From: Eutypella sp. D-1
Lineage: Eukaryota; Ascomycota; Sordariomycetes; Xylariales; Diatrypaceae
NCBI GenBank assembly: GCA_023313575.1
Contig: JAJTTP010000037.1
Coordinates: 1-64,000, forward strand
Direction: 5' to 3'
DNA length: 64,000 nt
The translations under genes were made by a program, and so were the position numbers. The notes below the pieces were generated by a model. The model saw nothing but the letters and a program-made list of their open reading frames with translations. It was not told the DNA's origin and searched no databases. Shown piece by piece: positions 1 through 64,000 of this stretch; the first letter of the stretch is position 1, and the number at the start of each line of letters is the position of its first letter.

Positions 1-3000
1 TAAGATTTAATATTATTATAACTGGATTTTTACAACTTTTTTTAATATTAAAGTTAAAAACGTAAATAAAAACGATTTAAAAGTATTTTAAATTATATTT
101 AATAAACTTTTTTTATATTAAAAAGTATTAAGGCCCGATTTCCGAAAAGAATAATAATTAATTACCGTTATATACCGAGCTTACCGTATAATCCTGTAAT
201 TATAACATGCTTTTTTCGAACTTATTATTTATTTTAAAAACTTAATAAATAAACTTTATACCTTTATCGATATTTATAAAGTTATAAAAGAAATTAATTA
301 ATATATAGCTAATAAAGATAATAATAACGATAATAACGATAACGAAAATAATGCTTTTTACGTTAATTATAAATATTATCGAAATAATAAAAACGGGAAA
401 TACTATTAAAAATAAAGGACCGATAAATAATAAAACCGTAAGTGCTGGATATATAAAAAAAAAGGTGTTAGTTTATTAAGTATTTAAAACGGGAACGTAA
501 AAAAGTAAAAACTTAATAAAAGGTTAAAAAAATATTTTACCGTATTAATTATGCCGCTTTTTTTATTAAGTATAAAAGAAATAAACCCGTTTTAAAACCC
601 GAAAAAGAAAATATTGCGGAATATTTTAACCGCTCGGATAACGGCTAATATCTTACGGCCGTTTATTTATTTAATTAAGTCTTTTAATATCGAATCGACT
701 TTTTTCCATTAATTATAAAATATAACGTTCCCGATATTATATTCGTTTTAAATAAATATATTAAAAACGTATTCCAAAGAATTATGCTAAATATAAATAT
801 TATTAAAATATTTATTATAAAAAAGGAATAATATTTTATTTTAATAAAGGAATACCTTAATTAATAATTAAAAATAGATAAAAATCGTATAAAAAAAGTT
901 AATATTTATTTCGAAAATAAACCCTGTATTAAATTACTTAACATAATTTTTATTAATACCTTTTTCGGATAAATTAACTTTTACGTGATAAAAATAAACA
1001 CCTTATTTTTAATATTAATTAAAAATATAGATCGATTTAGCATATACTTTAATAATATTATTAACTAATTAATTAATTATAACAGCTGGTCTATTCCTAA
1101 CTATTAATCTAGTTAAGGGGTTTATGTTAGCAGAAATGCTGGGGTTTTAAGTAATAAGTAATTACGTTTGGTAATAGCAAAAAAAAAGGTGCTTTAAGTA
1201 ATTAAGTTATATTATAAACTAATAAGCTTAAAAACTATTTAGGAAAAAGGTAATAAACGTAATTATATACTATTTATATCTTTTATTCTTAACATTAGAA
1301 TATATGGTTATTATTAAATCGTTAAAATCGTATCCGAATATAACGATCTAACGTCGTTAAGATTATTACCGATCTAACCGATCTTTCCTGGTCGTATAGC
1401 GCATGTGGCTTATTTTAGTGTGGCTATCTTTTTCTCCAGAACTTGGGTTAGGGATCTTTTTTTACTGTGTTAGCCCCACTAGGCCCAATGGCCCGACCGG
1501 TCATAACATTAATAAAAACGGTATAACAGCCAACGTTATTCGGAAATAAAGATATTTATGGTTTAAATTTAACGATATTACTTATTTTATAAAAACAGAA
1601 TTACGTAAAATTTATATACGTTTCGGATACCTATTTATTAATAAATTATATAACCTTTTAAATAAGGTAGGATACGATATTAAGATCGATATTTTTAAAA
1701 AAGTTAATAAATTTTGCCATTATTACTAAATTAAAGGTAAAATACTTTAAAAGTTTAAGTTTAGCTTAAAAGATTTAAAAATAGATTTTAATTTTAAGGT
1801 AATTATTAATATAATATATTTAAATAAAAAGCTTATCCTTTATATTATCGACGTAACTATAAGATTTTAAATAATACGTTTTATAAAGAATATATTAGCT
1901 AAAGAAATATAAGATATATTTAAAAAGTGCTGGATCGATACGTACTTAAAACCCCCGGATATTATTATTTATAACGTAAAAATAAATTTCGATAACATTA
2001 AATTCCGTAATAAAGCATATTTTATTAAAATTACCTGTTATTAAGTACCGGTAAAAGCATATTAATTAATTAATAAAATAAAAAAATACCATAACTTTAT
2101 TCGTAAAGTTTATAAAATTATTACGGAAAAACTTAAAGGTATTAAATTAAAATTATTACGTTTATAAATAGTAATAAAAACGGTTAATAATATAATTAAC
2201 TTTAATAATTTCGTTTTTATTTTATTAATTTTTAAAGCTTATTTTCGAATTAATATAAATTTACTTTTTATTTTTATATAAATTTAAGAAGCTTAAATAA
2301 TATAAAAAGCCATAACGGAGGTTAAGAAAATTAAGGCATAAAAATCGGTTTAAAATATGTTAAATATTAAGAATGGCCCGAATATGTAAAAAACATTTTT
2401 AAGATCATTTTTTTTAAACAGTAAAGTATTTATATATAAAGAAAAAAGAGGATAAAAAGGCTTATTTAAAATTATTACGGTAACTGATAAAAACGTAATA
2501 ATAGATTTAAAAATAATAAAAAATATAATAATTTTCCGGAGCTTATACGTTAAACTTTATACCTAATTAAAGGAAATCCTTATTTAGGAAAAGTTAATAA
2601 TTATCCCCGGCGAAAAAATTAAGATAATATAAGTAAACTTTTAATACGTTAATATTAAAAAGAAAAACGATAAAGTATTAACTTTTAAGTAAAAGGTAGA
2701 TAAGAAAATTATAACGCTTAGAAAGCTATTTAAAGTTTCCGACCTTAAAAAATTAAATGCCTTATTTAAAAAAGGCATTTTATAATTTAAAATATATAAC
2801 GCCACTATATACCGAAACGTAACAGTTTTAAAATTAAAAATAATTCGTAAAAATATTTTATCGTTATATGAAAAATTATAATTAATTATTTAAAGTTATA
2901 AAAACCCCGATAAAACTTTTATTATAACTTACGTATTTATTATTTAACGAATTAATTAACGCCTTATTTTAATAATAACCTTTATTTTACGGCTTAAAAA

Positions 3001-4319
3001 AATAAAGGTTATAATATAAGATATTACCATAACTTATACTTAATTTAAAACATTAATATAACGGACAATTTTTATATAACTGTTTACCGAATTAAAAAAT
3101 AAATACCCCGAAAAAACGTTATTACGTTTTATTAAATTATTATACGGATTTATAAAATTAAGTATTTATTAGTTTAAAACTTATTTATAATATTATTAAT
3201 AAAAATTATATATAAAATTATTAACTTTTAACCTTTATTTATTAATATCGGATTTAAAACCATTCGGGATTATAAGATTTTAAATAAATATCATATTTAA
3301 TATCGGTATTACGGATTTTTTAACTTTAAAAAATAAAGCATTTACCGAGGTAAAAATTAAAACATGTTTATAAAAGATATTAAAAAACGGATTAACCGAA
3401 AATTTTAACGGTTTACGAATTATTATATATAAATATAAAGTAATTGTTATATAAAAAGGATAAACTAAAAAATTAAAACTTTTAAATATAAAAGTACCCT
3501 TTTTAAAACTGATAAAAAAATATATTAAATAATAAATACGCGGAGTTTATATCGCTTTTATTTATTAATTAAAAGCTGTTTTCGATTATTTTACGGTAAT
3601 ATAACATATTAAGCCCGGTTTTAAAAAAATTAAAGTATTAAACGTTAAAATTAAGTAATAAATGGATAATAAAAACCGTAGATTTAATTATATCGAATTA
3701 GATTTTACAAAATTAAAGTTATATATGTTTATTAACGGGATATTCGTTAATAATAAGGATATAAGCTCGTAAATCGGATATTTTGTTATTTTAAGTAATA
3801 AAAAGCTAAAGGATTATAATAATAAATTAAATATTAAAAATAACATTATTTATTAATTATTTACTAAATGTAAACGTATTATTTATAACGTTTTAATTAA
3901 TAAGATATACGGTATAATCTAAAGTTTTAACGTAAAATATATTTTATATTATACGTTTAATATTATTTTAATACGTTTATTATTTACCCGGGCCTTATTT
4001 GTTTTATATATTAATTCTTTCTTTTTATATTAATGTTTAATATAAATAAGCAGCATTAATAAAAAAAGGTTAATAATCGATTTAATAACATTACGATAAT
4101 TTTATAAAAATAAGGAGATTAACAATATTATAATAAAAGCCACCTTTAATAAGGTTATAAGGACATTTATTAAAAATAACCAAATTGTTTTAAAATTAAA
4201 GGGTTAAATAAAACGGGAGTAATAATATTAACGTTTATTTCTTAATTACTTATTTATTTATTTTTATTTTTTTTAAAAATATTTTATAATTAATTAATTA
4301 CGAAAAGAAATAAAGTAAA
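1..4319 (+). mobile_element. RIP-degraded Ty1/Copia retrotransposon (gag-pol remnant)
   Basis: There is no usable open frame, but a Copia polyprotein can be followed in plus-strand translation through many stops. A gag zinc-knuckle-like stretch (KCWIYKKKG) lies near 437-465. A pre-integrase segment with no stops lies at about 1600-1715, followed by the zinc-finger CHYY (ancestral CHHC) at about 1715. The integrase core spans about 1800-2230 (recognisable WIDTYL-PPDII and NFDNIKFRNKAYF). The RVT_2 reverse transcriptase spans about 2740-3600 (LFKKGIL, then FTEVKIKTC and LTENFNGLRIII). The RNase H end lies at about 3690-3990 (FVNNKDISS-IGY). The sequence is extremely AT-rich, TpA-rich and short of CpA/TpG, with stops created where CAA, CGA or TGG codons are expected, which is the RIP signature. 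The 5' end and 5' LTR lie outside the window. The domain order integrase before RT is Copia, not Gypsy. Nothing here can be expressed. Confidence 0.85.
1078..1508. mobile_element. Nested solo LTR-like insertion inside the Copia pol
   Basis: The Copia reading stops near 1077 and resumes after 1508. Between them is a block of clearly higher GC, especially 1370-1505. It begins TATAACAG (a RIP-altered TG end would give TA) and ends CATAACA. It is flanked by a 5-bp direct repeat TTAAT at 1073-1077 and 1509-1513, the size expected for LTR-element target duplications. I see no coding content. The best reading is a solo LTR or short LTR-derived element that inserted into the Copia copy after most RIP had occurred, since it is less mutated than its surroundings. 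The flanking sequence is AT-rich, so a chance 5-bp match is possible. Confidence 0.5.
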
Positions 4320-4460
4320 TGTTAATTATTAATAGTTATTAATATGGACCTATATACTAATAAAAAGTACCTATCTACCTATCTCCCGTTTATATAAAGA
4401 TACGGGCTTCGCCCGTATCCCTTCCAGATAGAAAGATAAACCTTAGACCAGAATATAACA
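4320..4460 (+). repeat. Putative 3' LTR of the Copia element
   Basis: This 141-bp segment begins TGTTA and ends TAACA (perfect 5-bp terminal inverted repeat, TG...CA). It follows an A/G-rich stretch at 4300-4319 that could be the polypurine tract and lies about 330 bp downstream of the RNase H remnant. Inside are a TATA-like TATATAAA (4391-4398) and, directly after it, a perfect 8-bp hairpin (ATACGGGC, loop TTC, GCCCGTAT, 4400-4418). The segment is far less AT-rich than the element body. The matching 5' LTR is not in the window, so the call rests on ends, position and promoter-like content. Confidence 0.5.
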
Positions 4461-7305
4461 CCAATCTCACCCCCTTTTATTCTGTTATTATCTCTTTCCT
4501 TTACGTACGTACTTACCAATAATTAATTCTTTTTAAAGCTTTTTTAATATTTGTTTAAAAAGATTTATTATCGTTTTTAATAATATTTAAAAATAAACTT
4601 TTATTTTTTTAAAACAATTTTTAACTTATTAACCTATTTCTTTTTAATAAAAGGCATTATTTAATCCGACTTTTTCAGCATTTTAAAAACGAATTGTTTT
4701 TTTTTATTTTATAATAAATATAAAATTAATATTAACTTTAAAAATAAAGTTTATTTTAAAATAAATAAAATCGATAATTTCCGAAAATATAATATCGAAA
4801 ATAACTTTTTTTAAAAAGACAATTATTAAAATAAGTATAAGTATGAAAATTTTATAAGCGAATAATATAATAAATAATATTATTTTTATATTTAAAGTTT
4901 TAAATTTTTTTAAAATATTTAAAAAACTTAAAAAAATCGTAAAACTTTTTAATAATTAATTTAAAATACTTTTTTTATATATTTTTAAAATAATATTCGA
5001 TTATAAACTTAATTTAAAATTAATATTATTTTAAAATAATACCGGTTATAAAATTATTAATTTTATTAAAAATATATATTTCTTTATTAAAGTTTTAATT
5101 AACGTAAAAATTCAAATATCTTTATTTTAAATTTCGGGTTTTAATTATAAAAGGTTAAATTTACCTTTTTTAAATCGTCCGTTACCAGAAAGATTAAAAT
5201 TAATATAAAAAAGTTTTTTTTTAATAACGATATTTTAAAAACTTAAAATTTATCGATAAAATCTTTTATAACGTTTATTATTACTTTATTTAATTTACTT
5301 TTTAAACTCTTTATAAATTAAATCGTTATCGGAAAAGAAAACCGGGAAAATAAACGTATCAGTAAATTATAATAATAAACATTTTATTATAAACCGTAAT
5401 AAAAATTTAACCGGTTAAAAAATATTATAAATATTTATAATACGAATACGTTTTTATTATCCGATAATTTATAAAATAATATTAACGTTTTAAAACTTTT
5501 TATATTATTAACGTTATAATATTTCCGCCGTTATTGTTTAAATAAAATATTAGAATCTTTTTTTACGATTGTTTATAATATTTATAAAATAAATATTTTA
5601 ATCGGTTATTTTAACGATTATTTCGGTAATAATAATATTAATTAATCCGGTTTAATTTATAACCTTTTTACTATAATATTAAAATTTATTTATAACACGG
5701 AAAAGTTATTACTGTTTTTTTTAATAATAAATAATTATAAATAACCGGTTTAAAATTAAACCTTTTTATTATTTATTTTAAAAAATACGGGTCATTTTAA
5801 TTTAAAAGGTTTAAATAAATTAATTATTATTATCGAAAATTTTTTAATAAAAAGTTTTATAATTATTACGTATAAAATAGTAATTATTATAAACTTATTA
5901 TATAATTTAAACGAAAATATTAGATTATTATCGATAATAATATCCGTTATAATTTTATTAAAAATTAAAAGTTATTAAATAATAAAAATTTAATTATTAA
6001 CCGGTTTAAATAATAATAAATAAACGTAATTAATTATATCGGAAAATCCGGTAAAAAGATTTTAAATAATATTTAAATAATGTTTTAATACGGAAAGATT
6101 ATATTAATAATTAAAAATAGTTAAAATAATTAAAAAAAGAACGTTTTTAAATTATCGTATTTATTAATATTATAAAAACAATTAATATAAATAAATTAAA
6201 ACAAATTAAAATAAAACTTATATTCGTAAAATAATAAATAAAATTAAATTTTAATAAAAGAATATATAATAAAATAAATTATATATAATAAATAAAAAAA
6301 AGATTCGGTATTAAATTTTAAAAAATTATAATATAAAATAAAAAGTTATATAAAAACTTTAATTATTACTTTAAAAAATAATTGTTTAAAAAGATACTTT
6401 ATTGATTTTATTTTTCCTTTATTAAAATAATTTAAGCTTATATTTATAAGTTAATAACTTTATTTACTTTATATAAATACGGTTTTTTTATTAAACGTTA
6501 TTATTTAAATAATGTTATAATTATATCCCATGCCGCTTTTAACAGCTTATTATATATTAAACGTTATTTTATTAATTAATAAATATGGTGGGTTTAATAA
6601 GGCTTTATAATATTAATACAGTTATTATAAAATAAGTAAACGCCGGAGAAAGTATATTAATTATTAAAAACTAAGTTATGTATATTATAAGTAAGATTCT
6701 CTTATTAAAGGTTTTAAATGCAAAGTAAAAATAATAACTAAAGACTTATTATAAAAAGGCTGTAATATAAGTTATAAAAAGGTGATATAAATATTACCTA
6801 ATGGCTGGACTATAGCGCTAAACCTTATTAATATAACATTTACAAATACTTTAAGGCATAAGTGCGTTATGCGGTTTGATTTTTATACGTTATATTAAAG
6901 GAGGCATAAGCTTTTTTTCCCCGGTTAGCTTACGTTTTTTATATTAAATGCTTGCGGTAAATATATAACCTGTATACATATTAATTTAACGTAATAATAA
7001 GCTAATTTAAAAAAAAAACTGCTTAAAGTTAAAAAAAATTAAAACATATTAAATTATAAAATAATTATTAAATATTTAATATATAATAAAAAGGCGGGTA
7101 AGTATTTTTCGCACCGGTAATAACATATTTATACCTTTAAATTTGTTATTATAAAGGTAAAGGTTTTAAGTAGGCTTTATTAAGCTTATAAAACTATTTA
7201 TCTTTTGCCCGTTTATCTTTATCCTTATAAAGTAAAGGTTTAATACTTATTAAAATCGAGCCCTTTACTAACCCGTAAGGAGCGAAGTCCTTTATTTATA
7301 AATAA
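4461..7305. other. RIP-mutated AT-rich block, element not identified
   Basis: Sequence of the same extreme AT richness as the Copia copy continues for about 2.8 kb. All six frames are full of stops. I could not follow a transposase, reverse transcriptase or endonuclease reading convincingly on either strand. Short less-mutated patches occur at about 4461-4515, 6520-6560 and 6830-6960. It is probably one or more further RIP-degraded transposons. The minus strand around 5640-5880 gives slightly longer readable stretches, but not enough to name a family. Confidence 0.6.
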
Positions 7306-7310
7306 TTTTA

Positions 7311-7557
7311 TGTTACAAACCACTCATTCAAGGGTAGACCTATCCACTGATAACATAAGTCACGTGGTGATTGGATCGCCAAGGCCTTGTCTTGGCGATC
7401 CATCCCCTTTGGTGGTGACCCTGCAGATATAAAAGGGTATGGGAACCCTCTCATCTAGATAGTCTCTCCTTTAGCTAGCCAGCGATCAATCTAAGTATTT
7501 ACCCTTTTACGCCCATTGTTATCTAAAATCAAGACCAGTGGTGACGGCCCCGTTACA
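7311..7557. mobile_element. Solo LTR with 5-bp target duplication
   Basis: A 247-bp block of normal base composition begins TGTTACAAAC and ends GGCCCCGTTACA (TG...CA). It is flanked on both sides by TTTTA (7306-7310 and 7558-7562). It holds a TATA-like ATATAAAAG (7427-7435) followed by a pyrimidine-rich leader, as in a retrotransposon LTR promoter. No internal domain, primer-binding site or second LTR is seen, so it reads as a solo LTR left by LTR-LTR recombination. It sits exactly at the edge of the RIP island and looks unmutated, so it is younger than the RIP events, or escaped them because it is short or was single-copy. Confidence 0.62.
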
Positions 7558-7562
7558 TTTTA

Positions 7563-8042
7563 GTATATCGTAGGCATTTAAAAAGAGGGGAGGGCGCTGC
7601 CAGCGTCCCTATCCCTTTGTCACGTGACATCTCCCCGTTAACATATAGCAGCCGCACCTAATAGGCTTCAATTAAATAGCAGTGACATGACGTTAACTTA
7701 ATCAGACTATCATCTGGCTCATATGTAGTGCTTGCTGATAGCTTAGCAGATTCACTAGAGTTTGGAGTCCATTTGAAATACGGTATAATGATCGGATAAG
7801 ATAAGGGATGTTGGGTTGAAAAGTGGAAATACGGGAAGCCTAAGAGCTTTGTAGCAGAGCCCCAATCCATCTGATCCGCGATTGATTGTGGCAAGGAAAC
7901 GCTGCAGGCAGTTACACAGTTGGCCTAGATTATATCATGCCGTGTGTTGAAGGCCTAATTTTTAGTTCTATCTTAGCTATGACAAGTTTATTATGAGAAA
8001 GTATAGTACGATCGCCCCTCCTAGGCTACCTGCATGGTACAA
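7563..8042. other. Intergenic, no gene seen
   Basis: This is the transition from the RIP island to normal-composition DNA and the 3' flank of the PTH11-like gene. A 78-codon minus-strand frame (7658-7894) has no recognisable domain and is probably chance. Confidence 0.5.
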
Positions 8043-9558
8043 CTAATATCCAGGGGAATCTGTTGTCCAGGGATGCAGTCGTTCAGTCGTATTTTGATGT
8101 TGGGCATGACCAACGAATTCCTCCCTTACCTCAACATGCGTGGTTCGAAGTATCCCAGCTTCTATCGGAGGTTCGTTATGCAACTCTTGCCTAGAGTCCG
8201 ACTTTGTAATTGTAGGCTCAGGGCGAGTAGGTAAAGAGATCAATCGGAATAGATTATCCTCAACCCTGTGATATTTTCTCTTCGCTTCCGAGTTCTGGTG
8301 GCTGATGCTCGCTAGGCGTCCATTGACGTTGTTCTCTGATTGCTTCTTGAACCTCAACCATCTAGCTAGTATATCGATCGATAAGCCTTGGAAGGCCTTC
8401 GGGGCGGCTGGCATACAGAATGCTACAATCGTGAAGGTCATTTCAGCGTAACACCAGAGTGTTATCCCAGATTGGTTGTAGACGTCGTCTTCACCCTCGA
8501 GATAGTTAACGCCCTCGATAAGTCGTCCTGTTGCGCAAGCACATACACTTATACGCCATAAATTGTTAGCTTTACAGATAGGGATGGGGATGATCGAGTC
8601 GATGGATTCGGAAATGCCTTACAAGATTCCAAAAGTGAAAACCAGTGCGATTCCAATCTTCTTTTTCGTTGACACTCGCAAGCGCCAAATAATCTTTTGT
8701 GGAAGAGCCACTATGGCAATGTCTGAAAGCAGATTGATCACTGAACTGCTGATCCACATCGGCTTGTAATCGATGCAGTGACCCCCCACTATTGTCTTGT
8801 CCCATATTTTCTCATGTGGTAAGCAACTGAGGTTAATAACTAAGATGCTTGTCGCATAAAAAACAACATTCACGCCTGCTAATCCATGACACAGCCAAGA
8901 GAAAAAGGCGTTACTCGACCGACGGGGAACGAATATCCGAGTCCATTCTTTCAGAATACAGACTTTCATTGTCATCATAGTAACTTGGTATAAAGTTGAG
9001 ATGATGTGTAGGTTCTGATATCAACACGTTAGACAGTCATAATGCTAGTTTCAGAATAATTAAGGTTATCATACAAACAAAACACCTGATAGGTGTCTAG
9101 CCTGGATATCCCATTGATGGACGTAGAACCCATAAGTATATATGTAGTTGAAGAGGCCGTAGGTATAGCCAGCATAAGGCCCCTATCATAAGGCTGCTTA
9201 ATATTATGTAGGTAATAAGTAAAATGGTGAACAAGTAGTGATCGACTTACAAGTGTGGCAAATGCTAAAACTGCTAAACATTAGAGTTGGATTATGATAT
9301 TGGGAGCAAAGTCTTACTGTCTTCGAAGTATACGCCCCGTGAGCGAAATGCCTTCGAATATGCACGTATAGGAACGAGGATAGAGACAAAAACAAGACAA
9401 ATGACAATCGCAAAGAGACCAGCTACATTGTGATTTTCGGGATTAGAGAAATTTGGTTCTACCCCTGGTGGAGGGTTAAGAGCTGGTCCATTGAGGATAT
9501 CTTCTTGTTCCTCCCTGGGACGAGACCAGATGCCTTCGAGATTAATAGGGGTGGACAT
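8043..9558 (-). CDS. PTH11/rhodopsin-domain integral membrane protein (five exons inferred)
   Basis: The first exon (9558 to about 9318) encodes a short extracellular N-terminus (MSTPINLEGIW) and the first hydrophobic helix. A micro-exon lies near 9255-9275. A third exon at about 9083-9190 carries a helix and the VHQWDIQAR loop. A fourth (about 8624-9017) reads LHIISTLYQVTMMTMKV, then LKEWTRIFVPRRSSNAFF, a conserved CIDYK segment and the ALPQKIIWRL transmembrane stretch. The last exon (8043 to about 8564) has the final helix and a polar tail of about 110 residues. The loops and cysteines match fungal seven-helix rhodopsin-domain proteins, often annotated as PTH11-like receptors or SAT-type integral membrane proteins. 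The family often sits in or beside metabolite clusters, but its ligand and role are mostly unknown. The exon 3/4 junction uses a weak donor and is the least certain part. No frame-breaking mutation is needed. Confidence 0.72.
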
Positions 9559-11156
9559 GATTAATTATGATATTCAGTTTTGTGTAGGGCAAGGAGGATG
9601 CGTAGATATAGAGCCGGACCAAGCTAGGTATAATATACTGAGACTGAGGGTGGAGTCCAGGCTTGAGCTTCATCGATTGAGCCTATGCTCCTGTGCTGTC
9701 CGAAGCGTACCATGTCGGCTGATTCGATTCTACTGCCATAAAGCGGCGTAGCATTATAGCTACAGTTAGTGGCCCAAAATTAGGCATTTTTACCACCTAG
9801 CCTTGTCTCTTTCTCGGAAAGCATTTTCAGATGAAATGTTGCTGACTGGCACTCTGCCTCAGTTTAATGTATTGGTTGTCTGTAATGTATGGTGACAGCA
9901 CATATCAAGTGCCTGTGCCACGCATGCCACGAAAGTCTAGGTATTCATTAATGCTATTAATACCTTTCTCGTTTAGCTGACTACTGTGCCATATTCATTG
10001 GGACCGTTCAGTAATATGGAAAGTCCGGATGCATCTCTTACATACCTTTCGCCGATTATAGGTTTGTGACAAATACCTATATGGCATTACGTTACGTAGA
10101 ATAACACCGTTCCAACTTTTGTTTTTCCCCGCCTGTTCGCACAGGAATGGATGGCTTACTGCACCGAAATACAGTAGAATTCTATGGTGTCACGCTAAAT
10201 GCAGACAGCAGTACGGAGCTATCATAATAGCGGTATATGAATGTGATATATGATAATAATAAATATATGCACCTATATAGGAATCTCATGAGCCAGCATT
10301 GACTCACCGAATACTACCCCTCCATTGGTCATGAGAAGAGTATCCTAGGTCGCCTAAATGCGGCCATGTGTTAGGGCCTCCCTGGTACACCTAAATGTCT
10401 TATTCGCTTTTCGTTCCCGACGTCCGATATTAATGTACAATATACACAGCCTGATTAAACAGTGCTATGCAATGTCTACTGTACTTTGACTTGTGAAGTT
10501 AGTTTTCGTAGTTGGAGTATCGGCCAGTTCCAGGCTCAATAATCACGTGATTGCCAGATCTTATCCAGTTCAAGACTCCGAGCCTTATGTCTATCCGGTT
10601 TTGAATTTGGTGTAGTCTGACACGTAACGGACCACTCGATTCTTTATCACCCTACCATCATCAGAAATGAGTTGGCTGCTTATGTCCTGCGTGGTTCGCT
10701 AATTGCGACATTGTGTGGTATTTGCGACAACGTGATGTAACCCCAAGAAGTGGAAACATGCTTTCCACTCAGCCTGCTTGAGCTCGGCTTGGATTGTATT
10801 GGGGCCATGTGAACTACCGACTAGTTGAGGAGTGTACTGAAGTTCCGCCACTATCTTGTCACAATTCGTGCTCATGCAAATGGGTAACACTCGCAGTTGC
10901 ATTCCTCCCAGTTTGGAAATATTGGATTGTGCATGTCGGTCGGCTACGCCGGCTTCGAAGAGAAGTGGATGTGGTGTTTTCGCTTGGATATAGTACAAGT
11001 CTTTATCAGGCTCTTCCTATGCTCTTCATGCATGGTAGTAGGGTATGACTAAATGGTTTCTGCTTTGCTTGTCCGAAGAATAAGCTCTTCACCACCTTCC
11101 CCTCTGCCGCACTCAATTGGTTCTTCAGCCGTCTACAAAGTTCTCGTTTCAGCGAT
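9559..11156. other. Intergenic, no gene seen
   Basis: About 1.6 kb lies between the divergent PTH11-like gene and the first P450. Frames of 80-100 codons exist on both strands, but none shows a domain, hydrophobic profile or splice pattern I recognise. It probably holds the promoters of both neighbours. Confidence 0.5.
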
Positions 11157-12999
11157 ATGTTAGGCAGATTTCTCGATATCACTCTGTGGCAAGAATTGCT
11201 ACCCTCGCATAGATTGACAGAATATTATGCGGGACCTGTCTTAGCTGCAGTCTGCCTTATGATATGGCGGCTTTGGAAGTTTACGGTGGTTCCATGGCTA
11301 CAGCCACGAAGCCCGAAGGAATTACCGTACTGGATTCCATGTAAGTTCCGGCCAAAGAGTAGCCAACCTCATGTTATACTGCAGGCGGGTTAACATCATC
11401 GCAGTCTTGGGTAGGCTGAGATCTACGCTCGCGCCGTAAAATGACTTGCGCTCACTGCGATACCATCAGGTCACACCGTTGCTTTCTTCGGGAACTCGGA
11501 TTTGCTTCTGGAGCGTGGACTGTAAGCCGTTAGGACATATTTTACTTGATGCATTTTTATCATATCTGACGAACTGAAGGAACCATACGGGACGTAGTCA
11601 CGAGGTCTTTGCCATCCAGCTCTTGGGTAGGAAGCTGTACATCGTCACTGATCCCACTGATGTTGCTTCTGCCTACCGAGATACTATTAGTCTTGGATTT
11701 GACGGCCACTTGAATGATCTCCTGCAAAGCTTCGGTTTTAGCAAAGACGCAATCAAACGCGCATGGCATAAGCCACAGCCGGGCGACTGGTGTTACCGAG
11801 CGGACAATCCCATCAATCCTAATCAGATGGATTTCATACATCTCACCGAAGATATCTACAAGAAACAACTCCTACCTGGAGCAAAGATGGATGAGATGTG
11901 TAAGATGTTTCTCAATGCCCTTTATAACTCAGTCCGTTGGGAATCTTTGAAAGACTGTGGACCATTAGGCCAAGGACCACGAAAGCGAATTTCACTTTAT
12001 TCGACCTGCCGATTTGCAATGGTAGATGCGGCGACTCGGTCGATGTTCGGGCCACACTTGCATAATATTGAGCCGAAAATAGTCGAATATATGATAAATT
12101 TCAATGACTTCGCTTGGATGGTGTTTTTCCGTTACCCGGACTTCGTCGGCCTCCCAGTAACTGAGCCTCGCCGGAAAATTATAGATGCATTGAAAAGGTT
12201 CATTCAGCTCCCCGAAGAGCAACGCCCCGAGCAATCATGGTCAATCAAGAATATCATCACTGCACAGGAGATTGTGGGGATCGACTTGGAAGCGCAGGCA
12301 TCGGTGATACTTCTTATATTCTGGGCGTAAGTCTTCTTCTTACAGCGCCAGCTGTCTATATTGTGTCTTGCTCACACCGTCTTTCCCAGAGCCAACTCTA
12401 ACGAGTATAACATCTCTTTTTGGGTTCTTGCTCATCTCCTTTACAATAAACCTCTACTGGAACTCGTCAGACAAGAAACAGAAGCGGCATGGACATCTGG
12501 AGATCTCGACATCAAAGCCCTATGTGCTAACTGTCCCATTTTGGAGTCCATATTCAACGAGGCCTTGCGCCTTAATGGCGGTGCCATGGTCAGTCGGGTT
12601 GTTCTACGGAGAACAACACTTGGGGGGAAGTGCCTTGAGCCTGGGAACGCGATATTGATGCCATCACGACAGCTACATACCAACGAAAATGTGTGGGGCG
12701 AAAACGTCCGAGACTTCGACCCATTCCGGTTCCTTAAGAGAAAAGGTCTGGCCCGCCATTCATCATTCAGGCCTTTTGGTGGAGGTGGGACGTACTGCCC
12801 AGGACGGGTATTGGCCCGAGAAGAAGTATACGGCTTCATTGCTATCTTACTTCATAGGTATGAGATGGAGCTAGCGTCAGATTCAGCTGACGAGGAAGAG
12901 AGGCCCCCCTTCCCTCTTTTGAACGACGCAACACCTGCACTTGGAATCACTGGGCCGATGAGGGATATGGATGTTATTGTGGGGATATCAATGCGTTGA
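11157..12999 (+). CDS. Cytochrome P450 monooxygenase (CYP7/CYP8-like class)
   Basis: Four exons (11157-11340, 11470-11521, 11580-12326, 12390-12999) give a 530-residue protein with matching intron phases. It has an N-terminal membrane anchor (about residues 22-45), a proline-rich hinge with KELPYWIP, an ExxR motif in IFNEALRL, and the heme loop FRPFGGGGTYCPG with the thiolate ligand Cys464. The I-helix lacks the usual AGxDTT. It reads FWAANSNEYN, the Asn-rich form seen in fungal P450s resembling sterol 7/8-alpha-hydroxylases and prostacyclin-synthase-like enzymes. It is an ER-membrane oxidase that would need a P450 reductase encoded elsewhere. Its neighbours suggest tailoring of a terpenoid or polyketide. 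The substrate cannot be told from the sequence. Gene intact. Confidence 0.88.
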
Positions 13000-14377
13000 C
13001 GCGATACTCCATCTTCGAATCATTCGGTCTGGGAAGTGTCCTTGAGCATGTTAGACTAGCATATGCTAAACCAGCCTTCTCAGTATCTATAGCCCTACTG
13101 ATAGCCCCATTTATCTTCGCTAAAGCCGCATCGTTCAGAATGGATAGTCTTGTATTTAGGTTCTTCTTTCTACTACATCGTCATTGCTTTCACACACTAC
13201 ACTAACTTGCGGGTGGTCACCTCGACCCCAGGATCGCAGCTTTAGTTTAGTGATAAAACTTAGTAAATACACATTCATCCGTCCCATCATTTCCTCTTTC
13301 GCACTGTTCGCGCCCGTGATTAGTCTTAAGAATTCACGAACCATGCAGGTGGTTCTGTAATTTACAAGTACAAGGAACTTGAGACAATGCTATCCTATTG
13401 GCGGCTTGGACTTCTTGACTATATTTATATCACGTTCGCTTGAGCCTCACTCAAAGGAGGCTATTCTATATGGGGTAATATCGGACATGGACGATCAGAG
13501 GGATCTTATTCCCGGGGATTGCCAGGGTACATATAAGTCATAGGCACCTGTTCTGTATCTAGAATATCGTCTTTCTCTTTTATGTCGATCTACGATTTGT
13601 CCACTAGACTATCTTCTATCTATAGACGTAACAATTTAATAGGGATGAAGAGGGAAACATGATAGTCCCGAGCCTTGCCCGACGAAATCTGAACTTGCAA
13701 GAATTTAATTCTGTCTACGTAGGCATAGAGCAGCCTCGTCACCCTCGTAGTTGCTACCCAAGACTATCAAGGAGGGGTTAAAAGCACGGCAAACATGCAC
13801 ATTGGGTATCATGGGAGACGTTGCATGTATGGCAATATTCAAGACACACTTAAGTAGCGACTGTACATGTTGTCGCCCCCAGTGTGACAGTCACTAACCC
13901 TTATAAGTAGCCCAGCCCCGTGTATGTACGATACACGCCATTTGGGGTACCATTGGCTTTCGTTGCATTCCCCGCAGCCGCCCCATGCTACCAACGCGTA
14001 ACAGACGACTATGGCATGCGTGACCTGGCCCTTTCCTCAATGCCCCTTCAGCCTCGATGAAATATTCAGGTACATTAGTGCAAATGAGACCATCATGGAG
14101 CCTTAGCTTCGCAAGGAAATCTATTTTTACGGTGCTAGATACATACTTCACCGTGTCGCTTCTATATAGGTATGAGAGACATTGTTCGCCTAGTGATGGA
14201 ATATATAATCTACACCATCCACTGGGCGACGTTATATTAACCCATCAATATTGTGAGATCTGTTAGTGTTAGTGGCTAATATCTGTTAAAATCTGGCAAA
14301 AGTGGAGTTAGCCCTACTATTTACTAGTAGTGCTTATATAGTAAAACCAGCAACATTAAACACCAGAAAGGCTTACA
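13000..14377. other. Intergenic, no gene seen
   Basis: A 69-codon frame starts in the P450 stop region (12996-13205). It has a hydrophobic stretch but no family resemblance and is more likely the 3' UTR. The rest holds short frames only and the promoter of the next gene. Confidence 0.5.
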
Positions 14378-15618
14378 ATGGACTTATTCACTACCCCCCC
14401 ACCAGCGACGAGGCCACCTCGTGTGACACAATCCCAATTCATAGTAAGAAATCTATATTTTTGATCTTCGGGAAGTAGCTAATCCAATACCAGGGGGCTA
14501 TCTGGGGAGCTACTGCCGTCTCGTTCGTTTTCCTCTCCATTCGGCTATATTCTCGCCTTACTGGACCTCGCCGCCTTTTCTGGGATGACATTCTTATCAT
14601 ACTATCATGGATCCTGGCCCTTCTCTCAGCGATCACCTGGCAGGTAGTCATTGACAACCTCTACGATTTTATGTACCTCACAAGTGGTATGCTCTGGCCT
14701 CCTCCGGCAGACTTCATCAGTCGCACAGAACGCTACTACATTGGCCAGCTTATAGTTTTAATCTCCTTTTATACGTCCCTTTATGCGGTCAAATTGTCAT
14801 TCCTTCTCTTCTTCAATCGTCTAGGGCAAAATGTGCATAGGCAGAAGTATATTTGGTGGCCGGTGCTATTGTTCACTCTTGCAACCTACTTCGTCTGTAT
14901 TGGTGACATCCAATACAAGTGCATAGTCCGTCCATTTGCCGAAATCGTGGCATCTTGCTCCACAGCTGATAACATCGAGTTCACGTTAATCACACTGAAG
15001 CTCAATTGCGCCATGGATGTTCTCACGGACTTCTTAAGTATGTAACCGCTTAGACAGGAGTTCCTATGAGATCTAATTGTTAACGATAATCAGTCATGAT
15101 CATACCATTCTCACTACTTTGGAATGTACAGATGCGATGGGAGAAAAAGCTGGCATTCCTTGGAATCTTCTCTCTGGTGATAATCACCATGATATTTGCC
15201 ATAGTGCGAGTTTCCGTGATCAGCGCTCTATCAGGACAGCCTGACACCACATGGCTTTACTTCTGGAGTACTATTGAGCAGTGCGTTGGTAAGTCTTCTC
15301 AAATTGACATTGTGCAAGCGGCCACTAACACTGTAACCAGCTATAACGGTAGCTTGTTTATCTGCTTTCCCACGCCTCTTTACTCAGTCGACACAACCCA
15401 GGAAACCTGAGTTTTCGCCATCAGACACATATCGAAGCATGATAAGACGCATCAAGCTACGTAGACGTGAGGACACACTCACTCAAACATCCCTTGGGAA
15501 TGAAAGGTTATTTAGGTACACTGAAGCAGCTGATCATGGATCTGGTAACTTTTCACACAATTCGGTACCTATTTCTAGCTCACAGCGTCTTGAAGTACCC
15601 GAAGCTACGAGGTTCTAG
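14378..15618 (+). CDS. PTH11/rhodopsin-domain integral membrane protein
   Basis: Four exons (14378-14443, 14494-15037, 15094-15288, 15341-15618) join in phase. The start MDLFTTPPPATRPP precedes the first helix (WGATAVSFVFLSIRLYSRL). Next come DDILIILSWILAL, a loop with TSGMLWPP and FISRTERYYIGQL, the FYTSLYAVKLSFLLFF helix with FNRLG, WWPVLLFTLATYFVCIG, and a conserved Cys-containing loop. The helix pair MIIPFSLLWNVQM and KLAFLGIFSLVIITMIFAIVRV follows, with the seventh helix in the last exon before a polar Ser/Arg-rich tail. This is the fungal rhodopsin-domain family. Together with the minus-strand paralogue at 8043-9558 it brackets the first P450, so both may belong to the same cluster. Ligand and function unknown. 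Confidence 0.8.
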
Positions 15619-17611
15619 GTGCAATTCCTTTGGTTTCCGGATACGAGGAGAAATGATGATGGTGACTACTTGGAGATTGGAAGCCCTTGTTTCGCTTTGC
15701 GCAAACTCCTTTCTATATTTGAATCGGATACACATAGCATGAAATATGCTATATTGAGACATCAAAGTTGGGCAATAACGCTGAAATGACTGTAATTACA
15801 CTTCGCTATTCATGTACCAAAGGAATGTCATCTTTAAAAGCTGCTTAGCCTCAAATCGCCCTTCCTCGTGACAATATTGCAGCCTTATTTATCCCACCTG
15901 GGTTCTTATCGACTGAACTGAATATAAATCTCTCGGTGAAGAAAAAGCTTCAGAGGACAATGTAGACAGAGCTACTCAGTGCGACGTTGATCTGGGCACA
16001 ATCAATCACCAGTGTCGTGTTTCATTATTGAGGGGAGCACGAACAAGAAGACCACTGAGTGTCATTGCAAGAGAAAGGTCTAACTACCATGTTAGCACCC
16101 ACGCAGATGCAGTGGCATTGAAGTACTTGCAGGTAGAGGATGTAGGTGATAGGCCACATAGTTGTCCAGCTAATTGGATAATAGGAAGAGCTAGAAGAGT
16201 AATGAATATAATTATAATTGTGTTTGATTGAAAATCTAGGTGACTTCGGATTGGTGCTTGTGTGAGATGTGCTCCAGGAACGTGTTGCATTATCTCTGAT
16301 GTCGGGATAGCATACGGGAGATGCATTTTTATGTGCATTAGCGGCCAGAAAGTGATTAAACCTGTGTTATCCTGTAAAGAACCCAAGGCTCGAATAATTA
16401 TGTCTTAAATCATGCGCTGATTGACGCTGCGACGACGTCGCCGCTTAACGTTTCTATTCTTAGATGGTATTCAGCGGCACCCGATCGTCTCTTGCGTGTG
16501 CTGATGGACCGTCCCCCGTTGGTTGGCTGTGAAAATCTTTCATTTCCTTTGTGTTATATTGATCAGGTAATGATTTGCCAACGCGCGAGGCTAATTACAC
16601 GAAATGTTTCTTCAAGGAAGATGTGTCTTGGATGCCCGCTTTCCGTTACATGCAATGATACACATGGTGTAGGATTGGGTTGGCCTATCATTAACTAGTA
16701 TTATGCAGAGTTAAGCACAGCTAAGCATTCAATTCGGCTACCTATCTAGGTAGTTAATGGCGTAAATGCCATGGACGAAAATATAACCTCGCAAGGCTCT
16801 CGGGCGCACTTTATGCAGTACCCCAATGTCACATTCTGGTCAATGCAAATTGGGGGCTGTATCAGGCAGTATGTATGCCAAGACAGACCATTCACCCACC
16901 AACTCTACGAAATGTAACATTTATACCGCCTACCAATCTGATACTTCGCCGCCTAGGTATCTAGGCAACTAAGTACTGTACCCTATTTTGAAGCTCGATA
17001 CCTCCCAAGCTCCCCATGTAAGTACTTACATGGCAATTATCAAGTGCAACACTGCCGTCGCAACCACTTTCCCTTTCCTCCTCTCGTACATAAAATTCAT
17101 TTAGGCTTGAGATTGATCCTAGCTAGACCCTGGGCAGCATGTTGCTTTAAACGAGCATGGTTACCTAGCCCAGCGTTTCATTCAATCTTGAAATACCCCG
17201 CCGACCTTTGGACATATGCGTTTGCAGATAACATGTTTCCTGCATCCGAAGGCGTGCGGGCCAATTGGAAGAGGGCGTGATATACATACGATACCCCTGG
17301 AAAGGCATGGGCCACAAACGACAGAGAAGATTGCTTGATTATTTGGTTTGCTTGTAGTCGGAAATGCCACATAGATATGCAGTTCACCACACCAATGCCC
17401 TAGAGCTCTAGTCTTCTGCCTCAATCCATCAGAACCTCAGTCCAGCACCTTCCCGTTTTATGTTCTCACGCCGTGTACCATTCATTGGCAAATATCTTTT
17501 CTACATACGAGCCCATCTTGCTTGGGAGTGCACCAGCCAAGGCTCGTCGACTAGAACATTTCCACTCTATTATCCAACGCATTTTCTTTCACCAGGACAT
17601 CACAGTTCCCT
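15619..17611. other. Intergenic, no gene supported
   Basis: About 2 kb. A 100-codon minus-strand frame (16084-16386) has one hydrophobic stretch near its C-terminus, but no signal sequence at its start and no known domain. I do not call it. Copies of the CCTATCTAGGTAG-type motif occur at about 16740 and 16950. The last few hundred bases should hold the promoter of the second P450. Confidence 0.45.
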
Positions 17612-19410
17612 ATGTCAGTTCTACTAGTCTTCATATGGGCCCTGATCTCATCCGCGGTCGCCTGGGTAGTTTATTCCTGGATTGCACTTCTTCAGAACTA
17701 CAATATCGCCCGCCGAATAGGAATTCCTCTGCGAATTGTTCCTATTAGCCATGGCAATCCATTCTGGATGATTATTGATAAGAGGATCGTCTCTCTCCTC
17801 AAGCGATTCCCATGGAGCAGAGGAAACCTCACGAGATATAACTGGCGGGGATGGGAAGTCGACGATAGATGCGAATCCCACCTGGAAATGGGTGATGTTT
17901 ACATGCAGGTCACACCAGGGAAAAACTGGCTGTATATTTGTAACCCGGCCACCCTGATGGATATCTTTCGTCGCAGGTCCGACTTTCCCCGGCCCTTGGA
18001 AATCTTCGGTTAGTTTACACGTCGTGCTTGATAGGAAATAACTGATTCGTCTCAGAGATGCTCAACGTCTTCGGGCCCAATCTCTCCACGGTAATACCGA
18101 CAAAATTGCCCCCTTGATTCCTCATGTCTTGACGTAAACACTCATCTGGTAACATCATTCTGCTATAGGTTGAAGGTCACCAGTGGAAGAAACAGCGTAA
18201 GATAACGGCTACATGTTTCAATGAACAGAATAACGCTATTGTTTGGGCCGAGAGCATCTCTCTGGCAAAACAAATGGTTCACTACTGGGCATCAAAAACA
18301 GTAGTTCAGACCGTTGCCGACGACGCGCGAACCCTATCCCTCCATGTACTATCCAGGGCCGGGTTTGGGAAATCCTACCCATTCCAAGGACAAGAAGGGA
18401 GGATAGAGAGCGACCTAGCCACGAATTACAAGGAATCGCTTCAAGTCGTCCTGGACAACTGCATTATCATCATGGCGGTTGGAAAAAGGTTCCTTGCAAA
18501 GCCATGGCTTCCCACTAGGCTTAAGAAGATACATAAAGCGTGTTCATCGTTCCAAAACTATATGACTGACTTGTACGAAGAACAAAAGCTTGCGCTTTCT
18601 AACGGTCAAATCGGTGATCGCAACCTGATGACCTCACTTATCCAGGCATCCGAAAATGAAGCAAAGACATCGGTGGGGTTGACAGAGAACGAAATCTACG
18701 GCAATATGTTCGTTTTCAACTTTGCTGGCCACGACACTACAGCTCATACATTAACCTTCGTCTTCATGTTCCTCGCAGCGAAGCCTGCGGTACAGGATTG
18801 GCTAGGAGAGGAGCTTCGTTACGTTTTTGGCACACGAGAGCCTGATGCTTGGGACTACAACACTGATTTCCCCCGATTGAAACGCTGCCTTGCTATTCTA
18901 ATGGAGACCATCCGGCTTTACACACCAGTACCGGTTGCCAAATGGACCGAACAATCCGCCCAACCACTCAATGTCAATGGCAAGACTATTATAGTTCCAC
19001 CGAATACCATGGTCATCCCAAGCTATGCCGCGATGCACACACATCCTAAGTACTGGGATCCGGATCCCCTTGAATGGCGGCCCTCCCGTTGGCTCAGATC
19101 ATTGCCATCTACCGGAATACCGCAGTCTATGGATGACGAGGAGTTAATTGTACCCCAACGAGGATCCTACATCCCTTGGTCTGAGGGCGAACGTTCTTGC
19201 CCAGGAAAACGGTTCTCTCAAGTGGAAGTTGTCGCAGCGCTAGCAGCAATATTCCTACATTGGAGGGTCGACCCAGTCCCTAAGCCTAAGGAGGACCTAG
19301 AGGGGGCAAGAAGCAGGATATTGCACCAGATAAAGACCGATTCGGCTCAAGTGTTACTTTTACAAATGCTACACCCAGAGCGGGCACCCCTGAATTGGCG
19401 GAAGAAGTAG
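17612..19410 (+). CDS. Cytochrome P450 monooxygenase
   Basis: Three exons (17612-18008, a 35-nt exon 18056-18090, 18169-19410) give 557 residues. The N-terminal membrane anchor is MSVLLVFIWALISSAVAWVV. The C-helix region has EGHQWKKQRKITATCFNEQNN, one residue longer than the usual WxxxR window needs. The I-helix has the canonical FAGHDTTAHT, and the ExxR motif is in METIRL. The heme loop is PWSEGERSCPGKRF with Cys488 as ligand, where Trp replaces the usual first Phe, as in several fungal P450 families. It is unlike the first P450 in every motif, so the two are not recent duplicates. It is probably a second tailoring oxidase acting in the ER on the same unknown product. Intact. Confidence 0.9.
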
Positions 19411-20352
19411 CGCCCATATAATTTGATTGCACACGAGATAGGTATGCGGGCATCATGTGGTATTCGGGAAATAAGGTCATAGAGTAGCGACGACATCCGC
19501 CTCAGAATCGCAGTGGTCGCTGTCCCTCACCAATAGTTACCCCATCACGCTCTAATAGTCCGCTTTAATTACCTCATATATGACATATACAGGACCGTTC
19601 GGTTGAATTTTCATATCACACAGCTTGCATGAGTGTAAAAAACGCCCTGAGGCCTACCTCACTATGGAGGGGCCGAGTCATGAGATCCTACAAACTCAAA
19701 GCGTTTACCACACCCCTATTTTATATGGGTATCAGGCTCTATGTAACCCCACCTTATTTTCAACCTGTTTGTAGTGGGTCATCTCAACGATGCATCATTT
19801 TTACATTTCTGTGGTAGTATCATGGCGTTTCAATGGACGGGCGGGCCGGATGGATAGGCACATTATTGGACCGACAGGGGAACAGGCTTGTATTAAATCC
19901 TTGGCATCATTCAGCTAATGACTAACCACCGTGCCGGAAGATTACAGGCTGTTATCGTGATGCGTAGCAATTAAGTACCATGCTAAAATGAGACACGAAG
20001 GAGTCCAGACGCATGCCCACTTGTTGTACAGCCAATACCCGTTACACTGCAGAACGACTCTGCACAGCACAGCCACGCAGGGGGTGCTACATCGGGATCA
20101 TGGCAGTTGGTCAAAAGAGCGTTACATATTGCTTTTTTCAGAATATCGCTTATATGGATATTTGGCAAGGCTCCTGGTCAATAGACCTTGGGAACTTAAT
20201 TTCTGAGTACACTGAACTGTTTGTCATAGATATTAGTCCCCCCCCGGTATATGTGGTGCCTCCCACAGTTCTTGCTTCTTCATGAGTCCCCGAAAGCATC
20301 GCATGCTCGAACAATCCCAAGTCACCCCAGTTCAGCTATCGAATCAAAAAAA
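19411..20352. other. Intergenic, promoter region of the MFS gene
   Basis: No gene is seen. Frames of 60-90 codons between 19980 and 20285 have no recognisable features. A longer N-terminal reading of the MFS gene would start at 20251, but I prefer 20353. Confidence 0.5.
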
Positions 20353-22508
20353 ATGACGGAACTTGGAAAAAATGCTCCTCTCCCGGAAACGGCTGAGCAT
20401 TCGAAAGACATCACACATCTACAATCATGGAAGCTACCGACCGTCATAGGCTCTCTCTGCCTTGGGATATTCCTCCTTGGTCTTGATATGAACATTATAG
20501 GGGTCGCTGTGCCCCGTATCACTACTGATTTCAGGTCATTGAATGATATAGCTTGGTATGGTTCTGCATATCTATTGACCATTACCGCGTTCCAACCGTT
20601 CTTCGGCAACCTGTATAAATATTTCAATGCGAAGGCAATGTACCTGGCATCTTTGATTCTCTTTGAAGGTGGCTAGACCCTTGTCGATTTGTTTGAACCT
20701 GTCGTGCGGAGATCACCAACTGACAATAGGCAGTGGGATCCATCATCTGTGCTGCCGCTCCCGGATCATCTGTCTTTATATTCGGACGGGCGTTTCTCGG
20801 CTTCGGTGCTGCCGGGCTTCTCCAGGGCGCCCTGGCAATCATAGGATACGTTGTTCGCCTGGATAAGGTACCCCTTTTCCAGGGGGTCGTCGTCAGCTCC
20901 TTAGGCATAAGTGTCTGTGTCGGTCCTGTGCTGGGTGGCGTTCTCACAGATCGTGCTGGCTGGAGTAAGTGTCAGACATCTATAAATCTCGTTCTTCGAT
21001 GCTAATCTCTATATAGGATGGTGCTTCTGGATGTGAATTTCCCATATAGATGGTCGTTGATTGTTCGCTGACTTAGTAATAGAAACCTCCCGATCGGCGC
21101 CCTCGTAATTATTGTGATATTCCTCTTCGTCCAGATCCACCAGTCCGCGAACCAGGTGAATCGGAGCTTGCCTTTTCGGACCAAGGTTAAACATATGGAC
21201 GCTGTAGGCACAGTCTTGTTTTTGGGTTGCGTTTGCTGCCTACTTCTGGCTCTCCAGTGGGGCGGTCAGACTTATCCTTGGAGCGACTCGAGGATAATTG
21301 GATTGTTCGTTGGTTTCGGGGCTTTGACAGCCTGTTTTGCCTATTGGCAGTGGCGACGTGGTGACCTAGCCATTATACCCCTCCGAGTGCTTCGTAAGCG
21401 GTCTATATGTATGGGCGCTCTGGTTCTATTCTTCTTGGGGATGTCGAGCTTAACAGTGAGTCTCTTCGCTTCTTCGAACTGACGCGAGGGCAGCGATAGT
21501 GCTCACAGTCATCATTCAGTACGCATACTACCTGCCGATCTATTTCCAATCTGTCCAAGGTGTCTCGACTACAAAGAGTGGTGTTCGATTTATCGCCCTT
21601 GTTTTACCGCAGATAGTCGGCTTGGTAGTCACTGGGGCAGTCGTCTCCCAGTGGGGCTACTACGTAAGTCCTATCCAGAAATCCAATCAGTATCAACCAC
21701 GAACGCTCACTTAATAGGTTCCATACATGATATTGGGTGTTGTGATTACCAGCATCGGGGCTGGGCTTCTTACCATGATCGATTACTCTACATCCACGGT
21801 ACAGTGGGCAGCATACATGATCATCAACGGACTAGGTATTGGAATGGCACAACAACTTCCATATACGGCGCTACAAGCGGTGCTTGAGTTCGTTTCCGAC
21901 TCCTCATTCTTTCTGATATACACTAACGAGCTACAGGCCCAAAGACGTGGCGACTGGCAACGGTATGATGAGCCTTTCGGGGATACCTGGAATCGTACTG
22001 ACGGAGTCGTGATCTAGCAATTGCCGTTTTCTCCTACCAGCTTGGCGGGTTCGTACTTCCTCATTAAATGGTCAACTATATTCCTGGCGTTCTAATCAGT
22101 TAATGTCCTCATTTACGCAGTGCTCTTTCGGTCGCCATCGGGCAGAACCTCCTCCTTAACGGGCTTATTACCACAGTCCCGAAGCATACGAACGCCGTAT
22201 CTCCTGCCGCTGTCATCGCTGTTGGTGCGACAGGTCTTCAGGAGTTGACATCCGACCCAGGGATACTGCATGCTCTCCGGGTGGCGTATGCCGAGGCAGT
22301 CCGGTATACTTTCATCCTTGCTCTGGCGGCGGCCTGCTTTGCCTTGCCGTTCAGCTGCGCCATGGAACAACTCAATATCAAGCGCATCGCCGAAGCTAGG
22401 CTAAGACAAAAGGAAGAGAACGAGCTCGATACGCACTTGAAGGCTTCTCCGTACGAGGTTACAGATAATGAGCACGGTGCGGGGTCAACGGGAAGCTCTC
22501 GTGCTTGA
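20353..22508 (+). CDS. MFS efflux transporter, DHA2 (14-TM) type
   Basis: The protein must be assembled from about nine exons, all with usable GT-AG junctions. Exon 1 (20353-20668) has LGIFLLGLDMNIIGVAVPRIT, close to the DHA2 signature in helix 1, then DIAWYGSAYLLT. Exon 2 from 20734 has SSVFIFGRAFLGFGAAGLLQG and the motif-C helix GISVCVGPVLGGVLTD. Later exons give WCFW, then NLPIGALVIIVIF, then IIQYAYYLPIYFQSVQGVSTTKSG, an Ala/Gly-rich helix, PKDVATGN, AIAVFSYQLGG and LSVAIGQNLLLNGL, ending in a charged cytosolic tail. The layout matches fungal toxin and metabolite exporters of the AflT/GliA/Tri12-like group. Placed between the P450 and the monooxygenase pair, it likely exports the cluster product through the plasma membrane. 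No frameshift is needed. Confidence 0.85.
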
Positions 22509-23482
22509 CACTTCTGGAAGAAGTATACCAATCATAGGCAGGGCGTTTCTGACTTTACAATTTAATGATAAGGAATGAGTTTTATTTATATTAGACAATA
22601 TCCCAGGGCGGAAGTGATTGGTCTAAGATTCATATGCCAAATGTGGACCCGGAATGCTGGTGGAGTTGGAGGTTTTTGTCCGACGAAATAAGGTGGTTGT
22701 GTCGGTATGTAATAGTAGACTTGTATCGTACTCCGTAAATGGCACCTCCATAATCTTCATTGCCCCATAGTATATCCTGCCTAACTGCCTTCTTTCCAGT
22801 CTTTGTTTCGGACTTAAGGCTCCTCCTGACTTGAAGTCCGACTCTCCCCCCTATACAGTAGCCCCACTCTACGGGCTCAATTGGCAGTGAGGGCTTTATT
22901 TTCGGACTAGGTCATATTATTACACTTCAGCTATCATCCCAATGGACAGATATCGATATTATCCTGGACTCCCTCAATGATCTTCTAAGCCAGACCTGCA
23001 GCTCGTACCTGACCTCCTACACTTATAGCTTGCTAAAGTCCACATTGTGTATATAGGGAACGTCGTCCTCCCACCATGGAGTGTAACTGAAACCTCAAGT
23101 CAATGAAGTCATGTCCTCCATTTGTTGATCACCACCCGGGTAGCACAGTAGGATGCGAAGTGTGTAACTTCATGGGCGACGATGGAGTCCTGGTATTCCT
23201 CTGGGGCACCGCTAGTGGCAATTTGGCGTCACAATCACCCACATTGTTATCATTGTCATGACTTCGCTTTTGTTTTATTAGGTGTCCCAAGTTCTCAAAA
23301 GGTATCATAATCACAAGCGAGGGGAGTTATTCCAGTCTATATTGGATGAGTATATGTTTGTTCCAGAGCTTTGCGCTGTGTGGAATCAGTGTCAATGTGG
23401 AGAATGGTTTTATAACTGGATAATATGATAGGTACAAATCAAAATATCGAAACTTCAATTCAGCATACTATACATCCCAATC
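22509..23482. other. Intergenic between convergent genes
   Basis: Here the 3' ends of the MFS gene and the minus-strand monooxygenase face each other. No gene, RNA or repeat is recognised in this 1-kb stretch. Confidence 0.5.
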
Positions 23483-25483
23483 CTAAGCTGGAACCTGTTC
23501 AAACCCTTCCATATGGTCGAGAGCCTCCCTAATTTCCCGGACATATCTCGGGATTCCAGCGGAGTAGCAGACGGGCTCATAAGTCTTGCCCGGAATGGAG
23601 CCACCCATGTAAGTCGACCGGGTAGTGGGGAAGAGACTCCGATTGTTCAGATCAAGGATGTGCTTCTTCCAGCCCTCGACAGCCTCGGGCTTCGGGTTGA
23701 TGTACTTGAGGTTCTTCGCATTGATCTTGTCGATGCAGTCGGCAATCCAGCGGCCCTGTACCTCAACCGACGTCGGCCCGTTGCTGAGCAGAGTGGGGCC
23801 ATGCGGACCGTAGATGTGGAACATGTTAGGGTAACCGCCGACGGTAGTTCCAAGATAGGTCTTGGCACCGTTCACCCATTCCTCATCGAGCTTGGTGTCG
23901 TTGATGCTCTTGAGACCGAGCTGGGTCATGACTAGACAGGAGACAACTCGTCAGCATTCTTTCATGATAATAAGGGATGGAGACAGTATAGTGTAATAGT
24001 AGTTACCTCCTGTGACAATATCCTGTAGAGCAAAGGTTAACGTCTTGTTCAGATTGAAGTGCAGTCTCTTGCGAGGCGAGATAACTTACGAAGCCAGTTG
24101 CAACCGCAATCACGTCGAACTCATGATGGGTTCCATCCTGAAGAATGATTCCGGTTTCGTCGAACCCTTTGATGGCGTTGTCCTTGATGTCGACGACATC
24201 CACGCTGGGCCTGTTGAACTGTTCGTAGTAGTTGTACTCGAGGCAAGGGCGCTTGACGCCAAAGAAGTGTGGCATGTCCACGGGGGCAAGAAGGTCCCGC
24301 TTTCTCGGGTCTCCGATACGCGCACGCGTCTTCTTGGCCCAGAACTTGTACGATTCCTTGTTGGCCTCGGCGCTGAAGAGGTTGTCCTTGTAGAGCGCGA
24401 CCCAGTAGCGGAATCCGCCATCCTTCCAGATTTGCTCGTAGAAGGCCTCGCGCTGTTCCGGCGTGACGTCGAAGGTGTTCTTCTCGTCCCAGTCGTACAG
24501 GAATCCGGCAAAGTTCGTCTCGCGGTACTTGAACAGCTCCGGGTAGAACCTCTTGGCCTTCTCCTGCTCCTCGACGGTAAGGTCCCGCTTCCGCATGGGG
24601 ACGGCCAAGTTGGGCGTGCGCTGGAACACCTTGACTTCCGCAGCCTCTGGGCCCCATGCCTGTACGATCTGGACGCCAGAGGCGCCAGTTCCAATGACAG
24701 CACAGCGCTTACCCTTGACCTCAACCTTCTCGTCAGGCCAGAACGAGGAATGATGAATAACACCCTTGAACTTATCCATTCCCGGCCATTCGGGGATGTA
24801 TCTGTTCGCAGCCTATTGACGCATATCATCAGTCAGAATGAAACCCGGTACCCGGTACCCGGTAGAGACCAATAGTCTCCTTGGTGGGGGGGGGCTTACA
24901 AATCCTGTTCCAAGTACGAGGTACTTTGCCTTGGTTGTTCGACCATCTTCAGTCCTGATGATCCAGCGTCCTGATTTGGTGTCGAACCCACCGCCAACAA
25001 CAACAGTGTTAAATGCAGTGTCCTTCTTGATGCCTACGACCTTGTCGACGTGCTCAAAGTACTGCCGCAGATTCTCGTAGTTAGGGTAGTTGTTAGGCCA
25101 GTTCCAAGTCTTCCACACTTCAGGCCAGGACAGTTCGTACTCGGGAACCTCCGAGTCGACACCCGCCCCGGGATAGCAGTTCCATCGCCAAGTTCCTCCA
25201 AGACCGTTTCCGGCCTCGAAGATCACGGTCTTGTATCCACGGTCCCGAAGAGTCTTCAGCATGAAGATGCCGGCTATCGGTGGATGACGAAACTTGGTTA
25301 GAGACGGACATAGGCGTGACGATGGCAAAGGATAGTGTGAGACTTACCGAAACCAGCACCTACAATGAGGGCGTCAACCTCCAAGTTTGGGGCATACGGA
25401 CCGGTGTTCTCCTTGTGCTGCACCGAGTAGTCGGTGAGACTGGTGTTGAACTTCTTGCCACGGTTAGGAATTGGTTCGCCCAT
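23483..25483 (-). CDS. Baeyer-Villiger-type flavin monooxygenase
   Basis: Five exons (25483-25348, 25273-24900, 24812-24090, a 16-nt micro-exon 24022-24007, 23931-23483) join in phase to 565 residues. The FAD-binding glycine motif GAGFAG is at about residues 42-47 and GGTWRWNCYPG follows. The Baeyer-Villiger fingerprint FxGxxxHxxxWP is at residues 185-196 (FKGVIHH...FWP). The NADPH-binding GTGASGVQ follows, and then the conserved ATG near the end of exon 3. Such class B enzymes use NADPH and O2 to insert oxygen next to a ketone, giving an ester or lactone. The start at 25483 (MGEPIPN) is preferred over an in-frame ATG eight codons upstream. The gene is divergent from the beta-lactamase-like gene, with a shared 1.2-kb promoter. 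Coding bases are visibly more GC-rich than in the P450 and MFS genes. Confidence 0.9.
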
Positions 25484-25982
25484 GTTGAGAATATCGGCTC
25501 TGAGCACAAATACTTAGATTTTACTTAAATCTTGACTGAATGTTTGGTATGCAGCGGAAACTGAGGAAGGATCGAGTGACACTGACCCTTGAGTTGTTGA
25601 GCACCTGGTTATTTATAGCCAGCTGAGACGAAAAAGAAACTACATGACACAGGAGCTCTACATGCCCATTCGGCCGCCATTATGACTACGCAATCTCGCA
25701 GATGCTGCATGACGCGATACAAGCATGGCGAGCTGGTCATCTGAGACGTCGGATAACCGCAATCAAAGTCACAGTGCGTATGGTGGGCCAATGCAATGCA
25801 AGTGACGCCCATCTAGAGAGCCGCAGCAGGACCAATGGTGCTAATCTCAGATCTCATCCGCAGCCCCCTCAGCCCCTCAGACTTCCCCCTCAATTAAGAT
25901 CTCGTTTCTATCTTCTGCATGTCTAAGACAATGATAACCATAACATTCTGATAATCACCGTCCGTCTTAACCCCAGCGAACG

Positions 25983-26284
25983 CGGTTCCGCGCGACGCTA
26001 AGTCAATTTTGGACTTCCCCATGGGGAAAGCCCGGGGTAGCTTTGGGGAAAGGGTGAAGGGAAAAGCATCGGAAACCTTGGAGATGCTTCGCCATTCCCT
26101 CGTGATGCGTGCCACGGGAATGGTTGCTCAAAGCCAGCACCCGTCATCAGGGTTGCGGTTCCGATTTTGCGGATCCGAGCCTCCCAGACGACGAATAAAG
26201 TAGTGGCAGCCTCGAACTCAATAGGGCGCCGCTTCATGTGCGGGGGAAGCCGCTCCATACTGCCGGAACCGCAGTGCGGTTCCG
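25983..26284. promoter_or_regulatory. Cluster of four CGG-N2-CCG boxes in a bidirectional promoter
   Basis: In the 1.2-kb space between the divergent monooxygenase and beta-lactamase genes I find CGGTTCCG at 25983-25990 (extended to CGCGG-TT-CCGCG), again at 26156-26163 and 26277-26284, and its complement CGGAACCG at 26264-26271. The last two form a perfect 10-bp inverted repeat (CGGAACCGCA / TGCGGTTCCG, 26264-26273 and 26275-26284) around a single G. Paired CGG triplets are the typical target of dimeric Zn2Cys6 regulators. I did not find this octamer in the other intergenic spaces by eye. The rest of the spacer holds no gene. Confidence 0.6.
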
Positions 26285-26702
26285 CAACTAACCTACACTA
26301 GATCACCGGACTACACGCCGGTCTTTGGAATATTGTTGGCCAAAATAGTGGGCACTACATAATAGTTACAGTTGATGTCGTCCATGTGATCAATTATAGG
26401 ATGCGATCAACTGCTCGACGCCGTAGATTACTATTCCGAATTTACCAAAATTCCATCGGGCGGGGGGGGAGGTTCTTCATATGTTCCGTGGGGGATCGCG
26501 GCGTTTGAACCCAGACATCAGAGTGTGCGTCAGAAGCGCCGTTTGTTCAGCCCCCAACACCCGACTCGTCATAGACAAGCACACTTAAAATGCGATTTGG
26601 AATCAAATTAGACTTATAAAGTTATAAAGTTTCGAAATTTCCCCAATACTGGACGGGACACCAAACACGACCATCAGCACCGCGGATAAAGCACCCGTCA
26701 AG

Positions 26703-28122
26703 ATGACACTCACGGCGCAAACAGTTGAGAAGCTTCGCGGCATTGTGAATGCATCGTGCGCAGATGCGAAGACGAACATTCCAGGCGCAACAGTGGTGGT
26801 AGTCGACAAGGATGGAAACGACCTGTTTGTCCATTCAGCTGGGAAGCGGGGTATTGCATCCAGCGAGCCTCTGTCACCCGACAACATCTTCTGGATTGCG
26901 TCATGCACCAAGATGCTTGCGGGTGTGGCTTGCATGCAGCTCGTCGAGAAAGGCCTTTTGAAACTGGATGACGGCGAGCATCTCGAAGCGCTCTGTCCCG
27001 AGCTGAAGAACCTCCCAGTCCTGCGGCCGGACCGCACCTTCGAGAAAAAGACCAAGACCATCACTTTGCGGATGCTTCTCACCCACACGGCGGGTTTCGG
27101 CTACACCTTTTTCAACAAGAGGCTCCGGGACTGGTCCTTCCCAGCTGGTTTGGATGAGTTCTCAGGTCGGTTCGAGGACCTGCAAATGCCGCTGCTGTTC
27201 CAGCCCGGCGAGGGTTGGGAGTATGGCGTATGTCTAGTCGCTACCTGCTTTTGTTTGGGATGTCACACATGATTGCTAACCTGCGACCTACCTACGTAGA
27301 TTGGGATCGATTGGGCTGGCATCGCGTTGGAACGAGCCTCCGGATTGACCCTCAATGATTATCTGCAGAAGCACGTCCTTCAGCCCTTGGGATTGACTAA
27401 CACCTCGATGATTCCCACGCAAGAAATGCGGTCTAAAATCGCCTACATGCACGCCAGAGAAAAGGACGGCACACTCCGGCCCAGGGATCACCTCCAGAGA
27501 ATCCCTTTGGTCATCAATCCTAACGACAAGGCGCAAGTCGCATCCGTGTTCAACAGCGGTGGTGCCGGCATGTATGCTAAGCCCCAGGAATACTGTCGTA
27601 AGTAATCCTATGGATGCAATGATGTTCGCGGACGAATTTGAGGACGGCCTTGGCTGACAATTTCAACCCCTCTTGCTTCCCTTTTCCTTTACAGGGGTTC
27701 TCGCTGCGCTACTCAATGACGGCACGTGCCCACGCACTGGGGTGCAATTACTACGTAAGGAGACAGTGGTCGAGATGTTCAAGAACCAAATACCCGACTT
27801 CCCCAACTTTGGGCGACAGGGCATCCCCGACGCGAAGCCGGACCTGACGAACCCGCTGCCGGATCTGTATCCGGTGCCGGGCAGCCCGCCGCAGGGCTGG
27901 GGCTTGACGTTTATGCTGAGCAACGGGGGCGCGACGGGTCGTTCCACGAGCACCGGGTTCTGGGCGGGGCTGGCCAACTGTTGGTGGTGGTGCGACCGCG
28001 AGTACGGCGTCGCCGGCATGGTGTGCACGCAGATCTTGCCGTTTGCGGACGCACAGGTCCTCGGCTTGTGGGCGCAAGTCGAAGCTGAGGTGTACAAGGC
28101 GCTGGGCAAGGGCCAAGAATGA
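26703..28122 (+). CDS. Beta-lactamase/transesterase-like serine hydrolase (LovD/esterase family)
   Basis: Three exons (26703-27227, 27300-27597, 27695-28122) give 416 residues. The active-site SxxK tetrad is S67-C-T-K70 in FWIASCTK. The conserved LLTHTAGFGY follows, then the catalytic-type Tyr174 in WEYG (where class C lactamases have YxN), and late in the protein GFWAGLAN, which aligns with the WGG/HTG segment of the fold. There is no signal peptide, so it should be cytosolic. In fungal clusters this family includes LovD-type acyltransferases and esterases that load or remove side-chain acyl groups. True beta-lactam resistance is unlikely. Divergent transcription from the Baeyer-Villiger gene, similar GC-rich codon use and the shared promoter boxes suggest the two act together, for example making and then cleaving or transferring an ester. 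Confidence 0.85.
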
Positions 28123-30060
28123 AACGCTGACAGGGGAATCAAACCAAACCAACCAACCAACCAACGAGTACTGACAACCAACCTCCCCCCAAGAGGAACA
28201 GGGTCGGGAGTGTGAGAGAAATGTCGCCTTTTTGCTTTAGGTCTAACTGACTACGGAGTATATACCTAGGTAGTTAACTAATCCTTACCGATACCATCTT
28301 CAACCAATCCTTTTACGAGTCACATTCGGCAGTTGTGTTCTAGAACGGTGAGCATTGCCACCTTGGCATTGCTTAATTATTACATGGGAGGGTATGGTAT
28401 GTATGCATCAACCTGGATTGAGATACATGAAAAAAATGTGATGGTGATGGCGATGGCTACATGATGGCTACAGCACAGTACGTCATGCGTGCCAGCATGT
28501 CCCAGTGGGTCAAAATATCATTAACGTGGCAGAGGCAGAGAGATTGTTGGGAAGTGCCGTGTTTTTTTCAAATTTTTACTGCATGGAAAATACATGCATG
28601 GAAATACATAAGGGGATCTCCTTTAGTAGATCTAACTTGGCGTGAATGCGCTCGTGAGTGCTTGAATGTGGTGGACGCTTCCTCCCGCCGGCGACCGATT
28701 GACGTTGTTTTTTCAAACGCCGATGCTACTCGGGGATTGAAACAATACGAAACTCCTATGACCATGGGCATATATAAGCAGAGTCCCCTCTCCCACGACA
28801 ACCAGAGAATACTAGGTAGTTTAAAACTTCTAGTCAAAAAAACCCCTAAAAAAGAGAGAGAAAAAAACACTCATACACCCTACCCCAACCATTATTCAGC
28901 AGCAGCAGCACCTCCTCCCTCCCCACCTCCCCTTTTCTCCGCAGGGCTCTGATCTAGTTTAAAGCGGTTGGAACCAGGCAGCCTGGGGAGCAAATTACGA
29001 GCCATGGATTTTCCACACACCCGTGGACACACGCATTCACGCTACCTTACTAAGGGGTTAGGCTGGCTTTAAGCTCAATGCATATATCACTTTTCTCCAA
29101 CCCGGCGTTACGTCACCCACACCCACCTTAGACGAGGGAGGATATCCTGTCAATTTTTGGTCTTCCACCCTTCTCTCTCTCTCTCTCTCCATCTTTTTTG
29201 GTTTTGGTTTTGACCTCAGCTCCTATACTATATGTATATAGTCAACTTTAGCTTGACATCCCGAGGCTCCGATTGGACCGCGAACCTTTCAAATCCTCAC
29301 CTCCACCATCCCCCTAAGCTTCCCAAGGAATGTTCTCGGGTGTGTGTGTGTGTGTGTGGCACCGCCCCTATTTCCCTCCCTCCCCCCCCCCCCTCCTCGC
29401 TGAGCTATGGCTTTTAGCGGCGTCGCTAGTAATGCCTTAGTCACGAAATCCCCAGATTCCCCAGAATGGGGCCCTCATTCGGGACGGGCGGGGCACGGGA
29501 AACGGGGGAATGGAGGATCTTATTACCACCCATGGCTTTAAACTATGTAGGTAGATGGATGGATGATGATGATGATGATGGACTAACTATGTACGTAGGT
29601 ATGGGCAAGGACCAATTTTTGGGGTTACGGGAAGCCCTTGCGTTAGAATGGATGGAGGCTCATTCGGTGGGGCCTTTGGGCCTTGGGCCCTGGGCGACCC
29701 TGATGGAGGTTCGGATTTGTGGATTGGATCTGTGACGGGACGCACTTTGTTCACGCTTGCCTTGCCTGGCCTTGTTCACTTTTTTTTTTTTTTGACCATG
29801 CTTGGTGGCCTCTACTCCCTACCCAAATGCTGCAACACCCCCCCCCCCTCCCCACCGCCCGCCCGCCTCCTCCCAAACATCCCAACCACGAACAACCGCA
29901 CCGGGCAACCCCCCCTATATCTTTCCGAGCTGGAGAATAACAGTTTTGGTCGGGTTAGAAAAAGAATCTTTAGGAAGTTGTTCAAAACGACTTCTCTCGA
30001 GAACTTGTTCCGACGATTTTCAAAGCTAAAAACGTGTTTTTTTTTTAATAACTTTAAACA
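28123..30060. other. Intergenic with microsatellites
   Basis: This space of about 1.9 kb has CT runs (29173-29189), a GT run (29339-29358), a C run near 29385, ATG/GAT repeats (about 29563-29580), a T run near 29780 and a C run near 29840. No convincing gene is seen. It probably includes the promoter and leader of the Zn2Cys6 gene and marks the right edge of the accessory block. Confidence 0.5.
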
Positions 30061-32823
30061 ATGCGGCGACAAAACCACTCGTGCGACCAATGTAGACAGG
30101 CCAAGAGGGCCTGCGACGCCCCTCAATTAGTACCCAATGCTCGTCGCGGCTCCACACAATCCACACAATCCGGCGTTAACGGGCCCTCTTCCTCCTCTTC
30201 CTCCTCCTCCGCCTCCTCCGCCTCGCTGTACGGCGGGGAGATTACTACAGGTTAGTTTAGTTTTCCCCCAACCTCGACTCGGCCGACGCGATTATGATGA
30301 TGATGATGATGATGATGTGTGTCCGGATCTTCCTTAAGGCTTGGCCTTTTTAACGTTTCGAATTAACACGCGGACTTACTGACCTCGTATCGAAGATCCC
30401 GAAGAGAGACCTAGTAGGCCATGCTCGTACTGTCTGAAGACCAAGAAGAATTGCACGCGTCACTGGGCTCGGTCACAACTGCGCAATGGCGGCGCACGCA
30501 ATGACGCGCGCGTGGGTAAGCGGCAGCGGGTCGAAAAACGGGCCATGTCGCACTCGTCATCATCGGACATGACCAGACACGATGTGGCGGGCCTCCTGGA
30601 GCTGGCCCAGCCGCTGCCCCAGGACCCGGAGATGTTCGCCTGGGACTCGATCGCCCTGAGCCTCGCGACTATCCCGTCGCGGCGCCACGGTGGTTCGCAG
30701 GCTTCCGTCGCCGTGACCGGGGGATCCACCACCACTTCCTCCTCCGATACCGCCTCCTCTCACCACGCTGAGATCCAGGCGCTCTTCGATGATGGCTCGT
30801 CTGCGGGCGCCGATGGGATGTTCCCTCCGTTGACGGATAACGACCTGCAAGCGATGGGGCTTGAGCAGCAGCAGCAGCCGGGTTGTTCTGCGACGGCTTT
30901 TCTCCAGGACCATGCTGCGGATACGGCCGGCTTCGTCGACTCGTCTAATCATCCGCAGGATACGTTGGGGGGTATGGTCACGCAGACTTCAGATCGACTG
31001 CAGCCGACGGTCAATTGGTTACAGCAGACGACTAGCCCGCTCTCGCCCTCGTCGGTCGAGCATACGATGATGTTCCGGACGGACAACAGCTTCATATCGC
31101 AGAATCTTCTGCGCGTGTACCACGACGTCTTCGAGCACAACCTCTCCTGCTGGGTATCGGGGGAGTCGTGCCCTTATAAGATGACCGTGCGGAGAAAGTC
31201 CGACTCCCCTAGAGCTCGGGCGGCTCTGGCTCCCAACCACCAACCCGCGGCCCAGATGCGTGGGGGTGCAGGAGGTGGTTCTGGTGCTGGTGGGTTGATT
31301 CAGGAGGAGTGGGGATCCGCTTGGTCCAATCGGATCTACTCCCGCGTGATCAACCTCGACCGCGTGGCACAGTCGTGCAATATAGTTCGGCTCACCCGCG
31401 TCGAAGACCGAGCCGTCATGAAAGCGTTTCATCTGACTATTATGGCCTTCGCTTCCCAATGGGCGCACCAGAGCCGTCGGGAACGGGAGAAATTCCCCTC
31501 GGGTTCGGGTGCGGAGAGTCAGGATTTCGATTGTTCTGATGACCTGGCCGATGAATTCGACCGTCTCATCCAGCGGTCGTTCTGGGAACAGGCCCGGAAG
31601 GCCCTGGATAACTGCGCGGAGGTGGAATGCTACCGTGTGGTATGCGCCGAGCTGATTTTTGGTCTGACTCAGAAGCCTTGGGATAGAGACGACCCTAGCT
31701 CCGACATAAACGCCGGTGGTCCCGTCCCTTTCGAATGCGGAGTCGGTGGGATGAACACGTCAGTCATGGCTCAAGTGCAGAACATCATATCCAAGGACGG
31801 CCCACCCGTGTTCATGGAGAGGGCGGCTCGGAAAGTGCACGCGTTGAAATTCAGGTTCGAAGCCTTCGACGCCGGCTTGATGAAAGGAAATAGAGACCAC
31901 GGCTACCCATACCAACCGGATCCAACGACGGTGATCAGCGCCAGAGATAGAGAAACGGCAGGCTTCGTCTACTGGCTTGCGGTGATGTTCGACACGATCT
32001 CTGCGTCCATGTACCAGCGGCCCGTAGTCGTCACCGACGAGGATTCTCAGCACGACGCAGTAGACGAGGAGGAACTCGCGGAGCCGGAGCGCGGTGGCGA
32101 AAGCGGTAGCCTTATGCGCCAGCAGCGATGGTCGATCAGCCACTTCATACAGGACAATCCCAATTGGCCCAGACAACCGCTCCGCTGGCCCTGCTCCTAC
32201 GAGGACGCGGCACGCACCGTCACGCGGTCGGGACCCGTCAAGATCCTCCTCTACCGGCACGTGTCGTACCTACAAGACGCAATCAGGCGGCGACAGCGCG
32301 GCGAGGCCATCGAACACATCATCCGCAACGCGGTGCTGGTGTACTGCTACTGGAACGTGACGTACGGGGTGTTCTTCCGGGACCTGATCGAGAACTACGA
32401 CGCGGTCCCGCCGCGCATCCAGAGCTGGTTCTTCTGCATCCACGCGCACTGGCACCTGGCCGCCATGATCCTCGCCGACCTCGTCGAGTCCGTCGATTAC
32501 ACCGATCTCGGCAACCCCCAGGCCAAACAGGAACGCCTCGCCTCCGCAACTGTGAATACCATCCGCAGAGCTAGCGCTGCTGAGCTTGCGGACCTCGCTC
32601 GCATTACTACCCCCTCGGCCCACTGGACCGATGAGCGCGCTAACCCGCCCGCTGAACCCCCGCTCCCGGACTTCCACTCCGCTGTTAATCAGGGCGCTAT
32701 ACTCACCGAACCCTGGACTATGATCCTCATCCGCGCCTTCAGCAAGGCGTTCGTCTGGCACCTCGGCGAGGCGGAGCTCTGGCGCTGTAGTAACCGTGGT
32801 GGTGGCGGTGCTGGTGGTCAGCA

Positions 32824-32856
<33 letters not shown>

Positions 32857-33004
32857 ACAGGAGCAGGAGGACTACCGGGAGAGTGTGCGTCAGTGCCAGG
32901 ACTGCGCCCGCGCGCTGTGGTATCTCGGCCGCAAGTCCGATATGGCCCGTAATGTGGCGATGGCGCTCACGAAGGCGCTGGCGGTGTTCGAGGCGCGGAG
33001 TTAA
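30061..33004 (+). CDS. Zn2Cys6 transcription factor with an expanded zinc-cluster linker
   Basis: Two exons (30061-30250, 30396-33004) give 932 residues. The zinc cluster is split: C8-x2-C11-x6-C18 in exon 1 (SCDQCRQAKRAC) and C73-x2-C76-x6-C83 in exon 2 (CSYCLKTKKNC). The 54-residue linker is rich in Ser and is itself interrupted by the intron. A basic region follows (GKRQRVEKR). The middle carries a conserved-looking segment (YHDVFEHNLSCWVSGESCPYK) and an alpha-helical regulatory region. Near the C-terminus there is a Q/E-rich run (about 32820-32870). It should be a nuclear DNA-binding regulator of RNA polymerase II genes. Because it lies 1.9 kb from the beta-lactamase-like gene it could control the CGG-N2-CCG promoter. 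However, the long, well-conserved-looking body reads more like a housekeeping regulator than a cluster-specific one. Confidence 0.85.
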
Positions 33005-34163
33005 TACTTTGAGGCTAAGCTTAAACTTAAGCTGCCGTGGGCAATGACAATAGCAATGGGATTGGGAATTGGGGGACTTTATAGCAAATCACGATCTTTG
33101 GCTTTTCTTGGGGTCTTCAAATGGGGCTGGTAATATTATTATTCTCTTGGGATGTTTCTGGCAATAATGTATACCTACCTACCTATGTAAGCGAGAGTTT
33201 CCTTGGCGGTTGGTTCTATAGCGAGTAATTATGTAGTCAGTCAGTTAAGCCAGAGCGAGCCGGATCTTTCCTGGAAAGAAAGGTAAAAGGTAGCAGTTAG
33301 GCCCAAGTTAATGAAGGCGTGTGTGTATCTACTATATATATCTACCTAGGTAGGTAGGCATGGGTCTATAAAGGGAATTTGATCGTATGGTAAGTTATAT
33401 AGTGGCATGTTGTAAGTTCTCGGAGCCTCCCGCCTCCCTTCCCTTCAACCATGCCCCCCTATCCGCCCCCCTTCAACTCTATAGTCTGGCCCCCAATTCT
33501 TGGTGTTGGGGGAAGTGGGTCTGGACCCCAGATTTGCTGTGCTGAGTGCTTCTTATCTTATCGCACTTATGTACATACAAGACATATTAAATGCCTAATA
33601 CCAAGCGGGAGTATCACCCGAGTTAATGACTTACTGCTAACTACCTACAACCTTGAATTGTTTCAAAGCTGACCTCGGGAACTGGGGACTTCTGAACCTT
33701 AAATTTAATTCACGACGCAGGTGCATCCATGGATTATCGTGGATTCGAGGAGTTCTTTCTAGTTACCTTTGTTTGTCTCGTTGAATTTTGAATTTAACTT
33801 ACTTACTTCACTGAAGGTCTTCTAGCTGGTCTAGTTTATAGTTCCCTTTGCTTGCATGTTAGTTGTCTACCTAAGTATATAGGCGGATGGATGCGCCGCT
33901 GCTCGTATTCTTGAATTCCCCATAACCCCATACATACTATTTTCTAGTAGTATTCTGTATTCTCTATTCCAACCTCTCCATCCCTCCCGCTCCATCCTTC
34001 CCTCCACATTGGCTGAGCGCAAATCCTCCACGTATGCGTACGACGATGTGACAGATCGACATCTTTCCCCTCTACATCTCTACACCACTCTCTTTTTTTT
34101 TATGAGATCTCTTTATTACCGTAGCAATATCAAATAGCATATCAAATAGCATATCACATAGCC
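33005..34163. other. Intergenic, no gene seen
   Basis: Contains TAC/TAGGTA-type repeats (33175-33190, 33337-33357) and a pyrimidine-rich leader before the HbrB-like gene. No coding signal is seen. Confidence 0.5.
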
Positions 34164-34871
34164 ATGCAACCGTCGCGATCGCAACAGAGGGCTCCGGGGA
34201 GCTTTTCTCCTCTCCCCGGAAGCGTTTCCGCCTCGTCGAGTGCCGCCATGGCTGCCGCTGCATCCACCGGCGCGGCGGCCGGGGCGGCATCGGCGGGAGC
34301 GGCGGCGGGGCCTTCAACCACATCAACATCGACATCATCATCTTCCCCGAGCACTCGACCACCTCCGAGGCCTCAAATCCGCCGCATCGATTCCTCCTCT
34401 GGAGAAGATTCACCCCACCACCGCCACCACTTGAGCAATAAAGCCAGCAACATCAATATCAATACCAGTAATACCAACAATCACAGCAATAGTAACAACA
34501 GTTATAACCCGAGATCCCCCCAAACCCCAGTCGGCCCCAGCAGTTCGTTCTCCAGCTTCGGTCAACATGCGAATTCCAGTACAGGTAGTCTACTTCAGCA
34601 GCAGCAACAGCAGCAACCACACAATAACTTCTCAAGACCGACTCGCCCGAACAACGAATATGCTTCCTCCGCGCGAACCACGTCCCCGATCACCTTGCCG
34701 CCGAGTCGCACAGGTCATGTACGGAAACATTCACATACCCAGGGTCATTTCGAGCCTACTCTTCCCTCTACTAGCAGCTCCAACCTCTCCCACATAGCTA
34801 TGGCCCAGCGAAACGATGCTGTCGCCGCCTCTGTATCCGCCAGTCAAGCCGCTGCTCAGGCCGCCATGCAA

Positions 34872-34902
<31 letters not shown>

Positions 34903-37238
34903 AGCAACAGCAACAACAGCAGCAGTTACAACAACACAACCGCCATCGATCACAGACCGTTCCCTTCCCAGGTAGCGAGGGATCCTACGAGTCAGGCAAG
35001 AGAGTGGTGTCCAAGGGAAACGCCGGTCCTTTAAGCCCGCCCCTCCTTAGTCTGACCGAGGCGAGCGCTCCTAGAGACAATGGGTTCGCAGGGGGACAGA
35101 GTCATCAAGGATATCAACACGGACTCGCCGGGAATCCCTCTTCCGCCGCCACCGCCGCCGCCAACGTCGTCTTCCCCCGCCAGTCCCCACAATCATCACC
35201 CATCCCGGCACACCCGGCCCATCCCGCCCATGATCCTCCCATGCCCCCGCCCCTCATTATACCAGAGAAACCATCCAAGTACGAAAAGTCCAAAGTCAAG
35301 CTGTTCTCGAGGCCCAAGAAGATCGACACCAAGGGCGACGTGAAGGAGAAGCCCCTACCGAGTCCGGGCAAGATAGGGTCCGCCCTTGCGTCCCTGCAAA
35401 GGGGGAACTATAGCACCACGAGCCTCGCCGATAGCCAGTCGTTCTACAACCTGGGTAACTCATCCTCAGCCACGATCCGGCCCATCGACTCCGCCGTGGA
35501 TAAGGAGGGCAAGGAGAAGAAGCACCACTTCCTATCGCGCCAGAAACACAAGCTCAGTAGCAAGGACGAATATCACCTTCCCTTGTCGTCTGCCTCGAGC
35601 AACTCCCGACCAGTCGATCCTACCGCGCCTACCAGTTTATACAGCTTCAACGCGCCCCCAAGTCCCGTGCCGGGCGGTAACCTAGGGAAAAGTGTCAGTG
35701 GACTCGACTTGCGACATGGCGGGCGCGCGCTACGGGAGAAACGGAGGGAGGAGAAACTCGACGTTTTGCGCCACGACAATGAGTCCGTCATGACGTTTGG
35801 TTCCGAGTGGGCCGGACCTAGTAGTTTCGGCAACACCGCCGGCGGCGGCGGTACCACACCGATCCACCACACAGATTCGATTGACCCCAGCCGCTATGGC
35901 CTGCATAACGGCATGGGACCCGTTGATGCTTGGCCCGCGTTGCAGGCGGCACTCTTAAATGTCTTCCAGGGCGAGGACCCACCGTTGTGCATTGAGGACT
36001 ACAATCGTATGGTCACGTTGCACATCCAGTATTGCGTCCAACGCCGCTCGGGGCATATCATCGTAGAGGATCTGCGAGACCTCCTCGGAACGGGCTTTGC
36101 CTCGCTCGATCACACCCTGCGCAGCAGTCCCCCGGAAAGACTGATCCCGACCCTCGTGGAGCTGTGGATCTTCACCTTCACGAGCATCCTACCCTACATG
36201 CAAGCCGTATTTTTACCCCTGGACCTGGAATTCCAGGGCTGCGGCCCCGTCTTACCGACGGAGCAGGCGCGCGACTTCTGGACCTCCGAAGCCTTCCCCT
36301 CGTCGAGTCAACACCTCGACGTGCGCACCCTCGTGCTCCTCGCCTACCGCGACGCCATCATCCTCCCGCGCTACGAGAAACTGAAGACCATCTTCTCCCG
36401 CCTCTCCCTGGAACACCTGCCCTCCTCCGTCTTATCGTCCTCCCTCACCCCGCCACCGATGGCGCAACAAGATAGCCTAGCGTCCACCCTCAGCACGTCC
36501 CCCAACGACACCTATCCCCGCCCCGGCACCGCGATGTCCCTCGACCCGAGCATCGCATCGAGCTACAACTCAAGCAGCACGACACTCTTCGGCGACGGCC
36601 CCGGCGGGTCGAACCCCAGCCGCAGTCGCGCTATCAGTAATGTCTCTTATGCCTCCGGCGCCTCGGATCCTCAGTCTGGCGGTATGCTCCGCCCTTTTAC
36701 GCCGCAGACCGCGCGGGCGGTGGCGGCTGCTGGTGGGGTTGGGGGTGGGATAGGTGGAGGTGCGGGTGGGGGAGGACATGAGCAGAATGTCGAGGATAGC
36801 AAACAAGTCACAGAAATGGTAGGCCGCATGCTCCAATGCATGAGCGTGCTCGCGAGCGTGGGAGCCGCGAGCGCGGCCTCGGGCGCGGTGTCGGGGAATG
36901 TCGACGGGGCGGGGACCGACGAAAACAACAAAATGGTCACGGAACTCGGTCGTCTACTCAAACTCAATTGGCTCGGCCGCGGACGCACGGGCAGGAATCG
37001 CCGCGGTATGGTGGGTGGACGGGTTAAGAGGGATGATCTTGGTTCTGGTTTTGGTGGTGGTGGTGGTGGTGGGGGGATAGGGGGTGGGCTTGGGAGTGGA
37101 GGAGGGGGTATAGGTGGTGTTGGGGGTGGGATAGGGGGTGCAGGTACAGGTGCAGGGAATCATCGGTCCAGTGTCGGAGGCGGTGTTGGGGCTCTTGCCC
37201 GTGAGGGCATAAGGGAGGCTGTTGAGGTTGGTGGATGA
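34164..37238 (+). CDS. HbrB-like TORC2 subunit (Bit61/PRR5 family)
   Basis: One uninterrupted frame of 1024 residues. The N-terminal half is low complexity (Ala/Ser/Thr, Asn and a long Gln tract at about 34869-34940) with basic patches. The HbrB domain lies at about residues 590-755: DAWPALQAALLNVFQGE, then IEDYNRMVTLHIQYCVQR, LIPTLVELWIFTFTSILPYMQAVFLPLD, and after a short gap LDVRTLVLLAYRDAIILPRYEKL. The C-terminal quarter is Ser- and Gly-rich with poly-Gly runs. The family (A. nidulans HbrB, yeast Bit61/Bit2, animal PRR5/Protor) binds TORC2 and helps polarised hyphal growth. The start gives the longest frame. Its GC-rich triplet tracts make the exact N-terminus uncertain. Confidence 0.85.
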
Positions 37239-40200
37239 GTGGATGGGATGTTTAGGGGGGAAAGGAAAAGGGGGGGGGGGGGGGGGGGGGGTTGATGGGG
37301 AGAGGAGGGGAATGGTGAAGGGGGGGGAGGGGCTTGAAATGAAGAATTTTTTACTTTTTACCTTTTTACTTACCTGCAACAGGTTGGCGTACGGTACAGT
37401 ACGGTATGTTATGGTGTTTTTGATTGCGGTTATGTAGGTATCTAGGTGTGAAGGGAGGGAAAGGGGGAAAGGGGGAAAGGGGGAAAGGGGAAGGGGGAAA
37501 GATGGATGGGTGGATAGCATCTACGAATGCGAACAAGGCGTTCAGGACCGATTACTTTAGGTGATGGCACCTGCCCTGCAGGCAGATCATGCATACCAAT
37601 ATGGGAGGGATTTCACAGTAGGGAATGGAAGAAGACATTTTCATCGTTATAAGGTTAAAATGAGTTAAGTAGTGTTGTACTGGACTAGACAGACTGTCCT
37701 GCTATGCTATGCTATGCTATGCTATGCTATGCTATGGTATGTGTTTCTACGAACGCTATGATGACTTTACATTTTATATTAATGGGACTGGGAATCCATC
37801 TCGGACGTGATGGGATGGGATGGGATGTGAGTATATCCTCTATGCTGTCTACACCGCGTACGCGCGTGATCCCGTGCCCGGGCCGTTTTTCTTGAAGAAA
37901 AATGGAAAAAGTTTACCTGCTTATCTTGGGAAAGTTAGCACGGTCTGAATCAACCAAGAGCAACGAAGCCCTCTTCCCCAAAGAGGATTAATTGTGAAAA
38001 TAGGTAGGTAGGTATAAAAGTCAGACATCCAAGGAAGACATTATGCCCTCATCTGCTCCCGCAAAAGGCTCTAGGTGGAGCTCGAGTGGAAACTGCGAAT
38101 GTGGTTGGAAGTTTCATCATATTGAGAAAAAAGAGAGAAAAGAAAAGAAGGCGTTCTGTGTTTGTGCGAAGGAAATATTTCACTAACCTTTTAGGATTGG
38201 GATTGTACGTCGTAAGAGAGGCGGTATTGAAGATATGGGGAGGGAAACTACGGAACCTGTGATGGGAGATGGGATATTAGCTCATGATCAGGCGAACAGT
38301 GAAATCCTCCCGTGTAAAAGTATGCGATCCCATATAGATTTGATTTCTTTTTTTTTTTCTTTTGTTCAGACAAGGTATACTGGCAAGTAACAGGCTCCGC
38401 GACCAACCTCCCCCTCGAGAGGGAAAGCAGGCTGCGTTTGGTGTGAGCCCGAACAGGTCGAGACTTCTTTCATGGTCGATTCAGTTGGGAAAAGAAGACA
38501 TTTGTTTGGGTGTCATCATGTTGATGGGTGGATGGGATCGCGATGGAGGTTTGGGGGGATATGGGATGGGGGAGGGGAGTGCGTTTGACTTACTACTGTT
38601 TTTTGTATACGTATGGCGTGCGAGGTTTGTTGGACCTACCTATTGCTGCGATGTGCAGTTTTTATTTCCTTGCGATGCGATGCAGATATTCAAGCATTCT
38701 CTCATGGAGAGAGGAGCATCATCAAGTTCACCACTGCACAAAGGAAAGGAGTGCGAATCCTGTTATGGGAGGTGAAGAAAAGTGAAAGAGGGAAGGAAGA
38801 GGAATGAAGTTCATATCGCGGAAAGAAGCTTTTTGTAAGAGACAAACGACAAGGGAGGGAGAAGAAAAAAAAAAAGCCGGCAGAAAAAACCTTGGAAAAG
38901 CCAAGAGGGAAATTAAGGCGGGGCGATAACGCTAGTATCGCGTCTGTCAGCTGGATGCACGGTGAGGTCGGTAGGACTGGCGGTGCTGACAGCTGTTTTT
39001 TGAGATTTGCGGTTGGGAGGGCCCCGGGGATCCAGGAGATAAGAGAAATAGCGCTGATTGTTGTTTTCTGCCAGGATTTTGACACCCCTGTCGGCTGGCA
39101 AGGCTGGTCAGATGTCCAAAGTGCCGGTGGCAGGTGTTACGTGCGTTCAGACACTCAGGCAGACAGCCAGACAGCTGGTGGCCTGTGCCAAAAATAGAAT
39201 TTTCTGGTTTTTTTTTCTTGCTCGTACAGTTTAAGCATTATTCGTGTACTGTATTATAAGTATATACACCAACATTAGGTAGCCTTAGGTAAGCTCCGGC
39301 ACCTACTGTTTTCTTTTTTTATAACAGCATGCCCCTTTGATACCTAAGTAAGGTCTGCATGGAGAAATAAATATCAACAGTGCTGAAATATTAAGGACAC
39401 TACGATATGTTGGTTTTTGTCATTGACACTTGGGGTTCTGGAAATTTGCTAACCGCTCCCCTGGAACCCATATACGTCATACGCCATGGTAGCAGCTGAG
39501 ATCTTTAGTCCAGCTGTAGCCCCATATTCCACGCCTACATACGTGGTTCCTTGCAGCCCAAGCCAGCCCTACTGCATAGCTACCTTGCTTGGTAGATCCG
39601 CCTGGGGGCCTCGTTAATTCTTCGAGGAGGATGGATAGTAAACACTTTTCTGATAGTGTACTCGACATGTCGAAGACATCCAAAGAAGGCGGCTAATAAG
39701 ACCATATTAAGTCATATATCTGTGTCTCTTCTTCCCAAAGACAGTGATTAAGCCGGGAGGGACCTCAACCTGGCCGGGCATATACTAAGTCCGAACAAGT
39801 TGCTTGCTTGCTTGCTTTATAAGCGCGTCAGGAGATTTGCCCAACTTGCATCGCATTGTGCGATGTGTGCGATGTGCGATGTTCTTGTACGCCCGGGGAA
39901 TTATGCCTCTCGAATCGGAAGGGCGTAAAAAAAAAGAAGTTGGCCGCATGTTTTATCGGTCATGAGGGAGAGTTAGAGTCCGCGTACAGCTGGGCGAAAT
40001 AAGAAAAAGAAGAGAGAATGCCACATCACTGTCACTGTCACTGTCACTGTCACTCAGACTTACTTTAAATCATCAATATCGTCATCGTCACTACCTAGGT
40101 ACTTAGGTAGGGAGGTACTGATGGTAGTAGCCGGCGATAGGCGCGCTGCTGAACATGCCGAGGTGATAGATACAGATATAAATACATAGGCCTTTGGATA

Positions 40201-42631
40201 CAGTATACAGTTGTCTGTACATTTCACACTGTAGCAAGTGCTTATCTAAGGCTTCTCCAGCCTTCTATCTTATCACTAATATAACAAGAGAAAATTCCAT
40301 TGGTCATCGCAAAGTGAAAACTGGGGAATCTCATACCTGGAAGGTTTCCAACAGGTTGCGCATGCCTCTCAGAGTACAAAGTAAGGTACCTGTGAAATCC
40401 GCGTTACGTAGGTGAGACCCTGGGGTACCCGTCGCGGCATTTACATGTACTGGTTGCAAAGTAGTTACTTCTATTTTAGAGCATCAGCCCATCAGCCCAT
40501 TTCCCTTGCCAGCCAGCCCAGGTATTCTTTCCCCCAAACCGCACCCTTCCCCCCCCCCCCCAAGATATCATCCATGGGCAAGCTTGCTCTTGCCCCAGAT
40601 CATCGTTATCCCAGCCTACTCTACCTGCCCAGATAGAACCCGGCTGTAGGTAGTAGTTAGTTTGTTAGTTGCTACCTGTAACCTTAACTGCCTAACACTG
40701 GACTAACACTGGGAAACCCGTCCACCTAATAAGCTGGGCGCCTGGGCACGTTTCTCAGTTCAGTCTTCCCGTCCGTTGCCCATCATCGCCGCCCATCGCC
40801 GCCCATCATCGCACACATTCATTCTTCTGCTACAACTAACTAACTTAACTAAACCCATCGCATCGCATTTTGCTCACCACCACCACCATCACCACCACAA
40901 TTCGCCGCCGGTCGCTTTTCCATTAATCCCCTCCAACAATCCAGCCCACTATTCGAAAGATCACCACCATCCTATTTTATTTCATTTTATTTAATCCGTA
41001 TTTCCAATTTTTTATTCTACATTGTCGGGGCTACTTTTCCCACGTCGCTTTTTTCGCATCGCGCCAAAACTTGCTTTGGAGTTTAGTAGTAATAAATAAA
41101 CCCATCCCGTCGGCATCTCCATCCCGCAGCCGCATCGACGACGACGACGACGACTTTCTCTCGGTATATCCCGACGCGAGACACAGAAAGAACAACGTCG
41201 TAGCGAACTTTTTTGACTTTTTAAACCTTTTTTTTCCGCGCTGAGGAAAAGACGGAAATCAAGCAGGGTACAAAAAAAATCTGGAGATTATTCATTCGGT
41301 CTGGTCTGGACAAGTCGAAAGTCGTCCGAGTCTCCAGTTCCGCTCCATCGCGCCACGCCCGAGATTTGGGAGAAGATCGAAGAAATCGAAGAAAAAACTG
41401 AGCTACAAGCTACAATTACCCGCGATCGATATTTGACGATATCCTCAAGGGTGGCCTGGCCGTCCATCCGTCCCCGTCCCCGTCAATCAATCGCGTCACT
41501 ACGCTAATCAACCCGAAATCACATTGGAACCAACACATTGGAACCACCATTGGAACCATTCAACGATCGACCACCCACCCCCCTAACTACCATCAACCAG
41601 CCTAACAACGCCTACCGCTTGCTTCACACGTCTAACTCTTAACTTAACTACCGGGCTACCACCGCCTGCCTGAATAGCGATCGCTCGCTTGCTTGCTGGC
41701 TACCCTTGCCGTGCCTTTTGCTGGTCGATTTTCTTATATCCAGCTTTTTCTGTACCGTACTGTAGGTAACTATTGACAATCCCATCGCAATCCACCTTAC
41801 CTACATACCTACATCCTCACGTCGCGCTGTCATCTGTCCGTCCAGCTCTTTCTCTTCTTCCCTGTCTTCGTGTCTTGTCTTGTCTTGTCTCGTCTTGTCT
41901 TGTCTATCAAGCTTGTCAAACCTGTCAAACACTTGTCAAACCTACCGAGCCTGCTACCGACCCTGCTACCGAGCCTGTCACTGTTCACTCACCATCGCAT
42001 CGCCATCAACACCTGGGCTGGGCACTGGGGTACTTCAGAGCACTGGCCTTCCCGACCAATGACATCGCTACAAACTACACTTTACACTTCTGTATACCTC
42101 GGTGGCTACTCAGCTACTTCGGCGCACACGGACCTTGCATGATCAACATATTCCTTTCCTTTTCTTTTCTTTCCTTCTACACATACAACGGAGTACTCGA
42201 CATTGAAATCTAATCACCAGAACTACCTAGGCTCGTCTATCAGGGACTCGGATCATATCTAGACCTCAACGATACAAGTTACTACCGAGTCAACTACTAC
42301 CTAGCTACTAGCTATACTAGCTACCTTAATCCCAGTCGCCTCTCCGCCCTGCGCGCCTCGTGCCCGACCCGCGCGTCACACGTACTCCGTACCGGCTCGC
42401 TGAAATCTCACCGACGCGATTATCTTGGTCTTATCCTGGTATTATCTTGGTAGCGATTACACAATACACGAGAAAAGAAAGAGGGGAACCACCCAACCCG
42501 ACGATTCTTACGATTCTTCTTCTTCTTCCCTCCATACCTCCCCCATAATAAACGCATGAGATAGCTACGAGCGTCGGAGCGTCGATAATCCACTCAGGTG
42601 GATCATCGACCCAAAGGACAATCTTTCCAAC
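37239..42631. other. 5.4-kb intergenic/leader region
   Basis: No gene is convincing. It holds a 22-base G run (37270-37291), AAAGGGGG repeats (about 37458-37500), the GCTAT microsatellite, (CTGTCA)n near 40030 and many copies of a CCTAGGTA-type motif. The last about 2 kb (40700-42631) is pyrimidine-rich with TCTTGTC repeats (about 41873-41910) and CAA/CCA runs, looks like a long transcribed 5' leader of the PtaB-like gene, and contains a 146-codon upstream frame (41773-42213) without recognisable homology. Between 37600 and 40700 I see only short frames. Confidence 0.45.
37701..37735. repeat. GCTAT pentanucleotide microsatellite, seven units
   Basis: Seven units of GCTAT read directly, the last followed by GGTAT. 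It lies in non-coding DNA about 460 bp after the HbrB-like stop codon. Confidence 0.9.
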
Positions 42632-45508
42632 ATGATGGCTATGCCAGGCGGTTTTCATCCCGGCGGTATGCAACAGCACCCGGGAGTTCCTCCAGGTCAT
42701 CACATGGCCGCCCCCGGCATGGCTCATAACCCCAGCCAGCCCGGCGCTCAGCCTGGTATGCCTCAACAGATGGCCGCTCACATGGCCGCCTCCGGCCCCG
42801 GTGGTCAGGTAAATCCCGCCGCCATGATGGGCGGTGGTATGGCCCCGGGCGCAGGTCCCAATGCCCATGCCATGCACCATCTCAACCCACAAATGTTTCA
42901 ACAACAGCAGCAGTTTGCATGTAAGTCTTTTTTTTTTTTCGATCATCTGTTGCTTTCCATCCCACCTGGCCTGGGCATTTATTTACACTTTACGCGCTCA
43001 ATATCCCATCGCGTCTTAACCCCATCCCATCTCATCCCATATCCTATTCCCCATCTCGTCCCATCCTGCTTCCTTCTATCCTCTCCGCGATTCCCAGTTT
43101 CACCTCCAAAGTTCAGACCTCTCTAACGAGCACGATCATCCTCATAGTAGCCAACAACCCGAACATGGTAGCCCTGCAACAACAACAGCGCGCCTTACAA
43201 CAACAACGCATCATGGCCCAACAGATGGGCTATGGAAACATGGGAGCCAACGGCATGCCCATGAACATGAATATGAACGCCGCCCAATTCGCCGCCATGA
43301 GAAGTAACAGTATGCGCCAGGTCGGTCTACCTCCCCACATGCAGCAAGCGCATCTGCAACAGCAGGGGCAGCATCCGAACCCCCAGCACGCTCAGGTATG
43401 TTATTACATATTATTACACCTCCCGTCGCGTATCTTCGTACATACACTGACGACTCTCAGATGATGGCACATCAGATCGCGTTACAGCAGCAGCAGGCCG
43501 CGAATAACCAGATGCAGCAGGGTGGCCAGCCCGGCCACCAGCCGCAGATGACCCCCCAGCAGATCCAACACTTTCAACAACAGCACCAGATGGCCAACCA
43601 AATGGCCGCTCAGGCATCCTCACAAGGAGGACAGTCAAATCCCCAAAACCCGCAACCCCAACCACAGCCCCAACCGCAAGCTCAGCCGCAGCCTCCCCAG
43701 CAGCCGGGCCAACAACCTCAACCGACCTCCCAACCTCCGCAGCGGGCTCCTACTCCCGCCATGTCGCAGACGAGCCAACCGCAGAGCCAGGGGCCGTCTC
43801 CCGCCCAATCGAACCCCCCACAGCAGCCACACGGCCAGAACCAGCCGCCTAATCAACCGCAAAACCAGCCTCAACAGCCGAACCCTCAGATGATCCACGC
43901 CGCTCAGCAGGCGGCCCAGCAGCAGCAGCTCGCGAATATGCACCAGTTGCAACAGCAGAAGCATGTTGAAACAAAGGGCCAGTGCCTCTTAAAACTCATG
44001 TTGTTCGCGGAGCATCTCAGTGGATATCCGGTTAGTGACAGGTTTTTTTTTTTTGGGGGGGGGGGGGGGGCGGCGGGGCTTTCCACCCCCTCACGGACGG
44101 GTAATTGCTGCTTGAACGAATGCTAACATGTGGCCACTAGAGCTCAAAACCCCGGGATGACCTAAGCTACTGGCAGAGCTTCGTCGCACAGTTCTTCTCT
44201 CAGCGGGGCGTCTTCCGTCTGAACCTCTTCATATACCCGAATAACGAGGCGAATGCCGAGGAACAAGGGACGTCGAAGCAATACGAGATTGCACAACCCG
44301 CGTTAGCGCGATACTTCCATACGCACTTTACGAGCGGCATGAGAAACATGCAGCTCACCTTCGAAAAGGGCTCCGTCGATCGACCACTGCCGAATAATTG
44401 CCATTTCATCGAAAACCCGAAAGCCAGCCTGATATACTGGTATGACAACTCACATGTAAGCCGCCCCCCTTTCCCCGAGCTACGTAGAAGTCGACCCCTT
44501 TCCCCGAGCTACATGGAAGTCGAGGCTGACACTTCCCCCCCCCCCCTTCCCCCCGCAGGTTGTGGCGAATGGCACACTACAAGCCTCATTTGATCACGAA
44601 CAAAAGATCGAAATACTGGCGTTCAACATTGATAGCCACGACGAGTATATTTCTAGAAAGATGGTGATTGAGCGCGCGATGCCTGCGCATAACTGGGTTA
44701 AGGACTGGCATAAAGTGAACTCGCAGGATTCAAAGCTCTCGCCAGAGATTAGCAAAAAGGGGAAGTCCAAGGTTATGAAGTCGCCGCAGAACCCGCCGCC
44801 CGATCTGACCCTGCCGGAATCGGCCGTAAAACACAAAATGGGGATTACAGAAGCTGTGTTCCAGTTTCTTGAGGTCAGTCACTAATCGTTGCGCTGGTGG
44901 GATGAATTTACTAACGACATCACAGATTGTTGAGGTTATGGGACAGATGAATGTAAGTACTAAGATCTTCCGCCCACTACCCGATAGTGTTAGAAACTAA
45001 CCAGTCAATCTAGCCTCTGTTTCAATTTTACCACACTCATCCCGGGTTATCCCCGTATCATTCACTGGTGGAATATGTGAAGGCGATTCCGAACGCTGCG
45101 CAGCAGGGGCAAGTAAATGGACAGCCGCACGGCAACATCCCGCCCGGTCCTCGGACCCCCAGCTTCTCCCAGTTCCCCATGGGTGCGTCACCCGCCGCCG
45201 CGCACCTCCAGCTGCCCGGCTCGCCCGGCATGGGCAGCCCGTCCCAGAACCACATGCAGGCCCCCGGCATGGCCCTGCAGCAGAGCCAGCAGGGCACCAA
45301 CTCCAGCGGCCCCAGCGCCAACACGAGTCCGGCGAGCAACAAGCGCCGGCGGCCCTCGGGGGTGAAGACTGAGGACGATAGTGGCGCCCCGACCCCGACG
45401 AGCATGGGCGCCGCCGGCGGGCCCCAGGTCAACGGCGTCGCTATGGCTGGCAAGGGCAAGCCTCCGACCCCGAGGATGACCAAGCGCGTCAAGGGCAACC
45501 CGTCATAG
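42632..45508 (+). CDS. PtaB/Mfg1/Adn1-like LIM-domain-binding co-regulator
   Basis: Seven exons (42632-42920, 43151-43395, 43461-44030, 44141-44455, 44559-44873, 44926-44952, 45014-45508) join in phase to 751 residues. The first about 350 residues are Gln/Pro/Met/His-rich. The LIM-bind domain follows: KGQCLLKLMLFAEHL, SYWQSFVAQFFSQRGVFRL, ALARYFHTHFTSGMRNMQL, then FIENPKASLIYWYDN, GTLQASFDHEQKIEILAFNI, and PAHNWVKDWHKVN. The tail has a basic NLS-like NKRRRPSGVK and a short repeat-rich end. In yeasts and Aspergillus this protein (Mfg1, Adn1, PtaB) partners with Flo8/Som1 in adhesion, biofilm formation and conidiation. Intron 3 contains a run of T followed by a long G run. A long leader with upstream frames suggests translational control. 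Confidence 0.85.
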
Positions 45509-45770
45509 CGGGCTACCGCTTACGACCCAAGTCACCCGTCACGGGCGGATGCTGGCATATTATCTATCGGCGGGAGTAAACAAACGGGGCCGCCAAAGAC
45601 CGGTACTAGGCGGTATTATTAGGCTGGAGAAGAAGGAAAAAGGAGATTTTATGATGTATTGTTTCGTCCCGTCTTGTCCCGTCTTGTCTTGTCTTGTGTG
45701 GTGTGGTGGACATGAGACCCTTCTTCTTCTTCCTCTTTTTATGTTTAAAGCATACTGGCGTTTTTAGGGC

Positions 45771-45796
45771 TAGGTTTAGGTTTAGGTTTAGGTTTA
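45771..45796. repeat. Short interstitial TTTAGG tandem repeat
   Basis: About four units of (TAGGTT)/(TTTAGG) read directly. The unit differs from the usual fungal telomere unit TTAGGG, and the tract is short, so it is only telomere-like. Confidence 0.8.
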
Positions 45797-46194
45797 AGGG
45801 GAATGGAATATTTTTGTTTTTGTTTTTGGTTGGTTAAGTCGAAGTTGAAGTTAAAAAACACTTGTGTATGTATTTATGTATGTATGCTTATTACCCACCA
45901 CCACCACTACCACTAACTACCAGGCTGGGTTTTCTTTTTTTTTTTTTGAAGTCTTGTTCTGGATTTTATTATTTTACTGAGTCTTAGCAAGATGATATCC
46001 GGTTCTTTTGTTTCTTTTTCTGTCCTGGTTGTTTTTGTTTTTTTTATTAATGCACTGTATCGATTGAAAGATCTTATTTATTTTATGGTCTGTGTCTCTG
46101 CCTGCGTGCGTACGCAGGTATGTATGTTGTATGTGTATGTGTATGTTGTATATGTATATGATGAGGATATCTTGTGATAATTAATGAAGGAAGG

Positions 46195-46232
46195 TGTGCT
46201 GTGCTGTGCTGTGCTGTGCTGTGCTGTGCTGT
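46195..46232. repeat. GTGCT pentanucleotide microsatellite
   Basis: Seven GTGCT units followed by a GTGTT variant, in non-coding DNA. Confidence 0.85.
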
Positions 46233-47988
46233 GTTGTGGTGATGGGGTATGTGTTTTTAATAATAAAAGAGAGCACTTTACCTCCCTGATATTAAGTAAC
46301 CTGATGATGATGCCCTGCCTGCCTGCCTGCCATGTGGTTGGTTAGTTGGTTCGTTGGTGTCTTGCCCGCTGCTGGACTGGAGTGGACTGGATTGGATTGG
46401 ACTTGTCCGTTTCAAGAAAAGGGGGGGGAGGGGGAGAAAAAAGAATCGATACGTGGTATGTCCGGCCCTGGGGGATATTTCATTTCACGGGGACCTGCCG
46501 AATATGGGGAGAGGGGAGGGATGTCCGCCTTATTCAAGGTTTGTTTGTGGTGTAGTAGGGTAGGGGGGACTAAGTTATGTAATTATGTGCTTGATTATCG
46601 TGGCAAAATTACGCGCTTGAAGTGTGTAAAAGTAAGAGTGTATAAGAGTGGTCTGGCAGGTAGGAAGACTATTAGATGAACCATTTCTATCTATCTGTAG
46701 ATAGAGCTTGTCGTTAAGTATCTCCGCTGCTTGAATGAATGTATGTGATACGTTGAAATGCAACTCGGGATCAATCACCATCTGTCTGTTCGGTGTTTAG
46801 GTATAGATGTAGCCAGCCTGTCGCCGTCTCCACTTCCCCTTATTATCTGTGGGTGCTGCATTTAGAATCCCCACGTTGGTAGTTATGGGATTTTGTTTTG
46901 CATTGTTGTTGCTTGATAACTACTATAATATATTGTTCTTATGCTTTTAACAGTTTTCTTGGTTATTTCGGGGGAAAGGGGGGGGGGGGCGGATGGGGGC
47001 TTGTTTGTTGTTTTCAGAAATAATAAATTAAAAAAAACATTACAGGTTCCCTTCTCCCAGTGCCATGAGGAAGTATCTTACAAGTTATATATCCAGTCCG
47101 GGTTCAGAGATCCATTCAGCAATGTAATGCCAATCCACTCCGCCGGTGCAGCCCATATGGATTGCGTGCGTGTAATTACGTACATCCACTATTGCCGTAC
47201 CGTATAAATTTTGGTAGACGGAAATTGCGAAAAATTCGCTCGCAAATAGATGGGCCACCGCGTGGTTTTGATGGAATTGCTGAGAAACACTTGCCAGTGC
47301 CGCTTTGAGCCACCGGGATGGTCGAGGTTGGGATTGAGACGTTCCTGGGGATAATTATCTCATCCATGGAAAGGCAGTGGTAGTGCCTGCGGTCTTTAAA
47401 TCTATATTAGGTTGTAAACATTCAACCTCAAACGCCGTGGCTGCATGGGTGTGCGCTTGGGAATAGGATTCATAGCCCCAGTTCCAAACCTGATACGAAA
47501 GCCTTAGTTGAATACTTTGACTATCATTTGTAGCAAGGGGTACCCGTAAATGTCACCTCTTCACCATCATTGTGGCCTGTGATCTAAATACTTTGAAATG
47601 TCAGCTATTTATGTATAAAATGCATGAGCCCTGAGGAAGAATCGATGAAGAATACTAGGATTTATACAAATGAGCAAATTCCAGTCCGAGGACCTTTAAT
47701 TAACCGAGTGAATACCTACCTAGGTAGGTAAATCACTGGTTTTTCTAGATCCGCGATTATCTTCGTTTTTGTATCAAAGTGTACCCTCCTGCTCCTTCCG
47801 TTGGTTCAACTTAAATCATACCGTATTAGTCGCAGTACTGCGAAAGGACAGACAAACCTAAAATAAAGTTTACTGTTGCGTAGGTGTTTTTTATAAGTTG
47901 GTCGTTTATCCTATCCCTAAAATTTACCTTCCTTTCTGTTCGCACACTTGTACAATGAAAGACAGAATCGCGGGACTTCATCAACAAA

Positions 47989-49452
47989 ATGCAATCGTTT
48001 ATTGAAACCCTCGTTGCCCAGCTAACTTTGGGTGCTGACCCCGTACGCGGCTCCCTGAACCAAGTAGGGCTTTTGCAGACATCAGACAGGCTGCGGCTTG
48101 TGTCAACGAGGCTAAGAGAGGCGTCTTCCATTGGATTTACGGTTGTAAAAGAATTCAAGGATCTAGCTCCTGCTTCGGAAAAACGCCCACGGAGGAAAAG
48201 GCGGCCAAAGAAAAAGCCCACGCCTTCAGAAGATGATTCTGTTCCGAGAAACGTTCAAGCAGACACTCAAGGCGCTGAGCCAGAAGGGACCAAGCCAGAC
48301 CTGAGGCGTCCAAAGGTTATCATGTCGAACGAAAAGAAGGCAAAAGGACTTGCTGTCGGAGCAACTAAGCCAACAAGCCTCGCACACCATCGCATGGTCT
48401 TCTACACGGACGGATCCACCCATACGAAAGAGGCGATCCATGGAGCCGCCGTTACCTACAAATGCTTCCCCGCCGAGCCGAAGGATATGCTCTGGCATGA
48501 TGAATCGTATGGGATCTTCGGCACTCACATTATCGACACCGCCGAGATGCTTGCCATCACCTGCGCTCTGAAGATTGCTCTGCGCGAGGCGCCTCGTTAT
48601 AGTCAAAGGAGGCGAAAGGGAGTGTACGGTTTTGGTGTCTTCATATTCACTGATTCTCAGACTTCACTAAGTAGTATTCGTGACTACCTCTCTAGTGACA
48701 AGAAACCTTCGGTGCGAGAAGCATTCCTTTGCAAGCAACCGTCTGCCGAGATACCGGGTCTCCTCGACAGCCTTTACGAGGCAAGGGCCAAGGTCGAATT
48801 TCACTGGGTCCCCGGCCATTCGGGGGTCATCGGTAACACCCGCGCGGATAGGCTCGCCAAAGACGCTGTCGAGGCTGCCAGGCCGATAATGGCGTGCCAC
48901 CAGGTTCCGCCGCACGGCAGGGACTTCGAGATCATATCGGTCAAGGATATGGTTGCGGAGAGAATTGAAATGGAGAAGGATCAAAAGCGCGACCAGATGG
49001 AGGGCACGGTGGCGTCATTATTGCATCAGGGCAAGTCGCCCGCCGATATATTGGCACTCGTGGACCAGATCAAGATGCTCTTAGAGAGAGCTGCTCTCAA
49101 CCAGTCCCCACAGCACCAAACCCCGGGGCCCCTGCCCGAGGCCAGCAGCGATACACTGGCGAGAACCGCCTCCGAAGAGTCCGTGGTTGCGGAGCGAGCT
49201 GTTCCTAACCAGCCTTTGCAGCACCAGATCCCGGAGTCGCTGCCCGAGACCTGCAGTGACACACTGGTGGAAACCACCTCGAAAGAGTCCGTGGTTATGG
49301 AATACGCACCAAAGCTGGAGCTCGTAGAGCCGTGCTCCATGGAATCGCCAAGACGTAGTCGGGGGAAACAGATCGTCGTTAGCCTCAAGAAACCATTTCG
49401 GCGGGTTGGCAGGGGTCTTAGGAAATGGCGCAAGATTGAGGATGGGGAATAG
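47989..49452 (+). CDS. Stand-alone RNase H-fold protein (possibly domesticated from a retroelement)
   Basis: A single 487-codon frame. The N-terminal 80 residues end in a very basic block (RPRRKRRPKKKP), a likely nuclear signal. The RNase H domain runs from about residue 133 to 295. It has all four catalytic acids: D141 in FYTDGS, E186 in TAEMLAI, D222 in FTDSQTSL, and D287 in RADRLAKDA, preceded by the WVPGHSGVIGN loop. The tail (residues about 365-440) contains two copies of a roughly 36-residue repeat (NQ..QHQ.P..LPE..SDTL..T..ESVV). The motif set is that of the RNase H at the end of LINE-type polyproteins, but no reverse transcriptase lies upstream and the gene shows no RIP damage. It may be a captured, functional enzyme cleaving RNA in RNA:DNA hybrids. 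Alternatively it is a recent remnant of an unRIPped element. Confidence 0.8.
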   Translation: MQSFIETLVAQLTLGADPVRGSLNQVGLLQTSDRLRLVSTRLREASSIGFTVVKEFKDLAPASEKRPRRKRRPKKKPTPSEDDSVPRNVQADTQGAEPEGTKPDLRRPKVIMSNEKKAKGLAVGATKPTSLAHHRMVFYTDGSTHTKEAIHGAAVTYKCFPAEPKDMLWHDESYGIFGTHIIDTAEMLAITCALKIALREAPRYSQRRRKGVYGFGVFIFTDSQTSLSSIRDYLSSDKKPSVREAFLCKQPSAEIPGLLDSLYEARAKVEFHWVPGHSGVIGNTRADRLAKDAVEAARPIMACHQVPPHGRDFEIISVKDMVAERIEMEKDQKRDQMEGTVASLLHQGKSPADILALVDQIKMLLERAALNQSPQHQTPGPLPEASSDTLARTASEESVVAERAVPNQPLQHQIPESLPETCSDTLVETTSKESVVMEYAPKLELVEPCSMESPRRSRGKQIVVSLKKPFRRVGRGLRKWRKIEDGE

Positions 49453-50702
49453 TTTGACAAGATTCTGATGATTTATATAACTAATGCTTTTTTTCCCTTT
49501 TACTCTGGAGAAGCGTGTCGGTGTTGTATGTTAAGTAGCTAGTGTTGTGGTTGCTACATCCGGACAAATCTCTGCTAGATCTAAGTGGTGCGCATCATGT
49601 ATAATCTTCGTAGCAATCTTCCCCTCGAGGCAATTTCAGAATGAGTGCATCTCGTAAACCACGTGCTATATGCATAGCCCTCCCTGCTATGGACGATGCA
49701 ATCTGTGCAAGCTATATTGCTGCAGGTACACGCGCCTCAAGGTAAGGTGCCAATGGATCTCATCTACCCGACGACATCTTAGCCGACACGACCTTTGTCG
49801 GCCGAATGTGCTAACTAAGAAAGCGCAGTCTCGATGACAACGCTAATGTCGCTCAAGTGGCCTTTTTATCAACTTTTGTAAGATGTTCGGGTTTGCGCGG
49901 TGTCAACCCACGTGGAAGGCTATCTACGTGATGGCTAGCACCTTTGTAAAGCACTAACAAGAGATGGCCGGCCTGGGATTGTGAGTAGTGATTTAGAGAT
50001 CGTAGGCTTAGAGAAAGGTAGGCTGGGTAGGTAAGGTTCTGATAAGTAGATTCAAAATTCAATCGAGCCTTACACTATAGTATCGAGGTGTGATTGTTGC
50101 ACCTATCAACTGAGTTTCGGCCAAGCTCCAAGTGTATGCAGAAGGTTTCCAGGCTTTAAACTTCGACAGCCACGGGAACAAGAAGACCGACCCGACAGTT
50201 CGCGCTGAGTATCTAATCCGAGGAGCCGTTAAGCTACCAAAGCTACTGACGCTCGCCGGCGAATCTAGTCAGGTACCATCTGGAAATTTCATGGCGCTAA
50301 CATTATCCGCGAGTGATGAAAGGAAGGCCGGATGTAAAATAATTAACATTGAGCTATAATGACCAGGAGCATGGATAATGGACTTAATGATGTAGGCGTT
50401 GTTCCCGCCAAGCGATGCCCCGAGGATGGAATTGGCCAGTAAGACGGACCCTTGCAGCAACGTGCAGATTGCAGCCATCTCGCCGCAAACCCAACCCAAT
50501 GCGACGTACGGTCCCTGAGAAGTAGAATCGGCGCGGAGACACCCTATAAGTATAAAGAGACAACTCAACCTTACTCGGGTCGATAATGAAGCAGAAAATG
50601 TCGTCTGTACGGTGACCCCCGCCCAAAAAATAACCCAGGTCAGAAATTCTGACAGTGTTGTTGGTTCCAGTCTCTTTTCCTCGCGCCATCAAGTGTTCGA
50701 AG
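49453..50702. other. Intergenic, no gene supported
   Basis: A 75-codon plus frame at 50132-50359 looks somewhat protein-like in composition (LNFDSHGNKKTDP) but has no recognised domain, promoter or splice partner. It might be a gene fragment. The rest is promoter region for the acid phosphatase. Confidence 0.4.
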
Positions 50703-52409
50703 ATGAGGGGGGTAGAAGTAGTGTCGCATGTGGGCCTCGCCCTTGCGATTTCCACTTCCGTCGCAGTGAGCCAGGTGGAGGTGAACTTGGACTGGCACCC
50801 GCCGCGACGCACCGACGTTAATAATCTGACGGCTGCCCTCGATAGCGAGGGCGTCTACGGTTTCATCTTCAACAAATCGAATACGCCCGATGAACGATAT
50901 GGTACCTATAACTGGTGCAATATGCCGCATGTGCGCAAGACCGAGTATGTGAGGGCGCCGAAGGAGTACGAGCTTCGGTATGTGGAGATGGTAAGAACCC
51001 CCCCTCGCCCCCGTTATTGTGATGCAATTGTGTTCCTTTCGCTTATTATTATCTATCTGCAGATCCAAAGACACCATAAGAGGACTCCGTACGCGGACAA
51101 TTCGTTCCCCGTGGAGTCCTACCGGTGGGACTGCGACGACCAAGGGCTCTACTACTACGGGCAGCAGCTCACCGAGGGGGCCCGGCGCGCCGCCCGCGGC
51201 TACTGGAGCGGCTACACCTCGGCTATCAACCCGTTCGTGTCGTCGGGTTGGCAAGGCACCTGCTCGTTCCCGCAGATCACGTCCGGCGGACTCGACGACT
51301 CCTGGACCCACGGCCGCGACATCTACGCCGTTTATCATGAATTGCTGGGCTTCTTGCCCAACCGCTCCTCCGACAAGTGGCGCCGCAGTGTGCTGTACCG
51401 CGTCACGAATAATGTTATTACCAGCCAGGTCGCCGGCTTGCTTATTAGTGGTACCTGGGGCACCGCGGACTCTGTTCCCCTGATGATCCAGGCGAAAGGC
51501 GTCGATAGCCTCGAACCCCAGTACTCCTGCAATAAGGGCAGTGCGCTCTTTAATGCCATTAAGTCGTCGTCCAACGCGGACTGGAAGAAGCACCTCGACG
51601 CGAGCGCCGACCTGTTCAAAACCCTCGATCATATCTCCGGTGTACCCCCCGACGACGCCGGCTTCCACGCTAGTTTCGACCATTACTTCGATAACCTGTC
51701 CGCCCGCCAATGCCACGCCAAGCCCCTTCCCTGCCGTCTGGCCGCCGACGGCCGAAGCAACTCTTCCGACTGCGTCGACCAGCACCTCGCGGATGCCGTC
51801 TATCGCTTGGGGCAGTGGGAGTACTCCCAGATGTACCGCGACGCGCCGACTTCGCTCGCCGCGTCCGTGGCGGCGTACGGCGTCTGGATCGCGGAGCTCA
51901 GCGCCCATCTGAGGGATGTCGTGCAGGGAAACAAGGATTCGCCTCTTTATGTGCATAATGTTGCGCATGATGGGTCCACGAGTCGCGTTTTGAGTATTCT
52001 CCAGGTCGATGTCATGGTAAGCTGGTTCACAACTACAGTCCCCCTTTTTTCGTCTGGCCTCGCCCCCCACCCCCCCTAACATGTCTGCATTGCTGACTCA
52101 ACTTAACTTCCCCCCCTGTTCTAGGTGTGGCCCGGCATGGGAAGCGAGATCGTATTCGAGCTTTACAGGAAACGCGGCGGCGGTGGGGGGTATCCTACGC
52201 ATACGCCCTCGCCGCAGAACGCGACCGTCAGCGAGAGCGAGAGCGAGAGCGGCTATTACGTGCGCGTCTTGTTCGGCGGCCAGACCCTCCGGTCCTCGAA
52301 CCCGAGTCTTGGCCTCTTGGACATGGTGCCTGTTGAGACGCTGCTTGCGTACTTTGATGGGCTTGTTGGGAAGGATGCTAGTCTTGTTAAGGGGAAGTGC
52401 GCTGGGTAA
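50703..52409 (+). CDS. Secreted histidine acid phosphatase-like protein
   Basis: Three exons (50703-50990, 51063-52016, 52125-52409) give 508 residues. The start at 50703 yields a signal peptide (hydrophobic VGLALAISTSVAVS). The catalytic motif RHGxRxP appears as R99-H100-H101-K-R103-T-P105, followed by YADN, a variant common in one fungal branch of the family. The second catalytic pair is the HD in NVAHDGS at about residue 400. Several Cys residues (CDD, TCSF, YSCN, QCH, PCRL, DCVD) suggest secreted disulfide bonds. It should hydrolyse phosphomonoesters in the wall or medium. The second half has WPGMGSEIVFELY and YYVRVLFGGQ, typical of the family's C-terminal core. An antisense 480-codon frame is a by-product of GC-rich codon use. 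Confidence 0.85.
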
Positions 52410-52844
52410 GGTTGTGATTTTGGATGGTTTGGTTGCGTGCTGAATGTGGGGGGTTGGGATTTTGTGTGATATGTGTGTTGATCATTGTAGACCGCTGTGG
52501 TCTTCGTTATCAATGTATCGCCAAGAGTATTTATGGGATATGTAAATATAGCAATGTGTAGAGTTTAGATCTTAGAGCAGCAAGGCTACAGAGATGAAGT
52601 GGCAACTGAGGCGACGGGCGTTGGATTACGACAATGGTTTTCGATTCATCGTTATACCGACATGAGATGTCCGACATTTCACTATATTAAGGGGATGAAT
52701 GCTTAAGATATATAATTTGATATGACTTCGGACATGAACCGTTCTGACATCAAGCAAATAAGCGCCACATCTTCAAAAAAAGCTTATATGAATCACATGG
52801 TGCACGTACCTTTTCTTTTCTTGAGAGCCCGTTTCAACATCTCC
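52410..52844. other. Intergenic between convergent genes
   Basis: 435 bp between the acid phosphatase and BET4 stop codons. Nothing recognised beyond presumed 3' UTRs. Confidence 0.5.
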
Positions 52845-54234
52845 TTATCCGGCTACAGCCTGCGACTGTAACTGGCCTTCGATATCTGCCCACCTACCCC
52901 TCCGCATTGGATCGAGGGCCCTCACCTTTTCCAGCCAGACCTGGGCATCCCCCCCGGATTCACATTGCTTGTCTTGCTCTAGACGCCCGAGAGCCAGGCT
53001 GTACTCCAACAAAGCCTCGTATATCCACTTGACGTCCTGGTAATCACTTAGCAGGTCCTTGATCTCGTCGATCTCGCGCCTCAGGTAGTTAGACCGATCC
53101 GATAGGGTTAGGGCCGGCGCCATGGTCGTGGCGCGGCCTTGATGATCGGCGATCTGGGATACGAGGAACTGGTGATAATACCAGAGGCTCTGGTCCTCGG
53201 GCCCGACATTGAGAGCCTCCCGGACGAGTTCCAGCTCGTCGTCCAGGAACTTCCGCCGCGTCGCGTCGTCGGCGTTCCGCTCGTCGAGCACCCGCAAGAT
53301 CAGCTGACTGCGGTTATGCCAGGCGGAGAAGTTGGACAGGTCGGCCTCGATCATCTTCTTGGTATAGGCGAACTCATCCTCCGCCATGCTCTTCCCCTGT
53401 AGCGCGGGGCTCTCCAAGTTGCCTACGACGTAGCGTCGGTATCCCCAGGCGTGGAAATTGCGGCGGTCCTTGGTCAACATTTTCGATGTGAGGCCGAGCT
53501 CTGTCTCCCAGACACCGCGGGCCGCGGACACGGGCAGCCGGAGCATGGCCTGCGACAGGACCCAGCGACGGAAATTCCATATCCAGTAGCATTTTGGAAA
53601 TTCTAGTAGCAAGGGGATGGTGAAAGCCAGTTCGGACTGCAAGACCTTCGCATCGGACTCTGCAGCGGCGGCAGCAGCAGAAGAGGTCGCCTCGTCAGCT
53701 GTAGTATAAGCTGTAGTATCGGCTTTAGTATCAGCTGTAGTACCACTCTTCCCAGTCGTCGGGGAGTCTGGGTGCGGCCGGGTCGTGGCCGAGGAGGAGG
53801 GCGACGACGGTGCGAAGGGCGGACTCGTATTGGCGTTCGGTGAAGAACTCGGTGACCCCCTCGAGGGCGATGATCCATCCGAGGGTTTGGATAATGATCC
53901 AGAGATTAGACAGCGGCGACGGACGTTCCATATCGTGTAGTATTCGGGGTTGAGACGGAGTAGCTTCGTGGTGAGGCGGAAGAGATCCGGATCTTCATAG
54001 GCATTACTACTACTATTAATGCCACCGGTTACCTTGGAACGGATCTGGTTCTCGAGGTCACGATAGCTCTCGATCTTTAGCAGGTCTTTCTGCCGCTGCT
54101 CCTCGGTTCGAGTTCGTACGGTACGCGTTATGCCATGCTAAATCCCGTGTATTAGCGACTGACTGCCTGCCTGTGATGTTGATGCTTTGCTCATGGATGT
54201 GGTTTATGAAGGTGGAGAGACATACGCTTGCCAT
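52845..54234 (-). CDS. BET4: Rab geranylgeranyltransferase alpha subunit
   Basis: Exon 1 is only 9 nt (54234-54226, Met-Ala-Ser). Exon 2 (54137-52845) carries the rest, 433 residues in all. The start MASHGITRTVRTRTEEQRQK is typical of Bet4. PPTA repeats are clear: NPEYYTIWNVRR, then FPKCYWIWNFRRWVLSQ, DRRNFHAWGYRRYVV, DLSNFSAWHNRSQLI and GPEDQSLWYYHQFLV. A low-complexity Ser/Pro/Ala/Thr insert of about 70 residues separates the first two repeats. With Bet2 and the Rab escort protein it attaches geranylgeranyl groups to C-terminal cysteines of Rab GTPases in the cytosol. It is transcribed away from AMA1. Confidence 0.93.
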
Positions 54235-55051
54235 GTCGATGCGGAGGGGAGGGAGTTCTATCTCACAGGAATATTATAGGAGTGTCGGATTTAGTAAAAA
54301 GAGATAGATGGAAGGTGACGATGTTCATATATTTCATGTAGTTATTTGCATGTTGTTTAGTTGAGGGTTGTGACGGCGTAGAATAGAGCCTTAGAGCTCT
54401 GGAATAGCAGGTTGGGAGTACCCTGGAGCTCCCTATCCTATGGAAAGCTACCTAACTGAAGCTGCTTAGGTAACTAAAGCTCTTTAGGTACACTTAGTTA
54501 TGTATCATTACATAATCCCGCATGCACTTTACCTGAAGGGGGTAAGTGCTCTCTTACGTGCAGGTAGGTAGGTACCTTTAGCTCCACCCCCTAACATTCG
54601 CTTCAGGGGCAGCTCATATGGATTCGGTGGACATCTTCATGCTGTACTACGACCAGGCAAGTGCACCCACATGGTATCACCAATATGATGATGAAATAAA
54701 ATACGAGGTAGGTGCAGTGCAGTCGGGTCTGGCCATGTGCTTCAGTAATAAGAAATAAGAACACCCATCTCGTGCAGTAAAGTAACTGGGGTATGAAATA
54801 ATCAGTTCAAGCACCCTCGTGACTTTATCTTTCTCCTCTTCCTAATCATCATCAACGCCACCACCACCCCACCCTCCCCATTAGCATCCATTCTTAAGGC
54901 GGTGGTGGTCGTCCATGCACACGATCAGGGGGTTTTCGGGTATCAGTAGTTAGTAGGTTATGAACCAGGGCAGTGAAACATTTATTCTTTCGCTTTTTTA
55001 TTAATTACTTGTTTATTTGTTTATATCGCCTCAACTACAAGCCCCGTAAGA
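54235..55051. other. Divergent promoter region of BET4 and AMA1
   Basis: About 0.8 kb with several CTTTAGGTA/GGTAGGTAGGTA copies (54470-54580). No gene seen. Confidence 0.5.
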
Positions 55052-57117
55052 ATGCCTATCTCGACTCCTAGCCCGGACCGCTTCGTGCCCGTCCGTGGCA
55101 CGCTCCCTGTCGGAGATCGCTTCCGTGCTATCAAGCACCCCCGAGAACTCTCTAGTTCCGAACGCATATCCCGCACGGATAGCTCGGCCCCCGACGCCTT
55201 CATCTCCACTACCCGCCGAGCCGCGATGTTTACCCCCAGCTCCCGCAGAGCCTCACGCTCCGATGGCGTGGACCGCCGAGCAGGTACGTCGTGGAAGAAT
55301 TGCACTCCAGAAACTAAGTGAACCCCAGAGCGTGATGGAGTCGGTGAGCTAACTAACTATCATCTGTCCGAGAAAGGCACAACCATCGCCGTAGGCTGTG
55401 GTCCCCACACGTGTGGCCTAGAGCGCCAGGTAAGCCAGGGCGCTGTCTAGTCCGTCGGCGGCTTGGCACCTGGGGGGTCCGCCGTCGATGCTGGTAGGGG
55501 CCGGCTCTTCAGTCCCGGCACGAACGCCCGCCTCTACATGACTTCCTTCTCTACTCAGCGACCCAAGTCCGAGGAGGAGCAGGAGCAGCACGAGGGTCGA
55601 CTAGCCCTAGCCCTGAAGATGGACCGGGTCCAACGTGTCCTTGACTTCGACGGCTTCTCGACTTTCCCGCGCTGCAAGGGGAATTCTCCCCTCCGGTCCC
55701 GCTTAGATGTTTCCCGGACAACGTGGAATGGCACCGAATGGAGCAACGATGACTGCGCCCCGAAGTCACGGAAAGAGAGTCGAGCTCTCCCAAACGCTCC
55801 TTTCAAGTATGTTCTTCGCTTTGATCGCCCCTGGTTGGATGATAAGCTCTTCCTGTGCAGGCACTAACGCGACATAGGGTCCTCGACGCGCCTGGTCTTC
55901 GGGACGACTTCTACTGCTCCGTCATGGCATACGACCCCAACTGCAACACGCTCGCGGTGGGCCTCGGCAGTCTTCTGTACGGCTGGTCTGAGACCTCTGG
56001 GGTGTCCCTCATCAACGCGGGCGTCGGTGATGGCTCGTGGCTGACGTCAGTGGCGTTCTCTTCGGAGCAGGGGGAGAAGTCGATTCTGGCCTTCGGCCGA
56101 TCCAACGGGCGACTCTCCCTGATGTCACTTTTTGAGCAACTCCTCCCTCGATTCGACACACAACAGACAGTTCCGGTAGCTTGTCTCAGCTGGCGCCCAA
56201 GCCCGACGCGCCGCGCCTCCCTGAATCCGCTGAGTGGGGGCGCATCGGTCCAGACCGAAGGGCTCCTTGTGGGTGACGAGCAGGGTGACCTCTATTACTA
56301 TTCAGTCGAGTGGCCGGACCCCTAGGAGGTAAACCGGCACAACTGGCGAGGGGCAATGACGCTCCTCGCACATGTGAAAGTGCACACACAACAAATTTGC
56401 GGCCTTTCATGGTCGCCCACTGGGGAACAGTTCGCGACAGGCGGCAACGATAACGTATGCTGCCTATTCGACCTAAAAACAATAGATGACACGGACAGGA
56501 GCGGTGGTGGGAGCAATGGCCCGCAACCTACACCAGCCCTCAAGCGCCTCCCCGCAGGTTCCGAAAAGCACCGGTGGCAGCACGGCGCGGCCGTCAAGGC
56601 AATTGCGTTCTGCCCGTGGCGCGAGGGCCTGGTCGCCACGGGCGGCGGATCCAACGACAAATGCATACACTTCTTCCACGCGTCGTCGGGGGCGGCGCTG
56701 GCGACGATCTCGGTGGCGGCGCAGGTAACCTCCCTCATCTGGAGCACGACGCGGCGGGAGATCGTGGCGACGTTCGGGTACGCGCAACCGGACCACCCGT
56801 ACCGAATCGCGGTGTTCAGCTGGCCCGACTGCCGACAGGTGGCGGCGATTCCGTGGGAGGGCGACCACCGCGCCCTCTACGCCATCGCGTACCCCGGCGG
56901 TCCCAGCGACACGTACCGCACGCGCAAGCGGCTGCGCAGCCGCACCGCCGTCGAGGGCTGCATCGTCGTGGCCAGCAGCGACGAGAGCGTCAAGTTTCAC
57001 GAGGTCTGGACCGCCGGCCGCAAGGCCACTACCGGCCTCGACAGCGGCCTCCTCGCCGGCAGCGATATCCTCGAGATGACCGAGGGCATCGATAAGGAGG
57101 GCGATGTGATACGCTGA
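55052..57117 (+). CDS. AMA1: Meiosis-specific APC/C activator Ama1 (Cdc20/Fizzy family) with two in-frame TAG codons
   Basis: Three exons (55052-55283, 55377-55806, 55878-57117) form one phase-correct frame of 634 codons. Near the start is a C-box-like PDRFVPVR. Codons 77-140 have TTIAVGCGPHTCGLERQ, then the region around codon 102, then GRLFSPGTNARLY. The propeller begins VLDAPGLRDDFYCS, with LAVGLGSLLYGW, CLSWRP, HTQQICGLSWSPTGEQFATGGND and KAIAFCPWREGLVATGGG. The protein ends in Ile-Arg, the APC/C-binding tail. Codons 102 (55448-55450) and 370 (56323-56325) are TAG, where relatives have Trp (GAV-W-SVGG and DP-W-EV). No other stop or frameshift exists. The family directs the APC/C during meiosis and ascospore formation. 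Full-length protein needs both UAGs read as UGG, as A-to-I editing would do. Without editing only a 101-residue fragment is made. Confidence 0.88.
55434..55467 (+). promoter_or_regulatory. Predicted RNA hairpin presenting UAG codon 102 in its loop
   Basis: GCCAGG (55434-55439) pairs with CTTGGC (55462-55467, one G-U). A single G-G mismatch follows, then CGCTG (55441-55445) pairs with CGGCG (55456-55460, one G-U). The 10-nt loop 55446-55455 (TCTAGTCCGT) holds the stop codon, with the candidate edited A at 55449 preceded by U. Read by eye; the folding was not computed. Confidence 0.6.
56310..56340 (+). promoter_or_regulatory. Predicted RNA hairpin presenting UAG codon 370 in its loop
   Basis: GCCGG (56313-56317) pairs with CCGGC (56334-56338), or, with one bulge, GTG and CCGG pair with CCGG and CAC. 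Inside, ACC (56318-56320) pairs with GGT (56328-56330) and C22-G26 closes a three-base loop that is the TAG itself (A at 56324, preceded by U). The inner stem is short with one mismatch and a bulged AAA. Confidence 0.5.
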
Positions 57118-57743
57118 CCATTGCATGCAAAGCGGGCGGGGCGAGCCTTCAAGGACGGACCGCGCCGAGGCGCGGTCCGGTATTGCTAACTACATAGCTA
57201 GGGTAAGCGACTTCATGTAGTATGTAGTGTATGTAGTTCAGCACACTGTCCAGCAGCGGTACTTAGACGCACAGTGGCAGGGCATGGCAGAGCAGGGTAG
57301 GGCGGGGCGCGAAAGCGGGAGCAGAAACATCGACAACGACAATAACGAAAAGCGAAAAGCAGAAAAAAAAACGAAGTAATTGTTATTATGTCTGGTCTAA
57401 TAAGTAGATAATTCTCTCAATCCAATAGGTCTTAGTCAACTAGTCTTTTGGGTGCAGGGGAGGGATTGGCTTCGTCAAACTAACGTAGATACATAGAGGT
57501 TGGTCCTCCTGAACTTTGCACATAACTATGTATGTAGAGCGCTCAAATGGAAGATGGCATACATACGTGGACTTCGCTTCGCTTCCTGTATTATATACCG
57601 TATGTAAGACGGTGCCAGTAGCGTGCATTGTCTATGTACGTATCTGAGTATTCTCGGGCGTAGGTAGGTAGGTTATTGGTGGCTGAGAATAGTGGCTTTT
57701 TTACAGTATCTTGGGTACGGAGTGCATACTCACCTGACCCTGA

Positions 57744-57768
57744 CCCCCCCCCCCCCCCCCCCCCCCCC
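57744..57768. repeat. 25-base poly-C tract
   Basis: Uninterrupted C run read directly. Its length may be affected by sequencing slippage. Confidence 0.85.
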
Positions 57769-59321
57769 TATTCTCGGCCGAGCACCCTTATAGTTATAGC
57801 ATAGCGCAAGGCGATTCGGATACTTATATTGCCTGCTCGGCCTGTCGGGGTGTTGATGGTTTGATGGTTTGTTTGTTTTGTTTATGTAGAAGGATGGATA
57901 GTTGTCTTGACATGGATTGCTAAGAGGACCAAGCACTGCATAGTTCTAGTTATAGTAGTTATGATAGTTACTTAGTTAAATCAACCTCCTGAAAATGGAA
58001 GCCCTTACACAAAACCTTGATGGCGAAAATACCTACTTGGTAGGGTATGTATGCGTCTCATAAATCAATGCATAGCGGGAGCTGAGTACATACATATACC
58101 ACGACGCTAAGCCATTCTAAGCTCGGTCACGTTATCGAAGCTCGCTCTGCCCCACCAAGGAACCAACCAAGGAACTAACCAACCAACCAACCAACTGGCT
58201 TGGACCGTAGACTGTCCCTTATGACAGCCAGCCAGCCAGCAGTTTTAACCCCGCAGCTAACCCCACCCCCTCCTCACTGCCTGGTTACTGGCCGGTGCTG
58301 TGCTGTGCTGCTTGTGTACATAGTAGGTGTAGGTGGTAAGGGTAAGGCAAAGAGATAACGATAAGAGTGCAAGCAGAGGCCTCTTGGGTTGCCGTACCCT
58401 ATGCACTGTACGCTCCTGACTGACCGCCTGACCTACTACCTGGGGGGGCAACCTGGGGGTGGTGGTCGGTGGTGGTCACCTCTAGAAGCTTGGTCATTCG
58501 TCAGCAGCACGTGCTGGAATCAGGCAGGTGTTAGTTTTATGTGTACTACACTTTTACTTCATTCTTGCCTTACTTACCTTGCTTTGCAGGCAGAAAGACA
58601 GACAGACAAGCAGACAAAACCTGGGGATAATAGCGATGGTCCCCGTGAAAGAACCTATGGATGAGAATGGAATACCCGATGGAATATCGTAGGTGGTGCC
58701 TATAAGGTAGGAGGTACTTGGAGGTACATGCTATCATTCGATATACGTAGGTACTACATAGGCAACCCCGACCGACGTAATCCGCTACGTCGGAGGGTAG
58801 GTGCTCTGGTTAGGTCCATATTTACATGTATAAATCTTCTTTATTGCTTAAAGTTTATCTACTGGATAGCAACGTTTTTACCTGGTATGTTTATCTGTGA
58901 CAGCGCTTTTTTATGAAATGTTATTCATGTTGAAGCTGTATTCACTATTGATTCTTTGGTTGATGGGAGTATGCCTGGGAGTTCGAGGATCTAGGCAGAT
59001 GACTATGGCGGCGGGTTTAAGAGGTGTATGCCTACCTATGCCTGGGGAGGCATAAGTACTTTACTGTGTATTAGAAATCATGGACGTTTTATGTACTACC
59101 CGACCTGTGACTCTAAGGCCCCCGCCCTACGCTACTGAGCTTATTCCAGGTACATGAGTACTTGAGGGTACTTTATCCTTTATCCAGCGTTTAGGTAGCC
59201 GCTGTTCTGATGGCAGGTGGTTGTTGCCTTGCACCATTCATTCATTCATTACCTCTTAGGTATCCCATTATCCCATTATCCATTAATAGGGATTGGAATT
59301 GGAGTTATCCATCATTTATCA

Positions 59322-59380
59322 TCCATACATCCATACATCCATACATCCATCCATACATCCATACATCCATCCATCCACAT
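59322..59380. repeat. ATCCATAC/ATCC tandem repeat
   Basis: Imperfect tandem array of ATCC and ATAC tetranucleotides (CATCCATACATCC pattern) in non-coding DNA upstream of ATG8. Confidence 0.85.
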
Positions 59381-60033
59381 GCCCACCTGCAGTCACTTCT
59401 TTCATCATACTTTGTACAGTCAGTCAGGCATACAATACAGTACACTCTACCTACCCGACCTTAGGTAGATGTAGGTAGGATACCTGGTAGTTAGGTAAGT
59501 CAGTCAGTCACTCAGTCAGTCAGGCAGGCAAGGCAAGTCGGAGGCGGATTGTTGTATTGGGATTGTCTATTCTAGGCTTTCTCTTTCTTTCCCTTCCTTC
59601 TTTCTTCCATCATCAATCAATCAATCAATCAACCCTTGGAATCATCAATCTTCCCCCCAAACTCCCATTCACCTAAAGGTCATCATTTCCGTCATCTTCA
59701 TCATTTTTCCCATCCTTTCCATCAAATCCCCCCCCAAACAACCAGGCCGCCATTTTCTTTATGCTCCTGCTTTCTTTATCGCTTTAATAAGCAAACCCAC
59801 CCGCAAGTCAACATCCATCTTGCTTTATTGACAACTTCCAGCTTTACTCATACTTTTGTTGTAATTTAGTAACCCTTTTTCGTTACTTCTACTACAACTC
59901 CGATCAACGCCCGGGATTCGACCCCTTTGACATCATCATCATCACCTAGGCATCGGCATCGTCAATAACTCTATCCATACTCATATTATCTATCTTCATC
60001 CACCTTACAAGTTCGCAAATCTCGCCCCTTTGA

Positions 60034-60735
<702 letters not shown>

Positions 60736-61667
60736 GTCATTTCCAGAATTCATTTCTTTGATCGGCGTTTTATGGGCTCGACTTGCTTATCTTTTAACAC
60801 CCGCGTTGCGCCCACGACTCATCGACTGCGGTCATCGATTACGGTCACGGTCAGCTTACAACTCGCGCCATGTCATCATGTATCGAGCGGCCGCCATGTT
60901 GAGCAACCCTACTGGATAGAGACACCTCCGCCTAGGTTGCGGGTGTAGGTGTGGGTGTGGGCGTGGCGATGTGGTGGCGACGTGGACGTGGACTGGGAGA
61001 GACTGATTATGATATTTGGCAGTATTCCTTTTTCTGGTAGATGATGATAGTTGGTGGTTCAATACCAACTACTCTTCTTCTCTTGTTGCGCCAACGTAGA
61101 CAAACTCTTATCCTGCAGTATGCCACTTAATTCCAATACTATGTAATTGGGAATGACATCTCGAGCTCATATATGCCTTATATGCCTTACATGCCCTTAC
61201 CAAACACGATTCGCATGATCATGATCCGTCCCGAGTGAATGAATACTTCAATATACTACGACTCTTCAACGGAGCCTGTGACTCAACACAGAAACACCAG
61301 CCAACACCAATGCATGAGTGAGTGAGTGCCCTCAACTACATAGTCCGATAGCATAGCGAATACCACACGCCTTGAACGCCTCGGATATGCCGTGCATTAC
61401 TGTATCGTGCTATAATAGACCGCCCTTCCTGGCTGAGTGTCGCTCGCATGGACCACTCACTCTTCTGACCTCATACCTTCATACTTTCATTTATTTTTTT
61501 ATTTTTTTCATCTGGTCTGTATTTAAGCTGTTGTCTATGACTTCGTTGACTTGACTTGACCTGCCATTGGCGTAGAGGTAGGCTGGCTTCGTCGGAGGAG
61601 ATGTTGTGCTCGGTGTTTATCTATGATTTTTTATTTCATCCCCCTCACCCCCGGTCTCCTAGGTAGC
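60736..61667. other. Intergenic between convergent genes
   Basis: Probable 3' UTRs of ATG8 and the macrodomain gene. Contains a T-rich run near 61490-61510. No gene seen. Confidence 0.5.
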
Positions 61668-62459
61668 TTACAGTGTGAGAACCGTCCAAGTGATGCTGGT
61701 GCCCTCGCCCTCGCCCTCGCCCTCGCATCCCCCGAACACCTCCCGGATCTGCCGCTCCGTTTCCGCCCACGGCACCCCGAACAAGCCCGAGTTGAATTTC
61801 GGCGAGTAGATCGTAGCCTGGGGCACGGCGGCGGGATCTTGAAATTTCTTCTTTTTCCGTTTGGGTTTGGGGGTGTTGGGATTCGCTTCCTTTTCTGCTT
61901 CTGCTTCTGCTTCTCCTGATTCTGGCCCTGATTCTGAGCCTGAGCTTGGTTCTTCTTTGTTGCTGTTACTCTCATCGACGGAGGAGGAGGTGGTGGTGGT
62001 AGTGGTGCTGCTGATGGCGCCGGACTCCCCACACAACACCTGCGCCCGAAATTCCTCCAGCGCCCGCGCCGTCTGCGCCATAATCAAACCCTTCGGATCC
62101 CGTCCTGGCTTCGCCGCCGCCGCTGTCATCCCCCGCCCCCGCCCCCGCCCCCGTCGGCCGTACCCGTAGCTCGTGAACAAGCACACCACTGACACCCCGG
62201 CCCCGCCCTCCTCCGACGCGTCATCTGACCCCTGCGGAGGGATAATGAGGCATCGGCCCGCGAGATCCCGGGAGGAGCAGAAATTACGGTACCGCTGATA
62301 CGCCCCCGGGTATATAGCCCGCAGTTCTTTCGCGAAGCCCGCGCCCCACTTCCCCTGGCAGTTCGTCGCGTGCACTAGGTAGCTTCCCCCGGGTAGGGAG
62401 CGTAGGGGGAGTTTTTGGTGTTGGATTTGGAAGGTTGCGGGGAGGGGGGGTGTGGGCAT
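61668..62459 (-). CDS. Macrodomain protein, Poa1-like ADP-ribose-1''-phosphate phosphatase
   Basis: A single exon of 263 residues. The macrodomain ligand loop appears as LVHATNCQGKWGAGFAKEL (residues about 28-46), followed by YPGAYQRYRNFC and LAGRCLIIPPQ. A strand with VSVVCLFTSYGYG follows, and near the end IYSPKFNSGLFGVPWAETERQIREVF, which forms the second nucleotide-binding loop. Yeast Poa1 is about 177 residues. The extra length here comes from a Ser/Thr/Glu-rich and Lys-rich insert (about residues 148-205) and a Gly-Glu repeat near the C-terminus (GAGGGC DNA repeat at 61693-61728). The enzyme removes the 1''-phosphate from ADP-ribose derivatives arising from tRNA splicing. The activity is inferred from the family. 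Confidence 0.85.
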   Translation of the reverse strand: MPTPPLPATFQIQHQKLPLRSLPGGSYLVHATNCQGKWGAGFAKELRAIYPGAYQRYRNFCSSRDLAGRCLIIPPQGSDDASEEGGAGVSVVCLFTSYGYGRRGRGRGRGMTAAAAKPGRDPKGLIMAQTARALEEFRAQVLCGESGAISSTTTTTTSSSVDESNSNKEEPSSGSESGPESGEAEAEAEKEANPNTPKPKRKKKKFQDPAAVPQATIYSPKFNSGLFGVPWAETERQIREVFGGCEGEGEGEGTSITWTVLTL

Positions 62460-64000
62460 TGTTGTTATTTACTCCTGTCTGCGCGCTCGTGGTAGTGGGT
62501 GTTGGCGTAGTATGTATGTGTCGCCGTGTTGTCATGTGAGGCTAGGTAGATTGTAGAAGCGTCGGCTAGGCTGTAGTGTACGTCCCTATTTTCGTCGACA
62601 CTAGGTATCTTCAGCTTCGTAGCCTAGTTAGATAAGAGTGCCTAATAGGTTAGCCCACCGTTGTCTCCTAGGCTGTCCACCTTGCACTAGTCGACTCCTT
62701 GTTGCGGACTGGACTATTCACCCGGGCCCTTCTGCTGGTTCTGGGATAATATGGAAAGATTGGAAGGTACGATACGAAAGTCATGTCCTCCACCTTGGAA
62801 CCCGTAGTTAGGGAGAGAGGTCCCGAAGGAAGCAGCCTTCATTCCTCCTTTTCGCAGGTCTTACCTACCCATGCCATGTACTAAGGAGATGCAAGGCTCT
62901 CTTTTTCAAGGATTCCACTTTGCCGGGACATTTCAGTTCAAATCGAGTCTTCCCATCGACTACTACGATAGTCGTCTGCGGGAGGATTATTCCATTGTTC
63001 TGTGGCAGCGCACCTACTACACTAATGGTTCACTATAATAGACAGTATATCCAGTAGGTAGATAAGACATCAAATACTTGGCCAACGCCTGTCTACACAT
63101 GATGCATGGGTACTCTTGTGAAATGAAAAGAAAAGACCCGAGTGGTTATGGACACAGACAACATTTTGCTTCTAGGCATTCGCGCGGAGATGTAAGATGA
63201 CTCATGAAGATGAGTCACCATCACCATATATACACCCATGTCTCTCACACGCTACTTGCTGCAAGCAGATAGGGGGGGCGAGAAAGCCAAGTGAGCACTT
63301 CACCGAGTTCAGAAGATCAAGATAATAGGTTTAGGTAGTTTAGGAATCGTATATTGGCCTATAGAAGTCAAAGAGTACTAGGCCTGGGCTTCGGGGGCTC
63401 CCTCCTACTGATATATCCTGGCGATCACTGGACATAGCCCCCCCCCCCCCCCCCGCTCCCCCCCGCTCTGCTATGTGCGATCCTCCTTGATATGTAATAG
63501 CTTCACCAGAGTAAGGCTTAACTAACTGTGATAATCCTCCATGCATTGGGCCTGGGCCTACCACGGTCAATAGTAAATCTTGATATTACGCCGGCAGCAC
63601 GAAGCCAATTTGATTGGCTAATAGAGAGCTCTTTGCATATTGATCTTCTGGGCTGTCACTAGCATGGCTCGGTATTTGTTCGTTCTCGGGTATGGGCAAG
63701 AGGATAAGACCAAGGCTTTGTCTTTGCAACAAGCCGACAAACCCTCTTTGTAATCGACGAAGCCCAAGGCACGGTTTCGGCAATGGCACAACAAAGCAAA
63801 TTGCCATTATGGACGTGGAAACGGAACGAAATGTGAGATTTATTGCGCAGTAGCGGTTGCTAGCGGGTTTGCGGCTGAATCCCCTGCAGCAGAATAGGAT
63901 GAAGTCGTCGTAGCTTTGTAAAATATATACGGGACTATCGATCAAGTGAAAGCACCCGTAGACGTGAGAAGGCCAGGGCGCAACCAAGACAACGAATTTG
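62460..64000. other. Right-end region, no gene supported
   Basis: About 1.5 kb with a C run at about 63436-63454 and ACTAGGTA/GTAGGTAGATA motifs. A 133-codon minus frame (63586-63987) reaches close to the window end and might be part of a gene lying mostly outside, but I recognise no domain in it. Confidence 0.4.

What the first reader, a model, noticed from the sequence alone, without database searches (positions are those of the whole stretch)
55052..57117. AMA1 is interrupted only by two UAG codons, both at expected Trp positions: candidate for obligatory A-to-I mRNA editing
Seen: a 634-codon, three-exon frame with correct phases, conserved from C-box to Ile-Arg tail, containing two stops, both TAG, in contexts GAV-stop-SVGG and DP-stop-EV where family members have Trp. 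Known: in Sordariomycetes such as Fusarium and Neurospora, A-to-I editing in sexual tissue turns UAG into UGG in meiotic genes that look like pseudogenes, and I recall reports of edited stop codons and stage-specific splicing for F. graminearum AMA1. Inference: this copy is functional and makes full-length Ama1 only in the sexual stage, so a standard annotation would split it or call it a pseudogene.
Basis: partly seen in the sequence, partly recalled or inferred. Interest (0 to 1): 0.95.

Follow-up and report, generated by a model that had tools for sequence, protein, structure and literature searches.

The report
Meiosis gene with two editable stops
A fungal gene for a meiosis regulator carries two stop codons exactly where the protein should have tryptophan, most likely because the cell rewrites them in its RNA during sexual reproduction; the gene was already known to be edited in Fusarium, but here the stops seem to sit at other tryptophans, and one of them seems to recur in many related fungi.

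Summary
AMA1 at 55052-57117 is a single-copy, three-exon, 633-codon frame whose only internal stops are TAG at codons 102 and 370, where relatives mostly have Trp. A-to-I editing of both UAGs is the best explanation (about 0.85); no RNA was seen. Support: (1) a stop at 370 looks widespread in Xylariales: 22 truncated records (19 distinct ends) stop exactly before it, and 47 of 63 listed Xylariales proteins lack it, against 0 of 51 Leotiomycetes and Sordariales/Coniochaetales. (2) Gene models break at 102 in 5 of 5 Monosporascus. (3) Both A's sit in predicted hairpin loops, as only 3 of 37 UA sites robustly do; site 370 matches all six preferred bases. (4) Tad2-, Tad3- and Ame1-family genes are present. 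AMA1 editing is published for Fusarium graminearum. New here is the place: most Fusarium models break at another Trp, 275, and AMA1 shows stop signatures at five Trp codons across Sordariomycetes. Against: a 99% identical relative has Trp at 370.

The parts
55052..55283 (+). AMA1 exon 1: N-terminus with C-box-like DRFVPVR (motif name recalled)
   Evidence: translation; Xylariales homologues begin alike (MPIxSPDRFVPFR)
55284..55376 (+). intron 1, 93 nt, GTACGT...AAAG, branch sites CTAAC
55377..55806 (+). AMA1 exon 2, holds the first in-frame stop
55448..55450 (+). in-frame TAG at codon 102 (A at 55449); Trp in 111 of 120 listed homologues; A in a predicted 6-nt hairpin loop; context C-U-A-G-U-C-C
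55430..55558 (+). possible alternative intron (129 nt, in frame) that would remove stop 1; no CTRAY branch site
   Evidence: considered, not favoured
55807..55877 (+). intron 2, 71 nt, GTATGT...ATAG, branch site CTAAC
55878..57117 (+). AMA1 exon 3: WD40 region and Ile-Arg tail, stop TGA
   Evidence: Slp1, Cdc20 and Cdh1 structures are relatives
56323..56325 (+). in-frame TAG at codon 370 (A at 56324); Trp in 70 of the 73 listed homologues with a residue there; A in a predicted 7-nt hairpin loop; all six preferred bases C-U-A-G-G-A-G
56269..56325 (+). possible alternative intron (57 nt, GTGGGT...CTAG, in frame) of the kind 18 Xylariales annotations use to skip residues 352-370; no CTRAY branch site
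   Evidence: considered, not favoured

Best explanation
This is a functional AMA1 gene, encoding the meiosis-specific activator of the anaphase-promoting complex, that is kept locked at the DNA level by two UAG codons. In sexual tissue the tRNA-type deaminase Tad2-Tad3 with its cofactor Ame1 converts the middle A of each UAG to inosine, which ribosomes read as UGG (Trp), and full-length Ama1 is made. Without editing, translation stops at codon 102, before the WD40 region, or at codon 370, part-way through it. Shown here: the two stops, their Trp positions, cis features typical of fungal editing sites, signs of the same stops in relatives, and candidate deaminase genes. Inferred: that editing happens, its stage, its level, and the function of the product.
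For: (a) Single-copy gene, correct phases, no frameshift, only TAG stops, both at Trp columns. (b) Stop at 370 in relatives: of 213 protein records collected, 29 end inside the family alignment and 25 of those end right before a Trp column, 22 of them before 370; the 22 have 19 distinct ends and come from Hypomontagnella, Daldinia, Hypoxylon, Anthostomella, Parahypoxylon, a Xylariaceae strain and unnamed contigs. (c) Of the 120 best listed homologues, 47 of 63 Xylariales lack residue 370, against 0 of 37 Leotiomycetes and 0 of 14 Sordariales/Coniochaetales; in the 162-protein alignment 30 deletions end exactly at 370. Small introns falsely set to splice out a conserved edited stop, and models that end at it, are described for CHE1 in Fusarium (passages of PMC11169179). 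(d) Monosporascus gene models break at 102 in 5 of 5. (e) No relaxed constraint after the last stop: over 371-633 this protein is 70.6% identical to ten Leotiomycetes, above each of 12 Xylariales with Trp at 370 (66.7-69.2%). (f) Cis features: site 370 has all six preferred bases of the F. graminearum motif, the best score of the 16 Trp-column codons; site 102 has three, plus a +2 U that is neither preferred nor depleted. Both A's are in hairpin loops in at least 7 of 8 flank sizes, as only 3 of 37 UA sites (those at least 100 nt from the CDS ends) are (P of both 0.0045), and in the full-CDS fold. (g) Tad2-like (L009) and Tad3-like (L012) deaminase motifs and DUF726 matches at four loci in the same genome. 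(h) F. graminearum AMA1 is itself a published edited gene.
Against: No RNA, no reads. P0010, an unnamed record 99% identical here, has Trp at 370; it starts inside intron 2, so it is probably genomic, which would mean that a close relative lacks this stop. 16 of the 63 Xylariales have Trp at 370. Between the stops (103-369) this protein is 57.4% identical to Leotiomycetes, slightly below all 12 Trp-bearing Xylariales (58.3-60.3%). Site 102 has the depleted base C at +3 and +4, and among the 63 Xylariales its stop is inferred only in the five Monosporascus models. Site 370 falls in a stem with 75-nt flanks, and loop placement is common at 30-nt flanks (15 of 37 UA sites). The relatives' stops are inferred from protein records; their codons were not read. 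Most annotated deletions (140 of 191) do not end at a Trp column, and three Lachnellula proteins (Leotiomycetes, where such editing has not been found) also lack a stretch flush with Trp547, so the signature is not specific on its own. None of the four DUF726 loci shows a plain MV pair about 30 residues before the presumed catalytic Ser (eye count), the pair reported as critical in F. graminearum Ame1; the count is sensitive to indels, and I do not know which copy is Ame1.
Confidence: 0.85

Rival explanations
1. Alternative splicing removes the stops: TAG serves as a 3' splice site (or lies in a retained intron), and a shorter in-frame Ama1 is the main product, with or without editing of the unspliced form.
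For: In-frame candidate introns exist at 55430-55558 (129 nt) and 56269-56325 (57 nt, ending at the TAG). 18 Xylariales annotations share the same 352-370 skip. Combined splicing and editing is published for FgBUD14. In this genome TAG often marks a 3' splice site in kinase genes, as judged by eye.
Against: Both genuine introns have GTAYGT donors and CTAAC branch sites; the stop-skipping candidates have other donors and no CTRAY branch site. Starts vary among species while the end stays fixed at the Trp (six distinct starts for end 370), as for annotation artefacts. The removed stretch is conserved WD40 sequence.
Confidence: 0.07
2. Recent pseudogene, decayed by chance or by RIP (repeat-induced C-to-T change, which from general knowledge can also make TAG from TGG).
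For: P0010 shows Trp at 370 in a very close relative. Segment 103-369 is slightly less conserved than in 12 relatives.
Against: RIP indices of the gene are not raised (TpA/ApT 0.78; (CpA+TpG)/(ApC+GpT) 0.98; window 0.92 and 1.09). 20 Gln codons (13 CAG, 7 CAA), also RIP-prone, are intact. Single copy. GC3 rises rather than decays downstream (0.68, 0.72, 0.81). Segment 371-633 is more conserved than in 12 Trp-bearing relatives. Stops at the same codons are inferred in other genera.
Confidence: 0.04
3. Sequencing or assembly error (true codons TGG).
For: P0010 has Trp at 370. I could not see reads.
Against: Two independent errors would have to hit exactly the two Trp codons at which gene models break in Monosporascus, and 370 also in other Xylariales.
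Confidence: 0.03
4. UAG is read through by the ribosome or a suppressor tRNA without RNA editing.
For: Would also keep the stops tolerable.
Against: Two of seven window ORFs checked end in TAG (ORFs, not verified genes), which speaks against reassignment of UAG. Readthrough gives no reason for TAG rather than TGA at Trp codons (argument from general knowledge). Fungal editing of this gene is already known. The tRNAs of the whole genome were not scanned.
Confidence: 0.01

Closest known systems
FgAMA1 (FGRRES_10728), Fusarium graminearum
   Same: Same gene; UAG-to-UGG editing during sexual reproduction is needed for full-length protein, and the gene matters for ascosporogenesis (passages of PMC4817773, PMC9499528, PMC11156358; Hao 2019 itself not read)
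   Different: Fusarium annotations mostly break at the codon equivalent to Trp275 (four proteins flush with it, two more spanning it), which is TGG here; here the stops are at 102 and 370
PUK1 of F. graminearum, N. crassa and F. verticillioides
   Same: Pseudogene-like ORF rescued by UAG-to-UGG editing; annotation invents an intron; orthologues differ in which of two codons is UAG (passages of PMC4817773)
   Different: A kinase, with tandem stops in F. graminearum; here two stops lie 268 codons apart in a WD40 protein
FgBUD14 and CHE1 (premature-stop-correction genes)
   Same: TAG in mid-ORF corrected by editing; for CHE1 also hairpin loop, conservation among Fusarium species and misannotation by small introns or truncation (passages)
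   Different: FgBUD14 combines editing with alternative splicing; CHE1 is edited in hyphae

Membership tests
AMA1 / Cdc20-Fizzy APC activator | WD40 region related to Cdc20/Cdh1, C-box-like N-terminus, Ile-Arg tail, closest to annotated AMA1 rather than Cdc20 or Cdh1 | tested here: met
   Slp1, Cdc20 and Cdh1 are the top solved relatives; homologues include Bcama1 and proteins named AMA1; Cdc20- and Cdh1-like paralogues lie elsewhere in the genome
Premature-stop-correction (restorative editing) genes of Sordariomycetes | In-frame UAG at a codon where orthologues encode Trp | tested here: met
Premature-stop-correction (restorative editing) genes of Sordariomycetes | U at -1, preferred flanks, A in a hairpin loop | tested here: met
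   site 370 fully on bases (stem at one of eight flank sizes), site 102 in a loop at all eight but with depleted +3 and +4 bases
Premature-stop-correction (restorative editing) genes of Sordariomycetes | Coding constraint continues downstream of the stop | tested here: met
   Protein identities by segment, (371-633 clearly; 103-369 slightly below 12 relatives); dN/dS could not be computed because no relative's DNA was found
Premature-stop-correction (restorative editing) genes of Sordariomycetes | A-to-G in RNA from sexual tissue, genomic A | not testable with these tools
   No RNA or reads available
Fungal A-to-I editing machinery in this genome | Tad2, Tad3 and a Sordariomycete-type Ame1 (DUF726 with MV at the Tad3 interface) | tested here: inconclusive
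   Tad2-like and Tad3-like motifs and four DUF726 loci found; which copy is Ame1 and its MV residues not resolved

The most novel reading that the evidence does not exclude
AMA1 is a recurrent editing lock: across Sordariomycetes, stop codons have arisen in this one meiotic gene at different Trp codons in different lineages (102 in Diatrypaceae and possibly the Fusarium solani group, 275 in other Fusarium, 326 in Colletotrichum, 370 in much of Xylariales, 547 in many Xylariales), with repeated loss and gain. If so, what is selected is a locked AMA1 outside sexual tissue, whichever Trp carries the lock.
Probability: 0.55. Interest if true: 0.78.

Novelty: new member of a known kind. Interest (0 to 1): 0.6.

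Why it matters
[quoted passage not shown] A stop that recurs at one Trp across much of Xylariales, with other lineages breaking the same gene at other Trp codons, would make it testable whether such stops are kept by selection (a stage lock on a meiotic cell-cycle activator) or are neutral debris tolerated by editing. In practice, most of the listed Xylariales AMA1 models (47 of 63) appear wrong: they lack part of the WD40 region around codon 370.

Tried and rejected
RIP decay: indices not raised, Gln codons intact. Global UAG reassignment: TAG ends two of seven neighbouring ORFs. A second intact AMA1 copy: none found in the genome. Other edited genes as controls in this genome: 17 of the 146 listed kinase matches hold an in-frame TAG (122 of 220 candidates scored); 16 of these were fetched and read. 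By eye their TAGs look like 3' splice sites, so no PUK1-like control was obtained. The SPO22 match (edited gene in F. graminearum) has no stop in its matched stretch, which neither helps nor hurts. DNA of relatives for codon identity and dN/dS: none in the prokaryotic or viral contig collections. Ame1 assignment by the MV pair: not resolved. Rfam and tRNA scans of the window: nothing. In one search the loop control left out the 75-nt flank at which site 370 is in a stem; one search repeats it with all eight flank sizes, and only those numbers are used. The null model (13 of 101 distinct deletion types end at a Trp column against 2.9 expected) ignores relatedness and exon structure and is only a guide. 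In one search, 21 of 213 proteins could not be placed at their C-terminus and were left out of the count; two of them (P0178, P0194) by eye end in the same motif as the Colletotrichum protein before Trp326. P0170 (Xylaria curta) runs past 370 into other sequence and is among the 21. One search compared this gene with three Xylariales that themselves lack residue 370; one search repeats it with 12 that have Trp.

Full report
What is there. The window is the first 64,000 bases of contig C31 of a 48.5-Mb genome in 72 contigs. AMA1 lies on the + strand at 55052-57117 in three exons with two ordinary introns. The frame has 633 codons plus TGA and is interrupted only at codon 102 (TAG, 55448-55450) and codon 370 (TAG, 56323-56325). 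The best-scoring listed homologue (1272 hits at E <= 0.001, 120 listed) is a Monosporascus protein, and the next ones are mainly Xylaria, Nemania and other Xylariales. Over the 234 residues that align, a Eutypa lata protein is 88% identical; its model starts at exon 3 and lacks nearly all of 295-439 and 540-578. The fungus is therefore a Diatrypaceae-like member of Xylariales; I could not name the species, and the family of Monosporascus and Eutypa is recalled. Solved relatives are Slp1, Cdc20 and Cdh1. The gene is single copy, with Cdc20- and Cdh1-like paralogues on C12 and C4 whose matches show no in-frame stop.

The stops are at Trp positions. Of the 120 listed homologues, 111 have Trp at 102 and 70 have Trp at 370, with 47 lacking the residue at 370. 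The missing residues are informative: in the 162-protein alignment 30 deletions end exactly at 370, as if the gene finder had used the stop codon's own AG as a splice acceptor. In that alignment 191 internal deletions of at least 6 residues were counted; 51 end exactly at a Trp column and 140 do not, many of the latter in variable linkers or at exon borders. Of 63 Xylariales proteins (my assignment from organism names), 47 lack residue 370 and 16 have Trp; among 37 Leotiomycetes and 14 Sordariales/Coniochaetales none lacks it (Fisher p about 1e-18, which ignores relatedness; five unnamed and one Hypocreales protein of the 120 left out). On a tree of 69 tips, parsimony needs nine changes of state at 370, against a mean of 18 with shuffled labels.

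Sign of stops in relatives. A search with the first 251 residues, which by its length filter favours proteins of 138-437 aa, returned 53 proteins. Counting over all 213 proteins collected, 29 end inside the family alignment. Of those, 25 end immediately before a Trp column: 22 before 370 (19 distinct ends), and one each before 275, 326 and 547; four end elsewhere. 163 reach the normal C-terminus, and 21 could not be placed. The 22 include named species (Hypomontagnella monticulosa, Daldinia childiae, Hypoxylon, Anthostomella pinea, Parahypoxylon and a Xylariaceae strain) and unnamed contigs. These are stop codons in DNA or modelled as such, but their identity (TAG, TAA or TGA) is not visible in protein records. 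In Monosporascus all five listed gene models break at 102: two skip up to it, three show Tyr there and skip onwards, as expected from splice sites taken from the sequence around the stop.

Comparison with Fusarium. F. graminearum AMA1 (FGRRES_10728) is one of about 70 genes that need UAG-to-UGG editing during sexual reproduction (passages of PMC4817773 and PMC11156358), and it matters for ascospore formation (passages of PMC9499528, PMC11050156 and PMC12582100). In annotated Fusarium proteins the break is mostly at another codon: four proteins (F. sambucinum, F. verticillioides, F. sarcochroum, F. oxysporum) lack 248-275 flush with Trp275, and F. longipes and F. graminearum lack stretches spanning it. 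By inference the F. graminearum edited codon is the equivalent of Trp275, which is TGG here. Exceptions: three proteins of the F. solani group (grouping recalled) lack a stretch covering 102, and Fusarium sp. NRRL 66182 lacks 368-383, which covers 370. A Colletotrichum fructicola protein ends just before Trp326. Trp547 is missing in 28 of 63 Xylariales, but also in 2 of 37 Leotiomycetes (three Lachnellula proteins in all), a group where this editing has not been found, so that column is the weakest. Together these suggest that AMA1 has been stopped at different Trp codons in different lineages. This is the most novel reading; it rests on protein records and needs the DNA.

Constraint. After the last stop (371-633) this protein is 70.6% identical to ten Leotiomycetes, above each of 12 Xylariales that have Trp at 370 (66.7-69.2%); between the stops (103-369) it is 57.4%, just below all 12 (58.3-60.3%). 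So there is no decay after the second stop and at most a small loss between the two.

Cis features. For F. graminearum the preferred bases are C/U at -2, U at -1, A/G at +1, G at +2, A/G at +3 and +4 (section 6 of PMC9600606). Site 370 is C-U-A-G-G-A-G, six of six, the highest of the 16 Trp-column codons in this CDS; site 102 is C-U-A-G-U-C-C, three of six, with depleted bases at +3 and +4. The A of site 102 is in a 6-nt hairpin loop in eight of eight flank sizes, the A of site 370 in a 7-nt loop in seven of eight (stem with 75-nt flanks); both are in loops in the full-CDS fold. Only 3 of 37 UA sites (at least 100 nt from the CDS ends) reach seven of eight, so drawing both by chance has P 0.0045; with the 30-nt flank alone 15 of 37 sites are in loops.

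Trans factors. The genome has a deaminase with the Tad2-type motif pair HAEL...PCVMC (L009), a Tad3-like YMTHEPCTMC frame (L012) and DUF726 matches at four loci; motif names are from general knowledge. Ame1 is the DUF726 protein that turns Tad2-Tad3 into an mRNA editor in Sordariomycetes (passages of PMC11087585). I could not say which copy is Ame1, and none shows a plain MV pair about 30 residues before the presumed catalytic Ser.

Rivals. Splicing: in-frame candidate introns exist for both stops, but they lack the CTAAC branch sites that both genuine introns have. RIP or decay: indices normal, 20 Gln codons intact, GC3 rising downstream, constraint after the last stop as above. Error: unlikely, given that models break at the same codons in other genera. 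P0010 (unnamed, 416 aa) differs from this gene at three residues besides having Trp at 370 and starts in intron 2, so it is probably genomic DNA of a very close relative; if so the stop at 370 is not fixed among near kin. If it came from unspliced RNA it would instead be an edited copy. I cannot tell.

Novelty. Searches for A-to-I editing with Xylariales, Xylaria, AMA1 with Sordariomycetes, restorative or convergent editing, and Hypoxylon, Diatrypaceae, Monosporascus or Eutypa (open-licence PMC only, top rows listed) showed no report of AMA1 editing in this order. Hao 2019, which describes FgAMA1, is known here only from citations and was not asked for by id; PMC10776026 (cited as Qi 2024), PMC5604002 and PMC11105437 were asked for and are not held, so prior notice there is possible.

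Noticed in passing
P0030, P0105, P0018, P0024, P0034, P0036, P0043: A second recurrent break in Xylariales AMA1 models is flush with Trp547 (533-547), which in the window is TGG with five of six preferred bases; another candidate edited codon in relatives.
   Followed up: partly
P0081, P0083, P0162: Three Lachnellula (Leotiomycetes) AMA1 models lack 542-547, also flush with Trp547; either a natural small intron call or a stop in a class where this editing is not known.
   Followed up: partly
P0188, P0194, P0178: A Colletotrichum fructicola and two unnamed AMA1 proteins end just before Trp326, a further Trp position with a stop signature.
   Followed up: partly
L020 (G000:C45:403438-404328): A DNA methylase domain match in a very long open frame (2273 aa) with one in-frame TAG; could be an intron end or another edited stop.
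   Followed up: no
window 47989-49452: ORF with an RNase H domain (487 aa) upstream of AMA1; role unknown.
   Followed up: no
window 57744-57768: A run of 25 C just downstream of AMA1, a likely slippery or polymorphic tract; another of 17 C at 63438-63454.
   Followed up: no
L003, L004, L005, L006/L007: DUF726 matches at four loci, more than the two copies described for the ancestor of Sordariomycetes and Leotiomycetes.
   Followed up: partly
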